Shown: piece by piece, positions 1 through 64,000 of the stretch
Position numbering within the stretch: the stretch's first letter is position 1
How the letters are laid out: each line of letters opens with the position of its first letter
DNA from: Gammaproteobacteria bacterium
GTDB lineage: Bacteria > Pseudomonadota > Gammaproteobacteria > Pseudomonadales > Cellvibrionaceae
Direction of reading: 5' to 3'
DNA: 64,000 nucleotides
Assembly (NCBI GenBank): GCA_004172865.1
Contig: SEBV01000003.1
Coordinates: 124,001-188,000, forward strand
The notes under the pieces: generated by a model
Told to the model about the DNA's origin: nothing
What the model saw: only the letters and a program-made list of their open reading frames with translations
Databases searched by the model: none
Made by a program: the position numbers and the translations under genes

Positions 1-9
1 TCGTTTACA

Positions 10-22
10 TAAACCGGTTACA
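10..22. promoter_or_regulatory. possible LacI-type operator upstream of the mannanase gene
   Basis: The palindrome AACCGGTT lies at 12-19, about 58 bases before the mannanase start. Many LacI-family operators have a central CCGG or CG palindrome with A/T flanks, and glycoside hydrolase genes are often under such sugar-responsive repressors. Only 77 bases upstream are in the window and no regulator gene is visible, so this is a weak call. Confidence 0.25.
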
Positions 23-77
23 TTTAACCAATACCAATAAAAACTCATAAACATAATCAAATATCCCGGAGAAGATA

Positions 78-2027
78 ATGAGATTTACCAGTCAATTCGC
101 CCTGGCTTTAGCCATTGGGTGCGGCTTAAGTGCGTGCGGCGGTGGGAGCGGCAGTACGAAGCCTGCACCTGTTACGAGCGTTAGCAGTGTTTCAAGCTTA
201 ACCGCAACAAGTCAGGCCACGTCGAACTCAAGTCTTTCTACTGCAAGTATTGAAAGTAGTTCCAGCGGTAAAAATTCATCCAGTCTCACGACCGGCGCAG
301 CTTCAAGCAGCACATCCGCAGCTAACACTACCAGTCTAATTTCACCGCCCAGTGTGGATGCAGGAAAAGATCAAACGGTATTAAGCGGTAGCAGCGTTTC
401 GTTGACAGCAACTTTATCAGGCGATGCCCCTGCTCCTCTCAATTACCAGTGGACTCAAATCAGCGGCGCAACAATCACATTGACTAATGCAACGAGCGCA
501 TCTGCCAGCTTCACTGCACCTGCAGCCGTCACGCCTTTTAGCGCGTTATTCAAAGTATCGGTGACAGATAAAAATGGAGCTGCCTACAGCGATACAGTGG
601 CAATTTCCATAAGCTCGGCAAATGTTCGCTATGAAGCGGAAGATTCAGTAGTCGCCACCCTCGCTAACGGTGCAAAAGTCGATAGCACTTTAACCGCAGG
701 TCGATCTGGAACCGGCTACGTGAACGGCTTCACCAACGATAACCCGAACGCAACGTTAACCTGGTCCATCGCAATTACTGAAGCGGCTTACTATAAAATT
801 GACTTGGGATTCCAACTGAACGATAGCCCTAAGGGTTTTGATTTTGTGATTGATGGCACTACGCAGTTGTCAGGAACAATGACCGCTGCCGACAAAAACT
901 TTCACGCGACCAGTCTTGGCCGCCAATGGTTAACTGCAGGCACCCATACATTTACCGTTAAAAACGGTTGGCGCTATTACAACATTGATTATCTTGAACT
1001 CACCAAGGTCGTCTCGCCCGTTAAACCGCAAACGCTCGATCCTCTGCCGGTTGACTCTGCGGCGACTGCAAAAGCTAAAGCCCTGAAAAAATATATCAAC
1101 GATAACTACACTAGTAAGACACTTTCAGGCCAGCACAATGCGGCAGAGATCGACACAATATTTACGCGCTCGGGCCAACGCCCCGCTATTTATGCCATTG
1201 ATCTCTTAAATTATTCATCGCTCGCGGTTAAAAGTTCAGGTAGCACGCCTGCAAGCGAAACTGAAAATTTTATCGAGAAAGTCAAAAATACTAGTGGCAG
1301 CAATAGTTATATCGCCAGCCTTATTTGGCACTGGCATTCGCCGGCTGATGCCAAAAGTATCACGTGTACAGGCACAGGCGATGATATGCACTGTTGGTGG
1401 AATAGTTTTTACACCGCGCATACCAATTTCGATTTGGCCGCTGCATTAGCTGATCCTACGGGTGACAAATACAAAGCATTAATTGCGGATATAGATTTAA
1501 TTGCCGTGCAACTTAAAAAAGCGGATGCCGCCGGAATTCCCGTTCTATGGCGTCCGCTGCATGAAGCAGATGGTGCTTGGTTTTGGTGGGGCGCAAAAGG
1601 GCCAGAGAGTTTCAAAAAATTATGGCGAATTATGTATGACCGTCTAACTAACTATCACCAAATTCATAATTTAATTTGGGTACTGACAAATGAAACACCT
1701 TCGTGGTATCCCGGTGATGATGTTGTCGATGTGGTTGGTATAGATGCTTACCCAACTGATAAACATGACGCCTTGACCGTGATCTGGGAAAAAATGCTGG
1801 AGCGTTATGACGGTCACAAAATAATTGCACTCACCGAATTTGGCGGTGTGCCAATTATAAACGAAATGCAAACTAAAGGGGTATGGTGGGCGTGGTTCGC
1901 CAGCTGGAATGATACAGACACGACTAATCCACTAGGCCCCAAGAAAATGACAGTGGAAGAAGTAAATAGTATTTACAATTCGCCAGAAGTTATTTCCTTA
2001 GATGAACTTGCAATTCCTGCGCAATGA
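78..2027 (+). CDS. GH26 beta-mannanase, lipoprotein with PKD-like and CBM35-like domains
   Basis: Predicted endo-beta-1,4-mannanase of glycoside hydrolase family 26, anchored to the cell envelope and attacking mannan or galactomannan. The N-terminus is a lipoprotein signal with lipobox LSAC (Cys20) followed by Gly, which predicts outer-membrane sorting. A Ser/Thr-rich linker covers about residues 25-90, a PKD/Ig-like domain about 94-178, a CBM35-like module beginning VRYEAED about 182-312, and the catalytic domain about 330-640. The family's acid/base Glu is seen in RPLHE (Glu496) and the nucleophile in LTEFGG (Glu587). The start ATG is preceded by GGAGAAG. Multi-domain secreted hydrolases with Ser-rich linkers are typical of Cellvibrio. 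The next gene is convergent, so this is a single-gene unit as far as the window shows. Confidence 0.93.
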   Translation: MRFTSQFALALAIGCGLSACGGGSGSTKPAPVTSVSSVSSLTATSQATSNSSLSTASIESSSSGKNSSSLTTGAASSSTSAANTTSLISPPSVDAGKDQTVLSGSSVSLTATLSGDAPAPLNYQWTQISGATITLTNATSASASFTAPAAVTPFSALFKVSVTDKNGAAYSDTVAISISSANVRYEAEDSVVATLANGAKVDSTLTAGRSGTGYVNGFTNDNPNATLTWSIAITEAAYYKIDLGFQLNDSPKGFDFVIDGTTQLSGTMTAADKNFHATSLGRQWLTAGTHTFTVKNGWRYYNIDYLELTKVVSPVKPQTLDPLPVDSAATAKAKALKKYINDNYTSKTLSGQHNAAEIDTIFTRSGQRPAIYAIDLLNYSSLAVKSSGSTPASETENFIEKVKNTSGSNSYIASLIWHWHSPADAKSITCTGTGDDMHCWWNSFYTAHTNFDLAAALADPTGDKYKALIADIDLIAVQLKKADAAGIPVLWRPLHEADGAWFWWGAKGPESFKKLWRIMYDRLTNYHQIHNLIWVLTNETPSWYPGDDVVDVVGIDAYPTDKHDALTVIWEKMLERYDGHKIIALTEFGGVPIINEMQTKGVWWAWFASWNDTDTTNPLGPKKMTVEEVNSIYNSPEVISLDELAIPAQ

Positions 2028-2051
2028 TTAAACGCTGCGTAATCTAGCAAT

Positions 2052-2082
2052 AAAAAAAACCGGCGTAGCAGCCGGTTTTTTA
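2052..2082. terminator. bidirectional rho-independent terminator
   Basis: Stem ACCGGC / GCCGGT with loop GTAGCA, preceded by an A-run and followed by a T-run, so it can work on both strands. It sits between the mannanase stop and the end of the convergent DUF924 gene and probably serves both. Confidence 0.85.
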
Positions 2083-2622
2083 TTAAAAGCTCGAATCAGG
2101 TTGCTTCAAAAACTCAAGCTCTTCAGCTGTTGAACTTCGATTTAATATCTTGTTGCGGTGAGGAAAACGGCCAAATCTTTCAATAATGACTTTATGCTTT
2201 TTCTCAAAATCCAAATTATCTTCGATTCCCTTCTGATCAAATAATTTAACGGCTTGTTCATGAATGAGCAAAGATTCGCTGTGCATAAATGGCATGTACA
2301 TAAAGCTACGCCACTCAACCGGAAGCGATTGATCAGCTTTATTAAAAATCGCCTCCTGCGCGAGCACCAACGCTACACTATCCTGCGAAAATGATTCCGG
2401 TAAATCGCGAAACATATTGCGAGAGAATTGATCCAGCACGATGATTTCTGCCAAACGCCCTTCTGCCGTTTCACGCCAATTAAATAACTCACCACACGTT
2501 GCTTTGCTGTAAATATCCGAAAAACGTTGCGTGATAAGTTGATCAAAGTCGTTATCTTTATTCCACCATTGCTTAGGACTAATTTCCTTAAACCAAAAAT
2601 CGATAATAGTTTGATACTTCAT
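2083..2622 (-). CDS. DUF924 family protein
   Basis: A 179-residue protein whose N-terminus (a DFWF motif followed by a WW pair) and internal LDQFSRNMFR stretch match the DUF924 family. That family is annotated as TPR-like and its molecular function is not established. No signal peptide or membrane segment is visible. It lies 20 bases downstream of apbC on the same strand, so the two are probably co-transcribed, and it ends at the shared terminator at 2052-2082. Length is normal for the family. The family call is firm; the role is unknown. Confidence 0.85.
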   Translation of the reverse strand: MKYQTIIDFWFKEISPKQWWNKDNDFDQLITQRFSDIYSKATCGELFNWRETAEGRLAEIIVLDQFSRNMFRDLPESFSQDSVALVLAQEAIFNKADQSLPVEWRSFMYMPFMHSESLLIHEQAVKLFDQKGIEDNLDFEKKHKVIIERFGRFPHRNKILNRSSTAEELEFLKQPDSSF

Positions 2623-2642
2623 GGCGAATACAACCTTTAAAA

Positions 2643-3743
2643 TTAATCTTCACTAATTTCAATGTCAGGCATAACTTGCGCGTCTAAATTTTGCAGCCAT
2701 AATTTTGCAGATAACTTGCGTGCAACATCGCGATAAATTTTGCTGACAGCGGATTCGGGATCAGCCGCTACCGAGGGTTTACCGCCATCGGCATCGGCGC
2801 GAATAGATAAATCCAGCGGTAAAGAACCCAGTAATTCAGTTTGATAATCCTGAGCAATGCGTTGCCCACCGCCTTCACCAAAAATGTGCTCTTCATGACC
2901 GCAGTTGCTACAGATGTGAATCGCCATATTTTCTACAACGCCAAGCACGGGTACATTTACTTTACGAAACATTTCGATACCTTTTTTTGCATCGAGTAGC
3001 GCAATATCTTGCGGCGTAGTGACAATTACTGCTCCCGTCACCGGGACTTTTTGCGCGAGCGTAATTTGAATGTCGCCGGTGCCTGGCGGCATATCAATTA
3101 AAAGGTAGTCCACATCGTGCCAATACGTTTGCGCTAGCAGTTGTTGCAAAGCACCGCTCACCATAGGGCCGCGCCACATCATAGGCGTATTTTCAGTCAC
3201 CATAAAACCCATGGAGTTAACCTGAATTCCGTGAGCTTCAACCGGCACCATAAATTGTTGGTCATTATGTTTGATCACTTGCGGTGGACGCTCGGGCGCG
3301 CCCAGCATTTGCGGTTGGCTTGGACCGTAAATATCCGCATCAAGAATAGCAACGCGCGCACCTTCAGCAGCCAACGCCAACGCCAAGTTTGCGGTGGTAG
3401 TAGATTTACCTACACCACCTTTGCCTGAGGCCACTGCGATTATATTTTTCACTTCCGGTAAGGACTGCTGAGAATTTGCAGTTGGATTCGCATAAACCGT
3501 CCAACCTATATCCAAACCTACTTGCTCAATGCCAGCAATTTTATTCAGCGCTTCGTTGATCGCCAGCGCTATGGCTGAATGCACACTATTTGCGGGATAA
3601 CCCAGAAGTAAAGTTACATCGACTTTCGCGCCATTAATTTGAATATCGCTAACAGCATTAAGGCTAATTAAATCGCGGCCCGTAGTGGGATCTATAACCT
3701 GTTGCAAAGCATTTTCAACAGCAGATTGGGTAATTGCAGACAT
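2643..3743 (-). CDS. apbC: ApbC/Mrp P-loop iron-sulfur cluster carrier ATPase
   Basis: Cytoplasmic ATPase of the Mrp/NBP35 family that carries and delivers Fe-S clusters to apoproteins. The 366 residues contain an N-terminal MIP18/DUF59-like domain (about 1-90) and a deviant Walker A motif SGKGGVGKST around residue 107. The MinD-like ATPase core follows, with LIDMPPGTGD as its switch region. The CxxC pair that holds the bridging cluster is visible in CSNCGHEE. Length and domain order are those of Salmonella ApbC. In many gammaproteobacteria apbC sits beside metG; here metG is 12 kb away. It is probably the first gene of a two-gene unit with the DUF924 gene. Confidence 0.95.
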   Translation of the reverse strand: MSAITQSAVENALQQVIDPTTGRDLISLNAVSDIQINGAKVDVTLLLGYPANSVHSAIALAINEALNKIAGIEQVGLDIGWTVYANPTANSQQSLPEVKNIIAVASGKGGVGKSTTTANLALALAAEGARVAILDADIYGPSQPQMLGAPERPPQVIKHNDQQFMVPVEAHGIQVNSMGFMVTENTPMMWRGPMVSGALQQLLAQTYWHDVDYLLIDMPPGTGDIQITLAQKVPVTGAVIVTTPQDIALLDAKKGIEMFRKVNVPVLGVVENMAIHICSNCGHEEHIFGEGGGQRIAQDYQTELLGSLPLDLSIRADADGGKPSVAADPESAVSKIYRDVARKLSAKLWLQNLDAQVMPDIEISED

Positions 3744-3779
3744 GGAAACCTCAAAAACAAATCAGAAAATACGAATAAC

Positions 3780-3806
3780 AAAAAGGGCACCTAGTGGTGC
3801 CCTTTT
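3780..3806. terminator. rho-independent terminator of the RND pump genes
   Basis: Near-symmetrical hairpin with arms AAAAGGGCACC and GGTGCCCTTTT around a short loop. It lies just beyond the end of the minus-strand RND transporter gene and upstream of apbC. The T-run falls on either strand, so it may also reduce read-through in the other direction. Confidence 0.8.
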
Positions 3807-3852
3807 AGGATGACGCTATTGTAACAGCTCAAACCATAGCTGTCCGTTGGGC

Positions 3853-6800
3853 TTAGCCGTGTTCTAACTCAGCAATTCGTTGCTTATCAAGATGGTGATC
3901 TTTTGCGATAAGCACGTATACAGAAGGCAACACGAACAAGGTGAAGAAAGTACCAATCGCGATACCAAATACCAATACCACACCGATTGAGTTACGTGCT
4001 TCAGCACCTGCACCGCTCGCAAATATCAACGGTAAGTGACCTGCTACAGTTGCAATACTGGTCATCAACACTGGACGCAAACGAATAACAGCAGCCTGGC
4101 GAATCGCTTCTAATTTAGTAGCACCTTCTTCCTGTAACCGGTTGGCGAACTCAACCACCAAAATACCGTTACGCGCGATCAATCCCATTAGCGTTACTAA
4201 ACCAACTTGCGAATAAATATTTAAGGTACTTGAGAATCCGCTCGTTAATGATGGCATCTGTGGACTAGGCATTTTAATAAAGGTAAATACCAAAGCACCA
4301 AAAATTGCCAGAGGCACCGAACCAGCCAAAATTACAATCGGGTCACGGAAGCTGTTGTATTGCGCCGCAAGTACCAGGAAAATCATGGTGATTGCCATTA
4401 AGAATGCCGGCAAGAAAGTATTACCCTCACGCTTCAATTGACGCGATTCACCGGTGTAATCAATGCTGTAATTTTTAGGTAAAATTTGTCCAGCTTCATT
4501 TTCAAGCCACTGCAAAGTTTCCGCTAAAGGCTTACCGCTCACACCACTAATTTTTACCGAATTCAATTGCTGCATACGGCTAATACTACGCGGTGCAGTT
4601 GAGTGATTCAGCGAAGCAATTTGATCAAGACGAATTAACTTATTGTCAGGACCGGTGATATACAATTTTGTTAAATCTTCAGGTGTTAAACGCTCAGCAC
4701 GTTTTACTTGAGGAATAACTTTGTAACTCTGCCCAGCCATATTAAAACGATTAATGTAACCGCCGCCTAACAAAGTCCCCAAGTCACCAATCACTTGCTG
4801 CATATTCAAACCGAGGTCTGCAACTTTGTCACGGTCAATGCTCAATTGATAATCGGGCTGATCAACTTTCATATCCAACACGTTGAAATAAAACATTCCG
4901 CTCGCATTCATTTTTTGTTGAATTTTTATCGCGTATTCATAAATTTCTTTTGAATCTTCTGTCGATGCAATAACAAACTCAACCGGGAATTGCCCACCAC
5001 CAGGTAACGCCGGTGGAGTAATCGGCAGAATACGAACACCGGAAATTTCACTCAGTGCTTTTTGTACGCTCGGCATAACTTCAAACACAGTACTGTCGCG
5101 CTTATCCCATGGTTTCAATACCATGCCTGCAAACCCGCTGGTTGGGCTGGTTAACTGAAACGTAAAGTCCGTTGCTGGATTATCCATAAACGCTTTGTTA
5201 ACAATTTTTGCGTAGTGCGATGACTGATCCATAGTGGAGTTCGCTTGCGAATCCACAATACCGAAGATAACACCCTGATCTTCAGTGGGTGCCAATTCTT
5301 TCGGTGACATACTGTAGAGCGGGAAGCAAAGCGCAGCGATACCAATCCAAAAAATATACACGCCTAAACGATTTTCCAAGGTTACGTTTAACTTTTTAGC
5401 GTACCAAGCCGAAAAACGATTAAAAGGTTTCGCTAAAGGTGCATCAATTTCGCGATGTGAAGTCAACATACGTGAACCCAACATCGGCGATAAGGTAATA
5501 GCAACAATCGCAGAAATGGTAATCGCGCCCGCGAGCGTGATCGCAAATTCGCGGAACAGCGTTCCTGTTAAACCGCCTTGTAAACCAATAGGCACATAAA
5601 CAGAAATCAACGTTACCGTCATTGCCAAAATCGGACCAGCCAATTCGCGCGCGGCAATAATAGATGCGTTAAAAGGTGTCTTGCCTTCCTGAATATGACG
5701 TTCGATGTTTTCGACCATTACAATCGCATCGTCCACCACCAAACCTACGCAGAGCACGATTGATAAGAGCGTGAGCAAATTGAGTGAGAAGCCACAAATT
5801 TGCATTACAAATAATGCGCCAACCAAAGATAAAGGAATTGCCAAAACCGGAATAATTACTGAACGGCTGAACCCTAGGAACAGAAAAATAACAACAACGA
5901 TAATCAGCAAAGTTTCAGTTAAGGTTTTAATAACTTCATGAATTGCTGATTCAATATATTTAGTACCGTCGTAAGCAACTGCACCTTTCAAACCAGACGG
6001 TAAATCTGCCTGAATTTTTTCCATTTCTTTATTGACGTTACGAATTACTTCGAGCGAGTTTGCATTGGGCGCAACCCACACACCCATAAATACAGCAGTA
6101 TCACCGGAGTAGTTAACTTCTGTGTTGTAATCTTCGGCACCAAGCACAACGTCGGCAACATCATCCAAACGAATTGTGCCTTCTGCATCATGACGAACTA
6201 CTAGACGTTTAAATTGATCTACAGATTTTAAATCAGTATCCGCTCGCAAATTTACTTGTGTGTAGCTGCCACGGGTTTGTCCTATTGCCGCCTGCACGTT
6301 GTTGTTAGCAAGTGCTTGACGAACTTCTGTTGGCGTTACATTTAACGCAGCCAAGCGATCTGACTTCAACCAAATACGCATTGCAAAAGTACGGCCACCC
6401 AAAACTTCTGCCTTTTGAACACCTGCGATGGCAGTTAAACGCGGTTGAATAGAACGCGTTAAGAAATCAGTAATTTGGTTTTGTTCAAGAATTTTCGAAT
6501 TAAAAGTTAAATACGCAGAAGCAAACTGGCTATCTGCCGCTTCAACGGTAATGGCAGGAACTTCAGCCTCAGGTGGTAAGTTACCGCGAACCTGATTCAC
6601 CTTCGCACTAATTTCCGTCATAGCTTTGAGCGGATCATAGTTCAACCGTAAATGCACATTAATCGTAGACATACTCATAGCACTGCTGGATTCGATGTAA
6701 TCAATACCGTCAGCAGATGCAATAGCACGCTCAATTGGCGTAGTGATAAAGCCCCGAATTAATTCAGCATTCGCACCAACGTAAACAGTGCTGATAGTAA

Positions 6801-6933
6801 TTACTGCAATATCACTACGCGGATATTGTCGTACAGAAAGAGAATTTGCAGCCTGCAAGCCTGCGAGCAAAATCAGCAGGCTCACAACCATGGCAAGTAC
6901 AGGCCGCTTAATAAAAATGTCGGTAAATTTCAT
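3853..6933 (-). CDS. RND multidrug efflux transporter, HAE-1 family
   Basis: Inner-membrane proton/drug antiporter of the resistance-nodulation-division superfamily, 1026 residues, the usual AcrB/MexI length. It starts with the typical cytoplasmic leader and TM1 (FIKRPVLAMVVSLLI). Two large periplasmic loops follow TM1 and TM7. TM4 carries the acidic pair of the proton relay in GLVVDDAIVMVEN. A second transmembrane bundle with the GLIARNGILVVEFAN stretch closes the protein. The adaptor gene lies 93 bases upstream on the same strand, giving a two-gene pump operon. No outer-membrane channel gene is present, so the pump must borrow a TolC/OprM-like partner. Similarity seems closest to the MexI/VexF type; substrate unknown. 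Confidence 0.93.
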   Translation of the reverse strand: MKFTDIFIKRPVLAMVVSLLILLAGLQAANSLSVRQYPRSDIAVITISTVYVGANAELIRGFITTPIERAIASADGIDYIESSSAMSMSTINVHLRLNYDPLKAMTEISAKVNQVRGNLPPEAEVPAITVEAADSQFASAYLTFNSKILEQNQITDFLTRSIQPRLTAIAGVQKAEVLGGRTFAMRIWLKSDRLAALNVTPTEVRQALANNNVQAAIGQTRGSYTQVNLRADTDLKSVDQFKRLVVRHDAEGTIRLDDVADVVLGAEDYNTEVNYSGDTAVFMGVWVAPNANSLEVIRNVNKEMEKIQADLPSGLKGAVAYDGTKYIESAIHEVIKTLTETLLIIVVVIFLFLGFSRSVIIPVLAIPLSLVGALFVMQICGFSLNLLTLLSIVLCVGLVVDDAIVMVENIERHIQEGKTPFNASIIAARELAGPILAMTVTLISVYVPIGLQGGLTGTLFREFAITLAGAITISAIVAITLSPMLGSRMLTSHREIDAPLAKPFNRFSAWYAKKLNVTLENRLGVYIFWIGIAALCFPLYSMSPKELAPTEDQGVIFGIVDSQANSTMDQSSHYAKIVNKAFMDNPATDFTFQLTSPTSGFAGMVLKPWDKRDSTVFEVMPSVQKALSEISGVRILPITPPALPGGGQFPVEFVIASTEDSKEIYEYAIKIQQKMNASGMFYFNVLDMKVDQPDYQLSIDRDKVADLGLNMQQVIGDLGTLLGGGYINRFNMAGQSYKVIPQVKRAERLTPEDLTKLYITGPDNKLIRLDQIASLNHSTAPRSISRMQQLNSVKISGVSGKPLAETLQWLENEAGQILPKNYSIDYTGESRQLKREGNTFLPAFLMAITMIFLVLAAQYNSFRDPIVILAGSVPLAIFGALVFTFIKMPSPQMPSLTSGFSSTLNIYSQVGLVTLMGLIARNGILVVEFANRLQEEGATKLEAIRQAAVIRLRPVLMTSIATVAGHLPLIFASGAGAEARNSIGVVLVFGIAIGTFFTLFVLPSVYVLIAKDHHLDKQRIAELEHG

Positions 6934-7026
6934 AGATATAACTCAATCATGTTTGAGTGAAAAACAATTTACTTATTTCAAGGTGTTGACGCTGCAGAAC
7001 CCTGAAAGCTAAACCATCAGAAAAAC

Positions 7027-8151
7027 TTATTGATCGATTGGTTTAGGCTCTGTTTTAAAATCAGGCTGTGCCGTTTTACCAATAACAACAGCTTGACCGT
7101 TTGTTAATTTAAACGCACCAGCGCTCACAACTTGCTCACCTGCTTTCAAGCCATCTGCAATTTCAATAAAATCGCCGCGAGATTTACCTAAACGCACAAA
7201 TTGTTGACGCGCTTTCAAAGTACCTTTTTCTTTGTCTTTATCGATAATAAAAACAGTATCACCGAAGGGTGCGAAAATAACGGCAGTGGTAGGAACGGTT
7301 AACACTTTTTCTGGATTGGACAACGTAACGCGAGTTTCCACAGCCATACCAGGAATGAATTGATTACCCGCATTCTCAAGTGACGATTGCACAGTCGCAT
7401 TACGAGTCGCTGCATTAATATCTGCACCAACAGCAGTAACCTCACCTTTCACAACATTATTAGAGCCATCGCCTAATTGAACTGTGACAGGTAAACCTTT
7501 GGTCATTTTTACCAACCAAAATTGCGGAACGGGGAAATTAACACGAACGCGATTTGTTGCCTGCAACGATACAATTTGTGTGCCGACTGGCAAGTCTTGC
7601 CCGAGGTCAACTTTACGAATACCAAGACGGCCATCGAACGGAGCTTTAATCACTTTTTTATCGAGCGTTGTTTTCAAGTTATCAACATCGCCTTGCGCTG
7701 ATGCTTTTTGTTGTAATGCAGTATCAAGTTCATTTTGCGATACGGTATTTTTTTTGCGCAATTGAACCATGCGGTCATAATTTGCATCGGCAAATTTTAA
7801 ACGTGCGCTTGCGGCACTTAATTGCGCAGATTCATTACCAGACTCCTGAATAAGAATCACAGTACCTGCTTTAACTTGCTCGCCAGATTTAAACAGAATT
7901 TTCTGCACCTTACCGGCAACTTCAGCTGAAATGTTAATGCCCTCATCAGCTTCAACGGTTCCCATTGCCGTAAATGTATTCGGCCAATCCTGTTCCACTG
8001 CCGTGAATGCACCTACGGTTTCAGGTGGAGGAACAAAACTTTTTCCCGCTTGAACAAGGGAAAATATTTGAGTGCCTTTAGTAGCGGCCAAAATTAAAAA
8101 TATAACTACTACTGCAACGATGGCAATGATGATTGATTTAGATTTACTCAT
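7027..8151 (-). CDS. RND efflux periplasmic adaptor (membrane fusion protein)
   Basis: Periplasmic adaptor that joins the RND pump to an outer-membrane channel. The 374-residue protein has an N-terminal membrane anchor (about residues 7-24) without a lipobox. A barrel-sandwich/lipoyl half begins around TVEADEGINISAEVAGKV, a short coiled-coil hairpin covers about 105-160, and the second lipoyl half (IKAPFDGRLGIRKVDLGQD) and a beta-barrel domain follow. These features match the MexH-like HlyD family. It is the promoter-proximal gene of the pump operon. No TetR/MarR/LysR regulator gene is adjacent, so regulation cannot be read from the context. Confidence 0.92.
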   Translation of the reverse strand: MSKSKSIIIAIVAVVVIFLILAATKGTQIFSLVQAGKSFVPPPETVGAFTAVEQDWPNTFTAMGTVEADEGINISAEVAGKVQKILFKSGEQVKAGTVILIQESGNESAQLSAASARLKFADANYDRMVQLRKKNTVSQNELDTALQQKASAQGDVDNLKTTLDKKVIKAPFDGRLGIRKVDLGQDLPVGTQIVSLQATNRVRVNFPVPQFWLVKMTKGLPVTVQLGDGSNNVVKGEVTAVGADINAATRNATVQSSLENAGNQFIPGMAVETRVTLSNPEKVLTVPTTAVIFAPFGDTVFIIDKDKEKGTLKARQQFVRLGKSRGDFIEIADGLKAGEQVVSAGAFKLTNGQAVVIGKTAQPDFKTEPKPIDQ

Positions 8152-8733
8152 TACAGAAGACCACCAATAAAGGATTGAAAGTTAAAAAATTATAAGGACG
8201 AATTGTGGCATATAGGTTGCCTAAACAAAAATTCACAAATGTCACTAAGTGCAAATTGGTCGCATGACTACTGACATAAACGGGAATATGTATTTAACTT
8301 CACACGACTTCGCATGAACAACTCATGCTCAAAAAAAGATCAAAGCCAGAGAACACCTATTAAAACCTGCACATTTTTTGCACAAAAAGTAGATTGCTTT
8401 TTCCCTGACCAGACAGATCAAATACCTGTCGAAGACTCAGGATAGCTGTATATCGGCCTCTTATAACTGTTTTCGTCGATTAAAATATTCAACGCACTCT
8501 TTATAGCCTGCAATTTTATAACCAGTCGTTTCAAAAGCCTGCATAATAGCCGCACTATATAAAATCACTTAAGTGCCAAAATTCGACCCGTGAGTCTTAC
8601 CAATAAATAGTGATAATAAATGGTTGCAGCAGCAATCCGGCCTCAACTCATTCGATTTACTAATTTTGATATAAACCTGTGACGCACTGATGTCGCGCCA
8701 GGTTGATGTTAACAAAAATAACAAGATTACTTT
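8152..8733. other. 582-base intergenic region between divergent genes
   Basis: The stretch separates the minus-strand efflux adaptor from the plus-strand GGDEF-EAL gene and must hold promoters for both. It is AT-rich. I see no convincing coding frame, tRNA, riboswitch core or strong palindrome. The octamer AGCCTGCA occurs twice near 8505-8540, which may be chance. A small RNA cannot be excluded by eye. Confidence 0.5.
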
Positions 8734-10638
8734 ATGCACAAATTATTATTGCGTCAGCTTCAACAGCATTGTGAAAATGCTGGCCTGGAATATTCTCAAC
8801 AACCGCTTTTACAAGCTATCTCTAACACTTATGAAGAACATGAGCTGGATAGAAAAGCGCTGGATGAATCGCTATTTCTGACTTCAAAAGAACTTAACGA
8901 ACGCACTCAACTACTACGCACCCAATTGCAAACCTTGAGTCAGATTCAGGATCAATTGCAAAAATCACTCACTGCGTTAAACGCTACCTTTGATGCGACC
9001 GGTGAAATTATTTTGTCGCTTGATAATCTTGGGCGCCTGGTGAAAAGCAATAAAATGGGCAAAGAGCTATTGCCTGAAATTGCAAAGTATGAAGGCCGGC
9101 AACAAGCCATCTCCTGGCAAAATGTTCACAAAATGCTGTTGAATCCGTGGCATCTAACTGAAATCGTCGATTCATTGCAGAAGCAGCCTAAAATTAATCT
9201 TAAGGGCACACTGCATTTTACGAATGGACGAATTTTTGAATATCACTCGCTACCGCAATTGCAAAATAATCTGTTGATTGGTCGCGTTTGGTGTTTGCGC
9301 GACGTAACAGAAGAGAAAAAAATTGAAGAATTTATTCATCACCAAGCCTACCACGATTTACTGACAGGTTTGCCTAATCGACATTTTTTACTTGAAAAAA
9401 TTGACGCTATTATTAAGGACAATCCTGAGAAGGATAAAAAGCTCGCCGTCATTTTTATTGATCTGGATAACTTCAAAAAAGTAAACGATACCGATGGCCA
9501 TGAAGCAGGCGATAAATTGTTACGCATTGCAACTAAACGTATGCGCAATTGTGTCCGTGATGGCGATATTCTAGCGCGTTTAGGCGGCGATGAATTTTTA
9601 ATTCTAATCGAGTCCCCTATTTCGCAATCCGGTTTAACACGCATGTGCTCCAATATATTGGACACACTAAAAAAGCCATTCTTGCTAAATAACCACAACC
9701 ATTTTATTAGCTGCAGTATGGGAATCAGTATTTATCCCCGCGACGATACTGTGCCAGATGGACTCATTGGCAAAGCTGATATGGCGATGTATCGCGCTAA
9801 AAAACTGGGCAAAAATAATTTTCAATTTTATAGCGAAGAATTGGAACGACTTGCATTGCACCAATTAGAATTTGAAAACAATTTGCGAGTTGCCATTAAC
9901 AAGCAGCAAATAAGCATTCAATTGCAGCCCGAAATAAATATAACCACTGGAAAAATAGTCGCTGCAGAAGCATTGGCCCGCTGGACTATGGCAGATGGAA
10001 CCGTAATTCCTCCCACCCAATTTATTCCAGTTGCGGAACAAGCTAATTTAATTGGCGAAATTGGCCGTCTTGTTTTTGATAAAGTTTGTAAGGAAATATC
10101 ACGCTGGAAACGACATGGTATTAACGATATTACGGTCGCTATCAATTTATCTGCACGTGAATTTAAAGATTCGGAGTTGGTGAATAACATTCACCGAAAA
10201 ATGTTAGAACACGCAATTGATGGTGAAAAAATAGTACTGGAAATTACTGAATCACTCTTTATGGAAGATAAAGAGAGCGTGCTGCGAACCATGAACCAAC
10301 TGCGCGATATTGGAATTCGGTTTGCTATTGATGATTTCGGAACTGGTTATTCGTCTTTCAGCTATTTACAAGATTTGCCGATTGATTACTTAAAGATTGA
10401 TCGCTCATTTTTAATTGGTGTTACCGAAAACAAAAAGAAGTATGCAATTGCACGCAGCATTATCGACATTGGAAATCATTTGGATTTAAAAGTGATTGCT
10501 GAAGGAATTGAAGATCAGGAGACATTAGATTTTATTATTAGTAATCAATGCGCGATGGCTCAGGGATTTTTTATGCACAACCCTTTATCCACTGACGATT
10601 TTTTTGCGCTGTTAATCAAAGATCGAGCTACTAAGTAG
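8734..10638 (+). CDS. GGDEF-EAL cyclic di-GMP turnover protein
   Basis: A 634-residue cytoplasmic protein with both c-di-GMP synthase and phosphodiesterase domains. The N-terminus (about 1-90) is a helical module resembling that in front of some histidine kinases and cyclases; a PAS-like domain follows (about 95-195). The GGDEF domain has an intact active site GGDEF at 284-288 and an I-site RDGD at 275-278, five residues upstream as in feedback-inhibited cyclases. The EAL domain has EAL at 412-414 plus the conserved LEITES, DDFGTGYSS, LKIDRSF and AEGIED motifs. Both activities are therefore possible. No membrane segment is visible. No clear ribosome-binding site precedes the ATG. It is probably a single-gene unit, convergent with the Anbu cluster. 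Confidence 0.92.
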   Translation: MHKLLLRQLQQHCENAGLEYSQQPLLQAISNTYEEHELDRKALDESLFLTSKELNERTQLLRTQLQTLSQIQDQLQKSLTALNATFDATGEIILSLDNLGRLVKSNKMGKELLPEIAKYEGRQQAISWQNVHKMLLNPWHLTEIVDSLQKQPKINLKGTLHFTNGRIFEYHSLPQLQNNLLIGRVWCLRDVTEEKKIEEFIHHQAYHDLLTGLPNRHFLLEKIDAIIKDNPEKDKKLAVIFIDLDNFKKVNDTDGHEAGDKLLRIATKRMRNCVRDGDILARLGGDEFLILIESPISQSGLTRMCSNILDTLKKPFLLNNHNHFISCSMGISIYPRDDTVPDGLIGKADMAMYRAKKLGKNNFQFYSEELERLALHQLEFENNLRVAINKQQISIQLQPEINITTGKIVAAEALARWTMADGTVIPPTQFIPVAEQANLIGEIGRLVFDKVCKEISRWKRHGINDITVAINLSAREFKDSELVNNIHRKMLEHAIDGEKIVLEITESLFMEDKESVLRTMNQLRDIGIRFAIDDFGTGYSSFSYLQDLPIDYLKIDRSFLIGVTENKKKYAIARSIIDIGNHLDLKVIAEGIEDQETLDFIISNQCAMAQGFFMHNPLSTDDFFALLIKDRATK

Positions 10639-10652
10639 AAAAAGCATAGGAA

Positions 10653-10685
10653 AATTGCGCCGTTACAAACAGCGCAACAATTAAG
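10653..10685 (-). terminator. possible terminator hairpin between convergent genes
   Basis: Arms TTGCGC (10655-10660) and GCGCAA (10672-10677) with an 11-base loop. On the minus strand the hairpin is followed by TTTTCC, so it could end the Anbu cluster. The stem is short, so this is a modest call. Confidence 0.35.
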
Positions 10686-10688
10686 ATT

Positions 10689-11402
10689 TTAATATTGTGG
10701 CGCGGGCATATCGTTAAATGCCTGACGCAAACGATCACCCCAACTTGAACGCAATTGCTGATAATAAGGATCTTCCAAACCAATACTTACGTGCGTTTTT
10801 ACCGTAAGGCTATTGGCTTCATACACCAACAGATCCAGCGGCATTCCTACACTTAAATTTGAACGAATGGTTGAATCCATTGAAATCAGTGCGCATTTTG
10901 CAGCGTCTTTCAGGCTGGTGTGCGGCTCTACTACGCGATCAATAATAGGTTTACCATACTTGGATTCGCCAACTTGAAAGTAAGGCGTTTCGCGAGTGGT
11001 TTCAATAAAGTTTCCTGCAGCATAAATTTGAAATAGCGCAGGCGGTTCGAGGCCTATTTGTCCACCGAAGATAAAGCTTGCGGCAAACTCCAATCCAAAT
11101 TCTTTAAAAGCTTCAGCATCGCGTAGATAAACTTTACGTAAAGCGTCGCCAACAATCCGCGCAGCTTCAACCATATTTTTGGCTTCGTTCAACACGCTTT
11201 TTTCCAGCGGTTTTAACTCGTTGATAACCGCTTGGCTAATAGCCAAATTACCTGAAGTCAGCAGCACCAGCACCCTATCGCCAGTTCGCTCCAATACAGT
11301 CATTTTACGAAAGGTGTTAATGTGATCGACACCGGCGTTTGTGCGCGAATCAGACAAAAACACTAAGCCGGAATCAACTTGGAGCCCAATACAATACGTC
11401 AT
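10689..11402 (-). CDS. Anbu proteasome-like peptidase (Ntn hydrolase)
   Basis: A 237-residue relative of HslV and the proteasome beta subunit, of the Anbu (ancestral beta subunit) family. The start MTYCIG exposes Thr as the N-terminal nucleophile after Met removal. Counting that Thr as 1, the conserved Asp17 (LSDSRT) and a Lys at 32 complete the expected catalytic set. Anbu proteins form large ring or helical assemblies and, unlike HslV, have no dedicated unfoldase partner; substrates are unknown. It is last in a minus-strand cluster with transglutaminase-like, alpha-E and permuted ATP-grasp genes, the well-known conserved Anbu neighbourhood. Its ribosome-binding AAGG lies in the arm of a hairpin at 11412-11432, which could limit its translation. 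Confidence 0.9.
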   Translation of the reverse strand: MTYCIGLQVDSGLVFLSDSRTNAGVDHINTFRKMTVLERTGDRVLVLLTSGNLAISQAVINELKPLEKSVLNEAKNMVEAARIVGDALRKVYLRDAEAFKEFGLEFAASFIFGGQIGLEPPALFQIYAAGNFIETTRETPYFQVGESKYGKPIIDRVVEPHTSLKDAAKCALISMDSTIRSNLSVGMPLDLLVYEANSLTVKTHVSIGLEDPYYQQLRSSWGDRLRQAFNDMPAPQY

Positions 11403-11411
11403 ACATCTAAA

Positions 11412-11432
11412 CCTTGGAAAAGCGCTCCAAGG
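11412..11432 (-). promoter_or_regulatory. intercistronic hairpin covering the Anbu ribosome-binding site
   Basis: Seven-base arms CCTTGGA and TCCAAGG around a 7-base loop, between the transglutaminase-like and Anbu genes. On the minus strand the 3-prime arm contains AAGG, nine bases before the Anbu ATG and the only Shine-Dalgarno candidate. Folding would hide it. Confidence 0.45.
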
Positions 11433-11452
11433 CTAGACTTAGAGCGAAAAAT

Positions 11453-12328
11453 TTACTGGTGTTGCAGACCCTTGGCGGATCTCAACTCAACGGGTGGATA
11501 AGACACTATAGATTGTAGCAGTACGCCCGCCGAATCTGGATGGGCGATGCGCACATTTACTTCCATGGCCTCGGCTCCACCGCCATGACGAACACCGCGC
11601 ACGGGACATGCATCGAGATAATCTCGCCCTACCGCCAAGCGACAATGTTCAGATGCAGCAAAATTAGCGTTGGTAATATCGAAACTTACCCAACCTGTGC
11701 CTTCGAGCCATACATCGGCCCAAGCGTGGCTGGCAGCGTGATCGGTGTCACCGGGATGAATATAGCCGCTTACATAACGCGCGGGTAAATCGAGTGCGCG
11801 GCAGCAGGCGATAAACACGTGAGCGTGGTCCTGACAAACACCAGCGCCAACATCGAGAACTTCAGCGGCTGTGCTAGTGACCAAACTAGTGCCCGGAACA
11901 TAAGCAACGGCGTGCTGAATAGCATCAATTAACTTAAACATGGAATCAATAGCGCCGCGCTGGGAGCGATGAGCGGCCATAGATAGGTCCAGAATCGCTT
12001 CGTCGGCGCTCGTTAAATGTGTAGGTTGAAGATAGGCAAATAAAGGAACTTCGCCACCGTCGGAGGGTAAATGCGCATTTTCCTTGGACATTTCAACTTG
12101 CCCAGAGACGCTAATACGAATTTCTTCGTGGGGTTTATTCAGTACCAGAATATGGCCTACATTGCCATAGGCGTCCAAATGGCGCTGGTAACGTCCCGGC
12201 GTATTTATTTTCCAATCGATAGCTTGCTGGTGCACTTCGTGGCGCGGCGTTAGGCGCAAGTGTTGGATGGTGTAATCCACCGGTGTCGAATAACGATAAA
12301 CCGTCTCGTGTTGAATATTAAGCAACAT
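11453..12328 (-). CDS. transglutaminase-like cysteine peptidase-fold protein
   Basis: A 291-residue protein of the bacterial transglutaminase-like superfamily (COG1305). An N-terminal beta-rich region (about 1-90) is followed by the papain-like core. The catalytic triad is visible as Cys in GAGVCQDHAH, His in SHAWADVWL and Asp in SFDITN. These proteins are usually thought to cleave or form isopeptide or peptide bonds rather than crosslink. No signal peptide is visible, so it should act in the cytoplasm with its neighbours. It has a strong GAGGGA ribosome-binding site. It is third of four in the Anbu cluster. Iyer and colleagues proposed that such clusters make and remove a peptide modification; the exact reaction here is unknown. 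Confidence 0.88.
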   Translation of the reverse strand: MLLNIQHETVYRYSTPVDYTIQHLRLTPRHEVHQQAIDWKINTPGRYQRHLDAYGNVGHILVLNKPHEEIRISVSGQVEMSKENAHLPSDGGEVPLFAYLQPTHLTSADEAILDLSMAAHRSQRGAIDSMFKLIDAIQHAVAYVPGTSLVTSTAAEVLDVGAGVCQDHAHVFIACCRALDLPARYVSGYIHPGDTDHAASHAWADVWLEGTGWVSFDITNANFAASEHCRLAVGRDYLDACPVRGVRHGGGAEAMEVNVRIAHPDSAGVLLQSIVSYPPVELRSAKGLQHQ

Positions 12329-12370
12329 AAAATTTCCCTCTCATTTTCGTTGTGGTCGTTTTAATTGCAA

Positions 12371-13318
12371 TCAAGCAGCGCGCATAGGCATTAAAAAGTC
12401 ATGGCTTATCCGCATGCCAAGGTCGTAAATACGGTTCTGGAATTTTTCCAAGTAAGGATGCAAACCCTCTTCTAAAATTTCATCTATTTTTACATAGCGC
12501 AATTGCGCACTTAATTGACCTGCTAAACGCTGAGTTTCATGTGAATGCTGGTTAGCCAATTTCTGCAGCATGGATTCCACTTCAGTCATGCAGGTTGTTA
12601 ACGATCTCGGCAATTCAGAATGCGTGATTAATAATTCAGCCACTTTATTTGGAAGAACGCTATCGCGATAAACCCGGCGATAAATTTCAAATGCCGACAC
12701 CGAACGCAATAATGCTCCCCATTGATAATAGTCAGCTGCAATGCCTACAGGTTCCCCTTCAGCAATTAAGTAATATTTCACATCCAACAATCGTGCCGTA
12801 TTGTCGGCGCGCTCTAGGTAGGTACCTAATCGGATAAAACAAAAGGCATCGTCGTGCAACATGGTGCCGAAAGTAACGCCGCGTGAAAGGGAGGATCGTG
12901 TTTTTACCCATTCAAAAAAGCCGGAAAACTCTTCATCTTGCAATTTTCTGTTGCTTACATTGAGCATTTCCAACCAAGTCGAATTTATGGTTTCCCACAT
13001 TTCTGAGGTCAAAGTTCCGCGAACCGTGTGTGCATTTTCACGCGCGGCTTTTAAGCATGAATAAATTGACGATGGGTTATGTGCATCAAAAACCATAAAC
13101 GCCAACACGTTCTCAGCGCTGACTTCAGGATAACTTTTTAAATAGGCAGGTAATTGATCGTTGCATAAAAGTGCAGCTTGCCAATTGCGACTCGCACTCT
13201 CCGCCGATTGCGGAGCCAGGGAAGTTTGCCAGGTAATATCTAATAAACGCGCAATATTTTCTGCGCGCTCAATGTAGCGTGCTAACCAAAATAAATGATC
13301 CGCAGTGCGTGATAACAT
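12371..13318 (-). CDS. alpha-E domain protein (COG2307)
   Basis: An all-alpha protein of the alpha-E family, which almost always occurs beside, or fused to, a circularly permuted ATP-grasp protein. I place the start at the ATG at 13318, giving 315 residues beginning MLSRTADHLFWLARYIERAEN, the usual family N-terminus, with GGAG six bases upstream. The longer frame to 13333 would need a TTG start and would include this ribosome-binding site in the coding region. The Arg/Glu-rich pattern (RYIERAENIARLL and a second YLERADNTARLLD copy) is typical. Biochemical function is not established; a helper role for the ATP-grasp ligase is inferred from constant gene linkage. Confidence 0.88.
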   Translation of the reverse strand: MLSRTADHLFWLARYIERAENIARLLDITWQTSLAPQSAESASRNWQAALLCNDQLPAYLKSYPEVSAENVLAFMVFDAHNPSSIYSCLKAARENAHTVRGTLTSEMWETINSTWLEMLNVSNRKLQDEEFSGFFEWVKTRSSLSRGVTFGTMLHDDAFCFIRLGTYLERADNTARLLDVKYYLIAEGEPVGIAADYYQWGALLRSVSAFEIYRRVYRDSVLPNKVAELLITHSELPRSLTTCMTEVESMLQKLANQHSHETQRLAGQLSAQLRYVKIDEILEEGLHPYLEKFQNRIYDLGMRISHDFLMPMRAA

Positions 13319-13400
13319 TCTATTCTCCATCAATTTTTATCAGGCTTTTTTAATCAAAGCGTCTTCTAAAAGCGCAATCGATAAATTTTTAGAAAGATAA

Positions 13401-14819
13401 TTAATCTTCCAAAACCCAGGTATCTTTAGTGCCGCCACCTTGCGATGAATTTACAACCAGCGAACCTTCACGCAAGGCCACACGAGTCAAACCACCGGGA
13501 ACCATACGAATATCTTTTCCAGATAAAACAAAAGGCCGCAAATCGATATGGCGCGGCGCAATTCCTGAGTCAACAAAAATCGGACAAGTCGATAAAGCCA
13601 ACGTTGGCTGAGCAATATATTTGCTCGGGTTCGCGATTAAATGAGTACGAAACTCAGCAATTTCTGCTTTGGTCGCGGCAGGCCCAACTAACATTCCGTA
13701 ACCGCCAGCACCATGAGTTTCCTTGACTACCAACTCATCCAAATGATCCAGCACATAGGCAAGCTCTTCAGGTTTCCTACACATATGGGTGGGAACATTA
13801 TTTAAAATGGGTTCTTCGTCCAAATAAAAACGAACCATATCCGGCACGTAGGGATACACCGATTTATCGTCCGCAACCCCTGTTCCTATAGCATTTGCCA
13901 AGGTTACGCGGCCTGCGCGATATACCGATAACAAGCCTGCTACACCCAACATTGAGTCCTGACGAAACGCGAGTGGATCTAAAAAGTCATCGTCGAGACG
14001 GCGATAAATAACATCCACGCGTTTCGGGCCCTGAGTGGTGCGCATATAAACCGAATCATCACGTACAAATAAATCGCGGCCTTCGACTAATTCGACACCC
14101 ATTTGTTGTGCTAAAAATGCGTGTTCAAAATAAGCGGAATTAAAACTACCAGGCGTTAAAACAACGACAGTAGGATTTTCTACACCTTGCGGCGCGCACA
14201 TACGTAAATTGTCGAGCAACATATCAGGATAATGTTGCACCGGCGCTACAGCATGTTTTGCAAATAATTCTGGAAATAATCGCATCATCATTTTGCGATT
14301 TTCCAGCATGTAGGAAACGCCTGAGGGAACACGCAAATTATCTTCAAGTACATAAAATTCGCCCGCACCCGCACGCACCATATCAACGCCGGCAATGTGC
14401 GCGTAAATTTGATTGGGGACATCAACACCTTGCATTTCGGGGCGGTATTGCGCGTTGCGTAAAATTTGCTCGGGAGGAATTAAACCGGCGCGCAATATTT
14501 CCTGGCCGTGATAAATATCGTGAAGAAATAAATTTAATGTTTTGACGCGCTGTTCTAAACCTTTTTGTAACATTTTCCATTCATTGGATGGAATAATTCG
14601 CGGCATTAAATCGAAAGGAATTAAACGTTCAGTTCCAGCTTCTTCTCCATAAACGGCAAAGGTAATTCCCAGTCGCCGAAATGTTAAATCTGCCTCCGCT
14701 TTTTTTCTCTCTAAACGCTCTTTGGGTAAACTATCCAACCAGTGGCCATAGGCTTCGTAATGAGGCCGCAATGCCTCTGGAGTAGCTGTCATCTCATCAT
14801 AAAAAACAGGTTTGGCCAT
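13401..14819 (-). CDS. circularly permuted ATP-grasp type 2 ligase (COG2308)
   Basis: A 472-residue protein of the circularly permuted ATP-grasp family (DUF404/DUF407). Recognisable stretches are FDLMPRIIP, YVLEDNLRVPSGVSYMLENR, YRRLDDDFLDPL and the nucleotide-binding KETHGAGGYGMLVGP near residue 360. Members are predicted amino-acid or peptide ligases that use ATP to form an amide bond. It is the first gene of the minus-strand cluster ATP-grasp, alpha-E, transglutaminase-like, Anbu, with gaps of about 82, 42 and 50 bases, so an operon is likely. The promoter should lie in the AT-rich 14820-15030 stretch, but no clear -35/-10 pair stood out. Substrate unknown. Confidence 0.9.
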   Translation of the reverse strand: MAKPVFYDEMTATPEALRPHYEAYGHWLDSLPKERLERKKAEADLTFRRLGITFAVYGEEAGTERLIPFDLMPRIIPSNEWKMLQKGLEQRVKTLNLFLHDIYHGQEILRAGLIPPEQILRNAQYRPEMQGVDVPNQIYAHIAGVDMVRAGAGEFYVLEDNLRVPSGVSYMLENRKMMMRLFPELFAKHAVAPVQHYPDMLLDNLRMCAPQGVENPTVVVLTPGSFNSAYFEHAFLAQQMGVELVEGRDLFVRDDSVYMRTTQGPKRVDVIYRRLDDDFLDPLAFRQDSMLGVAGLLSVYRAGRVTLANAIGTGVADDKSVYPYVPDMVRFYLDEEPILNNVPTHMCRKPEELAYVLDHLDELVVKETHGAGGYGMLVGPAATKAEIAEFRTHLIANPSKYIAQPTLALSTCPIFVDSGIAPRHIDLRPFVLSGKDIRMVPGGLTRVALREGSLVVNSSQGGGTKDTWVLED

Positions 14820-15027
14820 TTGACACCTACAAACTTATTATCGGTAACAGGAGTGGAGCGAAATACGTGCCAAGAAAATCACGGCTTTTAAGGCTATTTG
14901 ATCGGGCAAATGCACCATGAAAATGCAACTGTCAGAATATGATCAATATTAGCGCTCTTTTGATGCAAATATAAAAATTCTCTTCTATTTTGATTCAAAT
15001 AGGAAAAAGAATGGTGCAAGTAAAATA

Positions 15028-15053
15028 AAAAAGAGCACATAAAGTGCTCTTTT
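15028..15053. terminator. rho-independent terminator of the DUF4870 gene
   Basis: Hairpin with arms AAAGAGCAC and GTGCTCTTT and loop ATAAA. On the minus strand it is followed by a T-run, directly downstream of the DUF4870 stop. Confidence 0.8.
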
Positions 15054-15078
15054 ATGGATGACTCAAGTGCCAGAAAAA

Positions 15079-15438
15079 TTATTTAATTAAACGGACAGCA
15101 AAAGGTACGCGAAAAGGTTTGCCATTTGATGTGGCAATAATGCCCAAAATGCAGAACACAATGTTCAAAATACCAACAGCAAATAACACCAGAAAGCCAA
15201 TCAAAATAATACACAACACCCAGCCGATGATCGTTCCAATAAATACGGTGATCGACCAATTCAATGCTTCTTTACTTTGATCCGCCAAATACGAATCCTC
15301 AGTTTTTATTAAATAAATTACCAGCGCCGGAATAAAACTAAAAAAGATGGTGCCGAGCCACATCAATAAAGCAATATTTTTTGAATCTTGTGAAACTGTA
15401 GGAGATAGGTTTTGCGAATCAAACTGTGCGTCTTCCAT
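15079..15438 (-). CDS. DUF4870 family small membrane protein
   Basis: A 119-residue protein with a short polar N-terminus and about three transmembrane segments (near residues 22-43, 60-75 and 78-105). The layout fits the Tic20-like DUF4870 family. The family pattern is visible in IALLMWLGTIFFSFIPALV, the following SKEALNWSITVFI and the C-terminal GKPFRVPFAVRLIK. Function is unknown. It has a strong GGAGG ribosome-binding site before the ATG, is transcribed divergently from metG and has its own terminator, so it is a single-gene unit. Confidence 0.85.
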   Translation of the reverse strand: MEDAQFDSQNLSPTVSQDSKNIALLMWLGTIFFSFIPALVIYLIKTEDSYLADQSKEALNWSITVFIGTIIGWVLCIILIGFLVLFAVGILNIVFCILGIIATSNGKPFRVPFAVRLIK

Positions 15439-15588
15439 AAATAGCCTCCGAATAAGAAATCAACGAGTGTGTACTAATACAACGAATTCACTATATCTAC
15501 AAACGCTAAGACCGCACAACGGCAATAAATATTTACTTCTACCACACATGAAATTTACTCATGGACTAACTTTGACGTTGACATTGGC

Positions 15589-15630
15589 CTGAAATAGGCC
15601 GCAAAAAATGGTATAGTGCGCGCCTTTTTG
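15589..15630 (+). promoter_or_regulatory. predicted metG promoter with GC-rich discriminator
   Basis: Extended -10 TGG-TATAGT at 15609-15617, with CTGAAA (4/6 of the -35 consensus) 17 bases upstream at 15589-15594. The -10 is followed at once by GCGCGCC and a T-run. The same layout occurs before rhlE, DUF1820, DUF6172, prfB and, in weaker form, pyrB. An inverted repeat GGCCT-gaaat-AGGCC (15586-15600) covers the -35 region. Confidence 0.6.
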
Positions 15631-15691
15631 CGAGGCAGCTCAGCTCGATAGCAGCCGCCTTAGACTTCGACTCAGACAGTTAACTACACCT

Positions 15692-17755
15692 ATGATTCAA
15701 TCTCAAACACCAGCGACCCAATCTCCTCAAACACCAGTTCGCAAGATTCTGGTTACAAGCGCTCTGCCCTACGCAAACAGCGATTTGCACTTGGGGCATA
15801 TGCTTGAACAAATCCAGACCGATATCTGGGTGAGATTTCAAAATTTGCGTGGCAACGATTGCCTGTATTTTTGCGCGGATGATGCCCACGGCACCGCCAT
15901 CATGCTTAAGGCTGAAGAGAAAGGCATTACCGCTGAAGAGCACATCGCCAATATCAAGCGCGATCACGAAGCTGTATCTGCGGGCTTCAATATTAATTTC
16001 GCCAATTTTTACAGCACGCATTCGGACGAAAATCGCGATCTGTCCTATATGATTTATGATCGTTTGAAGGCTAACGGCCACATCGCCAGCCGCAATATCT
16101 CCCAAGCATACGATCCGGAAAAGCAATTGTTCCTGGCGGATCGTTACATCAAAGGCACATGCCCTAAATGTAAAACCGAAGATCAATACGGTGATAACTG
16201 CGAAAAATGCGGCGCAACCTATTCGCCGATGGATTTGATTAATCCTAAATCTACTATTTCAGGCGCTACCCCCGTCGCCAAAGATTCCGAACATTTCTTC
16301 TTTACCTTGCCAGCATTCAGCGATTTCCTCAAAGCCTGGACTCGAGCTGGTCACTTGCAAGACGAAGTTGCCAACAAAATGGCCGAGTGGCTCGATAGCG
16401 GTTTGCAGGAATGGGATATTTCACGTGATGCGCCCTATTTCGGTTTTGAAATTCCTGGTCAGCCTGGCAAGTTTTTTTACGTTTGGCTGGATGCACCTAT
16501 CGGCTATATCGCCAGCCTGAAAAACTACGGTGACAAAAACGGCATTGATTGGCTGGATTATTGGAAAGAAGATTCTACTGCCGAGGTTTATCATTTTATC
16601 GGTAAAGATATTGTTAACTTCCACGCGCTATTTTGGCCAGCCATGTTGCACTCTGCAAAATTACGTACGCCCACAAAAATTTGTGTGCACGGTTTTGTGA
16701 CGGTTAACGGCACCAAAATGAGTAAATCGCGCGGTACTTTTATTAACGCGCAAACTTATCTTGATCATTTGAATCCAGAATATTTGCGTTATTACTTCGC
16801 GGCAAAGCTTACTAATGCCGTGGATGATATTGATCTCAATCTGGAAGACTTTATCCAACGCGTCAATAGCGACTTAGTTGGAAAAGTAGTTAACATCGCA
16901 AGCCGCACTGCTAAATTCATTAACAATGCCGGTGGGGTTTTGAGCACTGAAATTGCCGATGCAGAGCTGTGGCAAAAAGCTGTAGATGCAGGTGAAGTTA
17001 TTGCCGAATATTACGAAGCGCGTGAGTACAGCAAAGCGCTGCGCGAAGTTATGGCCATTGCGGATTTGGCCAATGAATACATAGCTGCGCAAGAACCCTG
17101 GAAACTCGCAAAGCAAGCTGGTGCTGAAGCGCAGACGCAAAACGTATGCACACTCGGCATAAATTTATTCCGCGCAATTCTCACCTATCTAAAACCAGTC
17201 GTTCCATCGCTAGCAGCAGATGCTGAACTATTTTTGAACGAAACTTTAAGCTGGAATGCGCCAGTTAATTTTCGTGGTGGCGATAAAATCAACGAATTTA
17301 AACCGCTACTCACTCGTGTAGAAAAAGAAAAAGTCGATGCCATGTTAGAAGCAACCAAAGAAGCCATTGCCGCCGCAACACCAAAAGCAGAAATAGTAAA
17401 AACAGCGCTCACTGAAGAACCGATTGCCGCCGAAATTGATTTCAACGATTTCGCCAAAGTCGATTTACGTATCGCATTAATTGAAAATGCAGAACACGTG
17501 GAAGGTTCAGATAAATTATTGCGTTTAACACTTGATCTCGGTGGCGAAAAACGCAATGTGTTCTCAGGCATTAAAAGCGCATACGACCCGAAAGATTTAG
17601 TCGGCAAATTAACTGTGCTGGTAGCCAATCTCAAGCCACGCAAAATGAAATTTGGTATGAGTGAAGGCATGGTGCTAGCGGCGGGCCCAGGTGAAAAAGA
17701 AATTTATTTATTGGAACCCAATACAGGTGCAAAACCTGGCCAGCGCGTAATGTAA
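15692..17755 (+). CDS. metG: methionyl-tRNA synthetase
   Basis: Charges tRNA-Met with methionine in the cytoplasm. The 687 residues give the full E. coli-type architecture. A class I Rossmann core has the HIGH-type motif HLGH at 33-36 and KMSKS at 342-346. A zinc-binding connective domain has CPKC and CEKC pairs. An anticodon-binding helical domain follows, and a C-terminal EMAP/Trbp111-like tRNA-binding dimerisation domain begins [10 protein letters not shown]. The first ~15 residues are a Gln/Thr/Pro-rich extension. It is followed after 43 bases by rsxA, with a perfect palindrome between them, so some read-through into the rsx operon is possible. Confidence 0.97.
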
Positions 17756-17761
17756 TTATTA

Positions 17762-17782
17762 TTTCCGTTCGCCGAACGGAAA
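17762..17782. promoter_or_regulatory. perfect palindrome between metG and rsxA
   Basis: Arms TTTCCGTTCG (17762-17771) and CGAACGGAAA (17773-17782) around a single C. It lies 7 bases after the metG stop and 16 bases before the rsxA start. It could be an operator, or an RNA hairpin acting as a weak terminator or mRNA stabiliser; no T-run follows. Confidence 0.5.
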
Positions 17783-17798
17783 AGTAACAAGGTTAATC

Positions 17799-18386
17799 AT
17801 GTCCTTTAACGAATTCTTTTTAATTTTGCTCAGCACAATTTTTGTGAATAATTTTGTGCTGGTGCAATTTTTAGGTTTGTGCCCATTTATGGGTGTATCC
17901 AACAAACTTGAATCCGCTATTGGCATGGGTGCCGCCACTACCTTTGTAATGACGCTTGCTTCCGTTTGCACCTATCTAGTAAATCATTGGATATTAGCGC
18001 CGCTGGGTCTTGAATATTTACGCACCATCGCATTTATTTTAGTGATCGCTGCGGTGGTGCAATTTGTAAAAATGTTTATGGAAAAAACCAGTCCGCTCTT
18101 ATATCGCGTGCTTGGTGTATTCCTGCCATTGATTACAGTGAATTGTGCAGTGCTTGGCGTTGCATTATTAAACACGCAAAAAGCGCACAACTTTTTTGAA
18201 TCAACGCTGTATGGCTTTGGCGGCGCGCTCGGCTTTTCGGTAGTGTTGATTTTATTTTCTGCGATGCGCGAACGCCTTGCAGTAGCCGATGTACCCCTAC
18301 CATTTAAAGGCGCAGCAATTGGAATGATCACCGCTGGCTTAATGTCTCTGGCGTTTATGGGCTTCACCGGGTTGGCCACTCAATAA
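17799..18386 (+). CDS. rsxA: Rsx/Rnf electron transport complex subunit A
   Basis: Integral inner-membrane subunit of the Rnf/Rsx complex, which couples NADH:ferredoxin electron transfer to ion movement and in E. coli keeps SoxR reduced. The 195 residues carry six hydrophobic helices and the conserved [18 protein letters not shown] near the N-terminus and [16 protein letters not shown] mid-protein. It is homologous to subunit E. First gene of rsxABCDGE. AAGG stands a few bases before the ATG. Confidence 0.96.
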
Positions 18387-18434
18387 ATTATTTTCTTCAC
18401 TGCGTCTACGAATTCACCAGATACAACCTTATTT

Positions 18435-19046
18435 ATGCTCGAATTGATTTTTCAAAATCCGATAGCTTCAGCACTTGTTGCGCTCGTAGGCCTATCACTT
18501 TTATTCGGCGCCATTCTTGGTTTCGCTGCGATTCGCTATAAGGTTGAAGGCAATCCCATTGTTGATCAAATCGATACTATTTTACCGCAGACTCAATGCG
18601 GGCAATGTGGCTACCCCGGTTGCAAACCTTACGCACAAGCCATTGTTGATGGCGATGCTATTAACAAATGTCCACCAGGTGGTCAAAGTACGATTAATGC
18701 ACTCGCCGATTTATTAGACATAGAAGCACCGCAATTAGATTTCGAACACGGTGTTGAATTAGAGGTGAAGACAGTTGCGTTTATTCGCGAAGCAGAATGT
18801 ATTGGTTGCACTAAATGTATTCAGGCCTGCCCTGTAGATGCCATTCTCGGCGCGGCCAAACAAATGCATACGGTTATTGTCGATGAATGCACCGGTTGTG
18901 ATTTATGTGTAGACCCCTGCCCAGTCGATTGCATTGATATGATTCCCGTGCAAACCACATTAAAGACCTGGGCGTGGGAATTACCGCACATCACACCATT
19001 GCACCTTATTGCCAGCGATAAAGACCAAAGAGGTCAAGCGGCATAA
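18435..19046 (+). CDS. rsxB: Rsx/Rnf electron transport complex subunit B
   Basis: Iron-sulfur subunit of the Rsx/Rnf complex, anchored by one N-terminal transmembrane helix (about residues 8-30). A four-Cys motif of the CGQCGYPGC type is followed by a Cys at CPPGG. Two 2[4Fe-4S] ferredoxin motifs, [12 protein letters not shown] and [12 protein letters not shown], pass electrons along the complex. Length 203, slightly above E. coli RsxB. Its stop overlaps the rsxC start (TAATG), which predicts translational coupling. Confidence 0.96.
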
Positions 19047-21148
19047 TGAATACATCCGCGTTAAATCCCACAACTACATTTATTAAAGTGTGGGAAATTC
19101 CCGGCGGCATTCATCCGCCGGAAAACAAAACCCAATCGACTCAATTACCACTTGGCAGCTTGCCTATTCCGCCGCAATTAATTATTCCACTCAATCAACA
19201 CATAGGCGCGCCCGCAAAACCTGTAGTACGAGTGGGCGATAAAGTGTTAGCGGGACAATTAATCGCGCAGGCCGATGGAATATTCAGCGCAAATATTCAC
19301 GCATCCAGCTCCGGTGTCATTATCAAAATAGATAATTTTATTTTGCCGCATCCATCCGGCATGAGTGGCGAATGTATTTGGATTGATACCGATGGCAAAC
19401 ATGAATTTATTCCCGCAGAAATTTGCGAAGATTATTTATCAGAAGATCGTTTAATTCTGATTGAAAAAATCCGCGCCGCTGGAGTTGCGGGTTTAGGTGG
19501 CGCAGGTTTTCCAACATCTGTAAAACTCACCACAAAATCCATCCAAAAAATTGATACGCTAATTATCAATGGCGCAGAGTGCGAGCCTTACATCACCGCC
19601 GACGATATGCTCATGCAATCGCGCGCTGATGATGTCATTGCGGGTGCTTATTTGCTCAGCCATATTTTGCATCACCCACAACGTATAATTATTGGTGTTG
19701 AAGATAACAAACCAAAAGCTGTAGCCGCTTTAGAAGCTGCGTTAAAAAAAATTGCAAAACCTGAACAAGATAATCTTATTGAAATCGCTGTGATTCCCAC
19801 AAAATATCCGTCGGGAGGTGCCAAGCAACTAATCCAGATGTTAACCGGCAGAGAAATTCCTCACGGGCATCATTCAGCAGATGTTGGAGCAATATGCGTT
19901 AATGTCGGAACCACCGTGGCTGCATGGCGCGCAGTGCGATTTGGCGAAGCACTAATTTCAAGAGTGACGACAGTAGTTGGTGAATCACTCAGCGTGCAAC
20001 GCAATATTGATGTATTGATCGGCACCCCTATTGATTACGTATTACAGCAGCATGGATTCGATGAAAGCAAAGCGTCGCGGGTGATTATTGGCGGCTCCTT
20101 GATGGGGTTTACGCTTCACGATTTACGAGCGCCAGTAATTAAAACCACAAACTGCATTCTAGCGCCAAGCAAAAAAGAGGCACCAATACCTCCGCCTGCG
20201 CAAGCTTGCATTCGTTGCGGTTTATGTTCAGAAGCATGTCCTGCCAGTTTATTACCACAACAATTATTTTGGTACGCGCAAGCGCAAGATGTGGAACGGT
20301 TACAAGCTCACAATATTTTCGATTGTATTGAGTGCGGCGCGTGCTCTTACGTGTGCCCGAGTAAAATTCCACTCGTACAATATTATCGCGCTGCTAAAGG
20401 CACTATTCGTCAACAAACTGCTGATAAAGAAAAAGCAGACCGTTCGCGTCAACGTTTTGAATTTAGGCAATCGCGAATCGATAAAGAAGAAGCTGAAAAA
20501 GAAGCGAAACGTGTAGCACGAAAAAAAGCTGCGGATGAAGCCAAACAAAAACTAGCCGAACAAAAATCAGCGGCAGCGAAGGAAGAGAATAAAGTCACTG
20601 AAGATCTAAGTCCTGTTCTCGCAGTACCGCAAGTTGAGGCGGTGGTTTCGGCTGTTGCAAAAGCTAATGCAAGTCAGCTCAGTTATGAAGATCAAAAGGC
20701 AAGATTGGAGCGTATTCTCGGCGCCGCAAAAAATAGTCTCGAAAGTGCGCGTGCGCCACTTGTCCCAAAAAATCCTGAATTCCCGATTACTGAAGAACAA
20801 TTAGTTAGACAACAATCACGCATTAAACAAACTGAATTAAATGTCGTAGAAGCAGAAAAGAAGTTGGCAGATTTTCTTGGTACAGCTAGTCAGCCTGTTG
20901 AAGATCCAGTGGCAACTGCTATTGCTCGCGCACAGGCCAAGCTCAGTCAATCGTCTGAAGAAAAATTACGAGCGAATATAGAAGCTATGCAAGCGCGTTT
21001 ACTTAAAGCTCAACAAAAAACAGAGCAGGCAAAAGCCGAAAATAGCCCGAGTGCTAAGGCGCTTCAAATGGGCGTAGAAAAAATGCAGGAAAAAATCGCA
21101 GAGGCACAGGCTGAGTTGAATAGCATTAGCAGTGAACCTAATAGTTAA
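19046..21148 (+). CDS. rsxC: Rsx/Rnf electron transport complex subunit C
   Basis: Peripheral NADH-, FMN- and Fe-S-binding subunit, 700 residues. The N-terminal half holds the Complex I 51-kDa-like nucleotide-binding region (GLGGAGFPTSVKL and INGAECEPYI). Two [4Fe-4S] motifs follow, CIRCGLCSEACP and CIECGACSYVCP (about residues 389-435). From about residue 455 the protein is a long Ala/Glu/Lys/Gln-rich coiled coil, the variable C-terminal extension known from proteobacterial RsxC; here it has only a few irregular KA/EA repeats. It overlaps rsxB by one base, and rsxD starts 14 bases later. Confidence 0.96.
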   Translation: MNTSALNPTTTFIKVWEIPGGIHPPENKTQSTQLPLGSLPIPPQLIIPLNQHIGAPAKPVVRVGDKVLAGQLIAQADGIFSANIHASSSGVIIKIDNFILPHPSGMSGECIWIDTDGKHEFIPAEICEDYLSEDRLILIEKIRAAGVAGLGGAGFPTSVKLTTKSIQKIDTLIINGAECEPYITADDMLMQSRADDVIAGAYLLSHILHHPQRIIIGVEDNKPKAVAALEAALKKIAKPEQDNLIEIAVIPTKYPSGGAKQLIQMLTGREIPHGHHSADVGAICVNVGTTVAAWRAVRFGEALISRVTTVVGESLSVQRNIDVLIGTPIDYVLQQHGFDESKASRVIIGGSLMGFTLHDLRAPVIKTTNCILAPSKKEAPIPPPAQACIRCGLCSEACPASLLPQQLFWYAQAQDVERLQAHNIFDCIECGACSYVCPSKIPLVQYYRAAKGTIRQQTADKEKADRSRQRFEFRQSRIDKEEAEKEAKRVARKKAADEAKQKLAEQKSAAAKEENKVTEDLSPVLAVPQVEAVVSAVAKANASQLSYEDQKARLERILGAAKNSLESARAPLVPKNPEFPITEEQLVRQQSRIKQTELNVVEAEKKLADFLGTASQPVEDPVATAIARAQAKLSQSSEEKLRANIEAMQARLLKAQQKTEQAKAENSPSAKALQMGVEKMQEKIAEAQAELNSISSEPNS

Positions 21149-21162
21149 ACCAAGAGTTAAAC

Positions 21163-22227
21163 ATGGCGTTACTCAATATTACATCTCCCCATACACATGG
21201 GCCATTAAATACCAGCCAGATTATGCGGCTGGTGATTTACGCAATGTTTCCGGGCATATTTGCTTTGGCATATTTTTTTGGTGTCGGTGTATTTTTTAAT
21301 TTATTGATCGCGGGATTAAGCTCACTCGCATTCGAAGCTGCTGTTTTGAAATTGCGTAAACGTCCTATTGGTTTTTATTTGCGCGACTACAGCGCTTTAG
21401 TAACGGCATTCTTGTTAGCGCTTTCGTTACCACCTTATTGCCCTTGGTGGCTGATTGTAGTCGGCAGTTTTTGCGCTATTGTATTGGCTAAACAATTGTA
21501 TGGAGGAATGGGTTTAAACCCGTTTAATCCGGCAATGGTGGCTTATGTTATTTTGCTCGTGTCATTTCCAATTCCCATGACGCAATGGGCAACGCCTGCA
21601 ACTATAGATAGCACTCACGTTGTAAGCATCTCTGAAGCATTCAATAAAATTTTCTTCGGCCAACATATCGATGGTTATGCGTCTGCAACTATTTTGGATG
21701 TGATGAAACAAAACTCGTCGCTTTCGATTGAAGAAATTTATAAAAAAGAGCCTTTATTAACGCACGGTTATCTTGCAAGTGCCGGTTGGGAATGGGTGAA
21801 TGTTGCGTTTCTTTTAGGTGGATTATTTCTACTCTACAAAAAAATATTTACCTGGCATGCACCTATTTCAATGTTGATCGCGCTTGCAATTATGGCGGTA
21901 ATTTTTTATGACAACGGCAGCTCACACAGCGGCGGCTCACCCATTTATCATTTGTTATCCGGCGCGACTATGTTAGGCGCATTTTTTATTGTGACTGATC
22001 CGGTAACATCGGCTGTCAGTAAAAAAGGTCGCATTATTTATGGCGCTGCGATTGGCGTTTTGATTTATGTGATTCGCGTGTGGGGCAAAGGTTATCCAGA
22101 TGGTGTTGCCTTCGCCGTTTTATTTTTAAATTTTGCAGCGCCCTTCATTGATTACTACACAACGCCAAGAACTTATGGGCACAAAAAAGCGCGCGTTGTT
22201 ATCGCAAAAGACAAGGAGACGAAATAA
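21163..22227 (+). CDS. rsxD: Rsx/Rnf electron transport complex subunit D
   Basis: Integral membrane flavoprotein subunit, 354 residues with about eight hydrophobic helices. The covalent FMN attachment motif SGAT is present in LLSGATMLGAFF, followed by the conserved VTDPVTSA. The GGMGLNPFNPAMV loop is also typical. It is directly followed by rsxG, with no gap between the stop and the next ATG. Confidence 0.96.
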   Translation: MALLNITSPHTHGPLNTSQIMRLVIYAMFPGIFALAYFFGVGVFFNLLIAGLSSLAFEAAVLKLRKRPIGFYLRDYSALVTAFLLALSLPPYCPWWLIVVGSFCAIVLAKQLYGGMGLNPFNPAMVAYVILLVSFPIPMTQWATPATIDSTHVVSISEAFNKIFFGQHIDGYASATILDVMKQNSSLSIEEIYKKEPLLTHGYLASAGWEWVNVAFLLGGLFLLYKKIFTWHAPISMLIALAIMAVIFYDNGSSHSGGSPIYHLLSGATMLGAFFIVTDPVTSAVSKKGRIIYGAAIGVLIYVIRVWGKGYPDGVAFAVLFLNFAAPFIDYYTTPRTYGHKKARVVIAKDKETK

Positions 22228-22869
22228 ATGATTCTGTCTTCCATAACCAAAAATAGTTTGCTGCTTGGCGCTTTTGCCTTGGTGACAACCGCCCTGCTCG
22301 CATTTACTGCGCAATTTACTCACGAGCGAATCATTAAGGCTGAGCGTGAAGCGCAACAAAAAGCGCTATTTGAAATTGTGCCCCGAACTCGCCATAACAA
22401 CGATCTATTGAGCGATACAATTAAAGTGCCTGAGTCCGCCTGGGAGGGTTTGGGTTTAAAAAGTGGTGGCGATATTTACGTTGCGCGCCATACTGACGAA
22501 ACAATAGCGGTAATTATTCCCGCCGTTGCACCCGATGGTTACAGTGGCGATATTCGTATGATTGTGGGCGTTAATGCCGATGGCACAATTGCAGGCGTCC
22601 GTGTTATCGATCACCACGAAACACCTGGCCTTGGTGATAAAGTCGAGCTGAAAAAAAATCAGTGGATACTAGGGTTTGACGGAAAATCTCTAAGTGCGCC
22701 AAACTCATCTCATTGGAGAGTTAAAAAAGATGGCGGCGATTTTGATCAATTTGCCGGCGCAACTATTACGCCCCGTGCAGTGGTCAATCAAGTTCGCAGA
22801 GTGTTGGAATTTGTGGATGCGCACCGAGATGAACTGTTCACTAAAAAATCAGAGGTGAACCATGAGTGA
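22228..22869 (+). CDS. rsxG: Rsx/Rnf electron transport complex subunit G
   Basis: Periplasm-facing flavoprotein with one N-terminal membrane helix (about residues 9-28) and an FMN-binding domain; 213 residues. The conserved [10 protein letters not shown] loop is present. The FMN-attachment motif reads AGATIT instead of S/T-GAT-x-S/T: the attachment Thr is kept but the first position is Ala. The last eight bases overlap rsxE, so the two should be coupled. Confidence 0.95.
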
Positions 22870-23602
22870 TGACATAGAAAAAAACTCAATCGACTACCAA
22901 GACATAGTTGAAAAAGGTTTATGGAAAAATAATCCTGCGTTGGTCCAAGTGTTGGGTTTATGTCCACTGCTGGCCGTAAGCGCTTCAGTGGTGAATGCTT
23001 TAGGCTTGGGTTTAGCAACGCTTATGGTGCTCACTGCATCGAACACTGCTGTTTCATTAATTCGCAATCAAATTAGCGATACCATTCGCTTGCCTGCTTT
23101 TGTCATGATCATTGCATCGCTAGTAAGTTGCATTGAATTGTTGATGAAAGCTTACACCTATGAGCTTTATCAAATACTCGGTATTTTTATTCCGTTGATC
23201 GTAACCAACTGTGCAGTTCTAGGGCGCGCAGAAGCATTTGCCAGTAAAAATAAAATCCTACCAGCGGCTTTAGATGGATTTATGATGGGCTTAGGTTTTA
23301 CTTTAGTGCTTGTATTTGTCGGCGCGATTCGTGAAATTTTAGGTACAGGAATGATCTTCAATAACATGCAATTACTCTTAGGTGATATTGCTGTCAGTTG
23401 GAAATTAAACGTTCTTGGTGATACTTACCCCGGAATGATTCTCGCGCTCTTGCCACCCGGCGCATTTATTGTTGTCGGCTTTTTGATGGCTGCCAAAAAT
23501 TATATCGATAACATACTGAAAGAAAAAGCTGCAGCAAATACCGCTGCAAAAGAAATTGTCAAAGGTAGTAAGCGCGTGCGCACTACCGGTCCCGTTGCAT
23601 AA
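22862..23602 (+). CDS. rsxE: Rsx/Rnf electron transport complex subunit E
   Basis: Integral membrane subunit paralogous to RsxA, 246 residues with six helices. The conserved [17 protein letters not shown] and [18 protein letters not shown] stretches mirror those in RsxA. It is the last canonical gene of rsxABCDGE. In many gammaproteobacteria nth (endonuclease III) follows; here an MscS-type channel gene starts 14 bases downstream instead. Confidence 0.95.
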
Positions 23603-23616
23603 TATTGAGGTATTTT

Positions 23617-24432
23617 ATGTTTGCTGAAGAATCACAGGTAATGAATTTTTTTCATGTACATGTTCTGCCTTGGTCGTTAAAGGTTGCCGTCTCTCTCACA
23701 ATATTTATTGTGGGCCAGATTATCGCAAAAATATTGAGCGGAATGATTGGCAAAATTTTGGGCCACACCAAGCTCGATAAAATTTTAATTAATTTTTTGC
23801 AATCGCTAGTACGCGCGCTGCTTCTGGTTATGGTGCTGGTTGCCGTGTTAGATAACCTTGGTGTTAATACCAACTCCCTGATCGCTATGTTAGGCGCTGC
23901 AGGTTTAGCAATTGGTTTGGCTTTGCAGGGCTCACTGCAAAATTTTGCAGCCGGGTTTATGTTGTTAATTTTTCGCCCGTTCAAAGCTGGGGATTTTGTT
24001 GAAACCGCGGGTACGTCTGGTATTATCGATTCAATCGGGATTTTTTCTACCCGACTTTACACTGGTGACAATAAAGAAGTGATCATTCCCAACGGATCAA
24101 TTTATAGCAGCAATATTATTAACTACTCATCACGTAAAACTCGCCGTATTGATATGATTTTTAGCGTGGGTTATGGCGATGACATTCGTCTCGCGAAAGA
24201 AATTATTTTGCAAGTTATCGCCGACGAAGAGCGTGTATTAAAAGAACCTGCGCCCGATGTAGCGGTGGGCGAATTGGCGGCCAGTAGCGTTAATTTTGTG
24301 GTGCGCCCTTGGGTGAAGGCTGAAGATTACTGGGCGGTTAGATTTGCGCTCAATGAGAAAATTAAACTGGCGTTTGACAGCAACCAAATTACTATCCCCT
24401 TTCCACAAATGAACATAAACGTACAAAAATAA
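23617..24432 (+). CDS. small-conductance mechanosensitive channel, MscS family
   Basis: Inner-membrane channel that opens under hypo-osmotic membrane tension. Three N-terminal helices end in the pore-lining TM3 with the Gly/Ala pattern GAAGLAIGLALQGSLQNFAAG, followed by the RPFKAGDFVE beta-domain entry and a C-terminal alpha/beta vestibule. I choose the ATG at 23617 (271 residues), which has GAGG six bases upstream; a TTG at 23605 would add four residues and swallow that site. Length is close to E. coli MscS. It lies 14 bases after rsxE and before a strong terminator, so it is probably co-transcribed with the rsx operon. Confidence 0.92.
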   Translation: MFAEESQVMNFFHVHVLPWSLKVAVSLTIFIVGQIIAKILSGMIGKILGHTKLDKILINFLQSLVRALLLVMVLVAVLDNLGVNTNSLIAMLGAAGLAIGLALQGSLQNFAAGFMLLIFRPFKAGDFVETAGTSGIIDSIGIFSTRLYTGDNKEVIIPNGSIYSSNIINYSSRKTRRIDMIFSVGYGDDIRLAKEIILQVIADEERVLKEPAPDVAVGELAASSVNFVVRPWVKAEDYWAVRFALNEKIKLAFDSNQITIPFPQMNINVQK

Positions 24433-24466
24433 AAAAAGCCGACTCATCCTGAGTCGGCTTTTTTTA
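24431..24466. terminator. bidirectional rho-independent terminator
   Basis: Eleven-base arms AAGCCGACTCA and TGAGTCGGCTT with loop TCC, flanked by an A-run and a T-run. It ends the rsx-mscS unit on the plus strand and the degenerate AAA+ gene on the minus strand. Confidence 0.92.
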
Positions 24467-24488
24467 TACTCCTTCAAAAATTTTCCTA

Positions 24489-25700
24489 CTAATCCTTGAG
24501 CAAAGGCTCTAATAAACTTGCCGATATAAGTGGTTCATCGGCAATCAATGCAACTTTTTGAATAACACGTTTCAGTTGATCTACATTTTCACGCCAACTG
24601 AATGATTCCAATAATTGCCACGCGTTTTCAGTAAAATCAAACGTTGTGGAAAGTGTGTAGTCATGAATAAAAAAGCTAACCAAATCTCGCAAATCTTCAC
24701 GTCGTTCAGCTAAGTCCGGCAGTACCAGTTCAACCGTATTTTCCTTTAACCAATCAGTAAGCTCTGGTTTATTTGCATAGTGTTTACGGCTCACCGAAAA
24801 CATCATTCCCACCGATTCAGATGAACCTTTAACGATTAACTCTTGTTTTATCGTGTCGCAAAATCGCTGCAATACCCTTAGATTGTCCGCCGATAAACTA
24901 TCAATATTACGTAAATATAAAGTGCCGCCTTTCGCGTAAGCATAGAGCGATTGCAAAATACTGGCAGCGGCACCCTGTTGCCACTCATTACAAGAGGACT
25001 CAATAAACGGCAGAATGCCTTTGTGACGGGAGCAATGCACACTGCGAGCGGCGATACTTTTACCCGTGCCTTTATTTCCGCGAATCAAGATCGGCTTTGA
25101 AACGTCTTTTAACTCTTCGATGCGTTTATCCAACTGACGCAAGGACGCGCTATTCCCAATCCAGTAACTCTGGTCACCATAAATAAATATCGCACGATAA
25201 CGAGTTTGGTAGCGCGTAATAATGGAACCAAGCTCATTTGCGACGCCATGCAGCTCTGCTTCAATTGCACGTGGTGATGGTTTGGTGGATTGCTCGGTAA
25301 ATTCGTTGGGCAAGGTAGCCAAAATATAACCCATGCGCTGCCCTTGATAATCCAGAGATACCGACATACTTTCCAGATTGCTAAAACGTTCGTTCGCCGG
25401 TGTAAGCGAATCTTCGTTAGAAATAATGATTTCTTCGTGGCTCCCCAAGGCGCCACCGGTGCTGTCCAAATCGTCACCTGTGAGCAATAAATGACGATAA
25501 CCCTGATGCGTTATGCACCGTAGAATCACCGAAATATTGGTGACGCCGATTCGATCAGCCGCAGCATGCAGAATAATTTTCGCGAGCGTAATAAAGCTTT
25601 GATTGAGAGGTACCCATTTCGCACCTGACTGCTCATCAAATGCGTATACCGCTTTCGCCACAGGTTTATTAGATTTTGGCGCTTGAAATATTGAGATCAT
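24489..25700 (-). CDS. degenerate sigma54-activator-like AAA+ protein
   Basis: A 403-residue protein with an N-terminal GAF-like sensory region (about 20-165) and a C-terminal AAA+ domain like that of NtrC-family activators. The Walker A motif GNKGTGKS is intact (208-215). The segment that should carry the sigma54-contacting GAFTGA loop is missing between SCNEW and AKGGTLYL. The Walker B region reads LYLRNID where active members have LFLDEI. There is no Fis-type DNA-binding domain after the AAA+ lid. Classical sigma54 activation is therefore unlikely; a scaffold or ATP-sensing role is possible. GGAG precedes the ATG. It is divergent from the FHA gene, with two perfect palindromes between them. 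Confidence 0.75.
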   Translation of the reverse strand: MISIFQAPKSNKPVAKAVYAFDEQSGAKWVPLNQSFITLAKIILHAAADRIGVTNISVILRCITHQGYRHLLLTGDDLDSTGGALGSHEEIIISNEDSLTPANERFSNLESMSVSLDYQGQRMGYILATLPNEFTEQSTKPSPRAIEAELHGVANELGSIITRYQTRYRAIFIYGDQSYWIGNSASLRQLDKRIEELKDVSKPILIRGNKGTGKSIAARSVHCSRHKGILPFIESSCNEWQQGAAASILQSLYAYAKGGTLYLRNIDSLSADNLRVLQRFCDTIKQELIVKGSSESVGMMFSVSRKHYANKPELTDWLKENTVELVLPDLAERREDLRDLVSFFIHDYTLSTTFDFTENAWQLLESFSWRENVDQLKRVIQKVALIADEPLISASLLEPLLKD

Positions 25701-25723
25701 TCGTAGGACTCCGGGAGGATGCT

Positions 25724-25741
25724 ATTCTCCGAATGGAGAAT
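25724..25741. promoter_or_regulatory. palindrome in the divergent promoter region, first site
   Basis: Arms ATTCTCC (25724-25730) and GGAGAAT (25735-25741) around GAAT. It lies 24 bases upstream of the degenerate AAA+ gene, next to its ribosome-binding site, and is a candidate regulator site or mRNA leader hairpin. Confidence 0.5.
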
Positions 25742-25753
25742 CCCTGCATAGAC

Positions 25754-25770
25754 TTATAAGGTCCTTATAA
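25754..25770. promoter_or_regulatory. palindrome in the divergent promoter region, second site
   Basis: Perfect arms TTATAAGG and CCTTATAA around a single T, about 13 bases from the first palindrome. Its position between the two divergent genes makes it a good operator candidate, perhaps for the winged-helix FHA protein encoded next door. Confidence 0.55.
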
Positions 25771-25918
25771 ACGAGTGAAACCTCGTCTAGACTGTGGCAC
25801 TCTATGGTTTATTCCAAAACTTGCCTATTACGCGGCATTACACGACAGCTTATGAGCTATAGTGGATTCAATCGAATACAGGGATCGCGCGTTTACTACA
25901 CCCATTAACCCTGTGTGC

Positions 25919-26914
25919 ATGATTTATATGGCTTACATTTTTAACACTGCTACCGGTAGCTACATTGCTTTAGCGCCGCACCATACCTTTGGTCGCCTCG
26001 CAAATTCCGTCGATACCCAAATCGACAAGCCTTATGTATCCAAATTGCATGCGGCTATCGAATGGAACGGCAAAGACTGGCGAATTAAAAATCTCGGTTT
26101 GAACGGGACTTGGCTAAACAGAAATAATTTGGCTGCTAATGAATCTCTGGCGCTGCGGGTTAATGATGAGTTTCATTTGGCGGAGTTAAGTGATCCCAGT
26201 TTTAAAGTTCTAGATTTAACACCACCTGCGGATATGTTATGGCCGCTGGATGTTGCACCTGGCGCATTGCCCCAACCTATTTATCTAACGCGTTACCACC
26301 TTTTACCGGATAGCAATACACCAGAATTAGCCATTTATTTCGATGAACAGGGCCAGCAATGGCATCTTGAAACGCTCAACGCGCAACAAGAGCATCAGTC
26401 TCGTGAACTAAATGAAGGTGGATTAGTAAAACTAGGTGATAACCGCTGGAAACTTATTCGCGCGCAGGTCTACGGCCCTACAGAGGTTCACGCTTATCCG
26501 GTTCAGCAACTAAATGATATGGAATTTCTATTTAATCTCAGTCTTGATGAGGAAAGCACTCAACTCGAATTGGTGAGCAAGCAGCAAAAAGTGGATTTGG
26601 CAGTGCGCAATCATCATTACCTGCTCGCGCACCTGGCACGCCACCGCGCTGCCGATGCAGCACGAGGGTTGGACAATAAAAGCCAGGGCTGGATTTACAC
26701 TGATCAACTGGCAAATGAATTAGGGTTGGATGCAACCCATATGAATATTTATATTTTTCGTCTACGTAAACAAATCGCTGATAGCATTCCGGCCCTACTA
26801 GGTTTGCAATATTTACTAGAGCGTCGCGGTGGTAAAATTCGTTTCGGATGCGAAAAATTTAAAATCTACAAAGGCGCTGCACTCACCTTGCAGTCGCCGC
26901 ACTTAATCGCGTGA
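25919..26914 (+). CDS. FHA domain protein with C-terminal winged helix
   Basis: A predicted phosphothreonine reader fused to an OmpR-like DNA-binding domain. The N-terminal FHA domain shows the conserved FGR, SKLH and LNGTWLN motifs that form the phosphopeptide pocket. The middle (about 100-215) is unassigned. The C-terminal ~100 residues contain an OmpR-type winged-helix pattern (WIYTDQLANELGL and IYIFRLRKQI, ending in a wing at RRGGKIRFG). I choose the ATG at 25919 (331 residues); a second ATG at 25928 is equally possible, and a GTG at 25862 gives a longer, less plausible N-terminus. No clear ribosome-binding site is seen. The Ser/Thr kinase gene follows after 38 bases, suggesting kinase-to-FHA signalling. 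Confidence 0.82.
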   Translation: MIYMAYIFNTATGSYIALAPHHTFGRLANSVDTQIDKPYVSKLHAAIEWNGKDWRIKNLGLNGTWLNRNNLAANESLALRVNDEFHLAELSDPSFKVLDLTPPADMLWPLDVAPGALPQPIYLTRYHLLPDSNTPELAIYFDEQGQQWHLETLNAQQEHQSRELNEGGLVKLGDNRWKLIRAQVYGPTEVHAYPVQQLNDMEFLFNLSLDEESTQLELVSKQQKVDLAVRNHHYLLAHLARHRAADAARGLDNKSQGWIYTDQLANELGLDATHMNIYIFRLRKQIADSIPALLGLQYLLERRGGKIRFGCEKFKIYKGAALTLQSPHLIA

Positions 26915-26952
26915 CATAGGCTCAATGCCATAGATATAAGTTTGACGAACGA

Positions 26953-29232
26953 ATGAATCAATTGCCGCAGCAACAGGCTGATATTACCCAAATAGCGCAC
27001 TATTCCATTCTTAGCTGCATAGGCCGCGGCGGCATGGGATTGGTTTACCTTGCGCGCGACACGCGGTTGGATCGTCAAGTAGCCATAAAATGTTTACGTG
27101 CAGAATTATTTGAACCGCACTATCGCGAGCGATTTAAACGTGAAGCACTTTTACTCGCTAAATTAAATCATCCGCATATTGTTCAAATTTACGATTACGT
27201 TGAAACCGACACGCAACTTGCGTTGGTAATGGAATATGTAAATGGACAGAATCTTCAGCAACATTTGCGTGAACATATAGTACCTATTACACAACGTATG
27301 CAATGGCTCACGCAAATTGCGCAAGGTTTAGCCGTTGCGCACGACGCTGGAATTATTCACCGCGATTTAAAAACTGAAAATATTTTAATCAACCAACACA
27401 AGCTCGCCAAAATTTCCGACTTGGGTATTGCGAAATCGCAGGATTTTAATGCGACACTTACCGATCACGTAACTGGTAGCTACGCCTCAATGTCACCCGA
27501 ACAAGCCATGGGTGAAGCGATTGATTTCCGCAGTGATTTATTTTCCTTTGGCATTCTTGCTTACCAACTTTTGTGCGGCGCGCATCCTTTCGGTGAAGCG
27601 GAAAACAAACTGCAAATCATGCAGCGAATTATTTCGCACCCCCCTATTTCGCCCACCAAAAATAATCCTGATTTACCGCCGGAAGCGGTAGAACTCTTAG
27701 GGCAACTATTAAGCAAAAATCCAGATAATCGCCCCGCGAAGACGCACTGGGTAGCAGCGCAGTGTGAAAAGCTTTATCAATGGTTTCTTGCCAATACCAA
27801 AGTAGATGAGGACCATACACAGGCTTTGCATAACACGAGCCAGTCAGGCATTCGAACAAATCCCAGCAGAAGCAATACTCAAGAACACCCTACTTTTGAA
27901 ACGCAGATTTTAAAAAAATCAGCGCCTTTATCAATGAGGATAAAAGCGTACCTTCGCAACAATATTACAACCCTTGCAGTATTCAGCTTGATTGTTGTTG
28001 CACTTGCAGGTGCTTTGGTTTGGAAGCTGCAGCCGCCAAAAATAGATAACGACATAGCTGCAAAAGAATCCACAGAACCTTATTCGCAAGCGCGAGAATT
28101 TAATAAAGGAATTGAAGCGCTCAAGCTGTTTGATCGCCCTGGCAGTTTAGAAGCCGCAGAGAAGAGCTTTAACACAATTCTCGCCCACACCTCAGACAAC
28201 GCGGCGGCTGTCGCCGGCTTATCCTTGGTTTACAGCCACAAATATATCGGTGACAACGAAGATACTATTTGGATTCAAAAAGCAGATGCAAGTGCGCAAC
28301 AATCATTGAAACTAAACTCGCAACTTGCACTCGCTCACGCTGCATTGGGGCAAGTATTTACACTCAAATCCGAGCATGAGAAAGCTTTTGCAGCTTTTGA
28401 GAAAGCACTTGCACTTGAACCCACAAATATTTTTGCATGGCGAGGCAAAGCGTCCGCATTCCGCTCGGCACAACGTTATGACGAAGCAATCCAACTTACG
28501 CAACAAGGCCTGAAACAATTTCCCCAAGAACGTTATTTCGCCGACATGTTAGGTGCCATCTATATAGAACAGAATAATTTCGCAAAAGCGGAAACGGCAT
28601 TCCGACTAAGTATTAATTTACAACCCGATGCTGTGAATGCCTATGCGGGCCTCTATATGGTACTGCAACAACAAAACCGCTTAGACGAAGCCATGCAAAT
28701 CCTGCAACAGGGACTACAAATACGTTCCAGTGCACCACTACATGGAAATCTAGGAACGGCATTATTCAATAAAGGAGATTATGTGGGTGCGGCGGCTTCA
28801 TTTGAAGACGCTGTATCACCCAATAAAGGAAACCCAAATAGCCACCTCGCTTGGGCGAATTTAGCAGACGCTCTACTTTGGATCCCCGGGCGCGAAGCTG
28901 AAGCAAAAAAAGCCTATCGTAAAGCGATTGATTTGTTAACACCGCTACTGGAACGCAGAAAAGATGATGTCACACTGATTTCGCGCAAGGCACTTTATCT
29001 GGCGCGAGTGGGAGATAGCGCACAAGCAAAACCTTTGTTAGTGCGTGTAATTGCGCTTGCACCAAAGAATGCTAATGTTAATTTTCGTGCAGGTTTAGCG
29101 TATGAGTTATTAGGCGAACGCAATTCGGCTGTGGCAACACTCACCCAAGCAGTCGAACTTGGTTACCCATTAAAGCTTATTCAAGCGGAGCCTGACTTGT
29201 TAGAGTTACGCCGCGCAAGCGGTAATTTCTAA
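26953..29232 (+). CDS. membrane Ser/Thr protein kinase with TPR C-terminus
   Basis: A Hanks-type kinase of 759 residues. The kinase domain (about 16-280) has the glycine loop GRGGMG (24-29), ATP-binding Lys46 in VAIK, the catalytic loop HRDLKTEN (136-143), a DLG in place of DFG, and MSPEQA at the end of the activation segment. One transmembrane helix follows at about 339-358. The remaining ~400 residues form tandem TPR units (for example ALAHAALGQVFTLKSEHEKA and AKAETAFRLSINLQPDA). The TPR part would be periplasmic if the kinase is cytoplasmic. It lies between the FHA-winged-helix gene and a small unknown gene in what looks like one operon. The FHA protein is the natural candidate substrate or reader. 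Confidence 0.9.
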   Translation: MNQLPQQQADITQIAHYSILSCIGRGGMGLVYLARDTRLDRQVAIKCLRAELFEPHYRERFKREALLLAKLNHPHIVQIYDYVETDTQLALVMEYVNGQNLQQHLREHIVPITQRMQWLTQIAQGLAVAHDAGIIHRDLKTENILINQHKLAKISDLGIAKSQDFNATLTDHVTGSYASMSPEQAMGEAIDFRSDLFSFGILAYQLLCGAHPFGEAENKLQIMQRIISHPPISPTKNNPDLPPEAVELLGQLLSKNPDNRPAKTHWVAAQCEKLYQWFLANTKVDEDHTQALHNTSQSGIRTNPSRSNTQEHPTFETQILKKSAPLSMRIKAYLRNNITTLAVFSLIVVALAGALVWKLQPPKIDNDIAAKESTEPYSQAREFNKGIEALKLFDRPGSLEAAEKSFNTILAHTSDNAAAVAGLSLVYSHKYIGDNEDTIWIQKADASAQQSLKLNSQLALAHAALGQVFTLKSEHEKAFAAFEKALALEPTNIFAWRGKASAFRSAQRYDEAIQLTQQGLKQFPQERYFADMLGAIYIEQNNFAKAETAFRLSINLQPDAVNAYAGLYMVLQQQNRLDEAMQILQQGLQIRSSAPLHGNLGTALFNKGDYVGAAASFEDAVSPNKGNPNSHLAWANLADALLWIPGREAEAKKAYRKAIDLLTPLLERRKDDVTLISRKALYLARVGDSAQAKPLLVRVIALAPKNANVNFRAGLAYELLGERNSAVATLTQAVELGYPLKLIQAEPDLLELRRASGNF

Positions 29233-29275
29233 ATCACGTAATGAAGTTTTACAGTCACTTACTAAAGGATTCAAC

Positions 29276-29668
29276 ATGACCAAATATTTATTTACTCTTT
29301 TATTTCCCAAAAGCATTGACGCAAGCCTAGTCACCCAAGTAAATTTTCAGGTTACGGGTGATCCAGCTCTTGAGCCACCGTTACCCCAAGATAAAATGCC
29401 TGCGCAAATTAACGTAGGTGACACCCTTACTTTTACCTACCAACAAGCTAATCCTAATGTACAAATGAGTAGCTGCTTGTTAACTCAATTTAACATCGAT
29501 ACATCACAAAAAGAGACAGACCTAGACTTTACCGATGACTTTGATAAACCTATTACAGTAACCGACTCGTGGGTAGGGTCTTGGGTATTCCACTTATTGG
29601 GAATGTATAAAGTCAACGACACGAATGCCGCATTTTATCTTGACCCTGAAGCAACCTTCCATCCTTAA
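29276..29668 (+). CDS. small protein of unknown function downstream of the kinase
   Basis: A 130-residue soluble protein that I do not recognise. It has a strong AAAGGA ribosome-binding site six bases before the ATG and starts 43 bases after the kinase stop, so it is probably expressed with it. The sequence is rich in Thr, Asp and aromatic residues in alternating patterns and looks like an all-beta fold. It has no signal peptide, membrane segment or obvious catalytic motif, and a single Cys. An acidic stretch (TDLDFTDDFDK) and a WVGSWVF stretch stand out. It could be a kinase substrate or effector; this is only inferred from position. Confidence 0.72.
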   Translation: MTKYLFTLLFPKSIDASLVTQVNFQVTGDPALEPPLPQDKMPAQINVGDTLTFTYQQANPNVQMSSCLLTQFNIDTSQKETDLDFTDDFDKPITVTDSWVGSWVFHLLGMYKVNDTNAAFYLDPEATFHP

Positions 29669-29731
29669 AAACTAAAATATCATGAACCTCATTGCACTCG
29701 CTTACTCAGGAGTGCATTACAATCAGCCCGA

Positions 29732-31012
29732 TCAAACCTGAAAACTCTTAATTAAAAGAGAGTCGTCATCCAGTTTTTTACAAACTTGCTCAATCAAATC
29801 ACCTGCATTAAAAATCGCACTGCTCTTATTCACATCCGCCGCATAATGCTTCAGCGCTTTCGAGGTTTTAGCTTTCTGCAACATATTGCCAATCATTGGA
29901 GCAACCTGCTCCGCTTTAAATTTCTCTGGCATTACGTAAGTGCCTAAACCTAATTTATAAATGCGATCCGCATTGTCAGGTTGGTCATACTTAAGTGGAC
30001 GAATCAATTGCGGAATGCCTGCTTTAATCGCTTGTGCAGTCGTGCCTATTCCACCGTGATGGATAATCGCCAGGGCTTTTGGTAAAGCATATTCAAAATC
30101 TACATAGCCCATATGCGTACACAAGTTAGAACCCTGTAAGAATTCAATGCCGCTATTGCCGCCTACAAATAATCCCGGCACTTGCAATTGCTCGCAGATT
30201 TTTCGCCCTTCTTTAAACAAGTCTTCAACATCTTTTACGCCTGTGCCAGAGGTAAAAATAATTGGTGCCCCGTGCTGTTCGATAAACGTATCTAATTCAG
30301 TTCGGCTGGTGTTATTAGCATGATTCAGCAAAGGAAAGCCCACCAGCTTTATATTTTTTGGCCAGTCCTTCGCGCGCATTCCAAACCACTCTGGAAAAAA
30401 ACCTATCTGTAATAGCGGCGTGGATTTGCTACGGAATTTTAACGGGCAATTTACACGCTCACGTGCAGCTCTGTATTCGGCACTATGAGGTGAGCGGCAA
30501 AATCGATTAAATTTTGCTTTACGATTTCGCCGCAATAAAAAACGCATAACAAATGGAGGAATATAGGAAGGAATTACCCAACTCGTGGGTGCGGGAGGAC
30601 TAAATGCTGAAAAAATAATATTGGGGGATAGAATAAATTCGACAACAGGAATATTGAATTTTTCTGCCGCTACTCTTGCTCCGTTTTCTTCACCCAAGGA
30701 CAGCACTACTATATTCTGGCCCGCTAAATTTTTTACATACTCGAACGCTGGCTCAAATGCAGGGGCGTGGTAGTGCTCAAAATTATCGGTGCGGTTAGTG
30801 CGTTCCCAAGCTTCGGGAGTATTGCCCTTATGGTATTGCTCGATAGTGCCGACTGAAACAAATTCAAAACCAGCGGCTAAAATTCTCGGTTTAAAATAAT
30901 CGTTCGATAAAAATGCAACTTCATATCCACGTCGCTGTAATTCTAATCCGACTCCAACCATAGGGTCGATGTCGCCACCAGTTCCTAGCGCATAGATTAT
31001 TATTTTTAACAT
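29732..31012 (-). CDS. UDP-glycosyltransferase-like protein (GT1/GT28 fold)
   Basis: A 426-residue GT-B glycosyltransferase of the type that glycosylates lipids, sterols or natural products. The N-terminal acceptor domain starts with the typical GTGGDIDPMVGVGLELQRRG. The C-terminal donor domain has the signature HHGGIGTTAQAIKAGIPQL followed by DQPDNADRI, which binds the nucleotide sugar. No signal peptide or membrane span is evident. It starts 18 bases after pyrB on the same strand, so it is probably transcribed from the pyrB promoter. Acceptor and sugar cannot be read from sequence. Confidence 0.87.
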   Translation of the reverse strand: MLKIIIYALGTGGDIDPMVGVGLELQRRGYEVAFLSNDYFKPRILAAGFEFVSVGTIEQYHKGNTPEAWERTNRTDNFEHYHAPAFEPAFEYVKNLAGQNIVVLSLGEENGARVAAEKFNIPVVEFILSPNIIFSAFSPPAPTSWVIPSYIPPFVMRFLLRRNRKAKFNRFCRSPHSAEYRAARERVNCPLKFRSKSTPLLQIGFFPEWFGMRAKDWPKNIKLVGFPLLNHANNTSRTELDTFIEQHGAPIIFTSGTGVKDVEDLFKEGRKICEQLQVPGLFVGGNSGIEFLQGSNLCTHMGYVDFEYALPKALAIIHHGGIGTTAQAIKAGIPQLIRPLKYDQPDNADRIYKLGLGTYVMPEKFKAEQVAPMIGNMLQKAKTSKALKHYAADVNKSSAIFNAGDLIEQVCKKLDDDSLLIKSFQV

Positions 31013-31030
31013 CAGACATCCCGATTTAGA

Positions 31031-32044
31031 TTAGCCACGCAACGAACTATGCCAATTCACTTCGCGCGCATATTTATCCACCTGATCTGCAACATTCAGT
31101 ACCAGGGCGAACAAGGCCATGCGTACCAAAACGCCGTTATCGGTTTGGCGAAAAATGGCGAGATTGGGATTTGAATTTAAATCGTTGTCCAACTCATTTG
31201 CGTCAGCGCGGGAATCGCGTGGCAGCGGATGCATAATTACAGTGTTTGGTTCGCAGTGTTGTGTGTAGAGCCGTTGGTTTAATCGATAACGACCGCGATA
31301 CAAATCTGCTTCTTGTTTATTGTTAAAGCGCTCTTCTTGAATACGTGTTGAGTAAGCGATATCAATGTGAGAAATACTTTGAGTCAGATCATCAGTCACA
31401 GTAACTTTGTGACCTGCCTTGCGCAGATCCTCAATAATATATTCAGGCATCGCCAATTCTTTTGGTGAAACCAGAATCAAATGAATATTAGTAAAAACAC
31501 ATAAAAGCTTACTGAGTGAATGCACGGTACGGCCATGTTTTAAATCACCGATCATGGCGATACGCATTCCATCAATGGTGCGATTTTTGGAGTGTAATTC
31601 TTTACGAATCGTATATAAGTCTAACAGCGCTTGCGTGGGATGTTCATTAGGACCATCACCACCATTGATGACGGGAACGCGGCTGCCTTCGGCAAATTCC
31701 GCGACTGAACCACCCGCCGGGTGACGCATGCAAATTACATCGCTGTAGCCAGAGAGAACGCGAGCAGTGTCGTAAAGCGATTCACCTTTGGTAATAGACG
31801 AACTTTCAAAACCGGTCGTTTCACGAACATTGCCGCCCAGCAAATTAAAGGCTGCGCCAAAGCTTACTCGCGTACGTGTACTTGGCTCGAAAAACATATT
31901 GCCAAGGATCGCGCCTTCAAGCACCCGCGTCACCTTGTGGCGCAATGCATAAGGCTCCATGGCATCTGCCACTTCAAAAACACGTTGAATATCCGCACGG
32001 TCAAATTGGTTAATCGAAAGAATGTGAGCGCCAGTAAAGTTCAC
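31031..32044 (-). CDS. pyrB: aspartate carbamoyltransferase catalytic chain
   Basis: Condenses carbamoyl phosphate with aspartate in pyrimidine synthesis. The 337 residues show the carbamoyl-phosphate motif STRTR, the HPTQALLDLYTI stretch, GDLKHGRTVHSL and HPLPR. The sequence resembles the E. coli-type chain more than the Pseudomonas type that needs an inactive PyrC partner, and neither pyrI nor pyrC is adjacent. The start is GTG, supported by AAGGA seven bases upstream. A promoter-like TTGGTA-N17-TAAAAT lies about 75 bases upstream. A GT-B glycosyltransferase gene follows. Confidence 0.94.
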   Translation of the reverse strand: MNFTGAHILSINQFDRADIQRVFEVADAMEPYALRHKVTRVLEGAILGNMFFEPSTRTRVSFGAAFNLLGGNVRETTGFESSSITKGESLYDTARVLSGYSDVICMRHPAGGSVAEFAEGSRVPVINGGDGPNEHPTQALLDLYTIRKELHSKNRTIDGMRIAMIGDLKHGRTVHSLSKLLCVFTNIHLILVSPKELAMPEYIIEDLRKAGHKVTVTDDLTQSISHIDIAYSTRIQEERFNNKQEADLYRGRYRLNQRLYTQHCEPNTVIMHPLPRDSRADANELDNDLNSNPNLAIFRQTDNGVLVRMALFALVLNVADQVDKYAREVNWHSSLRG

Positions 32045-32109
32045 AAGTGAGTCCTTAAAGCTGAGGGTGGACAGGATGACAACCCAGAAAGGATTATCGG
32101 CAACGATCT

Positions 32110-32145
32110 TGCGCGCATTTTAACGGGAGATGGGGTGACTACCAA
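32110..32145 (-). promoter_or_regulatory. predicted pyrB promoter
   Basis: On the minus strand, TTGGTA (32140-32145), a 17-base spacer and TAAAAT (32117-32122), followed at once by GCGCGC. Spacing is ideal and the discriminator is GC-rich, as at the metG, rhlE, DUF1820, DUF6172 and prfB promoters. Unlike those, there is no TGn extension or T-run. Confidence 0.6.
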
Positions 32146-32182
32146 TGTTTTTATTGCGATGAGGCGAATTAAAAAAGAAGGG

Positions 32183-33358
32183 TTAAAGCCAATCCACTGG
32201 CGATAAGGGAATTCTGCTGGTGTCCGCAATTCGCTCTTTAACGGGTAATGAGAGCTTTACTTTCTCAAGTGCCATAAGCGCGGTGGTTCGATAAGTCGTG
32301 AGTTTGCCGCCCATGACCGAAATCAATCGCGGGCGAGCTTCGTTATCCACTTCAAACAATACCTCGCGAGTGCGAGAAAAAGCCGATTTTTCGCTTCGCG
32401 GCAAAACCCGTAATCCCGCAAAACTGCCGACTTGATTGGCATCTACTTCTAGCGCTGGAAAGTAATGCGACAAGACTTCGAGCAGATAATCGCGCTCCTC
32501 GGCTGAACATTGAGCTTGCTCCGGCGTACCGTAATGGATTTTTTCTGTCGTACCTACGAGCAACTTCCCTTGCCATGGCAGGACAAAAACAGCACGCTTA
32601 TCTTGCGGAGCCTCAAGGTAAAAGTAATTATTGAGCAAAGGCGGCAACACCAAGTGACTGCCCTGCACCAAATCCACTTTGGGTAGATACATATCTGGCT
32701 CTATACGCGAAATAATGTCGCTCGCCCAAGGGCCAGCACAATTTACCAGCACGCGACAGCTGGCAGTCTTGAACCCAAATTCACTCTCAAACTCAACGAT
32801 GCAACTGTGTGAGTTAACGTGTGCAGATACGAAATGGCCCGGCATTTCACATTCAGCACCCAACTCCATAGCGGAATGCAGCACTGCTCTGGTGAGCGCA
32901 GCATCGTCGGTTTGGGCTTCGTAGTAACGAAAAACAGATTTCAACCCATCTTGTTTCAAGCCTTCAAGGCTGTCCCATTGAGATGACGGCAGGCTTTTGA
33001 ATCTCGCATTTGAATCCAACCCGGACAGCAATGAATAGAGGCTAAGCCCGCTGCGAATCGTGAGGGAATTACGTTTGGAGTCTTCGTAAACGGGAATGTG
33101 CAACGGTTTTAGTTTTACCAAATCCGGCGCTAGCTTAAGCAATAAGGCGCGCTCATGGAGGCTTTCACGTACTAAACCGAATTGTGAGGTTTCAAGATAA
33201 CGTAGACCGCCATGAATTAATTTAGAGGATTTGCTTGAGGTTCCGGCAGCGGGAAAAGACTGTTCCAACACCAATACACTGTAGCCAGCAGCAGCAGCGG
33301 CTTGTGCCACTCCCGCCCCCTGTATACCAGCGCCTATAACCACCAAATCATATTTCAT
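32183..33358 (-). CDS. FAD-dependent glycerol-3-phosphate dehydrogenase-like protein
   Basis: A flavoprotein that probably oxidises glycerol 3-phosphate or a related polyol phosphate. The N-terminal dinucleotide-binding motif is GAGIQGAGVAQAAA, and the DAO-fold stretches SSKLIHGGLRYLE, VNCAGPWASDI and SVMGGKLTTYR match GlpD. At 391 residues it is about 110 shorter than E. coli GlpD and lacks the C-terminal helical domain; such short forms exist as a separate subgroup. The FGGY kinase and deacetylase genes lie upstream on the same strand, with a hairpin after the deacetylase. A kinase-dehydrogenase pair would recreate the GlpK-GlpD route. Confidence 0.85.
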   Translation of the reverse strand: MKYDLVVIGAGIQGAGVAQAAAAAGYSVLVLEQSFPAAGTSSKSSKLIHGGLRYLETSQFGLVRESLHERALLLKLAPDLVKLKPLHIPVYEDSKRNSLTIRSGLSLYSLLSGLDSNARFKSLPSSQWDSLEGLKQDGLKSVFRYYEAQTDDAALTRAVLHSAMELGAECEMPGHFVSAHVNSHSCIVEFESEFGFKTASCRVLVNCAGPWASDIISRIEPDMYLPKVDLVQGSHLVLPPLLNNYFYLEAPQDKRAVFVLPWQGKLLVGTTEKIHYGTPEQAQCSAEERDYLLEVLSHYFPALEVDANQVGSFAGLRVLPRSEKSAFSRTREVLFEVDNEARPRLISVMGGKLTTYRTTALMALEKVKLSLPVKERIADTSRIPLSPVDWL

Positions 33359-33482
33359 TAATAACGTCCAACCGAAAGATAACGAAGTTTAACCGAGTTC
33401 TGTATAAATCAAATATCTAATCTAAGTATTAATTTTTGTAATTTATGTTCTAAGCAGCCTGGGATCAAGATTCTCTGGATCG

Positions 33483-33501
33483 CCGAAATTAAAAATTTCG
33501 G
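33483..33501 (-). terminator. hairpin after the deacetylase gene, possible weak terminator
   Basis: Arms CCGAAATT and AATTTCGG around AAA, directly beyond the deacetylase stop on the minus strand. No long T-run follows on that strand, so it may only attenuate or stabilise. Confidence 0.4.
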
Positions 33502-33502
33502 T

Positions 33503-34381
33503 TTACTTCCATAACCAATCCCAAAATCCAGGCAAATGAAACTTGCTGTTTGCATCGCTTATTGTTCTCGCCAAAGCTGCATTTTTCAGTTCTTCACGAT
33601 CATCATAAAAAGGCTTTTCTGACACTGGCATGTGAAGTTCGCGTGCTACCTGCAGCAAAATATTCAAATAAACGTCGACATTTCTGGCGGTGTAACTATT
33701 TACGTCGTGAAAGGTGACCACAATTGGTGTGACTCCATTTACAACCGGCATAACTCCAGCCATCCAATCTTGCCGCGTCGCAGTTAGTTGTTTCAATAAG
33801 TTAGAGTGCTTATGCCAACTCCAATTTACACCCCAAATTACACCGTCATTTGCACTCAAATCAGTGAGTAACATTTGCAGTCCATGTCGATGATAAGCGT
33901 CAAGCGTACGAGCATCGAAATTCCAAAATGGTGGTCGCACCAATTGTGGTGCTACACCAGCAGCTTCTGTTAAATCGGCTACGCCATTTTGTAATGACAA
34001 CTCGAACTCATCCGGCGGTAAAAAGCGATGATTGGCATGGTGCACCGTTGATGTATGAAATGCTAATAGATGGCCTTCGTCATATTCACGCTTTAATAAC
34101 GGATGACCAGCTTTAGTTCCTCCGCCGCGCGCTGCACGCGTTTGGTTGAAAAAAATAACTTTAATATCAGACTGAATTGAGTTGTGAGCTAAAGCAGCGA
34201 GAACTTTTTCTGTTGGATTATTTCTTATTGCACCACTCGGGCCGTCATCGAAAGTAATAAGAAAACGGATAGGCGCTAGCGTTGATTCAGAATTTATTTG
34301 TGCTTCCGCAACACAGCTATTAAAAATCAAAACAGCTAAACACAAGAGTTTAGTAATTTGGGATAAAAAACTATTTAACAT
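33503..34381 (-). CDS. secreted polysaccharide deacetylase (NodB homology domain)
   Basis: A carbohydrate esterase 4-type deacetylase, 292 residues, exported by a Sec signal peptide with probable cleavage after AEA near residue 27. The catalytic motifs are visible: TFDDGPS (general base Asp and first metal Asp), a metal-binding His pair in HTSTVHH, RPPFW, and FHDVNS near the C-terminus. Likely substrates are acetylated polysaccharides such as xylan, chitin or peptidoglycan; the exact one cannot be told. It sits between an FGGY kinase and a GlpD-like gene, an unusual partner set for an extracellular enzyme. Confidence 0.87.
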   Translation of the reverse strand: MLNSFLSQITKLLCLAVLIFNSCVAEAQINSESTLAPIRFLITFDDGPSGAIRNNPTEKVLAALAHNSIQSDIKVIFFNQTRAARGGGTKAGHPLLKREYDEGHLLAFHTSTVHHANHRFLPPDEFELSLQNGVADLTEAAGVAPQLVRPPFWNFDARTLDAYHRHGLQMLLTDLSANDGVIWGVNWSWHKHSNLLKQLTATRQDWMAGVMPVVNGVTPIVVTFHDVNSYTARNVDVYLNILLQVARELHMPVSEKPFYDDREELKNAALARTISDANSKFHLPGFWDWLWK

Positions 34382-34426
34382 TTTTCTAGCACTTTCCTTA
34401 ATATAAATAAATTTTATTTTTAACGT

Positions 34427-35959
34427 TCAACCAAGCCATTTTTTCATGGCATCCTGCCATACTAAAAATCGCTTATTTAACTTGGCGTTCGATTCAGGTT
34501 TAAAGACTTGTTCTTCACCTACAAACTGCCATTCAGTAGAAATTCCTGCGGCCATGCAAGCAATACCTTGCAATGTTGCATCAGCATTATCACTACGATG
34601 AACTGCAATGCTAGTGAGATCCGCAATTTTTTGACAAATTGCATTTGAATTACTTAAACCACCGCTAATATATATTTTCTCAGCAGGCCCAAGCTTGTTC
34701 ATTAAAGTCACATTCACAACAATTTGAAATACCACCGATTCAAGCCAGGCCAAGATTTTTTCCGGCGCTGAAAGATTTTCGCTAAATTGTGATTGCAAAT
34801 CAGTTCGCCAATAAGGCGCGCTCAGCCCACCAATTGCATTCAGAAAATAACAACTTTTTATTGGATTAAGTTGCAACGCACTTTCTATGTCAACGGGTGT
34901 TATTTTTACCGCCGTTTGCTGCTGTAAAAAGCCAATCGCTGACGCAGCTCCATTAACCGTTGCTTCCCATGCATATAGCTTTTGAGGAAAAGTCGTTTCT
35001 TTATTTTCTACGGCAAAAAAATCATCCAAATAACAAGGAGAAGACGATACTTTCATTGTTGCTTCAGCTTTTAAAAAAGCTGTTTGGATTTTTCCTGGCA
35101 ACCACAAAGGGCTTACTAATAAACCTTCCGGCGCTTGTAAATTCTCACTAACTCGCTGAACAAATGCGCCTGTGCCTATATTAATGTAACAGGTATTTTT
35201 ATCGGGAATTCCGCGAGCAAACAATGAAGCACCTTGGTCTCGCGCACTCGCTTTAAATGGAACTCGATGCTTACCAATTTCAACATCACCAAAATAACTA
35301 TTGTGAAATTCACATTCCGGTAATACTTCTTGCGGAATAGAAAATAAATTCAGCAAAAACGAGTCCCAATTATTTTCTTTTAAGTTCCACAATAACGTAC
35401 GCTGCGCATGACCAGGATCTACAAGGTTTTTACCGGTTAGATGCCAAAAAACATAACTCACTATAGGCCCAATACTGAGCGAATTATTTTTGTAGGCAGT
35501 GATGACCTTGTTATTATTTTCTAAACACCATTTTATTTTACTAGCGCCGTAATGTGGCGATACGCGCAGTCCCGTCACTAATTGAGCTTGCTCGTGGGCT
35601 AATGAAATATCCTTTAAATAGTTTTCGCCGCGCGTATCTTGCCAACTTAGTACCGGTGATAGGGCTTCACCCGTTTGGTTATTCCAGCATAAAAGCGAAG
35701 AGCCCTGCCCTGCAAAACCTGCAGCCACAATGTGCTTTACATCATCACCTAAAGCCAGACTAATTTTTTTCAAACAGTCTTTTATACCATTCAAAATATC
35801 TTGCGGATTTTGCTCGATATGCTCAACACCATTAACAAATATTTGCGAAGTGCTGCATGCCGCAGAAAAACAATATAGCTGTTCGCCCGCTTGAGTGTAA
35901 ACGGCGACACGCGAACTTTGACCGCCTTGATCAATGGCGAGGATGAGAGATTTAGGCAT
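34427..35959 (-). CDS. FGGY-family carbohydrate kinase, glycerol/xylulose kinase-like
   Basis: A 510-residue cytoplasmic sugar or polyol kinase with two actin-like domains. The N-terminal phosphate-binding motif is AIDQGGQSSRVAVY, where true glycerol kinases have DQGTTSSR. The mid-domain stretches LSWQDTRG and INIGTGAF and the C-terminal ISGGLSNSNAICQKIAD fit the family. Because a GlpD-like dehydrogenase lies downstream, glycerol or a related polyol is a plausible substrate, but a pentulose cannot be excluded. No transporter gene is adjacent. Only a poor ribosome-binding site is seen; two 17-base tandem repeats lie just upstream. Confidence 0.86.
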   Translation of the reverse strand: MPKSLILAIDQGGQSSRVAVYTQAGEQLYCFSAACSTSQIFVNGVEHIEQNPQDILNGIKDCLKKISLALGDDVKHIVAAGFAGQGSSLLCWNNQTGEALSPVLSWQDTRGENYLKDISLAHEQAQLVTGLRVSPHYGASKIKWCLENNNKVITAYKNNSLSIGPIVSYVFWHLTGKNLVDPGHAQRTLLWNLKENNWDSFLLNLFSIPQEVLPECEFHNSYFGDVEIGKHRVPFKASARDQGASLFARGIPDKNTCYINIGTGAFVQRVSENLQAPEGLLVSPLWLPGKIQTAFLKAEATMKVSSSPCYLDDFFAVENKETTFPQKLYAWEATVNGAASAIGFLQQQTAVKITPVDIESALQLNPIKSCYFLNAIGGLSAPYWRTDLQSQFSENLSAPEKILAWLESVVFQIVVNVTLMNKLGPAEKIYISGGLSNSNAICQKIADLTSIAVHRSDNADATLQGIACMAAGISTEWQFVGEEQVFKPESNAKLNKRFLVWQDAMKKWLG

Positions 35960-35973
35960 ATTATTTTTATAAT

Positions 35974-36007
35974 CCTGTAACTTTTGTAATCTTGTAACTT
36001 TTATAAC
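35974..36007. repeat. two tandem 17-base repeats upstream of the FGGY kinase
   Basis: Units at 35974-35990 and 35991-36007 share 15 of 17 positions, with core TGTAACTTTT. They lie 15-48 bases upstream of the kinase start and could be regulator half-sites or a simple duplication. Confidence 0.5.
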
Positions 36008-36065
36008 CCTAATGTTTTCAAAAAGTTTAACCGTTTAGTTAAAAACCTGCATCTTTAACTCAACT

Positions 36066-36092
36066 ATAAAAAAAGCGGCCTGAGCCGCTTCT
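36066..36092 (-). terminator. rho-independent terminator of the DUF1820 gene
   Basis: Arms AAGCGGC and GCCGCTT with a 4-base loop; on the minus strand a seven-base T-run follows. It lies 17 bases beyond the DUF1820 stop. Confidence 0.85.
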
Positions 36093-36106
36093 TATTACAC
36101 TGATAT

Positions 36107-36448
36107 TTATTCGCCCAAATTTGGATTAGGGATAAAACCACCAAAAGGGAATTGAGCTATTTTGTCGCTGCCGCCTTTTACTTCGCTGATTTTAGCGGGG
36201 CCTTCTTTTTCAACTTCGTCGATTCTCACAATGGCATGCATCGGAATGTAAGAGCGTTTCACGCCAGCAAATTCTTGCTTAAGTTTTTCTTCTGCGGGAT
36301 CAATCAACACCTGGCTACGTTCACCAAATACAAATTCTTCTACTTCAATAAAGCCATACATCTCACTTTGATAAATGGCGCTGGCGAACAACTCATAGAC
36401 TTGACTTTGGTTTAGGAAGATAACGCGGTAGACGGGTTTTACTGCCAT
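36107..36448 (-). CDS. DUF1820 family protein
   Basis: A 113-residue soluble protein that starts with KPVYRVIFLNQSQVYELFA and has the central GFIEVEEFVFGERSQVLIDP stretch of the DUF1820 family, which is widespread in gammaproteobacteria and has no known function. The Arg/Asp pattern VRIDEVEKEG and the Pro/Gly-rich C-terminus are also typical. It is a single-gene unit with its own terminator and a promoter of the type seen before metG, rhlE and prfB, which hints at a housekeeping role. Confidence 0.88.
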   Translation of the reverse strand: MAVKPVYRVIFLNQSQVYELFASAIYQSEMYGFIEVEEFVFGERSQVLIDPAEEKLKQEFAGVKRSYIPMHAIVRIDEVEKEGPAKISEVKGGSDKIAQFPFGGFIPNPNLGE

Positions 36449-36480
36449 AAGAATCTCTAGATAACCACTGGATATGTATT

Positions 36481-36503
36481 GGAAAAGGGCGCGCAGAATA
36501 CCA
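36481..36503 (-). promoter_or_regulatory. predicted DUF1820 promoter with GC-rich discriminator
   Basis: On the minus strand, extended -10 TGG-TATTCT (36495-36503) followed by GCGCGCCC and TTTT. It has no good -35. The match to the metG and rhlE promoters extends over about 20 bases. Confidence 0.55.
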
Positions 36504-36551
36504 TAATTAACTTGGATTCTCGCGCCCTCACACGATTTAAAAGGCCATTTT

Positions 36552-38069
36552 TTAGGCTTTTTTCGCCTGTACAGCCGGTGCCTTTAGAAACACAATCAAG
36601 GGTAAGGCAGATAGACTGATCCACATCATCAACCGGAAGTCTTGAAGGTAAGCCAAGGTAGACGCTTGCCGGGTAACTTCAGCATTTAGCGATACCAAGC
36701 CCTGCGTCGTGTGAATATTCCACATGCCGTTTTGCATGGCCTCCTTGAGCGGCAAGCTCAGGTCAGTTACGTAGTCAGCAAACGCAGCATGATTTTTTTG
36801 GACGTTTTGTTGAAGCTGACTGATTACTATCGAAATGCCGATACTGCTGCCGATATTTCGCGTCAAACTAAATAGGGCCGTTCCTTCGTTACGATAACGT
36901 TGATCCAAAGTGGAAAAGGTAATTGTCGACAAGGGAATGAACACGAAACCCAGACCAAAACCTTGAATCACGCTAGTACGAATGATGTCCCATTCGCTGA
37001 TATTTAAATCAAATAGCGTCATTTCCCACAGTGAAAGAGCTGTGAGCAACAAACCAAAAACAACTTGCTTACGCGGATCAATTTTGCCGGCGAGTTTACC
37101 CACAATCATCATTGCTATCATTACGCCGATTCCGCGCGGTGCCATTACCAAGCCCACATCTATAACCGGATAATTTAATAAATTTTGCAAAAATGGTGGC
37201 AGCAACGCCATAGTCGCCAGCAAAATAATGCCGACAATAAACATAAATATTAAGCCCATGGAAAAATTGCGATCTTTAAATAACGCGGGCTCAATAAACG
37301 GACTTTTATGCGTAAAAATATGCGTGATGAACCAATAGAATCCAAGCAGCACCAAAATTAATTCAATGACTATTTCATTGCTATGAAACCAATCCAAAAC
37401 TTCACCGCGGTCGAGCATCATTTGTAACGCACCGATGCCCAAACTCAAAAACGAAAAGCCCAACATGTCAAACCGACGCGCCTTATTAATCGGCGTTTCC
37501 TTTACGAATGCCAAAATACCTAAAAACGCTAAAATACCAAAAGGTAAATTGATATAAAAAACCCAGCGCCAACTGTAATACTCTGTTAGCCAACCACCTA
37601 AACTTGGGCCAAGTATGGGGCCGAGCATTACACCAACGCCCCACATCGCCATCGCAGAAGAATGTTTTTCTTTTGGATAAGTATCCAACAAAATCGCTTG
37701 TGAAAGCGGTACCAACGCGGCACCGAAAACACCTTGCAACAAACGGAATAAAACAATTTGCGGTAAATTTTGCGCGGCGCCGCATAACATGGATGTAATC
37801 GTAAAACCAACAACTGACCACAAAAATAATTTCTTCCGCCCGAAACGCTCAGAGAGAAAACCAGTCATGGGCAAAAAAATCGCAGATGCTACAATATAAG
37901 AGGTAAGCACCCACGAAATTTGATCTTGCGTTGCAGACATGCTGCCCTGCATGTGAGGCAATGCAACGTTCGCAATAGTCGTATCCAAGGCTTGCATAAT
38001 AGTGGCAAGCATCACCGACAAAGTGACGAAACCTTTATTGCCAAGCGATGATTTTTCTGAAGATACCAT
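36552..38069 (-). CDS. emrB: DHA2-family multidrug MFS transporter, EmrB-like
   Basis: Inner-membrane drug/proton antiporter with 14 predicted helices and 505 residues, as expected for EmrB. The N-terminal MLATIMQALDTTIANVALP, motif A-like GFLSERFGRKKLFL and motif C-like GVMLGPILGPSLGGWL are characteristic. It is the last gene of a minus-strand operon MarR regulator, EmrA, EmrB and should work with EmrA and a TolC-like channel encoded elsewhere. The gap to emrA is 49 bases. Confidence 0.92.
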   Translation of the reverse strand: MVSSEKSSLGNKGFVTLSVMLATIMQALDTTIANVALPHMQGSMSATQDQISWVLTSYIVASAIFLPMTGFLSERFGRKKLFLWSVVGFTITSMLCGAAQNLPQIVLFRLLQGVFGAALVPLSQAILLDTYPKEKHSSAMAMWGVGVMLGPILGPSLGGWLTEYYSWRWVFYINLPFGILAFLGILAFVKETPINKARRFDMLGFSFLSLGIGALQMMLDRGEVLDWFHSNEIVIELILVLLGFYWFITHIFTHKSPFIEPALFKDRNFSMGLIFMFIVGIILLATMALLPPFLQNLLNYPVIDVGLVMAPRGIGVMIAMMIVGKLAGKIDPRKQVVFGLLLTALSLWEMTLFDLNISEWDIIRTSVIQGFGLGFVFIPLSTITFSTLDQRYRNEGTALFSLTRNIGSSIGISIVISQLQQNVQKNHAAFADYVTDLSLPLKEAMQNGMWNIHTTQGLVSLNAEVTRQASTLAYLQDFRLMMWISLSALPLIVFLKAPAVQAKKA

Positions 38070-38118
38070 GAGTTAATTTCGCAAAAATAAACAAGCAAAA
38101 ATATAAAAGTGATGACAA

Positions 38119-39177
38119 CTAAATTGAAAATCCTAAAAGCTTACGTTTATGCCCGGTATCAATTTCAATTTGTGTACTCAAACCTGCTTGCAAAAGCGGC
38201 GCTGCATTATTTGGTTTAATAGCGATATTAATAGGCACGCGCTGCGCAATCTTCACCCAGTTACCGGTAGCGTTTTGTGCAGGAATTACCGAAAATTCTG
38301 CACCCGTTGCAGGGCTAAGGCTTTGGACTTCACCTTCCCATTTAACATCGGGATAAGTATCTATAGTGATATCAACTTTTTGCCCGGCACGAACATTGGT
38401 TAAATCTGTTTCAACAAAATTAGCTTCAATCCACAGGCGATCAGTCGCCACTAATTTCATCGTAATAGTGCCCACGTTAATGTATTCACCCAATTCGGGT
38501 GGACGAGTAACAATGCCGTTTTTAGTGGCATAAATTTTTGTGTGATCCAAATTTAATTGCGCTTGTTTCAATTCGGCAACTGCCGCCAAATAAGTAGGAT
38601 GTTGTTCAATAGACGAATCAACGGCGCCCGCCAAGGTTTCTTCGATACGTTTTAAATCTTGTTGCACACCTACAATTTGTTGCGCTGCAATTTTGCTTGT
38701 GTGCGTGACTTGATCATAAGATGCTTCGGCGACCAAATGTTTGGTCGCTAAATTGGCCTGGCGTTTTTGTTCTTGCTTTGCAAATTCGGAATTGGATTGT
38801 GCAACTTGCAAATCAGATTGACGCTCACGGTAAGTCGCCTTCAATGACGACAAATTAGTGCGCACTTCCGCTACTTTTGCTTCCGCTTTCGCCACGGCAA
38901 TTTTGTAAGGTTCGTCGTCAATGCTAAATAATAACTGCCCTGCTTTTACCAACTGATTTTCTTGTATAGCTCGGTCTACAACTGCACCAGCCACTTGACT
39001 GCTAACAGCAATTACATCAGCTTTTACATAGGCATTTTCGGTAGAGACATAACGCCCGCCTTTCATGTAAAAAATTAAGCCGATCACCGCAACGACTAAC
39101 GGCAACATTACCAATAACACTAAACGTTTTTTCGATGTTTCTTTTGCATCCACAGCGGGATGTTGTTCGGTACTCAT
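38119..39177 (-). CDS. emrA: EmrA-like HlyD-family efflux adaptor
   Basis: Periplasmic membrane fusion protein, 352 residues. A cytoplasmic leader and one transmembrane helix (about 18-38) are followed by a lipoyl half (YVSTENAYVKADVIAVSSQV), a long coiled-coil hairpin (about 95-205), the second lipoyl half and a beta-barrel. It matches EmrA in length and motif order. Its ATG overlaps the stop of the MarR gene by four bases (ATGA), which predicts coupled translation. Confidence 0.92.
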   Translation of the reverse strand: MSTEQHPAVDAKETSKKRLVLLVMLPLVVAVIGLIFYMKGGRYVSTENAYVKADVIAVSSQVAGAVVDRAIQENQLVKAGQLLFSIDDEPYKIAVAKAEAKVAEVRTNLSSLKATYRERQSDLQVAQSNSEFAKQEQKRQANLATKHLVAEASYDQVTHTSKIAAQQIVGVQQDLKRIEETLAGAVDSSIEQHPTYLAAVAELKQAQLNLDHTKIYATKNGIVTRPPELGEYINVGTITMKLVATDRLWIEANFVETDLTNVRAGQKVDITIDTYPDVKWEGEVQSLSPATGAEFSVIPAQNATGNWVKIAQRVPINIAIKPNNAAPLLQAGLSTQIEIDTGHKRKLLGFSI

Positions 39178-39665
39178 AAAGACTCCGTAATTGATGCGGT
39201 AGTGGATAACATACGGTCAAGGTTTTCGCGTACTTGATTCAAGCCTGCAAACAACGCAGTGATTTGCGCTTCGCTCAAACCCGTTAAAGCTTGCTGTTGG
39301 AATTCTCGGGATTTGTTCGCAAAAAATTCAATCGTCGGTTCAGCAGCCGGTAGTAAAAAAAGCTGAAAGGCTCTGCGATCTTTTGGATCTGCACGCCGCT
39401 CTACATAGCCAATCTCGGCAAGCTGATCGATCATGCGCGCGAGAGTTATGGGCTGAATATCCAAAAAATTTGCGAGATCCACCTGCCGAATCCCTTGATA
39501 ACGCGCAACTCCCAAAAGCGTTCGTGCCTGCGCGAGAGTTAAGGGGTAATCGTTCAGATAATCAGCGAACAATTTTCCCGTTAAACGCTTAATGTCAGCA
39601 ATTAGAAAACCCAAACTGGAGCGCTCGGGAATTAATTGATTAAGATCTGAAGATTGTTCACTCAT
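39174..39665 (-). CDS. MarR-family transcriptional regulator of the efflux operon
   Basis: A 163-residue winged-helix regulator. The HTH (GIRQVDLANFLDIQPITLARMID) and the wing with the conserved ADPKDRRAFQLFL are visible. It is the first gene of the operon with emrA and emrB and overlaps emrA. The perfect palindrome 25 bases upstream of its start, across the likely promoter, suggests autorepression relieved by a pump substrate, as known for EmrR/MarR. The ligand is unknown. Confidence 0.92.
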   Translation of the reverse strand: MSEQSSDLNQLIPERSSLGFLIADIKRLTGKLFADYLNDYPLTLAQARTLLGVARYQGIRQVDLANFLDIQPITLARMIDQLAEIGYVERRADPKDRRAFQLFLLPAAEPTIEFFANKSREFQQQALTGLSEAQITALFAGLNQVRENLDRMLSTTASITESL

Positions 39666-39690
39666 ACGCTAACCCTACTATGTGTTACAT

Positions 39691-39715
39691 ATATAGTAAG
39701 CAATACTTACTATAT
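39691..39715. promoter_or_regulatory. predicted MarR-family operator
   Basis: Perfect ten-base arms ATATAGTAAG and CTTACTATAT around CAATA, just upstream of the MarR-emrAB operon. On the minus strand it contains TATAGT-like -10 sequences, so bound repressor would block the polymerase. Confidence 0.75.
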
Positions 39716-39776
39716 TTACAAAGTAATATTTTGTTCGATAAACGTTTGTATAACGAGTTTTTGGTTCTAGGAGTAA

Positions 39777-40271
39777 TTAAGAATGTGTATTGAAGGATAT
39801 AAATCGAAGCAAGCGTAATGGCAGCAAACTCAAGCTAATCACTGCGACAGTTGACGACATATCCAGCCAACTGTGGTAATTGAGTGAATACATGAGGGCG
39901 CCGTAGAGAAGTAAGCTGAGCGTGATACTGGCTTTATAAAGTGCTGACTTCTTGCGACCGAGAACTACAGCGAGTGCAAACGCGATTGCAGAATGGGTCG
40001 AATAATCAAGCGCAAAAAGCGCCCATAAACCTGTGTAGATATCGATAAACATCCATAAATAGACAACGAAGATTGCGTAAATCAGTATCGCCAACTGAAG
40101 TTTTAGTGCGTTGCCTCTAACCGATAAAACTGAAAATAACGCCATCAACAGTAGAACAGGCGTGTAAATATCAGCGATCACGGCTAAAACCTGACTAACA
40201 TTGGGAGATAATTGCATTGATGACCGTGGCATCCGTGTATGAAGAAGCTTATCAACGCTACACTTTATCAT
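39777..40271 (-). CDS. predicted integral membrane protein of unknown function
   Basis: A protein of up to 164 residues with about four transmembrane helices (near 28-48, 57-80, 90-106 and 112-160). I do not recognise the family. A DYSTHSAIAFALAVVLG stretch faintly resembles a PAP2 phosphatase motif, but the remaining catalytic motifs are not visible. The start is uncertain: Met14 and Met19 are alternatives to the first Met. It is divergent from the helicase gene and lies upstream of the MarR operon on the same strand. Confidence 0.6.
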   Translation of the reverse strand: MIKCSVDKLLHTRMPRSSMQLSPNVSQVLAVIADIYTPVLLLMALFSVLSVRGNALKLQLAILIYAIFVVYLWMFIDIYTGLWALFALDYSTHSAIAFALAVVLGRKKSALYKASITLSLLLYGALMYSLNYHSWLDMSSTVAVISLSLLPLRLLRFISFNTHS

Positions 40272-40339
40272 CGCGATGCATGACTATCGCAGCTTAAATA
40301 ACCTGAATAATGATGAAACAAATTAGTCCTACCGCAAGC

Positions 40340-40362
40340 TGGTATACTGCGCGTCCTTTTTG
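40340..40362 (+). promoter_or_regulatory. predicted rhlE promoter with GC-rich discriminator
   Basis: Extended -10 TGG-TATACT (40340-40348) followed by GCGCGTCC and a five-base T-run. No convincing -35 at 16-18 bases. Nearly identical in layout to the metG and DUF1820 promoters. Confidence 0.55.
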
Positions 40363-40385
40363 TCGTTAAACCAATCGATACAGCT

Positions 40386-41696
40386 ATGAATTTTGCTTCT
40401 CTGGGCCTCGCACCCGAACTATTACATGCCATTAAAGTCATCGGCTACCAACAGATGACGCCGATCCAGCAACAGGCAATTCCAGTGGCGCGTCGCGGTA
40501 GCGACATGCTTGCCACCGCACAAACTGGAACCGGCAAAACTGCTGCCTACGCCCTACCGCTATTGCAACAAATGGTCGATAAGCCCAAAACACCAGAACC
40601 TTTCAACGCCCGCATGCTTGTACTTGCACCCACACGCGAGCTGGTGCAACAAGTGGCAGAGAGTATTCAACAACTCTCGCAGTTTCTGAATTTTAAAGTA
40701 GCGACCGTGTATGGCGGCGTAAAAGTGACGAGTCAGGCAAGTAAACTGCGTTCAGGCGTGGATATTCTGGTTGCAACGCCAGGCCGATTGCTTGAACACG
40801 TTGAACTTGGCAATATCAATTTGGCTAAAGTGGAGTTCGCGGTTCTGGATGAAGCCGACCGCATGCTGGACATGGGTTTTGTGAACGATATTCATAAACT
40901 TCTCACCAGCATCGTCCGCAAACATCAAACTCTATTTTTCTCTGCCACCAGCTCCCCCTTGGTTACCAATCTAGCCAAACAAGCGATGAACAAGCCAACT
41001 ATCGTGGCCGTCTCAAAGCGCAATGCAGTTGCCGAAACTATCGAGCACGTGGTTTATCCGGTTGATGACGCGCGTAAGTATGAGCTGTTTGTCCACCTTT
41101 TGCGCTCGCAAAATTGGTATCAGGTGATGGCTTTTAGCAGTACGCGTGAGGAAGCTGACAAGCTTATCGCTGCACTGAAAGAAGATAATGTGGATGCTGC
41201 GGTTATTCACAGCGAAAAAACCCAAGGCTCGCGCCGCCGCGCCCTGCAAGATTTTAAAGATGGAAAATTACAGGTTCTGGTAGCCACTGAAGTTGCCGCG
41301 CGTGGTCTGGATATTCAGGGCCTGGATTTCGTGGTGAATTTAAATCTGCCGTTCTTCACAGAAGATTATGTTCACCGAATTGGCCGTACAGGTCGTGCCG
41401 GCGCAAAAGGCACCGCGATTTCATTGGTATCGCCCGCCGAAGAATACAAACTTACGTTGATTGAAGATTTGGTAGGCAGCAAAATTAAACGCGTGCGCGT
41501 GAAAGGTTTTGATGTCACCGAATCGCCACCGATCAATCAACGCAAAGTTCGCGCTACACCAGCTCCTAAAAAACCAGTGAGCCGCGCTGATTCGCCCGCA
41601 AAAGTTCGACGCGGTGCGAGTAAAACTGTAAACGCTCCTACGAAAAAGATTTACCCCAAAAAGCCAAGCTCAACCAAGCCAAGTACACCGAAATAA
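40386..41696 (+). CDS. rhlE: DEAD-box RNA helicase, RhlE-like
   Basis: ATP-dependent RNA helicase, 436 residues. The Q motif (GYQQMTPIQQQAIP), motif I AQTGTGKT, Ia PTRELVQQ, Ib TPGRLLEH, II DEAD, III SAT, V ATEVAARGLDI and VI HRIGRTGRAG are all present. The C-terminal ~60 residues are a basic, Pro/Ser/Lys-rich tail (PKKPSSTKPST) typical of RhlE-type proteins that act on ribosome assembly or mRNA decay. No ribosome-binding site is obvious. A strong terminator follows. The exact RhlE subgroup is inferred. Confidence 0.9.
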   Translation: MNFASLGLAPELLHAIKVIGYQQMTPIQQQAIPVARRGSDMLATAQTGTGKTAAYALPLLQQMVDKPKTPEPFNARMLVLAPTRELVQQVAESIQQLSQFLNFKVATVYGGVKVTSQASKLRSGVDILVATPGRLLEHVELGNINLAKVEFAVLDEADRMLDMGFVNDIHKLLTSIVRKHQTLFFSATSSPLVTNLAKQAMNKPTIVAVSKRNAVAETIEHVVYPVDDARKYELFVHLLRSQNWYQVMAFSSTREEADKLIAALKEDNVDAAVIHSEKTQGSRRRALQDFKDGKLQVLVATEVAARGLDIQGLDFVVNLNLPFFTEDYVHRIGRTGRAGAKGTAISLVSPAEEYKLTLIEDLVGSKIKRVRVKGFDVTESPPINQRKVRATPAPKKPVSRADSPAKVRRGASKTVNAPTKKIYPKKPSSTKPSTPK

Positions 41697-41750
41697 GAGC
41701 GAGCTAATTAAGATCGACGCTATTTATTAAAAATCGAGCCCGCTAACGTA

Positions 41751-41785
41751 AAAAGCCGCCAGAGTGAACATTGGCGGCTTTTTTA
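41751..41785. terminator. bidirectional rho-independent terminator
   Basis: Arms AAGCCGCCA and TGGCGGCTT with a 10-base loop, followed on the plus strand by a T-run and preceded by an A-run. It separates the convergent rhlE and DUF6172 genes. Confidence 0.88.
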
Positions 41786-41825
41786 TGTGTGAGCTTTTTA
41801 TGTGCGACTAATAGATAGCCAACGA

Positions 41826-42155
41826 CTAGTCATCCAGATCTTCATCATAGTCGTCTATCGAATCATCGCGTTCACGCGGAGTGCGAACTGCCGCGCGCGC
41901 CAAAACCTCCACATAAAAACTATCGCCGCCTGATTTTGAAATCGCATCCATTTGCTTGGTAATCTCACCCAAATGCAAGGTTTCAGCAGTTTCGGCAGTC
42001 ACACCAAATTTGCAATCAAACGCCCAATAATTCGCACCTTGAGGCAAGGTTTTGCGCTTTTCACGCTTAACGTATTTACGCACTTCGTGCTTGATGGCAT
42101 CCAGTAAGCGGTCGCTGTTTTTACCTTCAACATGGAGCTTAAACGTCTTTTTCAT
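41826..42155 (-). CDS. DUF6172 family protein
   Basis: A 109-residue soluble protein. The KHEVRKYVKREKRKTLPQG stretch, the aromatic WAFDCKFG and the SFYVEVLARAA segment fit DUF6172, a small gammaproteobacterial family of unknown function. The C-terminus is very acidic (DDSIDDYDEDLDD). Basic N-terminal and acidic C-terminal halves could mean a nucleic-acid or ribosome contact, but that is a guess. It is a single gene with a housekeeping-type promoter about 85 bases upstream. Confidence 0.82.
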   Translation of the reverse strand: MKKTFKLHVEGKNSDRLLDAIKHEVRKYVKREKRKTLPQGANYWAFDCKFGVTAETAETLHLGEITKQMDAISKSGGDSFYVEVLARAAVRTPRERDDSIDDYDEDLDD

Positions 42156-42226
42156 GAGTTACCTTTTGATGTCATTCTTTCATTTTCAAAGCGAGCATGC
42201 CGCATATGGCGCGACAGAATAAATGT

Positions 42227-42247
42227 AAAACGGCGCGCATCTTACCA
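42227..42247 (-). promoter_or_regulatory. predicted DUF6172 promoter with GC-rich discriminator
   Basis: On the minus strand, extended -10 TGG-TAAGAT (42239-42247) followed by GCGCGCC, G and TTTT. It has the same layout as the metG, rhlE and DUF1820 promoters. Confidence 0.5.
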
Positions 42248-42440
42248 CGTGGGCAAATTGTGCGCAGGCAATAATTAGCGAGTTAAATGGAGGCATGCTT
42301 GGTAGTTAGACTATGCGGCCAACAGGAACCAAATAAAATAAGTAACGCTGAATCCAAACTCGCGAAAAAAACGTCCTAAGAATAAGCTTTCATAACGCAC
42401 GCAGAAAATATAAAAATATACATACGATTAAGGAAATATT

Positions 42441-43700
42441 ATGGGAAGTGTAAGCACTCTACGCAACATACCTACTGCGCCACTGCTAGCAACACAGCCA
42501 CGCATTCTTACAATTGATGTGTTACGCGGTTTAGCATTGTTCGGCATCCTCTACGCACATATGATTTTTTGGTATTCCGCTGGCCCCTTGCCAGAGAATG
42601 TTTACAAAGCCTATTTCAACATTTCCAGCGGAATTGCCATAGGCCTTCATATGTTATTTTTTAACGCGAAATTTTTTTCGCTATTTTCATTTTTATTTGG
42701 GTTGAGTTTCTACATTCAAATACAGTGCCTCGCCGCCAAACACGACAATGTAGTTTTACGTTTTGGTTGGCGGTTATTTATTCTCGGCATAATTGGATTA
42801 ATTCATCATGCATTCTGGCAAGCCGATATTCTAACAATTTACGTTCCACTCGGCTTTATTTTGCTGTTTGCTCGCAACCTCAGCAATAAAACAATTTTTA
42901 TTTTGGGGGCATTATTCATATTAAACATCCCTACAAAAATCATCGAAGCTATTTCTATTGCCACTCAAGGAACTATTGAATTTATCCCAAACAATTTTGT
43001 GAAGGATGGCGCGGCTTATTTTATCGTTATGAACGAAGCATCACTTCACGATGTGATATTACACAATATTTATGCAAGTAAAGAAAAGCTGGACTTCCAA
43101 CTTAGCTCGGGTCGTCTATTTATTACGTTTGGATTCTTTTTACTAGGCACGCTCGCAGGGCGATTAAAGTGGTTTGACGATATAGAAAAATCCAAAGAAT
43201 TCTTTAAGAATTTATGGAAAAAAATCGGAATATTTTTAATCTTCTTAATAGTAGTTGGAGCTATTTTTGGCATAACTGTAAACGTCCTCTCAATCGACAT
43301 GAAAAATTCAAACTGGTTGCGTTGGTTTACAGGTTATTTGGTCGACGCGTTTAATAGTGGCCTAACCATTTTTTATATCGCAAGCGTCACGTTATTAATG
43401 TTGAAACCAAAATGGCACAACCGTTTAGCACCTCTCTCTTATGTGGGAAAAATGGCCCTAACCTCATATTTAATCCAAACGTTATTTGGTGTGCTTATAT
43501 TCTTCCATTTTGGTTTGGGCTTATTTTTAAAAACATCACCTGCAATTAATATCGTAATTTGCTACTTAATATTTGGTTTACAAATTGTATTTTGTAAATA
43601 TTGGCTACGACGGTTTAATTATGGTCCAGTTGAGTGGTTGTGGCGGTCGGGGACTTATTTGAAATGGCAACCTTTGTTGAAGAAAAATTCCCAATCGTAG
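42441..43700 (+). CDS. DUF418 family integral membrane protein, YeiB-like
   Basis: A 419-residue polytopic membrane protein with about ten helices. The N-terminal ILTIDVLRGLALFGILYAHM is the typical DUF418/YeiB entry, and the C-terminal YVGKMALTSYLIQTLFGVLI and PVEWLWR are also diagnostic. The family may be related to membrane acyltransferases, but its activity is unproven. AAGGAAA stands before the ATG. It is followed by a palindromic stretch without a T-run, then by the large secreted protein gene on the same strand. Confidence 0.88.
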   Translation: MGSVSTLRNIPTAPLLATQPRILTIDVLRGLALFGILYAHMIFWYSAGPLPENVYKAYFNISSGIAIGLHMLFFNAKFFSLFSFLFGLSFYIQIQCLAAKHDNVVLRFGWRLFILGIIGLIHHAFWQADILTIYVPLGFILLFARNLSNKTIFILGALFILNIPTKIIEAISIATQGTIEFIPNNFVKDGAAYFIVMNEASLHDVILHNIYASKEKLDFQLSSGRLFITFGFFLLGTLAGRLKWFDDIEKSKEFFKNLWKKIGIFLIFLIVVGAIFGITVNVLSIDMKNSNWLRWFTGYLVDAFNSGLTIFYIASVTLLMLKPKWHNRLAPLSYVGKMALTSYLIQTLFGVLIFFHFGLGLFLKTSPAINIVICYLIFGLQIVFCKYWLRRFNYGPVEWLWRSGTYLKWQPLLKKNSQS

Positions 43701-44004
43701 AAATTTTTAAATGAGCATGGACTTCTTAATTAACAACATATGTTGGGGCTTTTTACAAACCCAACATATTCACTCTCCTGACAGGAAATTTAAAGTATTA
43801 CTATAAAAGTAATTCCCACCAAAGATTTAGCACTTTAGTTTTGTAACTCTCGGTGCAAATATGATTAGTTCTAAAAGTAATACCCTATCGTTACCAATGA
43901 GGAAATCTTCAGCACAACGACTTTTTTGAGTGGTTAATTAAGCGTCAAAGATGATAAACTTACCTGCAAATTATTGTTCTTTGATCACTAACTACGGAGC
44001 CTTT
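43701..44004. other. intergenic region with a hairpin after the DUF418 gene
   Basis: The stretch contains CAACATATGTTG (43734-43745) and a hairpin with arms ATATGTTGGG and CCCAACATAT (43738-43769) whose loop is T-rich. No T-run follows, so termination would be inefficient. The remainder should hold the promoter of the large secreted protein. I see no coding frame or RNA gene. Confidence 0.5.
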
Positions 44005-47000
44005 ATGTTTCACTATACAAAGGGAATTGCTGCCCAATTGTTATTTTTGCTAGCCATATGCGTTAGCACCCACGTTTCAGCACTAACGGTAGATACCAGA
44101 TCAGACGGTGACTCCATCTACATTTTAAGCTCTGCTCCCAATAAAATTTCGCGTTACAGCATGGCAACAAAAAGTCAACTGGCTGATATTCCTCTGACCA
44201 AAATACCTACAGCATTTACGGTTGAAAATGGCAAAGCCTATATTGCATTTCACCGGGAGTTACGAGAGGTTGATCTTACAACTGGAGATAGCGTTTTTGT
44301 TCGCAACTCTAGTGAAGATCTGACAAATCTGACGCTTTTAAACGGTAACATTTATGCATCAGAAGCCAGCGGCACGCTGTATGTTATTAAACGAAGCGAC
44401 TTTAGCCTGATTGAGACAAATAGCTACAGTTATCGTGGTGCTACAGGCAATGTTGCGTCAAGTGTTGCCAATGCAATTTTCACGCGTTCAACGGGTGTAT
44501 CGCCTTCTGACATTGAAAAAGCCACTGTAGATGGGACCGGTAAAGTATCAACAATAATCGATAGCCCCTATCATGGTTCCTACCCTGATGCATCCCAACT
44601 GTATTTGAACGCGTCGCAAAGTAAAGTTTATGATAATGCTGGCATTATTTATTTTACTGCGGACTTGACCTACGCCGGCAGCTTGGCTGGTGCTGTTGAC
44701 TCTATAGTTTTTGTTGGGGATAACCCCATCACGCTTCGAGACAAAAAACTAACTTTATTTAATTCAAACCATATTGAACAAGGTCAACTGAATTTACAAA
44801 ATAAACCTGATTTTATCGCTACCTACAACAATACCTTGTTTGCGATTAAAACTAGCGATGCAGCCATAACCGTTGAGACTGCTGATTTATCTAGCTTTGA
44901 TTTGCCTGCGGTAGGTCAGCCAACAAATCCCGTAGGTCTTAATTTTGTGCCGGAATTTGTCCTCAATGATGGTGTCGATACGATTTATTTTATTGACCGT
45001 GAAACACTGAGCGTTTTTCGCTGGTCAATCAGTGAAAAGAAATACTTAACAACTCTCCCCTTGTTAAATCCCCCCACATGGGCAACTTATTCCGTTAAAC
45101 AAAAACGTTTATATCTAAGTTATGACTCTGGGAAGATTTCATATTTTTCCATTGCTCAAGCTAATCCAACTGAAGTTCACTTTGTGAATTTGCCCACCAA
45201 AACACGTGGGCTTTTAGCGTTCGATAATTATTTATTCGCGGTTGATAACTCAGGTGCATGGGCAACACACTATAGCTTTGCAGAAAATGGCACGCTCCTG
45301 GATTCTAGTGAATGGGCTTACATTGGTAATGAATACGTTTGGGATGCGGTTACTCATCGTATTTACAATCACCGCGACGATACCTCTCCTAATGATATTG
45401 TTTGGAGAGAGGTAGATTTACAAACTGGTAAATTTGTGGGAACAGGCGATTCGCCCTACCACGGCGATGTAATAAAAACACGCTATCCCTTGATCGTCAG
45501 TAACGACGGCGAATACATTCTCAATGGAGCCGGGCAAGTACTTGATGCATACACCGGCACTGTATTGAATGCGCTATCGAACAGCCTTACCTCAGCAGTT
45601 TGGGTCGGTAATAAATTAGTCACCATCAGTGACGCCCCAATTAATTTACAACTATGGAATAGTAATTTTTCGTTAGATTCTACGTTTCCATTAAGCGACT
45701 CAGTTAGCGCTAAAGTATTTAGCATGAATGGCCTTCTAGCTCTTATAAAACAACAATCAACTGGCCCTTCAGTAGTAACTTACGATTTAAATAATTTGCC
45801 AGACTCTGACGGCGATAGCATTAATGATTTAAAAGATAATTGCCCAACAGTTGCAAATACAAATCAAAAAAACTTTGACAACGATAGTACGGGTGATGCT
45901 TGCGATAGTGATGATGACAATGATGGCATACCGGATGAAACTGAAATTGCATTGGGCTTGAACCCACTGGATGCGTCTGATGCAGATTTAGATTTGGACG
46001 GTGACGGGTATACAAATCGCATTGAGTTTTTACTAGGCTCTACAATTAACGATAAAAATTCGGTGCCTACCGCACTTAGTACTTACAGTGAAAATTTTGA
46101 TGCGGGCTGGCCAAAAGGATTCTACGTGCCGCTCGGTGTATTGCCATGGTCCGTCCAGGACGGCGGAGTAAACTCAAGCAACGCACTTAGATCAACACCT
46201 TTCCACACAGTAGGAACTAAAAGCGAAATTTCATTTAGCGCACTCTTCAGTACAACTACAGCGAGCTTTAAATGGAGTAACAGCGGAAATAATTCTTATG
46301 TTTATCGGTTAAAAGTGTTAGTGGATTCACAAGAGGTTCTAAATACTTACGGTCAATATAGTAGTAATACATGGAGCACTACTTCATTTGCGGTGACTCC
46401 TGGCGTTCATAAAATAACCTTCCGTGTTGAAGCTGATTACCTTTGGGGCAATGAAGGAGACGTTAGTTTTTTAATTGACGATTTAAGTTTCGATCTTGAC
46501 TCCGACAATGATGGTGTTAACGATAAGCTTGATAATTGCCCTAACCATTATAATTATTGGCAAACCGACTCTGATGCTGACGGTACCGGCGATGAATGTG
46601 ATAAAGACCCATACAACAAAGATACTGATGGAGACGGCTATGGCGATGTTAAAGATAATTGCCCAGCTATTTCCAATGCAACTCAAGCGGATATTGATCA
46701 GGACGGAATGGGCGATGCCTGCGACCCGACCGACAACCGCCCTGCTGATACGGATAAAGATGGTATATACGATTACGCAGATAATTGCCCACTGATCAGC
46801 AATCCTTTACAGGAAAATATGGATCTTGATCAATATGGCGATGCTTGCGATGACGATAGAGATGGCGATGGCATAAGTAATGACGTAGAAGCAAAATACA
46901 GCTTTCTAAATCCCAATGATCCTAAAGATGCGCTGCTCGACCAGGATGGTGACGGAGCAGCAAATGCATTTGAAATCAAATCAGGATTTGCACCAGATAA

Positions 47001-47718
47001 GGCGAATACATATCAAAATGTTAACTTGCTTGATTACTATCCAATCGGGGACATTGAGTTCACTTACGTAAGTGATGCCGCTAATTTTTTACGTATCAGT
47101 ATGAAAAAATCGACTGTAAATGGTCAGTATCTTGTTAGTGATGGCTCTGGGTGGACAACTACCTTTGAGCGCAAAACAACTGGCATTTATATTTTAAGTG
47201 GCAGTTTTTTACAAAATGAAACTTCTTCAGCTAATTACAAATATATGTACAAGAATTGGATGGTGTTGCCTAATGCCTTGAAACTAGGCGCGGTGGTGGC
47301 TTTGGAAAGCACTATAGACGGCACACTGAGCAGCAGTCCTGAATATAATTTCAGCGAAAAAGTGACTCGCACAATCCAGCTTGTAGAAATTTCTGAGGCC
47401 GAGTGGAAAGGTAAAAAATACCCAGCGATAACATTGGAATTTACAAATAGTTATTTTTTAGGTGGGGATATTCAACGCTATCGTCAAACCTTTCTAAAAG
47501 GTTTGGGAGCATTAGAAGAAGATATGTATAAGTTAGAATCGGTTACGATTACAAATCTTGATAATCCGGTAAGCGAAACTGGAAGTAGTGGTAATAGTGG
47601 AGGCAGTAGCGATGGTGGTGGTAAAAAATCCGGCGGCGGCTCAGTTAGTTATTTGATATTACTTTTGCTAGCGTCATATATTTTTGCTAGTGGCATGACA
47701 GGAAAAAAATCGATTTAA
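44005..47718 (+). CDS. large secreted protein with thrombospondin type 3-like repeats and GlyGly-CTERM-like tail
   Basis: I place the start at the ATG at 44005 (1237 residues): it has GGAG five bases upstream and opens a clear Sec signal peptide ending near VSA (about residue 25). An upstream ATG at 43951 would spoil the signal. Residues ~25-595 look like a beta-propeller with repeated short beta motifs. Asp-rich calcium-binding, thrombospondin type 3-like repeats (DSDGDS, DNCP, GDACD) lie at ~599-675 and ~831-1005, separated by a jelly-roll-like domain. The C-terminus has a Gly/Ser linker, GGGS, a hydrophobic helix and KK, the layout of GlyGly-CTERM proteins cleaved by rhombosortase and sent out by type II secretion. 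Function unknown; adhesion or polysaccharide binding is possible. Confidence 0.82.
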   Translation: MFHYTKGIAAQLLFLLAICVSTHVSALTVDTRSDGDSIYILSSAPNKISRYSMATKSQLADIPLTKIPTAFTVENGKAYIAFHRELREVDLTTGDSVFVRNSSEDLTNLTLLNGNIYASEASGTLYVIKRSDFSLIETNSYSYRGATGNVASSVANAIFTRSTGVSPSDIEKATVDGTGKVSTIIDSPYHGSYPDASQLYLNASQSKVYDNAGIIYFTADLTYAGSLAGAVDSIVFVGDNPITLRDKKLTLFNSNHIEQGQLNLQNKPDFIATYNNTLFAIKTSDAAITVETADLSSFDLPAVGQPTNPVGLNFVPEFVLNDGVDTIYFIDRETLSVFRWSISEKKYLTTLPLLNPPTWATYSVKQKRLYLSYDSGKISYFSIAQANPTEVHFVNLPTKTRGLLAFDNYLFAVDNSGAWATHYSFAENGTLLDSSEWAYIGNEYVWDAVTHRIYNHRDDTSPNDIVWREVDLQTGKFVGTGDSPYHGDVIKTRYPLIVSNDGEYILNGAGQVLDAYTGTVLNALSNSLTSAVWVGNKLVTISDAPINLQLWNSNFSLDSTFPLSDSVSAKVFSMNGLLALIKQQSTGPSVVTYDLNNLPDSDGDSINDLKDNCPTVANTNQKNFDNDSTGDACDSDDDNDGIPDETEIALGLNPLDASDADLDLDGDGYTNRIEFLLGSTINDKNSVPTALSTYSENFDAGWPKGFYVPLGVLPWSVQDGGVNSSNALRSTPFHTVGTKSEISFSALFSTTTASFKWSNSGNNSYVYRLKVLVDSQEVLNTYGQYSSNTWSTTSFAVTPGVHKITFRVEADYLWGNEGDVSFLIDDLSFDLDSDNDGVNDKLDNCPNHYNYWQTDSDADGTGDECDKDPYNKDTDGDGYGDVKDNCPAISNATQADIDQDGMGDACDPTDNRPADTDKDGIYDYADNCPLISNPLQENMDLDQYGDACDDDRDGDGISNDVEAKYSFLNPNDPKDALLDQDGDGAANAFEIKSGFAPDKANTYQNVNLLDYYPIGDIEFTYVSDAANFLRISMKKSTVNGQYLVSDGSGWTTTFERKTTGIYILSGSFLQNETSSANYKYMYKNWMVLPNALKLGAVVALESTIDGTLSSSPEYNFSEKVTRTIQLVEISEAEWKGKKYPAITLEFTNSYFLGGDIQRYRQTFLKGLGALEEDMYKLESVTITNLDNPVSETGSSGNSGGSSDGGGKKSGGGSVSYLILLLLASYIFASGMTGKKSI

Positions 47719-47748
47719 AAATAAATTTAATATTTTTTTCGTTAACAA

Positions 47749-47778
47749 GCCCCGCCCTAAAAAGTGGGGTTTTGTTTT
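47749..47778 (+). terminator. terminator of the large secreted protein gene
   Basis: Arms CCCCGC and GTGGGG (one G-T pair) around CCTAAAAA, followed by TTTTGTTTTT. It lies about 30 bases beyond the stop. Confidence 0.65.
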
Positions 47779-47976
47779 TGGTAAATAAGCGTTAGATGAT
47801 TATCCAAATTTCCTATAACACTTCAATTTTTTATAATGTGCAATAGTGTTCTAAATTGGTTTTAAACAAGCTAAAAAATGCGATAGCATAAAATAGCAGA
47901 GGTACGCTATTACTAAAACATTCAAAGTACCGCGCTTTAGTATCGGTAAATATAAAGATAAGAAAGTGTTTTCAAT

Positions 47977-48004
47977 AAAAAACCCAGCCTTTAGCTGGGT
48001 TTTT
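47977..48004. terminator. terminator of the prfB-lysS unit
   Basis: Arms AACCCAGC and GCTGGGTT with a 5-base loop, with A-run and T-run flanks so that it can act on both strands. It lies about 30 bases beyond the lysS stop. Confidence 0.85.
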
Positions 48005-48034
48005 CAATCGTCTACAGCGACTTAGGCCATCGTA

Positions 48035-49531
48035 CTACTCAGGTCGCATATGCGGAAACAACAACACATCCCTAATCGACGGTGCATTTGCAAACAACAT
48101 AATTAAGCGGTCGATACCAATCCCCTGCCCTGCAGTTGGTGGCAAACCATATTCCAATGCGCGAACGAAATCTGCATCGTAGTGCATGGCTTCATCATCT
48201 CCGGCGTCTTTTTCGCGGACTTGTTGCATAAAACGTTCGGCTTGATCTTCTGCGTCATTTAATTCTGAGAAGCCGTTTGCTAATTCGCGGCCGCCGATGA
48301 AAAATTCGAAGCGATCTGTTACTGCAGGATTGTGATCGCTGCGACGTGCGAGTGGTGAAATTTCAATTGGATATTCGGTAATGAAAGTTGGTTGATCCAA
48401 TTTGTGCTCAACGGTTTCTTCAAAAATTTCAGTTTGAATTTTGCCGAGTGCAGTACCTGGTTTGATTTTTAAACCTAATGCTTCGGCTGCTTTAGTTGCG
48501 CCTTCAATGGTACTTAATTGCTCCGCCGTAATTTGCGGATTGTAGTGCAATACCGAATCAAACATGCTTAAACGCGCGAAAGGCTTACCAAAATCGTATT
48601 CACTTTCTTGATATTTTAGCGTGGTAGTGCCCATTACTTCCTGACACATTTTGCGCAGCATATCTTCAGTTAAATCCATCAAGTCCTTGTAGTCAGCGTA
48701 AGCTTGATAGAATTCCATCATGGTGAATTCTGGATTGTGGCGAGTGGATACGCCTTCGTTACGGAAGTTGCGGTTAATTTCAAACACACGTTCAAAACCA
48801 CCAACTACCAAACGCTTCAAATACAACTCTGGTGCGATACGCAAAAACATTTGCATATCCAGCGCGTTGTGATGAGTAATAAATGGCTTAGCAGACGCAC
48901 CACCAGGAATCACATGCAACATGGGAGTTTCCACTTCCATAAAGTCACGGCCAACCATGTATTGGCGAATAAAGTTGATGCACTGTGAACGCAAACGGAA
49001 AGTGTCGCGCACTTCTGGATTTACAATTAAATCGACGTAGCGCTGACGATAACGAATTTCCTGATCGTTCAAGCCGTGATATTTATCGGGCAGTGGACGC
49101 AAACCTTTGGTGAGCAATTGATACTCTTCCAAATTCACGTACAAATCACCTTTACCCGATTTATGCAGCGCCCCTTTTATACCAACGATATCGCCGATAT
49201 CCCACACGCCCCATTTATTTTTTACATCTTCTTGCGCCGCTTTGTCGGCATACAATTGAATGCTGCCGTGGCCATCTTGCAACACTAAAAATGGACCGCG
49301 TTTTGCCATGATACGACCAGCAACGCTGACAATATGATTTAGCGCTTCTAATTCTTCTTTAGTTTTTTCGCCAAATTGATTTTGCAATTCCTGACTTTTA
49401 TTGGCTGGTTTGAAGTCATTTGGAAAAGCATTGCCTTTCTCACGAATTGCATCCAATTTACTGCGACGTTCCGCAATTAATTTGTTTTCGTCTTGCGCCT
49501 GTGGAGAATTAGTTTCGTTAGTCATAGTCAT
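48035..49531 (-). CDS. lysS: lysyl-tRNA synthetase, class II
   Basis: Charges tRNA-Lys. The ~498 residues comprise an N-terminal OB-fold anticodon-binding domain ([17 protein letters not shown] region) and a class II catalytic core with motif 2 ([14 protein letters not shown]) and motif 3 ([11 protein letters not shown]). Length is that of E. coli LysS. The start is uncertain: ATG at 49531, ATG at 49525 and GTG at 49534 are all in frame, without a clear ribosome-binding site; I use 49531. It lies 44 bases downstream of prfB, the prfB-lysS order known from E. coli. Confidence 0.96.
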
Positions 49532-49575
49532 CACTGATTGATTGCTAAAGTAAATTAAAATAAATCGAAATTAAA

Positions 49576-50671
49576 TTACAAACCGGCCTTCAAGCTCTCA
49601 ACCATAAATTGATCGAGTGAGCCATCTAAAACCGCTTGGCAGTTACTGGTTTGTACGTTGGTGCGTAAGTCTTTAATGCGCGAATCGTCCAATACATAGG
49701 AACGGATTTGACTGCCCCAGCCGATGTCAGATTTGCTATCTTCCATCGCTTGTTTTTCTGCGTTGCGTTTTTGCATTTCATGTTCGTACATTTTTGCACG
49801 CAACATTTTGTAAGCTTGATCGCGGTTCGCGTGTTGTGAGCGTTCGTTTTGGCATTGCACCACAATGTTGGTTGGGATATGCGTAATACGTACCGCCGAA
49901 TCAGTTTTGTTTACGTGCTGACCACCTGCCCCACTTGCGCGATAAGTATCGATACGCAAATCAGATGGATTAATATCGATTTCAATATTGTCATCAATTT
50001 CTGGCGATACAAATACGGAACAAAAAGAGGTGTGGCGACGATTGCCCGAATCGAATGGCGATTTACGCACTAAGCGATGCACGCCAGTTTCGGTACGCAG
50101 CCAACCAAAAGCGTATTCACCTTCGTAGCGAATGGTCGCACTTTTAATGCCAGCCACATCGCCTGCGGAACATTCTTCCAAGGTAACTTTGAAGCCTTTG
50201 GCTTCGCCCCAACGCAAATACATGCGCAATACCATTTCGGCCCAGTCCTGGGCTTCGGTGCCGCCGGAACCGGATTGGATATCGAGGTAGGCGTTGTTGG
50301 GGTCCATCTCGCCGGAGAACATACGGCGGAATTCAAGGGCGGCGAGTTGCTGATCGAGACGGTCGATTTCAGATTGCACATCGGCAACGCTGGCTTCGTC
50401 GTCCTCTTCGACGGCCATATCCAGCAATTCGCGACAATCGCTAACGCCAATGTCGAGGTCATCAATAGTTTTTACGACGTTTTCGAGACTGGAGCGTTCG
50501 CGGCCAAGGGTTTGCGCGCGTTCAGGATTTTCCCAAACATTGGATTCGCCAAGCTCAAGCTCGACTTCAGTTAAGCGTTCTTTCTTGGTGGCGTAGTCAA
50601 AGATACCCCCTGAGCACATTGGTGCGCTCGGTAAGGTCTTTTAAAGCATTTAATAGCGGGTTAATTTCCAT
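49576..50671 (-). CDS. prfB: peptide chain release factor 2, made by programmed +1 frameshift
   Basis: Recognises UAA and UGA stop codons and releases the peptide. The full gene starts at the ATG at 50671: 24 codons ([20 protein letters not shown], then RGYL) lead to an in-frame TGA at 50597-50599. This is the classical RF2 frameshift site: AGGGGG, TAT, CTT, TGA, C. Slipping +1 on CTT joins the short frame to the main frame (DYATKKE...), giving about 364 residues, the E. coli length. The stop-recognition SPF (KSPFDSG) and catalytic GGQ (GAGGQHVN) motifs are intact. RF2 shortage at UGA promotes the shift, so the gene is autoregulated. A frame read only from within the main part would miss the true N-terminus. 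Confidence 0.97.
50596..50611 (-). promoter_or_regulatory. RF2 programmed +1 frameshift site
   Basis: On the minus strand: an internal Shine-Dalgarno AGGGGG, then TAT CTT TGA C. The spacing between the purine run and the slippery CTT equals that of E. coli prfB. Release by RF2 at TGA competes with the shift. Confidence 0.96.
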
Positions 50672-50692
50672 AACTAGAAGCGCTGCAAAAAT

Positions 50693-50713
50693 AAAAAGTC
50701 GCGCATTCTACCC
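50693..50713 (-). promoter_or_regulatory. predicted prfB-lysS promoter with GC-rich discriminator
   Basis: On the minus strand, -10 TAGAAT (50705-50710) followed by GCGCGAC and a five-base T-run, about 35 bases upstream of the prfB ATG. It has no TGn extension and no clear -35. Confidence 0.5.
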
Positions 50714-50963
50714 TAGCGAAGGGTTGGAATTCTATTTTATGCTGGAAATACAGCAAAAAAAGGCCCTGTTTACGGGGAAAAATCGTCAATTGCGGCAACA
50801 AACGCTTGTAACATTAATAGCTTCAGCAGTCGGCTTACGCCCGATCACCAATCCAGAAAATAGTTAGGACTATTTGATACTTCCCATCCAGGTAGATATA
50901 CGTAAGTATGAGCGGCTGGTAGCTTGGCTATGATTTTAAACTCAATTTTTAAGCGGGACTATT

Positions 50964-51923
50964 GTGATTGATTCACCTCTTGCGACCTTCGGTTTTGCAT
51001 TTTCGGTAACGGCACCTATTTTTGTGATGCTTATCCTCGGGATTGTATTAAAACGCATCCAGATGATTGACGATAATTTTGTAAAATCGGCATCCACGAT
51101 TGTCTTTAATATTGGCCTACCAGTTTTGCTATTTAACAGCTGCGCGAAGGTCGACTTTTCGCAAGCAGCAGATAGTCGTTTATTAATTGCCGGTGGAATA
51201 ATGACGTTCGCAGTATTTTATCTCAGTGGTATTACCGCGCATTGGCATTTAAAAGATAAACGCGACCGCGGCGTATTTGTACAAGGTGCATTTCGAGGCA
51301 ATCTGGTTATTTTGGGTTTGGCATTTTGCGCTAATGCTTATGGTGAAGCGGGCGTGGCAATCGCATCACTTCCAGTTGCGGTGACTGTTGTTATTTATAA
51401 CGCGCTTTCCGTTTATTCACTCAACCAAAGTTTAAATACACAAGCAGAAACCTCTTGGAAAAAAACACTTTTCGATATTCTTAAAAACCCCTTGATCATT
51501 AGCATCGCATTGGGATTGATTGCAAATATATTGAGTTTTCATTTACCAAAAATGTTGCAAGACAGCAGTGACTACTTAACTCAAATGGTATTACCGCTTG
51601 CATTAATTTGTGTCGGTGGCGCGCTGGATTTAAAGCAATTACGCAAAAGTGATGATGGCTCCTTAGCGGCAAGCGTGTGGAAATTAATTGCATCGCCAAT
51701 TATCGCCTGCGCAATTGCGATTGCTCTCGGTGTGCGCGGACAAAATCTTGCAATTTTATTTTTACTGGCGTCATCACCCAGTGCAACCGTTGGCTTCGCG
51801 ATGGTTCACGCAATGAATGGCAATGCAAAATTAGCGGCAAATATTATTGTGCAAACAACGCTGGGGGCAATGATAACGGTAACGGCGGGATTGTGGATAT
51901 TGCAAATAACAGGATTGGTTTAG
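50964..51923 (+). CDS. AEC family transporter
   Basis: A 319-residue inner-membrane carrier of the auxin efflux carrier (AEC) family with about ten helices. Typical stretches are VMLILGIVLKRIQMIDD near the N-terminus, GAFRGNLVILGLAFCANAYG in the middle, and SPSATVGFAMVHAMNGNAKLA near the C-terminus. Bacterial members carry malate, malonate or other small organic acids; the substrate here is unknown. The start is GTG. It converges on the DUF2802 gene with only 19 bases between, and no hairpin terminator is visible there. Confidence 0.88.
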   Translation: MIDSPLATFGFAFSVTAPIFVMLILGIVLKRIQMIDDNFVKSASTIVFNIGLPVLLFNSCAKVDFSQAADSRLLIAGGIMTFAVFYLSGITAHWHLKDKRDRGVFVQGAFRGNLVILGLAFCANAYGEAGVAIASLPVAVTVVIYNALSVYSLNQSLNTQAETSWKKTLFDILKNPLIISIALGLIANILSFHLPKMLQDSSDYLTQMVLPLALICVGGALDLKQLRKSDDGSLAASVWKLIASPIIACAIAIALGVRGQNLAILFLLASSPSATVGFAMVHAMNGNAKLAANIIVQTTLGAMITVTAGLWILQITGLV

Positions 51924-51942
51924 AAGTTAGCGATGGGCAAAA

Positions 51943-52344
51943 TTACTTAATGCCATCCGCATTGGATTGCATCATTTGAATAAGAGAGGCTTCAGCGCGG
52001 GATAAACCGCAGCGGCGTGCAACTTCTTCGGCATCCAGTCCTAATTTAAATAATTGTGCGGCTTGTGAATAAGGTTGGAAATCTTCGTCGTTGTAGTAAT
52101 CGATTTTTTTGTCGGCTTTTTGCGGTTCTTGCAAGCGCTTTTCCATCGCCAATAAACGCTGACCCATTCCGACTGAGCCACTGTTTGACAACGCCAAGTC
52201 GCGTGTAAATTTTTGAATAAGTTGTTCAGTATTTGTCTGTTGCGCACGCGCTACTTTCAAACTTTTAAACGCAACAAACAATGCCACAACACTGACAAGG
52301 AGGCTGGCGATTAGCCCGATTTCAAGTGTTGTTAATGGCATCAT
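51943..52344 (-). CDS. DUF2802 family protein of the chemotaxis cluster
   Basis: A 133-residue protein with one N-terminal transmembrane helix (about 9-28), a helical stretch and a C-terminal HTH-like segment (GLDAEEVARRCGLSRAEASLI). It fits DUF2802, which follows cheW in Pseudomonas and related polar flagellates; its function is not known. It is last in the minus-strand unit parC, parP, cheW, DUF2802, with 142 bases between it and cheW. Confidence 0.83.
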   Translation of the reverse strand: MMPLTTLEIGLIASLLVSVVALFVAFKSLKVARAQQTNTEQLIQKFTRDLALSNSGSVGMGQRLLAMEKRLQEPQKADKKIDYYNDEDFQPYSQAAQLFKLGLDAEEVARRCGLSRAEASLIQMMQSNADGIK

Positions 52345-52486
52345 TTCTCCAATTGGTTCTTCGATTTAGACTTCGATTTTTGTGATGATAGCAAGGCATT
52401 TTTTGATAGCAAGAAAGGAGTTTATTTTAATAAATGACTTTTTTGATACCAAAAAATAATGCAGCTAGCGCGCAAAAAGTGAAGCT

Positions 52487-52972
52487 CTAAACGTCCTCTA
52501 GCTCGTTCCACTCTTCACTGGTCAGTAGTTTATTCAATTCGATCAAAATAAGCAGCTCATTATTTTTATGGCAGACGCCTTGAATAAATTTCGCTGATTC
52601 TTCATTACCTACATTCGGTGCCATTTCAATTTCTGACTGGCGCAAGTAAACAACTTCTGCAACGCTATCCACTAAAATACCGATTACGTGACGATCAGTT
52701 TCAATAATCACAATTCTTGTGTTGTCGGTAATATCACCGCTTGGCAAATTAAAGCGATGGCGAGTGTCGATAACGGTTACGACGTTACCGCGCAGATTAA
52801 TAATCCCAAGTACATAGGAGGGAGCACCAGGCACAGGGGCGATTTCGGTATAGCGCAACACTTCTTGCACCTGCATTACATTGATGCCGTAGGTTTCACC
52901 ATCTAAACGGAAAGTTACCCACTGAAGGACTGGATCATCTGTGCTTTTATTTTTAACTACATCATTTGCCAT
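52487..52972 (-). CDS. cheW: chemotaxis coupling protein CheW
   Basis: Couples chemoreceptors to CheA in the chemosensory array. I place the start at the ATG at 52972 (161 residues), which has GAGGAAA at the right distance; the upstream frame to 53020 gives an N-terminus that is not CheW-like. The protein is one CheW beta-barrel domain, with the typical WVTFRLDGETYGINVMQVQEVLRY, APSYVLGIINLRGNVVTVID and ILVDSVAEV stretches. It lies 96 bases downstream of parP in the same cluster. Confidence 0.95.
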   Translation of the reverse strand: MANDVVKNKSTDDPVLQWVTFRLDGETYGINVMQVQEVLRYTEIAPVPGAPSYVLGIINLRGNVVTVIDTRHRFNLPSGDITDNTRIVIIETDRHVIGILVDSVAEVVYLRQSEIEMAPNVGNEESAKFIQGVCHKNNELLILIELNKLLTSEEWNELEDV

Positions 52973-53068
52973 AAAAATTTCCTCAGGAACTATGCCTGGT
53001 GTCAATTGCAGTGTCCACAATGTGGATAATCGATATAACTATAGACGACGCTCGTTGCTACGCCAGTT

Positions 53069-53992
53069 TCAAGCCCGGCTTTTCATAGCATTCTTGTCGG
53101 CATCGACCAGCATTTGACCAATCATGGGAATATCGAGCAAGGCGCACATATGTTCCTTTACCGTTCCCGCCAACCACGGACGTTTGCTGCGATCACCGCG
53201 CCATTTAACCTCGTCCGGTTGGAGGCTGATTGGCTGATTAACCGAATCCACCGCCAAGCCCCATGGGACGCCATTAATGGATACAACGTATTTCGCGCTT
53301 TTCACAAAACTTTCATCGTACCGTTCCGGCATTACAAATTTTGCCGTATTTACCGTGCGGATTTTTCCTTGTGGAGTAGGCTGCAAACCCATAAACCAAT
53401 CGGCCTGACCGAATAATGGCGTCAGCTCATCGGTTATAGGTTGGATTTGCCCTAGCGAAACCAGAGGAACCGCGAGTGTCAAACCAGAGACTTTAAACAG
53501 GAGAACATCGAAACGCGATTGTGCCCACTGTGGCTGGCCGTTGGGCATCCATTCCAATCCGGGCATTTGAAATTGTTGAGTAACGATTTCAGCTTCGACA
53601 ACAGTAGGCGTTTCAATTTTTTGTTGGATCTCAACAATCGGCGGCGCAGTTTCTATCACCCATTCCTGAATTTCAGTCGGGTCTGCCACAAACGCCGTTT
53701 TCACCTGAACAATAGGCGCGACCGCAATTTTTGGTTGGGCGCTGCTTAATAATTTTTGTAGCTTTTGCTTTTTATCCGTATCAGGTTCGGCAAATTCCGG
53801 TAGCGTTTTGGTTGCGCTTTTTCGTACGGCGGCCGAGTGCGCAATTGGTATTTTTGCAGGGGCTTTTTCGATCTGTGGATTTGTATTCTTTGCTAAAATC
53901 TCTACTTTTGGCGCAGATAAAAAATCATCCGATGGTAATAACTCATCAAAATAATCTTGCAAACTATCGAACGGATTTTTGATATCACTCAC
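53069..53992 (-). CDS. parP: ParP-like CheW-domain protein for polar array localisation
   Basis: A 307-residue protein with a disordered Pro/Ala/Lys-rich N-terminal half (about 1-145) and a C-terminal CheW-like domain (about 160-290, starting RFDVLLFKVSGLTLAVPL). This layout and its overlap with the ParA-type ATPase gene match Vibrio ParP, whose N-terminus binds ParC and whose CheW-like AIF domain contacts CheA and receptors. Its role is to keep arrays at the cell pole and pass them to daughters. It overlaps parC by four bases (ATGA). The assignment rests on architecture and gene order. Confidence 0.85.
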   Translation of the reverse strand: MSDIKNPFDSLQDYFDELLPSDDFLSAPKVEILAKNTNPQIEKAPAKIPIAHSAAVRKSATKTLPEFAEPDTDKKQKLQKLLSSAQPKIAVAPIVQVKTAFVADPTEIQEWVIETAPPIVEIQQKIETPTVVEAEIVTQQFQMPGLEWMPNGQPQWAQSRFDVLLFKVSGLTLAVPLVSLGQIQPITDELTPLFGQADWFMGLQPTPQGKIRTVNTAKFVMPERYDESFVKSAKYVVSINGVPWGLAVDSVNQPISLQPDEVKWRGDRSKRPWLAGTVKEHMCALLDIPMIGQMLVDADKNAMKSRA

Positions 53993-54795
53993 GATGCACC
54001 CGCCGCCATGCGCGCGTCATCAGCAGAAAATTTCTGCAATAAAAATTTAAATAGCGATTTATAAGCTTCAACGCCGCGGGCATTTTCATCAAACAAATGC
54101 GGTGGGATACCTACGCGGCTGGCATCGCGAAATTTGGTATCGACTGGAATGTGACCGGGCCACACATCATCGCCATGGGTATTGCGAATGGTGCGTAAGC
54201 TGGTTACAGATGCCTGCGTACGGCGGTCATACATAAGCGGCAAAATCGTATATTCCAAGGCTTTTTTACGGGAGCGGCTCATCATCTTAAGAGTGGCGAC
54301 CATACGCTCCAAACCTTTAAGCGCAAGGAATTCAGTTTGAACTGGAATGACTAAATGCTGACAGGCGGCAAGCGCATTGATCATCAATACACCTAACAAA
54401 GGCGGAGTGTCTATAAATACGAAATCGTAATCATCATAAATAAAAGCTAGCGAACGCGCGATCACTAACCCCATTCCATCCGCGCCTATAGCTTGTCGCT
54501 CAAGCGTAGCGAGCGCAGTGGCCGAAGGAAGAAGATCAATATTAGGATAATCAGTGGCACGAATTAACCGTTTTACGCTGGCGGCGGTTAACTCTTTCCG
54601 TTCCTGAAATAAGGTATAGGAGCTTAATTCTTGTGCGTCGGGATCTTGACGAAAATAGGTGCTTAATGAGCCATGGGGATCAATATCCAGAAGCAGCACG
54701 CGATAGCCCTGCGCAGAGGCAATACCCCCAAGCGCAACGCTGGTAGTGGTTTTACCCACCCCACCTTTTTGATTGGCTACCGTGATTACACGCAC
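53989..54795 (-). CDS. parC: ParC-like ParA/MinD ATPase of the chemotaxis cluster
   Basis: A 268-residue deviant Walker A ATPase. ANQKGGVGKTTT is at the N-terminus, the Walker A' region reads LLLDIDPHGSLSTYF, and the switch region FIDTPPLLGVL follows. In Vibrio, ParC positions chemotaxis arrays at the pole with ParP; in Pseudomonas the same gene lies between motD and the parP homologue. The start is GTG with GAGGA seven bases upstream. Here motD is not directly upstream: a mocR-phzF pair stands between, so parC probably needs its own promoter within 54796-54931. Confidence 0.9.
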   Translation of the reverse strand: MRVITVANQKGGVGKTTTSVALGGIASAQGYRVLLLDIDPHGSLSTYFRQDPDAQELSSYTLFQERKELTAASVKRLIRATDYPNIDLLPSATALATLERQAIGADGMGLVIARSLAFIYDDYDFVFIDTPPLLGVLMINALAACQHLVIPVQTEFLALKGLERMVATLKMMSRSRKKALEYTILPLMYDRRTQASVTSLRTIRNTHGDDVWPGHIPVDTKFRDASRVGIPPHLFDENARGVEAYKSLFKFLLQKFSADDARMAAGAS

Positions 54796-54931
54796 CTGTT
54801 TTTCCTCACAATACCCTCACAGCAAAAATCCGCAAAGCGTCAAGCAGATGTCAGTTTAGGCCTAGTTTGCCCGTTAGCAATGATTTCAGTAAGACTTTAG
54901 CAAGCTTTATGCCTAATGAGGTGTTACCGCT

Positions 54932-56368
54932 TTATTCTTTATAAGCTTGTCGAATTAATTCGCCTACGCGCTTTAAGGCTTTCTCTTTTTGTGGAGTCCA
55001 AATTCCGCCAGACGATAGCCGTAAACAGTTTTTAAATTTCTGCGTGGTGGTAAATATCTTGCCCGGCGTGATGGCAATTTTTTCGTCGAGCAACCGCAAG
55101 GTCAATTCATAAGTATCAAAGTTTTTGGATATTAAATTTTCAAGCGGCAACTCCACCCACAGCACGAATCCACCTTTCGGTTGAGTAATGCGCGTATTCG
55201 CAGGGAAATACCGCTCAATCGCCAATACCAGTTGATGCATGCTTTGCGCTAACTGAATGCGCATACCGCGTAAATGACGTTCGTATTTTCCGCCCGCTAA
55301 AATATCCGCCATTGCATATTGCACAATGGTTGGACACGTAATACTGCCCATAAATTTCAACTGGCAGATTGTCGCCGCCAACTGTTTGGACGCAACCCAA
55401 CCTACCCTCAAACCTGGCGCTAGTGTTTTAGAAAATGATGAACAATAAATTACTTTTTCATCAAAGCTTTTACAGACACTTGGCCGTTGATGACCAAAAC
55501 CGAGATCGCCATAAATATCGTCTTCCACTAGAGCAACTTTATTTTTTCGACACAAAGCCGCCAAAGCTTTCTTACTATCATCGGATAAACTTGCGCCTAA
55601 AGGATTACTAAAGTTTGATACCACAAGGCAGGCTTTAATTGGCCAATGATCCATCGCCAATTGCAGTGCGTCTAATGAAATTCCTTGAATAGGATCGGTG
55701 GGAATTTCAATTGCCTGCAATCCCAAATGCTCGATGATTTGCAGCAATCCATAATAACTAGGTGACTCAATTGCAATGACATCTCCGGGCGACGTTAGCG
55801 CTTTCAGTGTGAGTAATAATGCTTCCTGACAGCCGTTGGTAATCACAATATCCTTAACATCCAACTGACAACCCAGAAGCGCCATACGCTTTGCAATTTG
55901 CTGACGCAATTCCAAATTACCTGGCGGAAATAACTCATAGCTGCACACGTTTAAACGATGCAAACGCGCCATTTTCACGACGGATTTTTCAACCGCCGCT
56001 GAGGGTAAAATTTTTACATCTGGCACTGCTGGCCCAAGATTCACGACCGATGCTAGTTGAGTTTGATGCAACAATTGCAACACTAATTGCTGTCCAACCA
56101 CATCGCGCGGAATCATTGACGGTTGCGACATTTTTGGCGATAAAAAATCTGCTTGTGCTCGCGCCTTTACGTAAAAACCGGAGCGCGGGCGCGCTTCAAT
56201 ATAACCGCCATCCAATAATTCATCGTATGCCGCCACAATCGTCGAAGCACTTACTTCACGAGTAACGCTTGCAGCTCTTACGCCAGGCAATTTATCGCCC
56301 ACGTGATAACCGCCCTTTTCAATTTGAGAAATAATTTCGGCAGCAATTTGATGATAGAGATTGCCCAT
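54932..56368 (-). CDS. MocR-type GntR regulator with aminotransferase domain
   Basis: A 478-residue fusion of a GntR winged helix (about 1-70, with VSASTIVAAYDELLDGGYIEARPRSGFYV) and a class I aminotransferase fold. The PLP-binding Lys is seen in SSFSKTLAPGLRVGW, with NPLGAS and the YGDLGF region also present. Such proteins use PLP or an amino-acid adduct as effector. It is divergent from phzF, and two copies of CAGTACAGAT lie between the genes, the spaced direct-repeat type bound by MocR regulators. It probably controls phzF, itself, or both. Confidence 0.9.
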   Translation of the reverse strand: MGNLYHQIAAEIISQIEKGGYHVGDKLPGVRAASVTREVSASTIVAAYDELLDGGYIEARPRSGFYVKARAQADFLSPKMSQPSMIPRDVVGQQLVLQLLHQTQLASVVNLGPAVPDVKILPSAAVEKSVVKMARLHRLNVCSYELFPPGNLELRQQIAKRMALLGCQLDVKDIVITNGCQEALLLTLKALTSPGDVIAIESPSYYGLLQIIEHLGLQAIEIPTDPIQGISLDALQLAMDHWPIKACLVVSNFSNPLGASLSDDSKKALAALCRKNKVALVEDDIYGDLGFGHQRPSVCKSFDEKVIYCSSFSKTLAPGLRVGWVASKQLAATICQLKFMGSITCPTIVQYAMADILAGGKYERHLRGMRIQLAQSMHQLVLAIERYFPANTRITQPKGGFVLWVELPLENLISKNFDTYELTLRLLDEKIAITPGKIFTTTQKFKNCLRLSSGGIWTPQKEKALKRVGELIRQAYKE

Positions 56369-56405
56369 AGTGATTAACCGGAATGCATAAATTTAATTAT
56401 TGAAG

Positions 56406-56440
56406 CAGTACAGATGCTATCTATTTCTACCAGTACAGAT
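56406..56440. promoter_or_regulatory. direct repeats, candidate MocR operator
   Basis: CAGTACAGAT occurs at 56406-56415 and 56431-56440, 25 bases apart start to start, and a partial inverted copy ATCTGTA is at 56453-56459. Direct repeats in the divergent promoter are typical for MocR/PdxR regulators. Confidence 0.6.
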
Positions 56441-56554
56441 TCTTACCAAATAATCTGTAATGGTGTAATTTTTAAATTGTAGATCTGACTTTGGCGATTA
56501 AGCAAGGTTATTCTGGTAAGGCGTAGTTAATGTAAGCGGGCACCGGAGAACACC

Positions 56555-57397
56555 ATGTCGCGAGACCAAACCATTCCTTATTTTGTAGTGGATGCATTCA
56601 CAAACAAACCTTTCAGCGGCAACCCCGCTGCCGTGGTTATTTTAGAAGAGCCTAAAACGGACGAATGGTTACAACAAGTAGCTGCAGAATTTAATTTAGC
56701 TGAAACAGCTTTTTTGTGGCATCAAGAAAATAACCAATGGCAATTACGGTGGTTCACACCTAAATGTGAAGTAAACCTTTGCGGCCATGCAACACTTGCC
56801 TCCGCTCACGTACTTTCACGTGAACTCGGTTTTGCGCAAGATGAATTTTTGTTTTCTACATTAAGCGGCGTCTTGTCTGCAAGAATAAACGCGGCATCAA
56901 TAACCCTAAGCTTTCCAAAAGTCGAACCTAAATTATTTAACAGAATTTATTTGCACAGAGATGACGTAGGAATCAAGCAACTTAATTTGGAATTTGTTGC
57001 CTGCTATCAGGCGGGTGAAGACATTATCATCGAAGTTTCAAGTGAAGATGAAGTACTGAACCACAATCCAGAAATAGAAAAGCTAGCGCGAATAGACGCT
57101 CGCGGTATTATTTTAACGGCGCCAAGTAAAAATTCAGACCGAGATTTTGTTTCGCGCTTTTTTGCACCACGAGCAGGAGTTAATGAAGACCCGGTTACAG
57201 GTTCCGCTCATTGCAGCTTGGCGGTGTTATGGAGTCAAAAATTGGATAAGAATTTCTTGCGAGCGGAACAAATATCACAGCGCGGTGGCTTTTTGAAACT
57301 AGAAGTCCATCAGGAGAACGTGAAGATTACTGGAGAGTCGGTAATTTTTTCGAGAGGCGATATTACTTTTAAACAAACCTCTACATCGTTAACCTAA
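56555..57397 (+). CDS. PhzF-family isomerase-like protein
   Basis: A 280-residue member of the PhzF/diaminopimelate-epimerase fold. The N-terminal YFVVDAFTNKPFSGNPAAVV, the catalytic Glu in FNLAETAFL (Glu50) and the C-terminal EDPVTGSAHCSLAV signature are intact. Most such genes outside phenazine clusters have no known substrate, and no phenazine genes are nearby. It is divergent from the MocR regulator and convergent with motD. The pair sits inside what in relatives is an unbroken chemotaxis/motor cluster. Confidence 0.88.
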   Translation: MSRDQTIPYFVVDAFTNKPFSGNPAAVVILEEPKTDEWLQQVAAEFNLAETAFLWHQENNQWQLRWFTPKCEVNLCGHATLASAHVLSRELGFAQDEFLFSTLSGVLSARINAASITLSFPKVEPKLFNRIYLHRDDVGIKQLNLEFVACYQAGEDIIIEVSSEDEVLNHNPEIEKLARIDARGIILTAPSKNSDRDFVSRFFAPRAGVNEDPVTGSAHCSLAVLWSQKLDKNFLRAEQISQRGGFLKLEVHQENVKITGESVIFSRGDITFKQTSTSLT

Positions 57398-57435
57398 AAC
57401 TTAACACCAAATATTTAGAAAGATTTAATGTGTGA

Positions 57436-58281
57436 TTAACGAGAGAATTGTTTGATTACCGCTCTGGGCCTATCCATTTGTCGTTTAGCGACCATAACCG
57501 CAACACGGCGGTTTTGCGCGCGGCCAGCTTCTGTATCATTGGATGCTTGAGGCTGGAACTCCCCGTAACCAACAGCAGACAAACGTTCTGGTGCTACACC
57601 TTTCTCAGCCAAGAATTTTACAATTTCTGTAGCTCGTGCTGACGACAGTTCCCAATTTGTTGGATAGCGCGAATTTTTGATAGGCACATTATCGGTAAAG
57701 CCTTCAATCTGGATTGGATTTTTGTAATTTTTTAGGATGTTTGCAATCTCAGTGAAAATTGTCTGCGCTTGCGTACTGGTCTCAACGCCGCCAGATGAAA
57801 ATAAAATGCTGTCATTTAATTCAATTTGCAACCAAAGTTCGTTGCTGGAAACTTTAATCATTTGATCATTAATTAACTGCGAAAATTTTTCGTTTACCAA
57901 ATCAGAAATTTGCGTAAGCTCATCAGCCGTTTGCGTTTTTACAGTGGTGTTGGACTGCGCGTTCATGTCCGATGTGGGTTTATCTTCAGCAGAAGGTGAA
58001 TGCGTATTATCGTTGGTGACTGTGTTGCCCAAATCGACTGGTGCGATAGCATCTTTGGAAGCGTTAGCGTTATCTTGTGGCAAGGGATTCGCTTTAGAAT
58101 CGCTTGATTGATTAAAGGCTTGTATAAAGGTTTCAGATAGTACGCGGTACTTACTTTGATTAACTTGTGAAATGGAATACATGACCACAAAAAATGCAAA
58201 TAGCAAAGTAATGAAGTCAGCGTAAGACACCAACCAGCGTTCGTTGTTAACATGAATTTCTTGTTGTCTGCGGCGTACCAT
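57436..58281 (-). CDS. motD: flagellar stator protein MotD (MotB family)
   Basis: Peptidoglycan-anchored stator component, 281 residues. A single N-terminal helix carries the proton-binding Asp in SYADFITLLFAFFVVMY. A Ser/Asn/Thr-rich linker (about 65-130) follows, then an OmpA/MotB peptidoglycan-binding domain (GFTDNVPIKNSRYPTNWELS and AQNRRVAVMV). Together with MotC it forms a second stator, as in Pseudomonas. It is 59 bases downstream of motC and last in the cheY-to-motD run on this strand. Confidence 0.92.
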   Translation of the reverse strand: MVRRRQQEIHVNNERWLVSYADFITLLFAFFVVMYSISQVNQSKYRVLSETFIQAFNQSSDSKANPLPQDNANASKDAIAPVDLGNTVTNDNTHSPSAEDKPTSDMNAQSNTTVKTQTADELTQISDLVNEKFSQLINDQMIKVSSNELWLQIELNDSILFSSGGVETSTQAQTIFTEIANILKNYKNPIQIEGFTDNVPIKNSRYPTNWELSSARATEIVKFLAEKGVAPERLSAVGYGEFQPQASNDTEAGRAQNRRVAVMVAKRQMDRPRAVIKQFSR

Positions 58282-58340
58282 AATATTTTTACCACATGTT
58301 CAAAAATGTCAAAACATCAATTTAATAACAATCTTGAAAA

Positions 58341-59084
58341 TCAGGGATGCAAATAGCCATTCAATTTAACTTCAAGCGAGCGAGGATTTTCACCATCAGC
58401 AATCGCGATAATTCCTTCAATCATCAACTCGCGATATTGCGAGCGCTCGTTGACGCACATACGTAATTTATTGGCGATAGGTAATAAAAACAAATTCGCA
58501 ATAGCAACACCGTAGATTGTTGCTACGAAGGCAATTGCAATACCAGGGCCGAGCAACGCAGGGTCAGCGAGATTATTCATTACATGAATAAGCCCCATAA
58601 CCGCCCCAATAATCCCTATCGTTGGTGCATAGCCGCCCATGCTTTCGTAAAATTTTACGGCGTCGTAATCACGCTGCTCATCTAAAATTAAATCAGATTC
58701 CAAAATACGGCGGATCGCTTCTGGCTCGCTGCCATCAACTAATAGCTGCAAACCTTTTTTTGCGAATTTGTCTTTTTCTTTTTCGGCGATGGATTCCAAA
58801 CCCAGCAAACCATCTTTGCGAGCGGCGTTAGCCCAGCGAACTAATTTTGAAATGCCTTCTTTAAATGGAGAATACGGCGGATTAAATACCCACCTGAAAA
58901 TATAGAGCGCACGCTTCAAACTGTGCTTGGGTGTCTGCAAAATGGCGGCTGCCAAAGTACCGCCAAAAACAATGACTGCAGCAGAACCATTTAGTAACGA
59001 ATGGATTGAACCGCCCTCGGCAAAATTACCGCCAATGATGACAGCAAAGCCAAGGATAACGCCGACTATGCTGAGAAAATCCAT
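58341..59084 (-). CDS. motC: flagellar stator protein MotC (MotA family)
   Basis: Proton-channel partner of MotD, 247 residues with four predicted helices. The N-terminal LSIVGVILGFAVIIGGNF, the cytoplasmic loop with conserved acidic and basic residues and the GGYAPTIGIIGAVMGLIHVM helix are typical of MotA-family stators. Its ATG overlaps the cheB stop by one base, so the two are translationally coupled. Confidence 0.93.
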   Translation of the reverse strand: MDFLSIVGVILGFAVIIGGNFAEGGSIHSLLNGSAAVIVFGGTLAAAILQTPKHSLKRALYIFRWVFNPPYSPFKEGISKLVRWANAARKDGLLGLESIAEKEKDKFAKKGLQLLVDGSEPEAIRRILESDLILDEQRDYDAVKFYESMGGYAPTIGIIGAVMGLIHVMNNLADPALLGPGIAIAFVATIYGVAIANLFLLPIANKLRMCVNERSQYRELMIEGIIAIADGENPRSLEVKLNGYLHP

Positions 59085-60280
59085 TACACAACCTCACGCG
59101 CTATGCGCGGCCCAATATCTTTTAAACTTAACACGCGGTCGGTAAAGCCTGCGCGCGCAACAGCCATTGGCATTCCATAAATAACACTGCTGGCTTCATC
59201 TTGCGACCAAAGTTGCGAGCCTGCTTCTTTTAGTAATCCGGCGCCTTTGCAACCGTCTGAACCCATGCCGGTTAAGACAACCCCCAGCACTTTGTCGCCG
59301 TAATTATTTGCAGCGGAACCGAAAGTAATATCGAGCGATGGTTTGTAAGTAACACGATCATCGTCTGGCAAAATTCGCACAGATCCACCATTGCGTTTAT
59401 CCAACATTAATTGCTTTCCACCCGGCGCTAGCAACGCTAAACCTGGTTCTAGTAAATCGCCATCCACCGCTTCGCGTACGCGAATGCTGCACTGTTTATT
59501 TAATCGTTCAGCAAAAGCTTTGGTAAAATTTTCAGGCATATGCTGCACGAGAATAATTGGCACTGGAAAATTTTGCGGCAAAGCTACCAGCACTTCCGTT
59601 AATGCAACTGGCCCACCTGTTGATGCACCAATGACCAAAATTTTAGGTTGCCGTTTTAAACGATAATTTTCAGTAGATGAATTTGTTGCTGGCTTTACTA
59701 TTGGCGCCGAGGGTTGAGCAGGAGCGGACACAGGTGATGATTGAAAACTGGGTTGAGTTTTAACTGCGCCAGCGTAAGACGATGCCATTGCAGAGGTGGT
59801 GCTCGACAATAACGACGTTGCCGCTGCAGTGGAACTGAAAGTTGAATGTGTTGCCGTTGCAGGGGCCACCGATACAGCTTGACCTGAACGCGCCAAGGTA
59901 ATTAAACGTTCATGTAATTTTTTTTTCAGCGCGGCAGAGTTGCGCGAAACTTCGGCAAAATCTTTGGGAATAAAATCCAGCGCGCCTGCTGCTAATGCAT
60001 CCAGCGTAACTTTTGCGCCTTCATAGGTGAGCGATGAAAACATAATGATGGGCACCTTGCGGCTTGCCAAAATATGTTTAACTGCTGTGATGCCATCCAT
60101 CACCGGCATTTCAAAATCCATGGTGATGATATCGGGTTTTAAATTATCGGCTTTTTCGATTGCCTCGCGACCATTGCTCGCAATACCAACAACTTTTAGA
60201 TCGGGGTGTTCATTAATAATTTCTTTCAGTCGATGCTGAAAGAAACTTGAATCATCAACCACCAACACCCGTAACGGCAT
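59084..60280 (-). CDS. cheB: chemotaxis protein-glutamate methylesterase CheB
   Basis: Response regulator-esterase that removes methyl groups from (and deamidates) chemoreceptors. The receiver domain (about 1-120) has phosphorylatable Asp55 in IITMDFEMP. A Ser/Ala/Pro-rich linker follows, longer than in E. coli. The C-terminal esterase has the catalytic Ser in IGASTGGP, His in VQHMPENFT and Asp in GMGSDGCKGA. Length 398 is above the usual ~350 because of the linker. It lies 61 bases after cheA; cheR is not in the window. Confidence 0.95.
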   Translation of the reverse strand: MPLRVLVVDDSSFFQHRLKEIINEHPDLKVVGIASNGREAIEKADNLKPDIITMDFEMPVMDGITAVKHILASRKVPIIMFSSLTYEGAKVTLDALAAGALDFIPKDFAEVSRNSAALKKKLHERLITLARSGQAVSVAPATATHSTFSSTAAATSLLSSTTSAMASSYAGAVKTQPSFQSSPVSAPAQPSAPIVKPATNSSTENYRLKRQPKILVIGASTGGPVALTEVLVALPQNFPVPIILVQHMPENFTKAFAERLNKQCSIRVREAVDGDLLEPGLALLAPGGKQLMLDKRNGGSVRILPDDDRVTYKPSLDITFGSAANNYGDKVLGVVLTGMGSDGCKGAGLLKEAGSQLWSQDEASSVIYGMPMAVARAGFTDRVLSLKDIGPRIAREVV

Positions 60281-60341
60281 GAACTACTCCGAGCCAACTC
60301 TGGCATTTATTCCATCTACGTTAATAAGTTGCACTGGAATT

Positions 60342-62699
60342 TTAGGTGTGTCCCCAAGAGGCTGCGCCCTTGGCGTAACGACGAAGTAAACTGGGAATAT
60401 CTAAAATAAGCGCGATAGTTCCGTCGCCGGTAATTGTTGCGCCCGCCATTCCCGGCGTACCTTGCAACATTTTACCTAATGGTTTGATCACCACTTCTTC
60501 CTGGCCAATTAATTGATCGACCACGAAACCGACACGACGCGTACCGACAGTTACTATAACCACATGTGCGAATTGTTTTCGCGCACCACCACTCGAATTT
60601 TTAATCAGCCAATCTTTTAAATAAAATAATGGAATTGCCTGATCGCGAATCGCAATACAGTCTTGTCCATCTACCACATGGCTTTTTCCTAAATCCATAT
60701 GGAAAATTTCGTTGACGCTGACTAACGGCAACGCAAAAGTTTGCTTGCCGATCATAATCATCAGTGTGGGCATAATCGCCAGGGTGAGCGGCACTTTAAT
60801 AATAAAACGTGTGCCTTTACCTAACGTCGATTGAATTTCTACGCTGCCGTTAAGTTGGTTGATTTTGGTTTTCACCACATCCATACCAACGCCACGACCG
60901 GATACATCTGAAATTTCTTTTTTGGTGGAGAAGCCGGGCGCGAAAATTAAATTGAAAGCTTCAACGTCAGATAAACGCGCGGCGGTATCTTCGTCATACA
61001 AACCTTTTTCGACGGCAACTTTGCGCAGTTTTCCCGGGTCCATACCTGCGCCATCATCGCTGATGCACAACAGAATATGATCGCCTTCTTGCTCCGCCGA
61101 CAAAACCACTAAACCCGTGCGCGATTTTCCGTTAGCAGCGCGAACATCTGGGAATTCAATACCGTGATCAACAGAGTTGCGCACCAAATGCACGAGCGGA
61201 TCGGCCAAGGCTTCTACTAAATTTTTATCGAGATCAGTTTCTTCACCGACCAATTCCAGATTAATTTCTTTTTTCAAATTACGCGCAAGATCGCGCACTA
61301 CGCGCGGGAAACGCCCAAACACTTTTTTGATGGGCTGCATGCGGGTTTTCATGACGGACGTTTGCAAATCCGCAGTGACTACATCCAAATTTGCAACCGC
61401 TTTCACCAAAGCTTCGTTGGTTGATGTATTTCCCAAGCGCACTAAACGATTACGCACTAACACCAATTCACCGACCATATTCATAATATCGTCGAGACGT
61501 TGTGTATCCACACGCACAGTGGTTTCAACACCGGCGGGCGCATCTTTATCGCCAGCAGGTGCTGCGGATGCAGGCGCCGCTGGTTTAGCAATTTCAGTTT
61601 TGGGTTGAGGAGCTTCAGCTTTAGGTGCTGGCGCTGCAGCGGGTTTCGGCGCTGGTGCCGCAGCCGCTTTTGCAGCCGGAGCTGACGCTGCTGGTGCTGG
61701 TGCTGCAGCTTTTACCGCGGCGGTTGGCGCTTTACCTTTGCCGTGAAGTTGATCGAGAAGCGCTTCAAATTCATCGTCATTGATTAAATCAGAATTACTG
61801 TTTGATGCAGAAATAACGGGCGCAATTGCAGCGGTTTGTGGTTGCTCGGCTTTAGGCGCATCAACACCGGGGCCTTTGCCTTTGCCGTGAAGTTGATCAA
61901 GCAATGCTTCAAATTCATCGTCGGAAATCTCGTCCCCAGCACCAGCAGAGGCTGCCGCAGTGGAAACTGATGCATCAGCGGTTGGTGCTTGAACGGGAGC
62001 AGATACTTTAGGTGCAGGCGCTTTACCTTTGCCATGAAGTTGATCGAGCAATGCATCGAATTCATCTTCAGTAATTTCATCGCTCGTGTTAGTGGTGATG
62101 TCGGGAATTGGATTCGCGGCAGCCTGAGGCGCAGCAGGTTTTTTTGCTGGCACTTGGTTAATAGCATCTAATAAGCGTTCAAATTCATCGTCAGTAATAT
62201 CGCCTTGCGGTGTTTCTGATGATTCAGCTTCGATAAAAGCAGGAGCAACTTCTTCAACATACGTTTGCTCTTCTTCAACTGGTGCAGCAGCTTCAGCCTC
62301 ATTTAAATCGTCGCAAGAAACCAAACGTTCAAGCGCGTGAATTAATGCGGGGTCAACAGGTGGTAATTCACCGCGTGCATTTACAATATCAAATTGGTCT
62401 TTAACGCTATCCAATGCTTGCAGCACTACGTCCATTAATTCTGAAGTGACGGTGCGTTTTCCGTTGCGCAAAATGTCGAACAAATTTTCAGTAAGATGGC
62501 AGCATTCCACCATTGGTGTAAGCGATAAAAATCCTGCCCCACCTTTTACGGTGTGGAAACCACGAAAAATAGCATTCAATAAATTCTTATCGTCAGGACG
62601 CTGTTCAAGATCAACTAATTGTTGTGACAAGCGCTCTAAAATCTCGCCAGCTTCAACTAAAAAGTCCTGAAGAATATCCTCGTCATCACCGAAACTCAT
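60342..62699 (-). CDS. cheA: chemotaxis histidine kinase CheA with repeated linker peptide
   Basis: Sensor kinase of the chemosensory array, 785 residues. The P1 domain has the phospho-accepting His49 in GFHTVKGG. A P2-like domain is not evident. A long Ala/Pro-rich linker (about 130-395) carries four copies of an acidic peptide of the form DDEFEALLDQLHGKGK (around 168, 209, 258 and 306). The dimerisation domain, the ATPase domain (HLVRNSVDHG, DDGAGMD, GRGVGMDVV) and a C-terminal CheW-like domain follow. The repeats are a good candidate for the ParP-binding LID of Vibrio CheA. The gene lies between cheZ and cheB. Confidence 0.95.
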   Translation of the reverse strand: MSFGDDEDILQDFLVEAGEILERLSQQLVDLEQRPDDKNLLNAIFRGFHTVKGGAGFLSLTPMVECCHLTENLFDILRNGKRTVTSELMDVVLQALDSVKDQFDIVNARGELPPVDPALIHALERLVSCDDLNEAEAAAPVEEEQTYVEEVAPAFIEAESSETPQGDITDDEFERLLDAINQVPAKKPAAPQAAANPIPDITTNTSDEITEDEFDALLDQLHGKGKAPAPKVSAPVQAPTADASVSTAAASAGAGDEISDDEFEALLDQLHGKGKGPGVDAPKAEQPQTAAIAPVISASNSNSDLINDDEFEALLDQLHGKGKAPTAAVKAAAPAPAASAPAAKAAAAPAPKPAAAPAPKAEAPQPKTEIAKPAAPASAAPAGDKDAPAGVETTVRVDTQRLDDIMNMVGELVLVRNRLVRLGNTSTNEALVKAVANLDVVTADLQTSVMKTRMQPIKKVFGRFPRVVRDLARNLKKEINLELVGEETDLDKNLVEALADPLVHLVRNSVDHGIEFPDVRAANGKSRTGLVVLSAEQEGDHILLCISDDGAGMDPGKLRKVAVEKGLYDEDTAARLSDVEAFNLIFAPGFSTKKEISDVSGRGVGMDVVKTKINQLNGSVEIQSTLGKGTRFIIKVPLTLAIMPTLMIMIGKQTFALPLVSVNEIFHMDLGKSHVVDGQDCIAIRDQAIPLFYLKDWLIKNSSGGARKQFAHVVIVTVGTRRVGFVVDQLIGQEEVVIKPLGKMLQGTPGMAGATITGDGTIALILDIPSLLRRYAKGAASWGHT

Positions 62700-62726
62700 T
62701 CACTCATTCCCCAAAAAAACAGGAGG

Positions 62727-63530
62727 CTAAAAGCCGAGACTGGATAAAAGGTCATCAACTTCATCTTGCCCGGAAACTACATTTTCACGTTCTTTATTTA
62801 TTTGTGGGCCTTCAGCCTCGTGCTTGCGTTTCTCAATTAAATCTTCAATTTCGTGCTTATCGTCTTCAGGTTTTACAAGGCCAGTAATTTCTTCTACCTG
62901 GCTCGCCATCAACACCAACTGCACCAAATCTTTTTCAACTTCGTTGATTAAACCCATGACACGTTTTAATACTTGCCCTGTTAAATCTTGAAAGCCTTGT
63001 TCAAGCACAATGTCTTGTAGACTTTTATTTAAACGTTCAGTACCAATTGCAGTTTGTTCGAAAAACTCATCAACGCGATGATACAAGCCTCGAAACTCAT
63101 CTGCCGACATATCGCGGTTTTTTAAGCGCGCCCACTCAGCGCGAAGAATGCTTGCTTCTTGCCCTAAATTAGAGGCAATGGGTGCAGCTTCATCCACCAT
63201 ATCCATGGTTTTTTCAGCCGCTTTTTGCGTGAGTTCAATAACATAATTCAAACGATTGGAGGCGTCGTGAATATCCGAACCTTCAATTTTTGGTGGCTGT
63301 TTGGTGAGGTCGGCATCGACATTAAAATTCACAATAGCGTTGTGCAAACCGCGCGTTAATTTGCCCACGGTTTGAAAAATATGACGATCACGCGATTGCA
63401 TCATCGTTTGAATTAGCGTTGACGCATCTTCAAACTGATTGTCTTGCAACTTCTCCGTTAACAGCTTTGCGCATTCTTTGAGTTCAGCAACGAATACAGC
63501 GTTAGGATCAACTAAAATGTCAGACGCCAT
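62727..63530 (-). CDS. cheZ: chemotaxis phosphatase CheZ
   Basis: Dephosphorylates CheY-P. A mostly helical protein of 267 residues; the catalytic Gln lies in FQDLTGQVLKRVM and the C-terminal CheY-binding peptide is DEVDDLLSSLGF. Both are conserved from E. coli to Pseudomonas. It lies 43 bases after cheY and 27 bases before cheA. Confidence 0.95.
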   Translation of the reverse strand: MASDILVDPNAVFVAELKECAKLLTEKLQDNQFEDASTLIQTMMQSRDRHIFQTVGKLTRGLHNAIVNFNVDADLTKQPPKIEGSDIHDASNRLNYVIELTQKAAEKTMDMVDEAAPIASNLGQEASILRAEWARLKNRDMSADEFRGLYHRVDEFFEQTAIGTERLNKSLQDIVLEQGFQDLTGQVLKRVMGLINEVEKDLVQLVLMASQVEEITGLVKPEDDKHEIEDLIEKRKHEAEGPQINKERENVVSGQDEVDDLLSSLGF

Positions 63531-63573
63531 GAGTAAACCTTATTGTTAGATTGTGGCAGCAGAACGCTATTTT

Positions 63574-63957
63574 CTAGCCAACACGCTCAAAGATCTTTTC
63601 AATTTTTTCTTTCAACGCTTGTGCCGTAAATGGTTTTACAACGTAGCCATTTACGCCCGCTTGCGCGGCTTCAATAATTTGGTCGCGTTTAGCTTCTGCC
63701 GTCACCATCAATACCGGCAAGGTCGCGAGTTTTTCGTCGGCACGCACTGCGCGCAACAAATCAATTCCCGTCATACCTGGCATATTCCAGTCCGTCACCA
63801 GAAATTGGAAATCGCCACTCTTAAGCATAGGTAAAGCTGTTACGCCATCATCCGCTTCATGAGTGTTCGAAAACCCCAAATCTCTGAGCAGATTTTTGAT
63901 GATCCGCCGCATTGTCGAAAAGTCGTCGACAATTAAGATTTTCATGTTCTTATCCAA
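63574..63957 (-). CDS. cheY: chemotaxis response regulator CheY
   Basis: Single receiver domain of 127 residues that binds the flagellar switch when phosphorylated. The acidic pair (VDDFSTMRR), phosphorylation site Asp56 in VTDWNMPGM, switch Thr86 (MVTAEAK) and Lys108 (VVKPF) are all present. The start is TTG: GGAGG lies five bases before it, and the resulting [13 protein letters not shown] aligns with the E. coli N-terminus; the internal ATG at 63945 lacks a good site. First gene of the chemotaxis run in this window; the upstream region is cut by the window end. Confidence 0.96.
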
Positions 63958-64000
63958 AGGAACCTCCGTCGCACCTACAGGAATTTCATTTATTGTTAGT

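What the first reader, a model, noticed from the sequence alone, without database searches (positions are those of the whole stretch)
24489..29668. Possible undescribed phospho-signalling module: degenerate bEBP, FHA-winged helix, TPR kinase and a small unknown protein
Four genes lie together: a phosphothreonine reader with its own DNA-binding domain, a membrane Ser/Thr kinase with a TPR half beyond the membrane, a small unrecognised protein with a strong ribosome-binding site, and, divergently, a sigma54-activator-like ATPase stripped of its sigma54 loop and DNA-binding domain. FHA proteins and Hanks kinases often pair, for example in type VI secretion control, but no secretion genes are here. 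A direct kinase-to-FHA-transcription-factor route, with the dead ATPase as partner, would be an unusual one-operon eukaryote-like signalling circuit.
Basis: partly seen in the sequence, partly recalled or inferred. Interest (0 to 1): 0.7.

Follow-up and report, generated by a model that had tools for sequence, protein, structure and literature searches.

The report
Kinase-FHA gene switch with swappable sensor
Next to each other in Cellvibrio bacteria lie a membrane Ser/Thr kinase and a phosphothreonine-reading protein that probably carries the kinase's signal straight to repeated ATTACA sites in the DNA, while the kinase's sensing half and a small partner gene appear to have been exchanged between species as one block.

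Summary
The four genes are real. ATPase-like gene, FHA regulator and kinase lie together in 21 of 21 genus (Cellvibrio) genomes examined (kinase cut by a contig end in one). FHA regulator plus kinase recurs in other bacteria. A direct repeat, ATTACA-N4-ATTACA, precedes the regulator gene in 21/21 Cellvibrio loci and, at 11-12 of 12 matches, in 36 of 77 distinct other loci (shuffles: mean 0.6, maximum 3); genomes with the regulator hold 56 exact sites in 11, those without 36 in 124. The small protein is one of two alternatives: a DP-EP protein takes its place in half of the genus, always with a different kinase TPR half. Two loci share 95% identical regulators and 93% identical kinase domains but 19% identical TPR halves. 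The ATPase-like protein is a pseudo-ATPase (Walker B lost, 20/20); two distant relatives elsewhere carry an AraC DNA-binding domain, sit in R-body gene loci and have the same repeat upstream. Best reading: an EmbR/PknH-like route from kinase to FHA transcription factor, of different architecture, with a predicted operator and an exchangeable sensor cassette. DNA binding, phosphorylation and the small protein's role are inferred.

The parts
24489..25700 (-). Pseudo-ATPase derived from sigma54 activators: N-terminal ~170 aa without a clear family match, AAA+ core, lid; no GAFTGA loop, no HTH
   Evidence: orthologue divergent from the FHA gene in 21/21 genus genomes; in the other 36 of 57 genomes the best match is E 3e-15, AAA+ core only in the rows shown; distant AraC-fused relatives in L150 and L314
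25793..25805 (+). Second conserved intergenic block, TGTGGCA(A/C)TCTAT; role unknown
   Evidence: seen in the 17 of 21 rows in which the stretch lies outside called ORFs (one row TATGGCA)
25827..25842 (+). Predicted operator: direct repeat ATTACG-CGGC-ATTACA (11 of 12), between the divergent ATPase-like and FHA genes
25928..26914 (+). FHA - middle beta domain - C-terminal winged-helix-type regulator (ORF open from GTG 25862; conserved start ATG 25928)
26953..29232 (+). Membrane Ser/Thr kinase: kinase domain aa 17-266, TM from aa 337, C-terminal TPRs
29276..29668 (+). Small protein S, 130 aa, no signal peptide seen by eye, beta-rich model; alternates with DP-EP proteins in the genus
29732..31012 (-). 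UGT-type glycosyltransferase, next gene of the S-type cassette
24429..24467 (.). Strong terminator-like hairpin between the upstream mscS-like gene (named by eye) and the ATPase-like gene

Best explanation
This is a one-locus phospho-signalling switch. The membrane kinase senses something with its TPR half outside the inner membrane and autophosphorylates on threonine (inferred). The FHA domain of the regulator docks on phosphothreonine of the kinase or of another kinase substrate (inferred; the FHA binding residues are conserved). This changes how the regulator's C-terminal winged helix occupies tandem ATTACA-N4-ATTACA sites, one of them between its own gene and the ATPase-like gene (site conservation shown, binding inferred). 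Further sites in the genome are a candidate regulon. The small protein (S here, DP-EP in sister species) is matched to the kinase's TPR half and is most likely its specificity partner or substrate (co-exchange shown, role inferred). The pseudo-ATPase is most likely a regulatory partner, a DNA-binding-less relative of AraC-fused pseudo-ATPases that sit in R-body loci elsewhere; it is not a working sigma54 activator.
For: Linkage of the first three genes in 21/21 genus genomes. Kinase within 3 genes of the regulator in 34 of 66 non-Cellvibrio loci with a regulator ORF, immediately downstream in 29, against 3 of 507 more distant ORFs. FHA residues G44, S60, H63, N81, G82 invariant in 35/35, R45 in at least 90%; EmbR with phosphopeptide is fold match 3. 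Operator: 21/21 Cellvibrio; 36 of 77 distinct other loci at 11 or more of 12, shuffle mean 0.58, max 3, reversed motif 1, gaps 2, 3 and 6 none, gap 5 six. Sites: 56 in 11 regulator-bearing genomes against 36 in 124 without (reversed pattern 6 against 29), Mann-Whitney p 1e-9. 71 of 80 fetched sites lie outside ORFs of over 100 codons, where such space makes up 20-22% of the same stretches. Sensor swap: FHA 95%, kinase domain 93%, TPR half 19% identical in L078/L079; DNA homology of L078 stops at kinase codon ~366 (against L079) or ~372 (against L087), inside or at the end of the TM (353-373), and resumes at the gene after the cassette. DP-EP: 11 of 11 hits in 57 genomes lie within 9 kb of the regulator; 15 of 15 in named non-Cellvibrio loci follow a kinase (two of these are loci already in the 57). 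Pseudo-ATPase: in L150 it is fused to an AraC HTH (8.3e-25) and stands beside FHA-kinase-DP-EP with an exact repeat at 13084-13099; in G420 the fusion gene lies apart from the two FHA-kinase loci yet has an exact repeat 155 bases upstream.
Against: 41 of 77 non-Cellvibrio regulators lack the repeat in the 400 bp upstream, and 32 of 66 have no kinase of this type within 3 genes. 16 of the 36 positive loci are Pseudoalteromonas and not independent; without them it is 20 of 61. One regulator-bearing genome (G068) has no exact site; 7 of 124 genomes without the regulator have 2 or more; the reversed pattern is also somewhat commoner in regulator-bearing genomes (p 0.002). The winged helix is not recognised at Pfam cut-off (best 0.016, 1 of 21 members), and profile comparison with OmpR-type domains barely beats column shuffles (21.8 against a best of 21.0 in 40). 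S and DP-EP show no signal peptide by eye although the TPR half should lie outside, which argues against direct contact. Co-exchange of neighbours can follow from one recombination tract without functional coupling; in the pair L091/L090 detectable homology already stops at codon ~274, before the TM.
Confidence: 0.62

Rival explanations
1. The regulator binds the ATTACA repeats, but the FHA domain acts mainly within the protein or on another partner, and the neighbouring kinase works chiefly on other substrates.
For: 32 of 66 non-Cellvibrio loci show no kinase of this type within 3 genes; the host genome has 7 Pkinase matches in 6 ORFs, this kinase included and one below the cut-off, so others could act.
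Against: Kinase immediately downstream in 29 of 66 loci and in all 12 named Cellvibrio loci (the same genomes as in the G set), against 3 of 507 distal ORFs; FHA binding residues kept in 35/35.
Confidence: 0.2
2. The ATTACA-N4-ATTACA repeat is the site of another regulator that controls the FHA gene and happens to occur in the same genomes, for instance the AraC domain of the fused pseudo-ATPase.
For: Binding is not shown; the motif also occurs near other genes; some genomes without the FHA regulator have several sites; in L150 and G420 it also precedes the AraC-fusion gene.
Against: Out-of-genus occurrence upstream of the FHA gene (36/77), enrichment in regulator-bearing genomes, 10-base tandem spacing as expected for OmpR-type domains (recalled), N295, R300 and R302 of the putative recognition helix invariant in 35/35; the AraC fusion is rare (own core match and G420 only, of 369 genomes).
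Confidence: 0.12
3. The ATPase-like protein is the real output: a GAFTGA-free regulator of the VpsR/FleQ kind, and the FHA protein is its adaptor.
For: Fixed divergent neighbour in 21/21 genus genomes; VpsR and FleQ are among its solved relatives; two distant relatives carry an AraC DNA-binding domain.
Against: No HTH in any of 20 Cellvibrio members; Walker B acidic residues replaced by R-N or R-S in 20/20; most FHA-kinase loci elsewhere lack it: my ATPase HMM hit 3 of 68 named non-Cellvibrio loci, and two of these (L171, L180) look like ordinary activators with GAFTDA and an intact Walker A.
Confidence: 0.08
4. A post-translational control module of the type VI secretion kind (PpkA/Fha) without transcriptional output.
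For: Kinase and FHA protein as neighbours; weak TagH hit (16.1 bits).
Against: TagH model cut-off is 120.25 bits; C-terminal domain of winged-helix layout and conserved operator.
Confidence: 0.04

Closest known systems
EmbR-PknH, Mycobacterium tuberculosis
   Same: Ser/Thr kinase and FHA transcription factor with an OmpR-type DNA-binding domain; the FHA domain is needed for phosphorylation by PknH (passages of PMC4601284); FHA sequence and fold match
   Different: EmbR order is DNA-binding, BTA, FHA; here FHA, beta domain, winged helix, with no BTA hit. For the TPR kinase, small partner and pseudo-ATPase I saw no counterpart in those passages
EspM, Mycobacterium marinum
   Same: N-terminal FHA domain and C-terminal HTH domains in a transcription factor (passages of PMC11005418)
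   Different: [quoted passage not shown] the word kinase does not occur in that paper's main text
bEBPs without a working sigma54 loop: VpsR, FleQ (PDB hits); Caulobacter NtrC (search listing of PMC10274813 only; its lack of GAFTGA is recalled)
   Same: AAA+ core of the sigma54-activator family with the sigma54 loop lost or altered (recalled for these three)
   Different: They carry their own DNA-binding domains (recalled); the Cellvibrio protein has none and has a ruined Walker B
DP-EP family, Pfam PF08985
   Same: Small protein of unknown function that takes the place of S beside the long-TPR kinases
   Different: S is not detectably homologous (hhalign probability 0.5%; iterated HMM misses it), though both have an invariant D-P near the C-terminus
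R-body (reb) loci
   Same: RebB genes stand beside both AraC-fused pseudo-ATPases and near an FHA regulator in L155
   Different: Regulators named in the passages I saw are RcgA and FecI2 (PMC8322103) and RebC, a sigma factor and a cyclic-nucleotide-binding protein (PMC3583457); FHA and kinase do not occur in either main text. No RebB gene was seen at the Cellvibrio locus; whole Cellvibrio genomes were not searched for it
T6SS Fha/PpkA
   Same: FHA protein and Hanks kinase together
   Different: TagH score 16.1 against a cut-off of 120.25

Membership tests
EmbR-type (SARP) kinase-linked regulator | FHA domain with phosphothreonine-binding residues | tested here: met
EmbR-type (SARP) kinase-linked regulator | Bacterial transcriptional activation (BTA) domain between DNA-binding and FHA domains | tested here: not met
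   No BTAD among the 18 families hit by 35 members at E 1; middle domain all-beta in the model
EmbR-type (SARP) kinase-linked regulator | Kinase-dependent phosphorylation and DNA binding | not testable with these tools
   Needs biochemistry
OmpR/PhoB winged helix (Trans_reg_C) | Sequence match to the family model | tested here: inconclusive
   1 of 21 members at E 0.016; hhalign 21.8 against a shuffle maximum of 21.0
OmpR/PhoB winged helix (Trans_reg_C) | Beta sheet, three helices, C-terminal hairpin | tested here: met
   DSSP of the model: E221-226, E233-238, E243-248, H251-267, H280-287, H291-308, then four strands; no domain-level fold search was made, and the 50 rows shown for the whole model are FHA matches or FHA-containing kinases
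Sigma54 activator (bEBP) | GAFTGA loop | tested here: not met
   Alignment A2 (20 of 21 Cellvibrio members) and alignment to the best PDB match 1ny6
Sigma54 activator (bEBP) | Intact Walker A and B | tested here: not met
   Lys214 kept 20/20; the Walker B acidic pair reads R-N or R-S in 20/20
Sigma54 activator (bEBP) | C-terminal Fis-type HTH | tested here: not met
   No HTH family among the 12 families hit by 20 members; protein ends after the lid
Hanks-type Ser/Thr kinase | Catalytic motifs | tested here: met
   HRDLKxxN and DLG (for DFG) in 20 of 20 full-length Cellvibrio kinases; VA(I/L)K by strict pattern in 18 of 20
DP-EP (PF08985), for protein S | Profile match | tested here: not met
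T6SS TagH/Fha | TIGR03354 above cut-off | tested here: not met
   16.1 bits against 120.25
T6SS TagH/Fha | T6SS structural genes nearby | not tested
   The window was not scanned for them

The most novel reading that the evidence does not exclude
A so far undescribed, widespread signalling family centred on Gammaproteobacteria: a Hanks kinase paired with an FHA-winged-helix transcription factor as a eukaryote-like counterpart of two-component systems, with its own operator (tandem ATTACA, 10-base period) and a genome-wide regulon that in some lineages takes in R-body loci. Its input side is modular: the periplasmic TPR half and a cognate small protein (S or DP-EP) are exchanged between species as one cassette at the membrane boundary, the small protein being the kinase's specific signal carrier or substrate. 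Pseudo-ATPases of sigma54-activator origin, with or without an AraC domain, serve it as co-regulators.
Probability: 0.3. Interest if true: 0.8.

Novelty: new variant of a known kind. Interest (0 to 1): 0.64.

Why it matters
Direct routes from a bacterial Ser/Thr kinase to a dedicated transcription factor are few; the standard case (EmbR) is mycobacterial. Here a second architecture appears across Gammaproteobacteria with a predicted DNA site, so that regulons can be read from genomes and the chain tested in cultured Cellvibrio or Pseudoalteromonas strains. The natural sensor swap gives ready-made chimaeras for asking what the kinases sense, ties the uncharacterised DP-EP family to kinases, and suggests a control route for some R-body loci.

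Tried and rejected
S as a fragment of the longer kinases: no S-like stretch seen in the C-terminal alignment. S as a divergent DP-EP: rejected at the level of profiles, though both have D-P near the end. Fold of S: the model is usable (pLDDT 75.7, pTM 0.70) but no PDB match is confident (best E 0.11, MakD of the Vibrio cholerae mak operon). Sigma54-type -24/-12 site in the block TGTGGCA: rejected by eye, the -12 part is missing. Solved-structure search with the C-terminal domain alone gave one match at E 1.9. Anti-phage kinase: the kinase hits PADLOC PD-T4-6 models (best 9e-77), as its kinase domain would; not pursued. 'Cellvibrio-only' for the pseudo-ATPase, which I had believed, was rejected when checking. 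Function of the regulon: targets are varied (GMC and other FAD oxidoreductases, tail-collar proteins, LodA, ferritin-like, SRAP, DEAD helicase), and apart from the R-body cases I could not name a theme. Literature, held library only: 'FHA domain' with winged helix, protein kinase, operon and Gammaproteobacteria 0 papers; FHA domain with Cellvibrio 1 paper, about T6SS in the passages seen; ATTACA with direct repeat and FHA 0; searches listed no paper that by title or abstract start describes this pairing; 'DP-EP family' 0, and the nine papers looked unrelated by title. Subscription papers are not held.


Full report
What is there. The window lies in a Cellvibrio-type genome of 5.25 Mb; contigs of its genus mates match named Cellvibrio records. 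The regulator's true start is probably ATG 25928, where the conserved MAY- begins. The three + genes are 38 and 43 bases apart; a strong terminator-like hairpin closes the gene upstream of the ATPase-like gene.

Conservation. In 57 related genomes the regulator has relatives in 31 at E 0.001, two of them weak, including all 21 of the genus. A full-length relative of the ATPase-like protein occurs in the 21 genus genomes (split in the draft G002), divergent from the regulator each time; in the other 36 the best match is E 3e-15. In 20 fetched genus loci the order ATPase(-)/FHA/kinase holds, one contig ending inside the kinase. Outside the genus, of 66 named loci with a regulator ORF, 34 have a kinase within 3 genes and 29 immediately downstream, sometimes two or three in tandem; distal ORFs of the same loci gave 3 kinases in 507. 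One further case sits beside a YcaO gene (L103).

The regulator. FHA binding residues are invariant or nearly so in 35 sequences; the fold search ranks EmbR with phosphopeptide third. The model ends in a domain of winged-helix layout, but I could not show this by sequence beyond doubt. The operator analysis supplies support. Between the divergent genes all 21 Cellvibrio loci carry ATTACA-N4-ATTACA with at most one mismatch. Taken to other genera, which had no part in defining the motif, the repeat is found upstream of the regulator at 11 or more of 12 in 36 of 77 distinct loci, 25 of them perfect. Shuffled sequences give 0.58 on average, the reversed motif 1, spacers 2, 3 and 6 none, spacer 5 six. 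A first pass on one strand only had given 15 of 80. Of the 36, 16 are Pseudoalteromonas; the rest include Pseudoteredinibacter, Oleispira, Marinicella, Marinomonas, Seongchinamella, Mangrovimicrobium, Psychromonas and Lysobacterales records (names). In an order-wide sample 11 of 135 genomes carry the regulator. They hold 56 exact sites against 36 in the other 124; the reversed pattern gives 6 and 29, itself slightly uneven (p 0.002). One regulator-bearing genome has none, and 7 of 124 without it have two or more. In 13 Cellvibrio genomes the looser pattern ATTAC-N5-ATTACA counts 175 against 35 for its reverse; in five genomes of the same call without the regulator it counts 11 against 7 (my sums). 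Of 80 sites looked at, 71 lie outside ORFs of over 100 codons, where such space makes up 20-22% of the stretches. A tandem repeat with a 10-base period is what head-to-tail OmpR-type dimers use (recalled).

The sensor cassette. Cellvibrio kinases come in two kinds. In 10 genomes, the window's included, the kinase is 757-773 aa and is followed by S. In 10 others it is 875-913 aa and is followed, on the other strand, by a DP-EP protein: nine pass Pfam's cut-off in the genome search, and the tenth, in G015, was grouped by BLAST with the others. In G011 other ORFs lie between kinase and DP-EP. The 21st genome is cut off. Of these 20 none showed both or neither. S-type TPR halves are 75% identical to one another on average and 16-22% to the other kind, although FHA proteins and kinase domains do not sort by kind: L078 and L079 share 95% and 93% there, but 19% in the TPR half. 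DNA homology of L078 breaks at kinase codon ~366 (L079) or ~372 (L087), in or at the end of the TM helix, and resumes 4.6 kb and 3.0 kb later at the same gene; in L091/L090 it already fades at codon ~274. So the outer half of the kinase, the small gene and one more gene (glycosyltransferase, or TonB-receptor-like by eye) were exchanged as a block. In 57 genomes all 11 DP-EP genes lie within 9 kb of the regulator, and in 15 of 15 named non-Cellvibrio loci with one, DP-EP follows a kinase (two of these loci are also in the 57). Adjacency alone could carry a neighbour along; the strict pairing argues for function. A puzzle remains: neither S nor DP-EP shows a signal peptide by eye, while the TPR half should lie outside.

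The ATPase-like protein. Its AAA core is of the sigma54-activator family; the best PDB matches are NtrC-family entries and VpsR. In 20 of 20 members the Walker A Lys is kept, the Walker B acidic residues are R-N or R-S, the GAFTGA stretch is gone and no HTH follows. While checking this report I found that the type is not confined to Cellvibrio. In Aestuariibacter halophilus (L150) a relative (32% over 245 aa) with the same Arg at Walker B is fused to an AraC-type HTH (8.3e-25) and stands beside FHA, kinase and a DP-EP-like gene, with an exact repeat between the last two genes and, next to it, RebB (R-body) genes. In G420 a second fusion lies in a RebB locus, apart from that genome's two FHA-kinase pairs, yet has an exact repeat 155 bases upstream. 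In 369 genomes of the class only the own genome and G420 matched the L150 protein at 1e-22. L155 has an FHA gene and RebB genes with two 11-of-12 sites before an AraC-type gene. This makes a transcriptional role for the Cellvibrio pseudo-ATPase likelier; I raised interest slightly (0.62 to 0.64) for it and left the other odds. It can hardly hydrolyse ATP in the usual way or open sigma54 promoters.

Mechanism and rank. Shown: linkage, motif conservation, motif-genome association, cassette exchange, residue losses. Inferred: DNA binding by the FHA protein, phosphothreonine docking on the kinase, sign of regulation, roles of S/DP-EP and of the pseudo-ATPase. The known model is EmbR-PknH, and this works like it, but by architecture it is not a member of that family. 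I therefore call it a new variant of a known kind.

Noticed in passing
L150 13214-16104; L314 166-9819; L155 9010-14774: R-body (RebB) gene arrays beside AraC-fused pseudo-ATPases or an AraC-type gene, with ATTACA-N4-ATTACA sites, in genomes or loci that carry the FHA regulator; a possible unknown control route of R-bodies.
   Followed up: partly
L103 (G041) 7792-10083; L279 (G083): The same FHA-regulator family sits beside a YcaO gene (L103, Pfam 1.3e-77; in L279 a 739-aa neighbour similar by eye); possibly a regulator of YcaO-type natural product loci.
   Followed up: partly
G034: L105, L107-L110: One genome with five copies of the regulator, several beside large proteins that look secreted by eye.
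   Followed up: no
L080 (G003) intergenic region: Three ATTACA copies in tandem at 10-base spacing instead of two upstream of the regulator.
   Followed up: no
L270 and L284: Exact ATTACA-N4-ATTACA sites precede tail-collar-domain proteins in two genomes of different families; one of 43 putative targets matches LodA.
   Followed up: partly
L084, L087 (S proteins); L102 10865-11446: Thr-rich low-complexity stretches (TKT/TKP repeats) at the N-terminus of S or inside a neighbour of the kinase; possible phosphorylation tails for an FHA partner.
   Followed up: no
window 25793-25805: TGTGGCA(A/C)TCTAT block about as conserved as the operator; perhaps the core promoter of the divergent gene.
   Followed up: no
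window 40421-40436: A second near-match (11 of 12) to the operator in the window.
   Followed up: no
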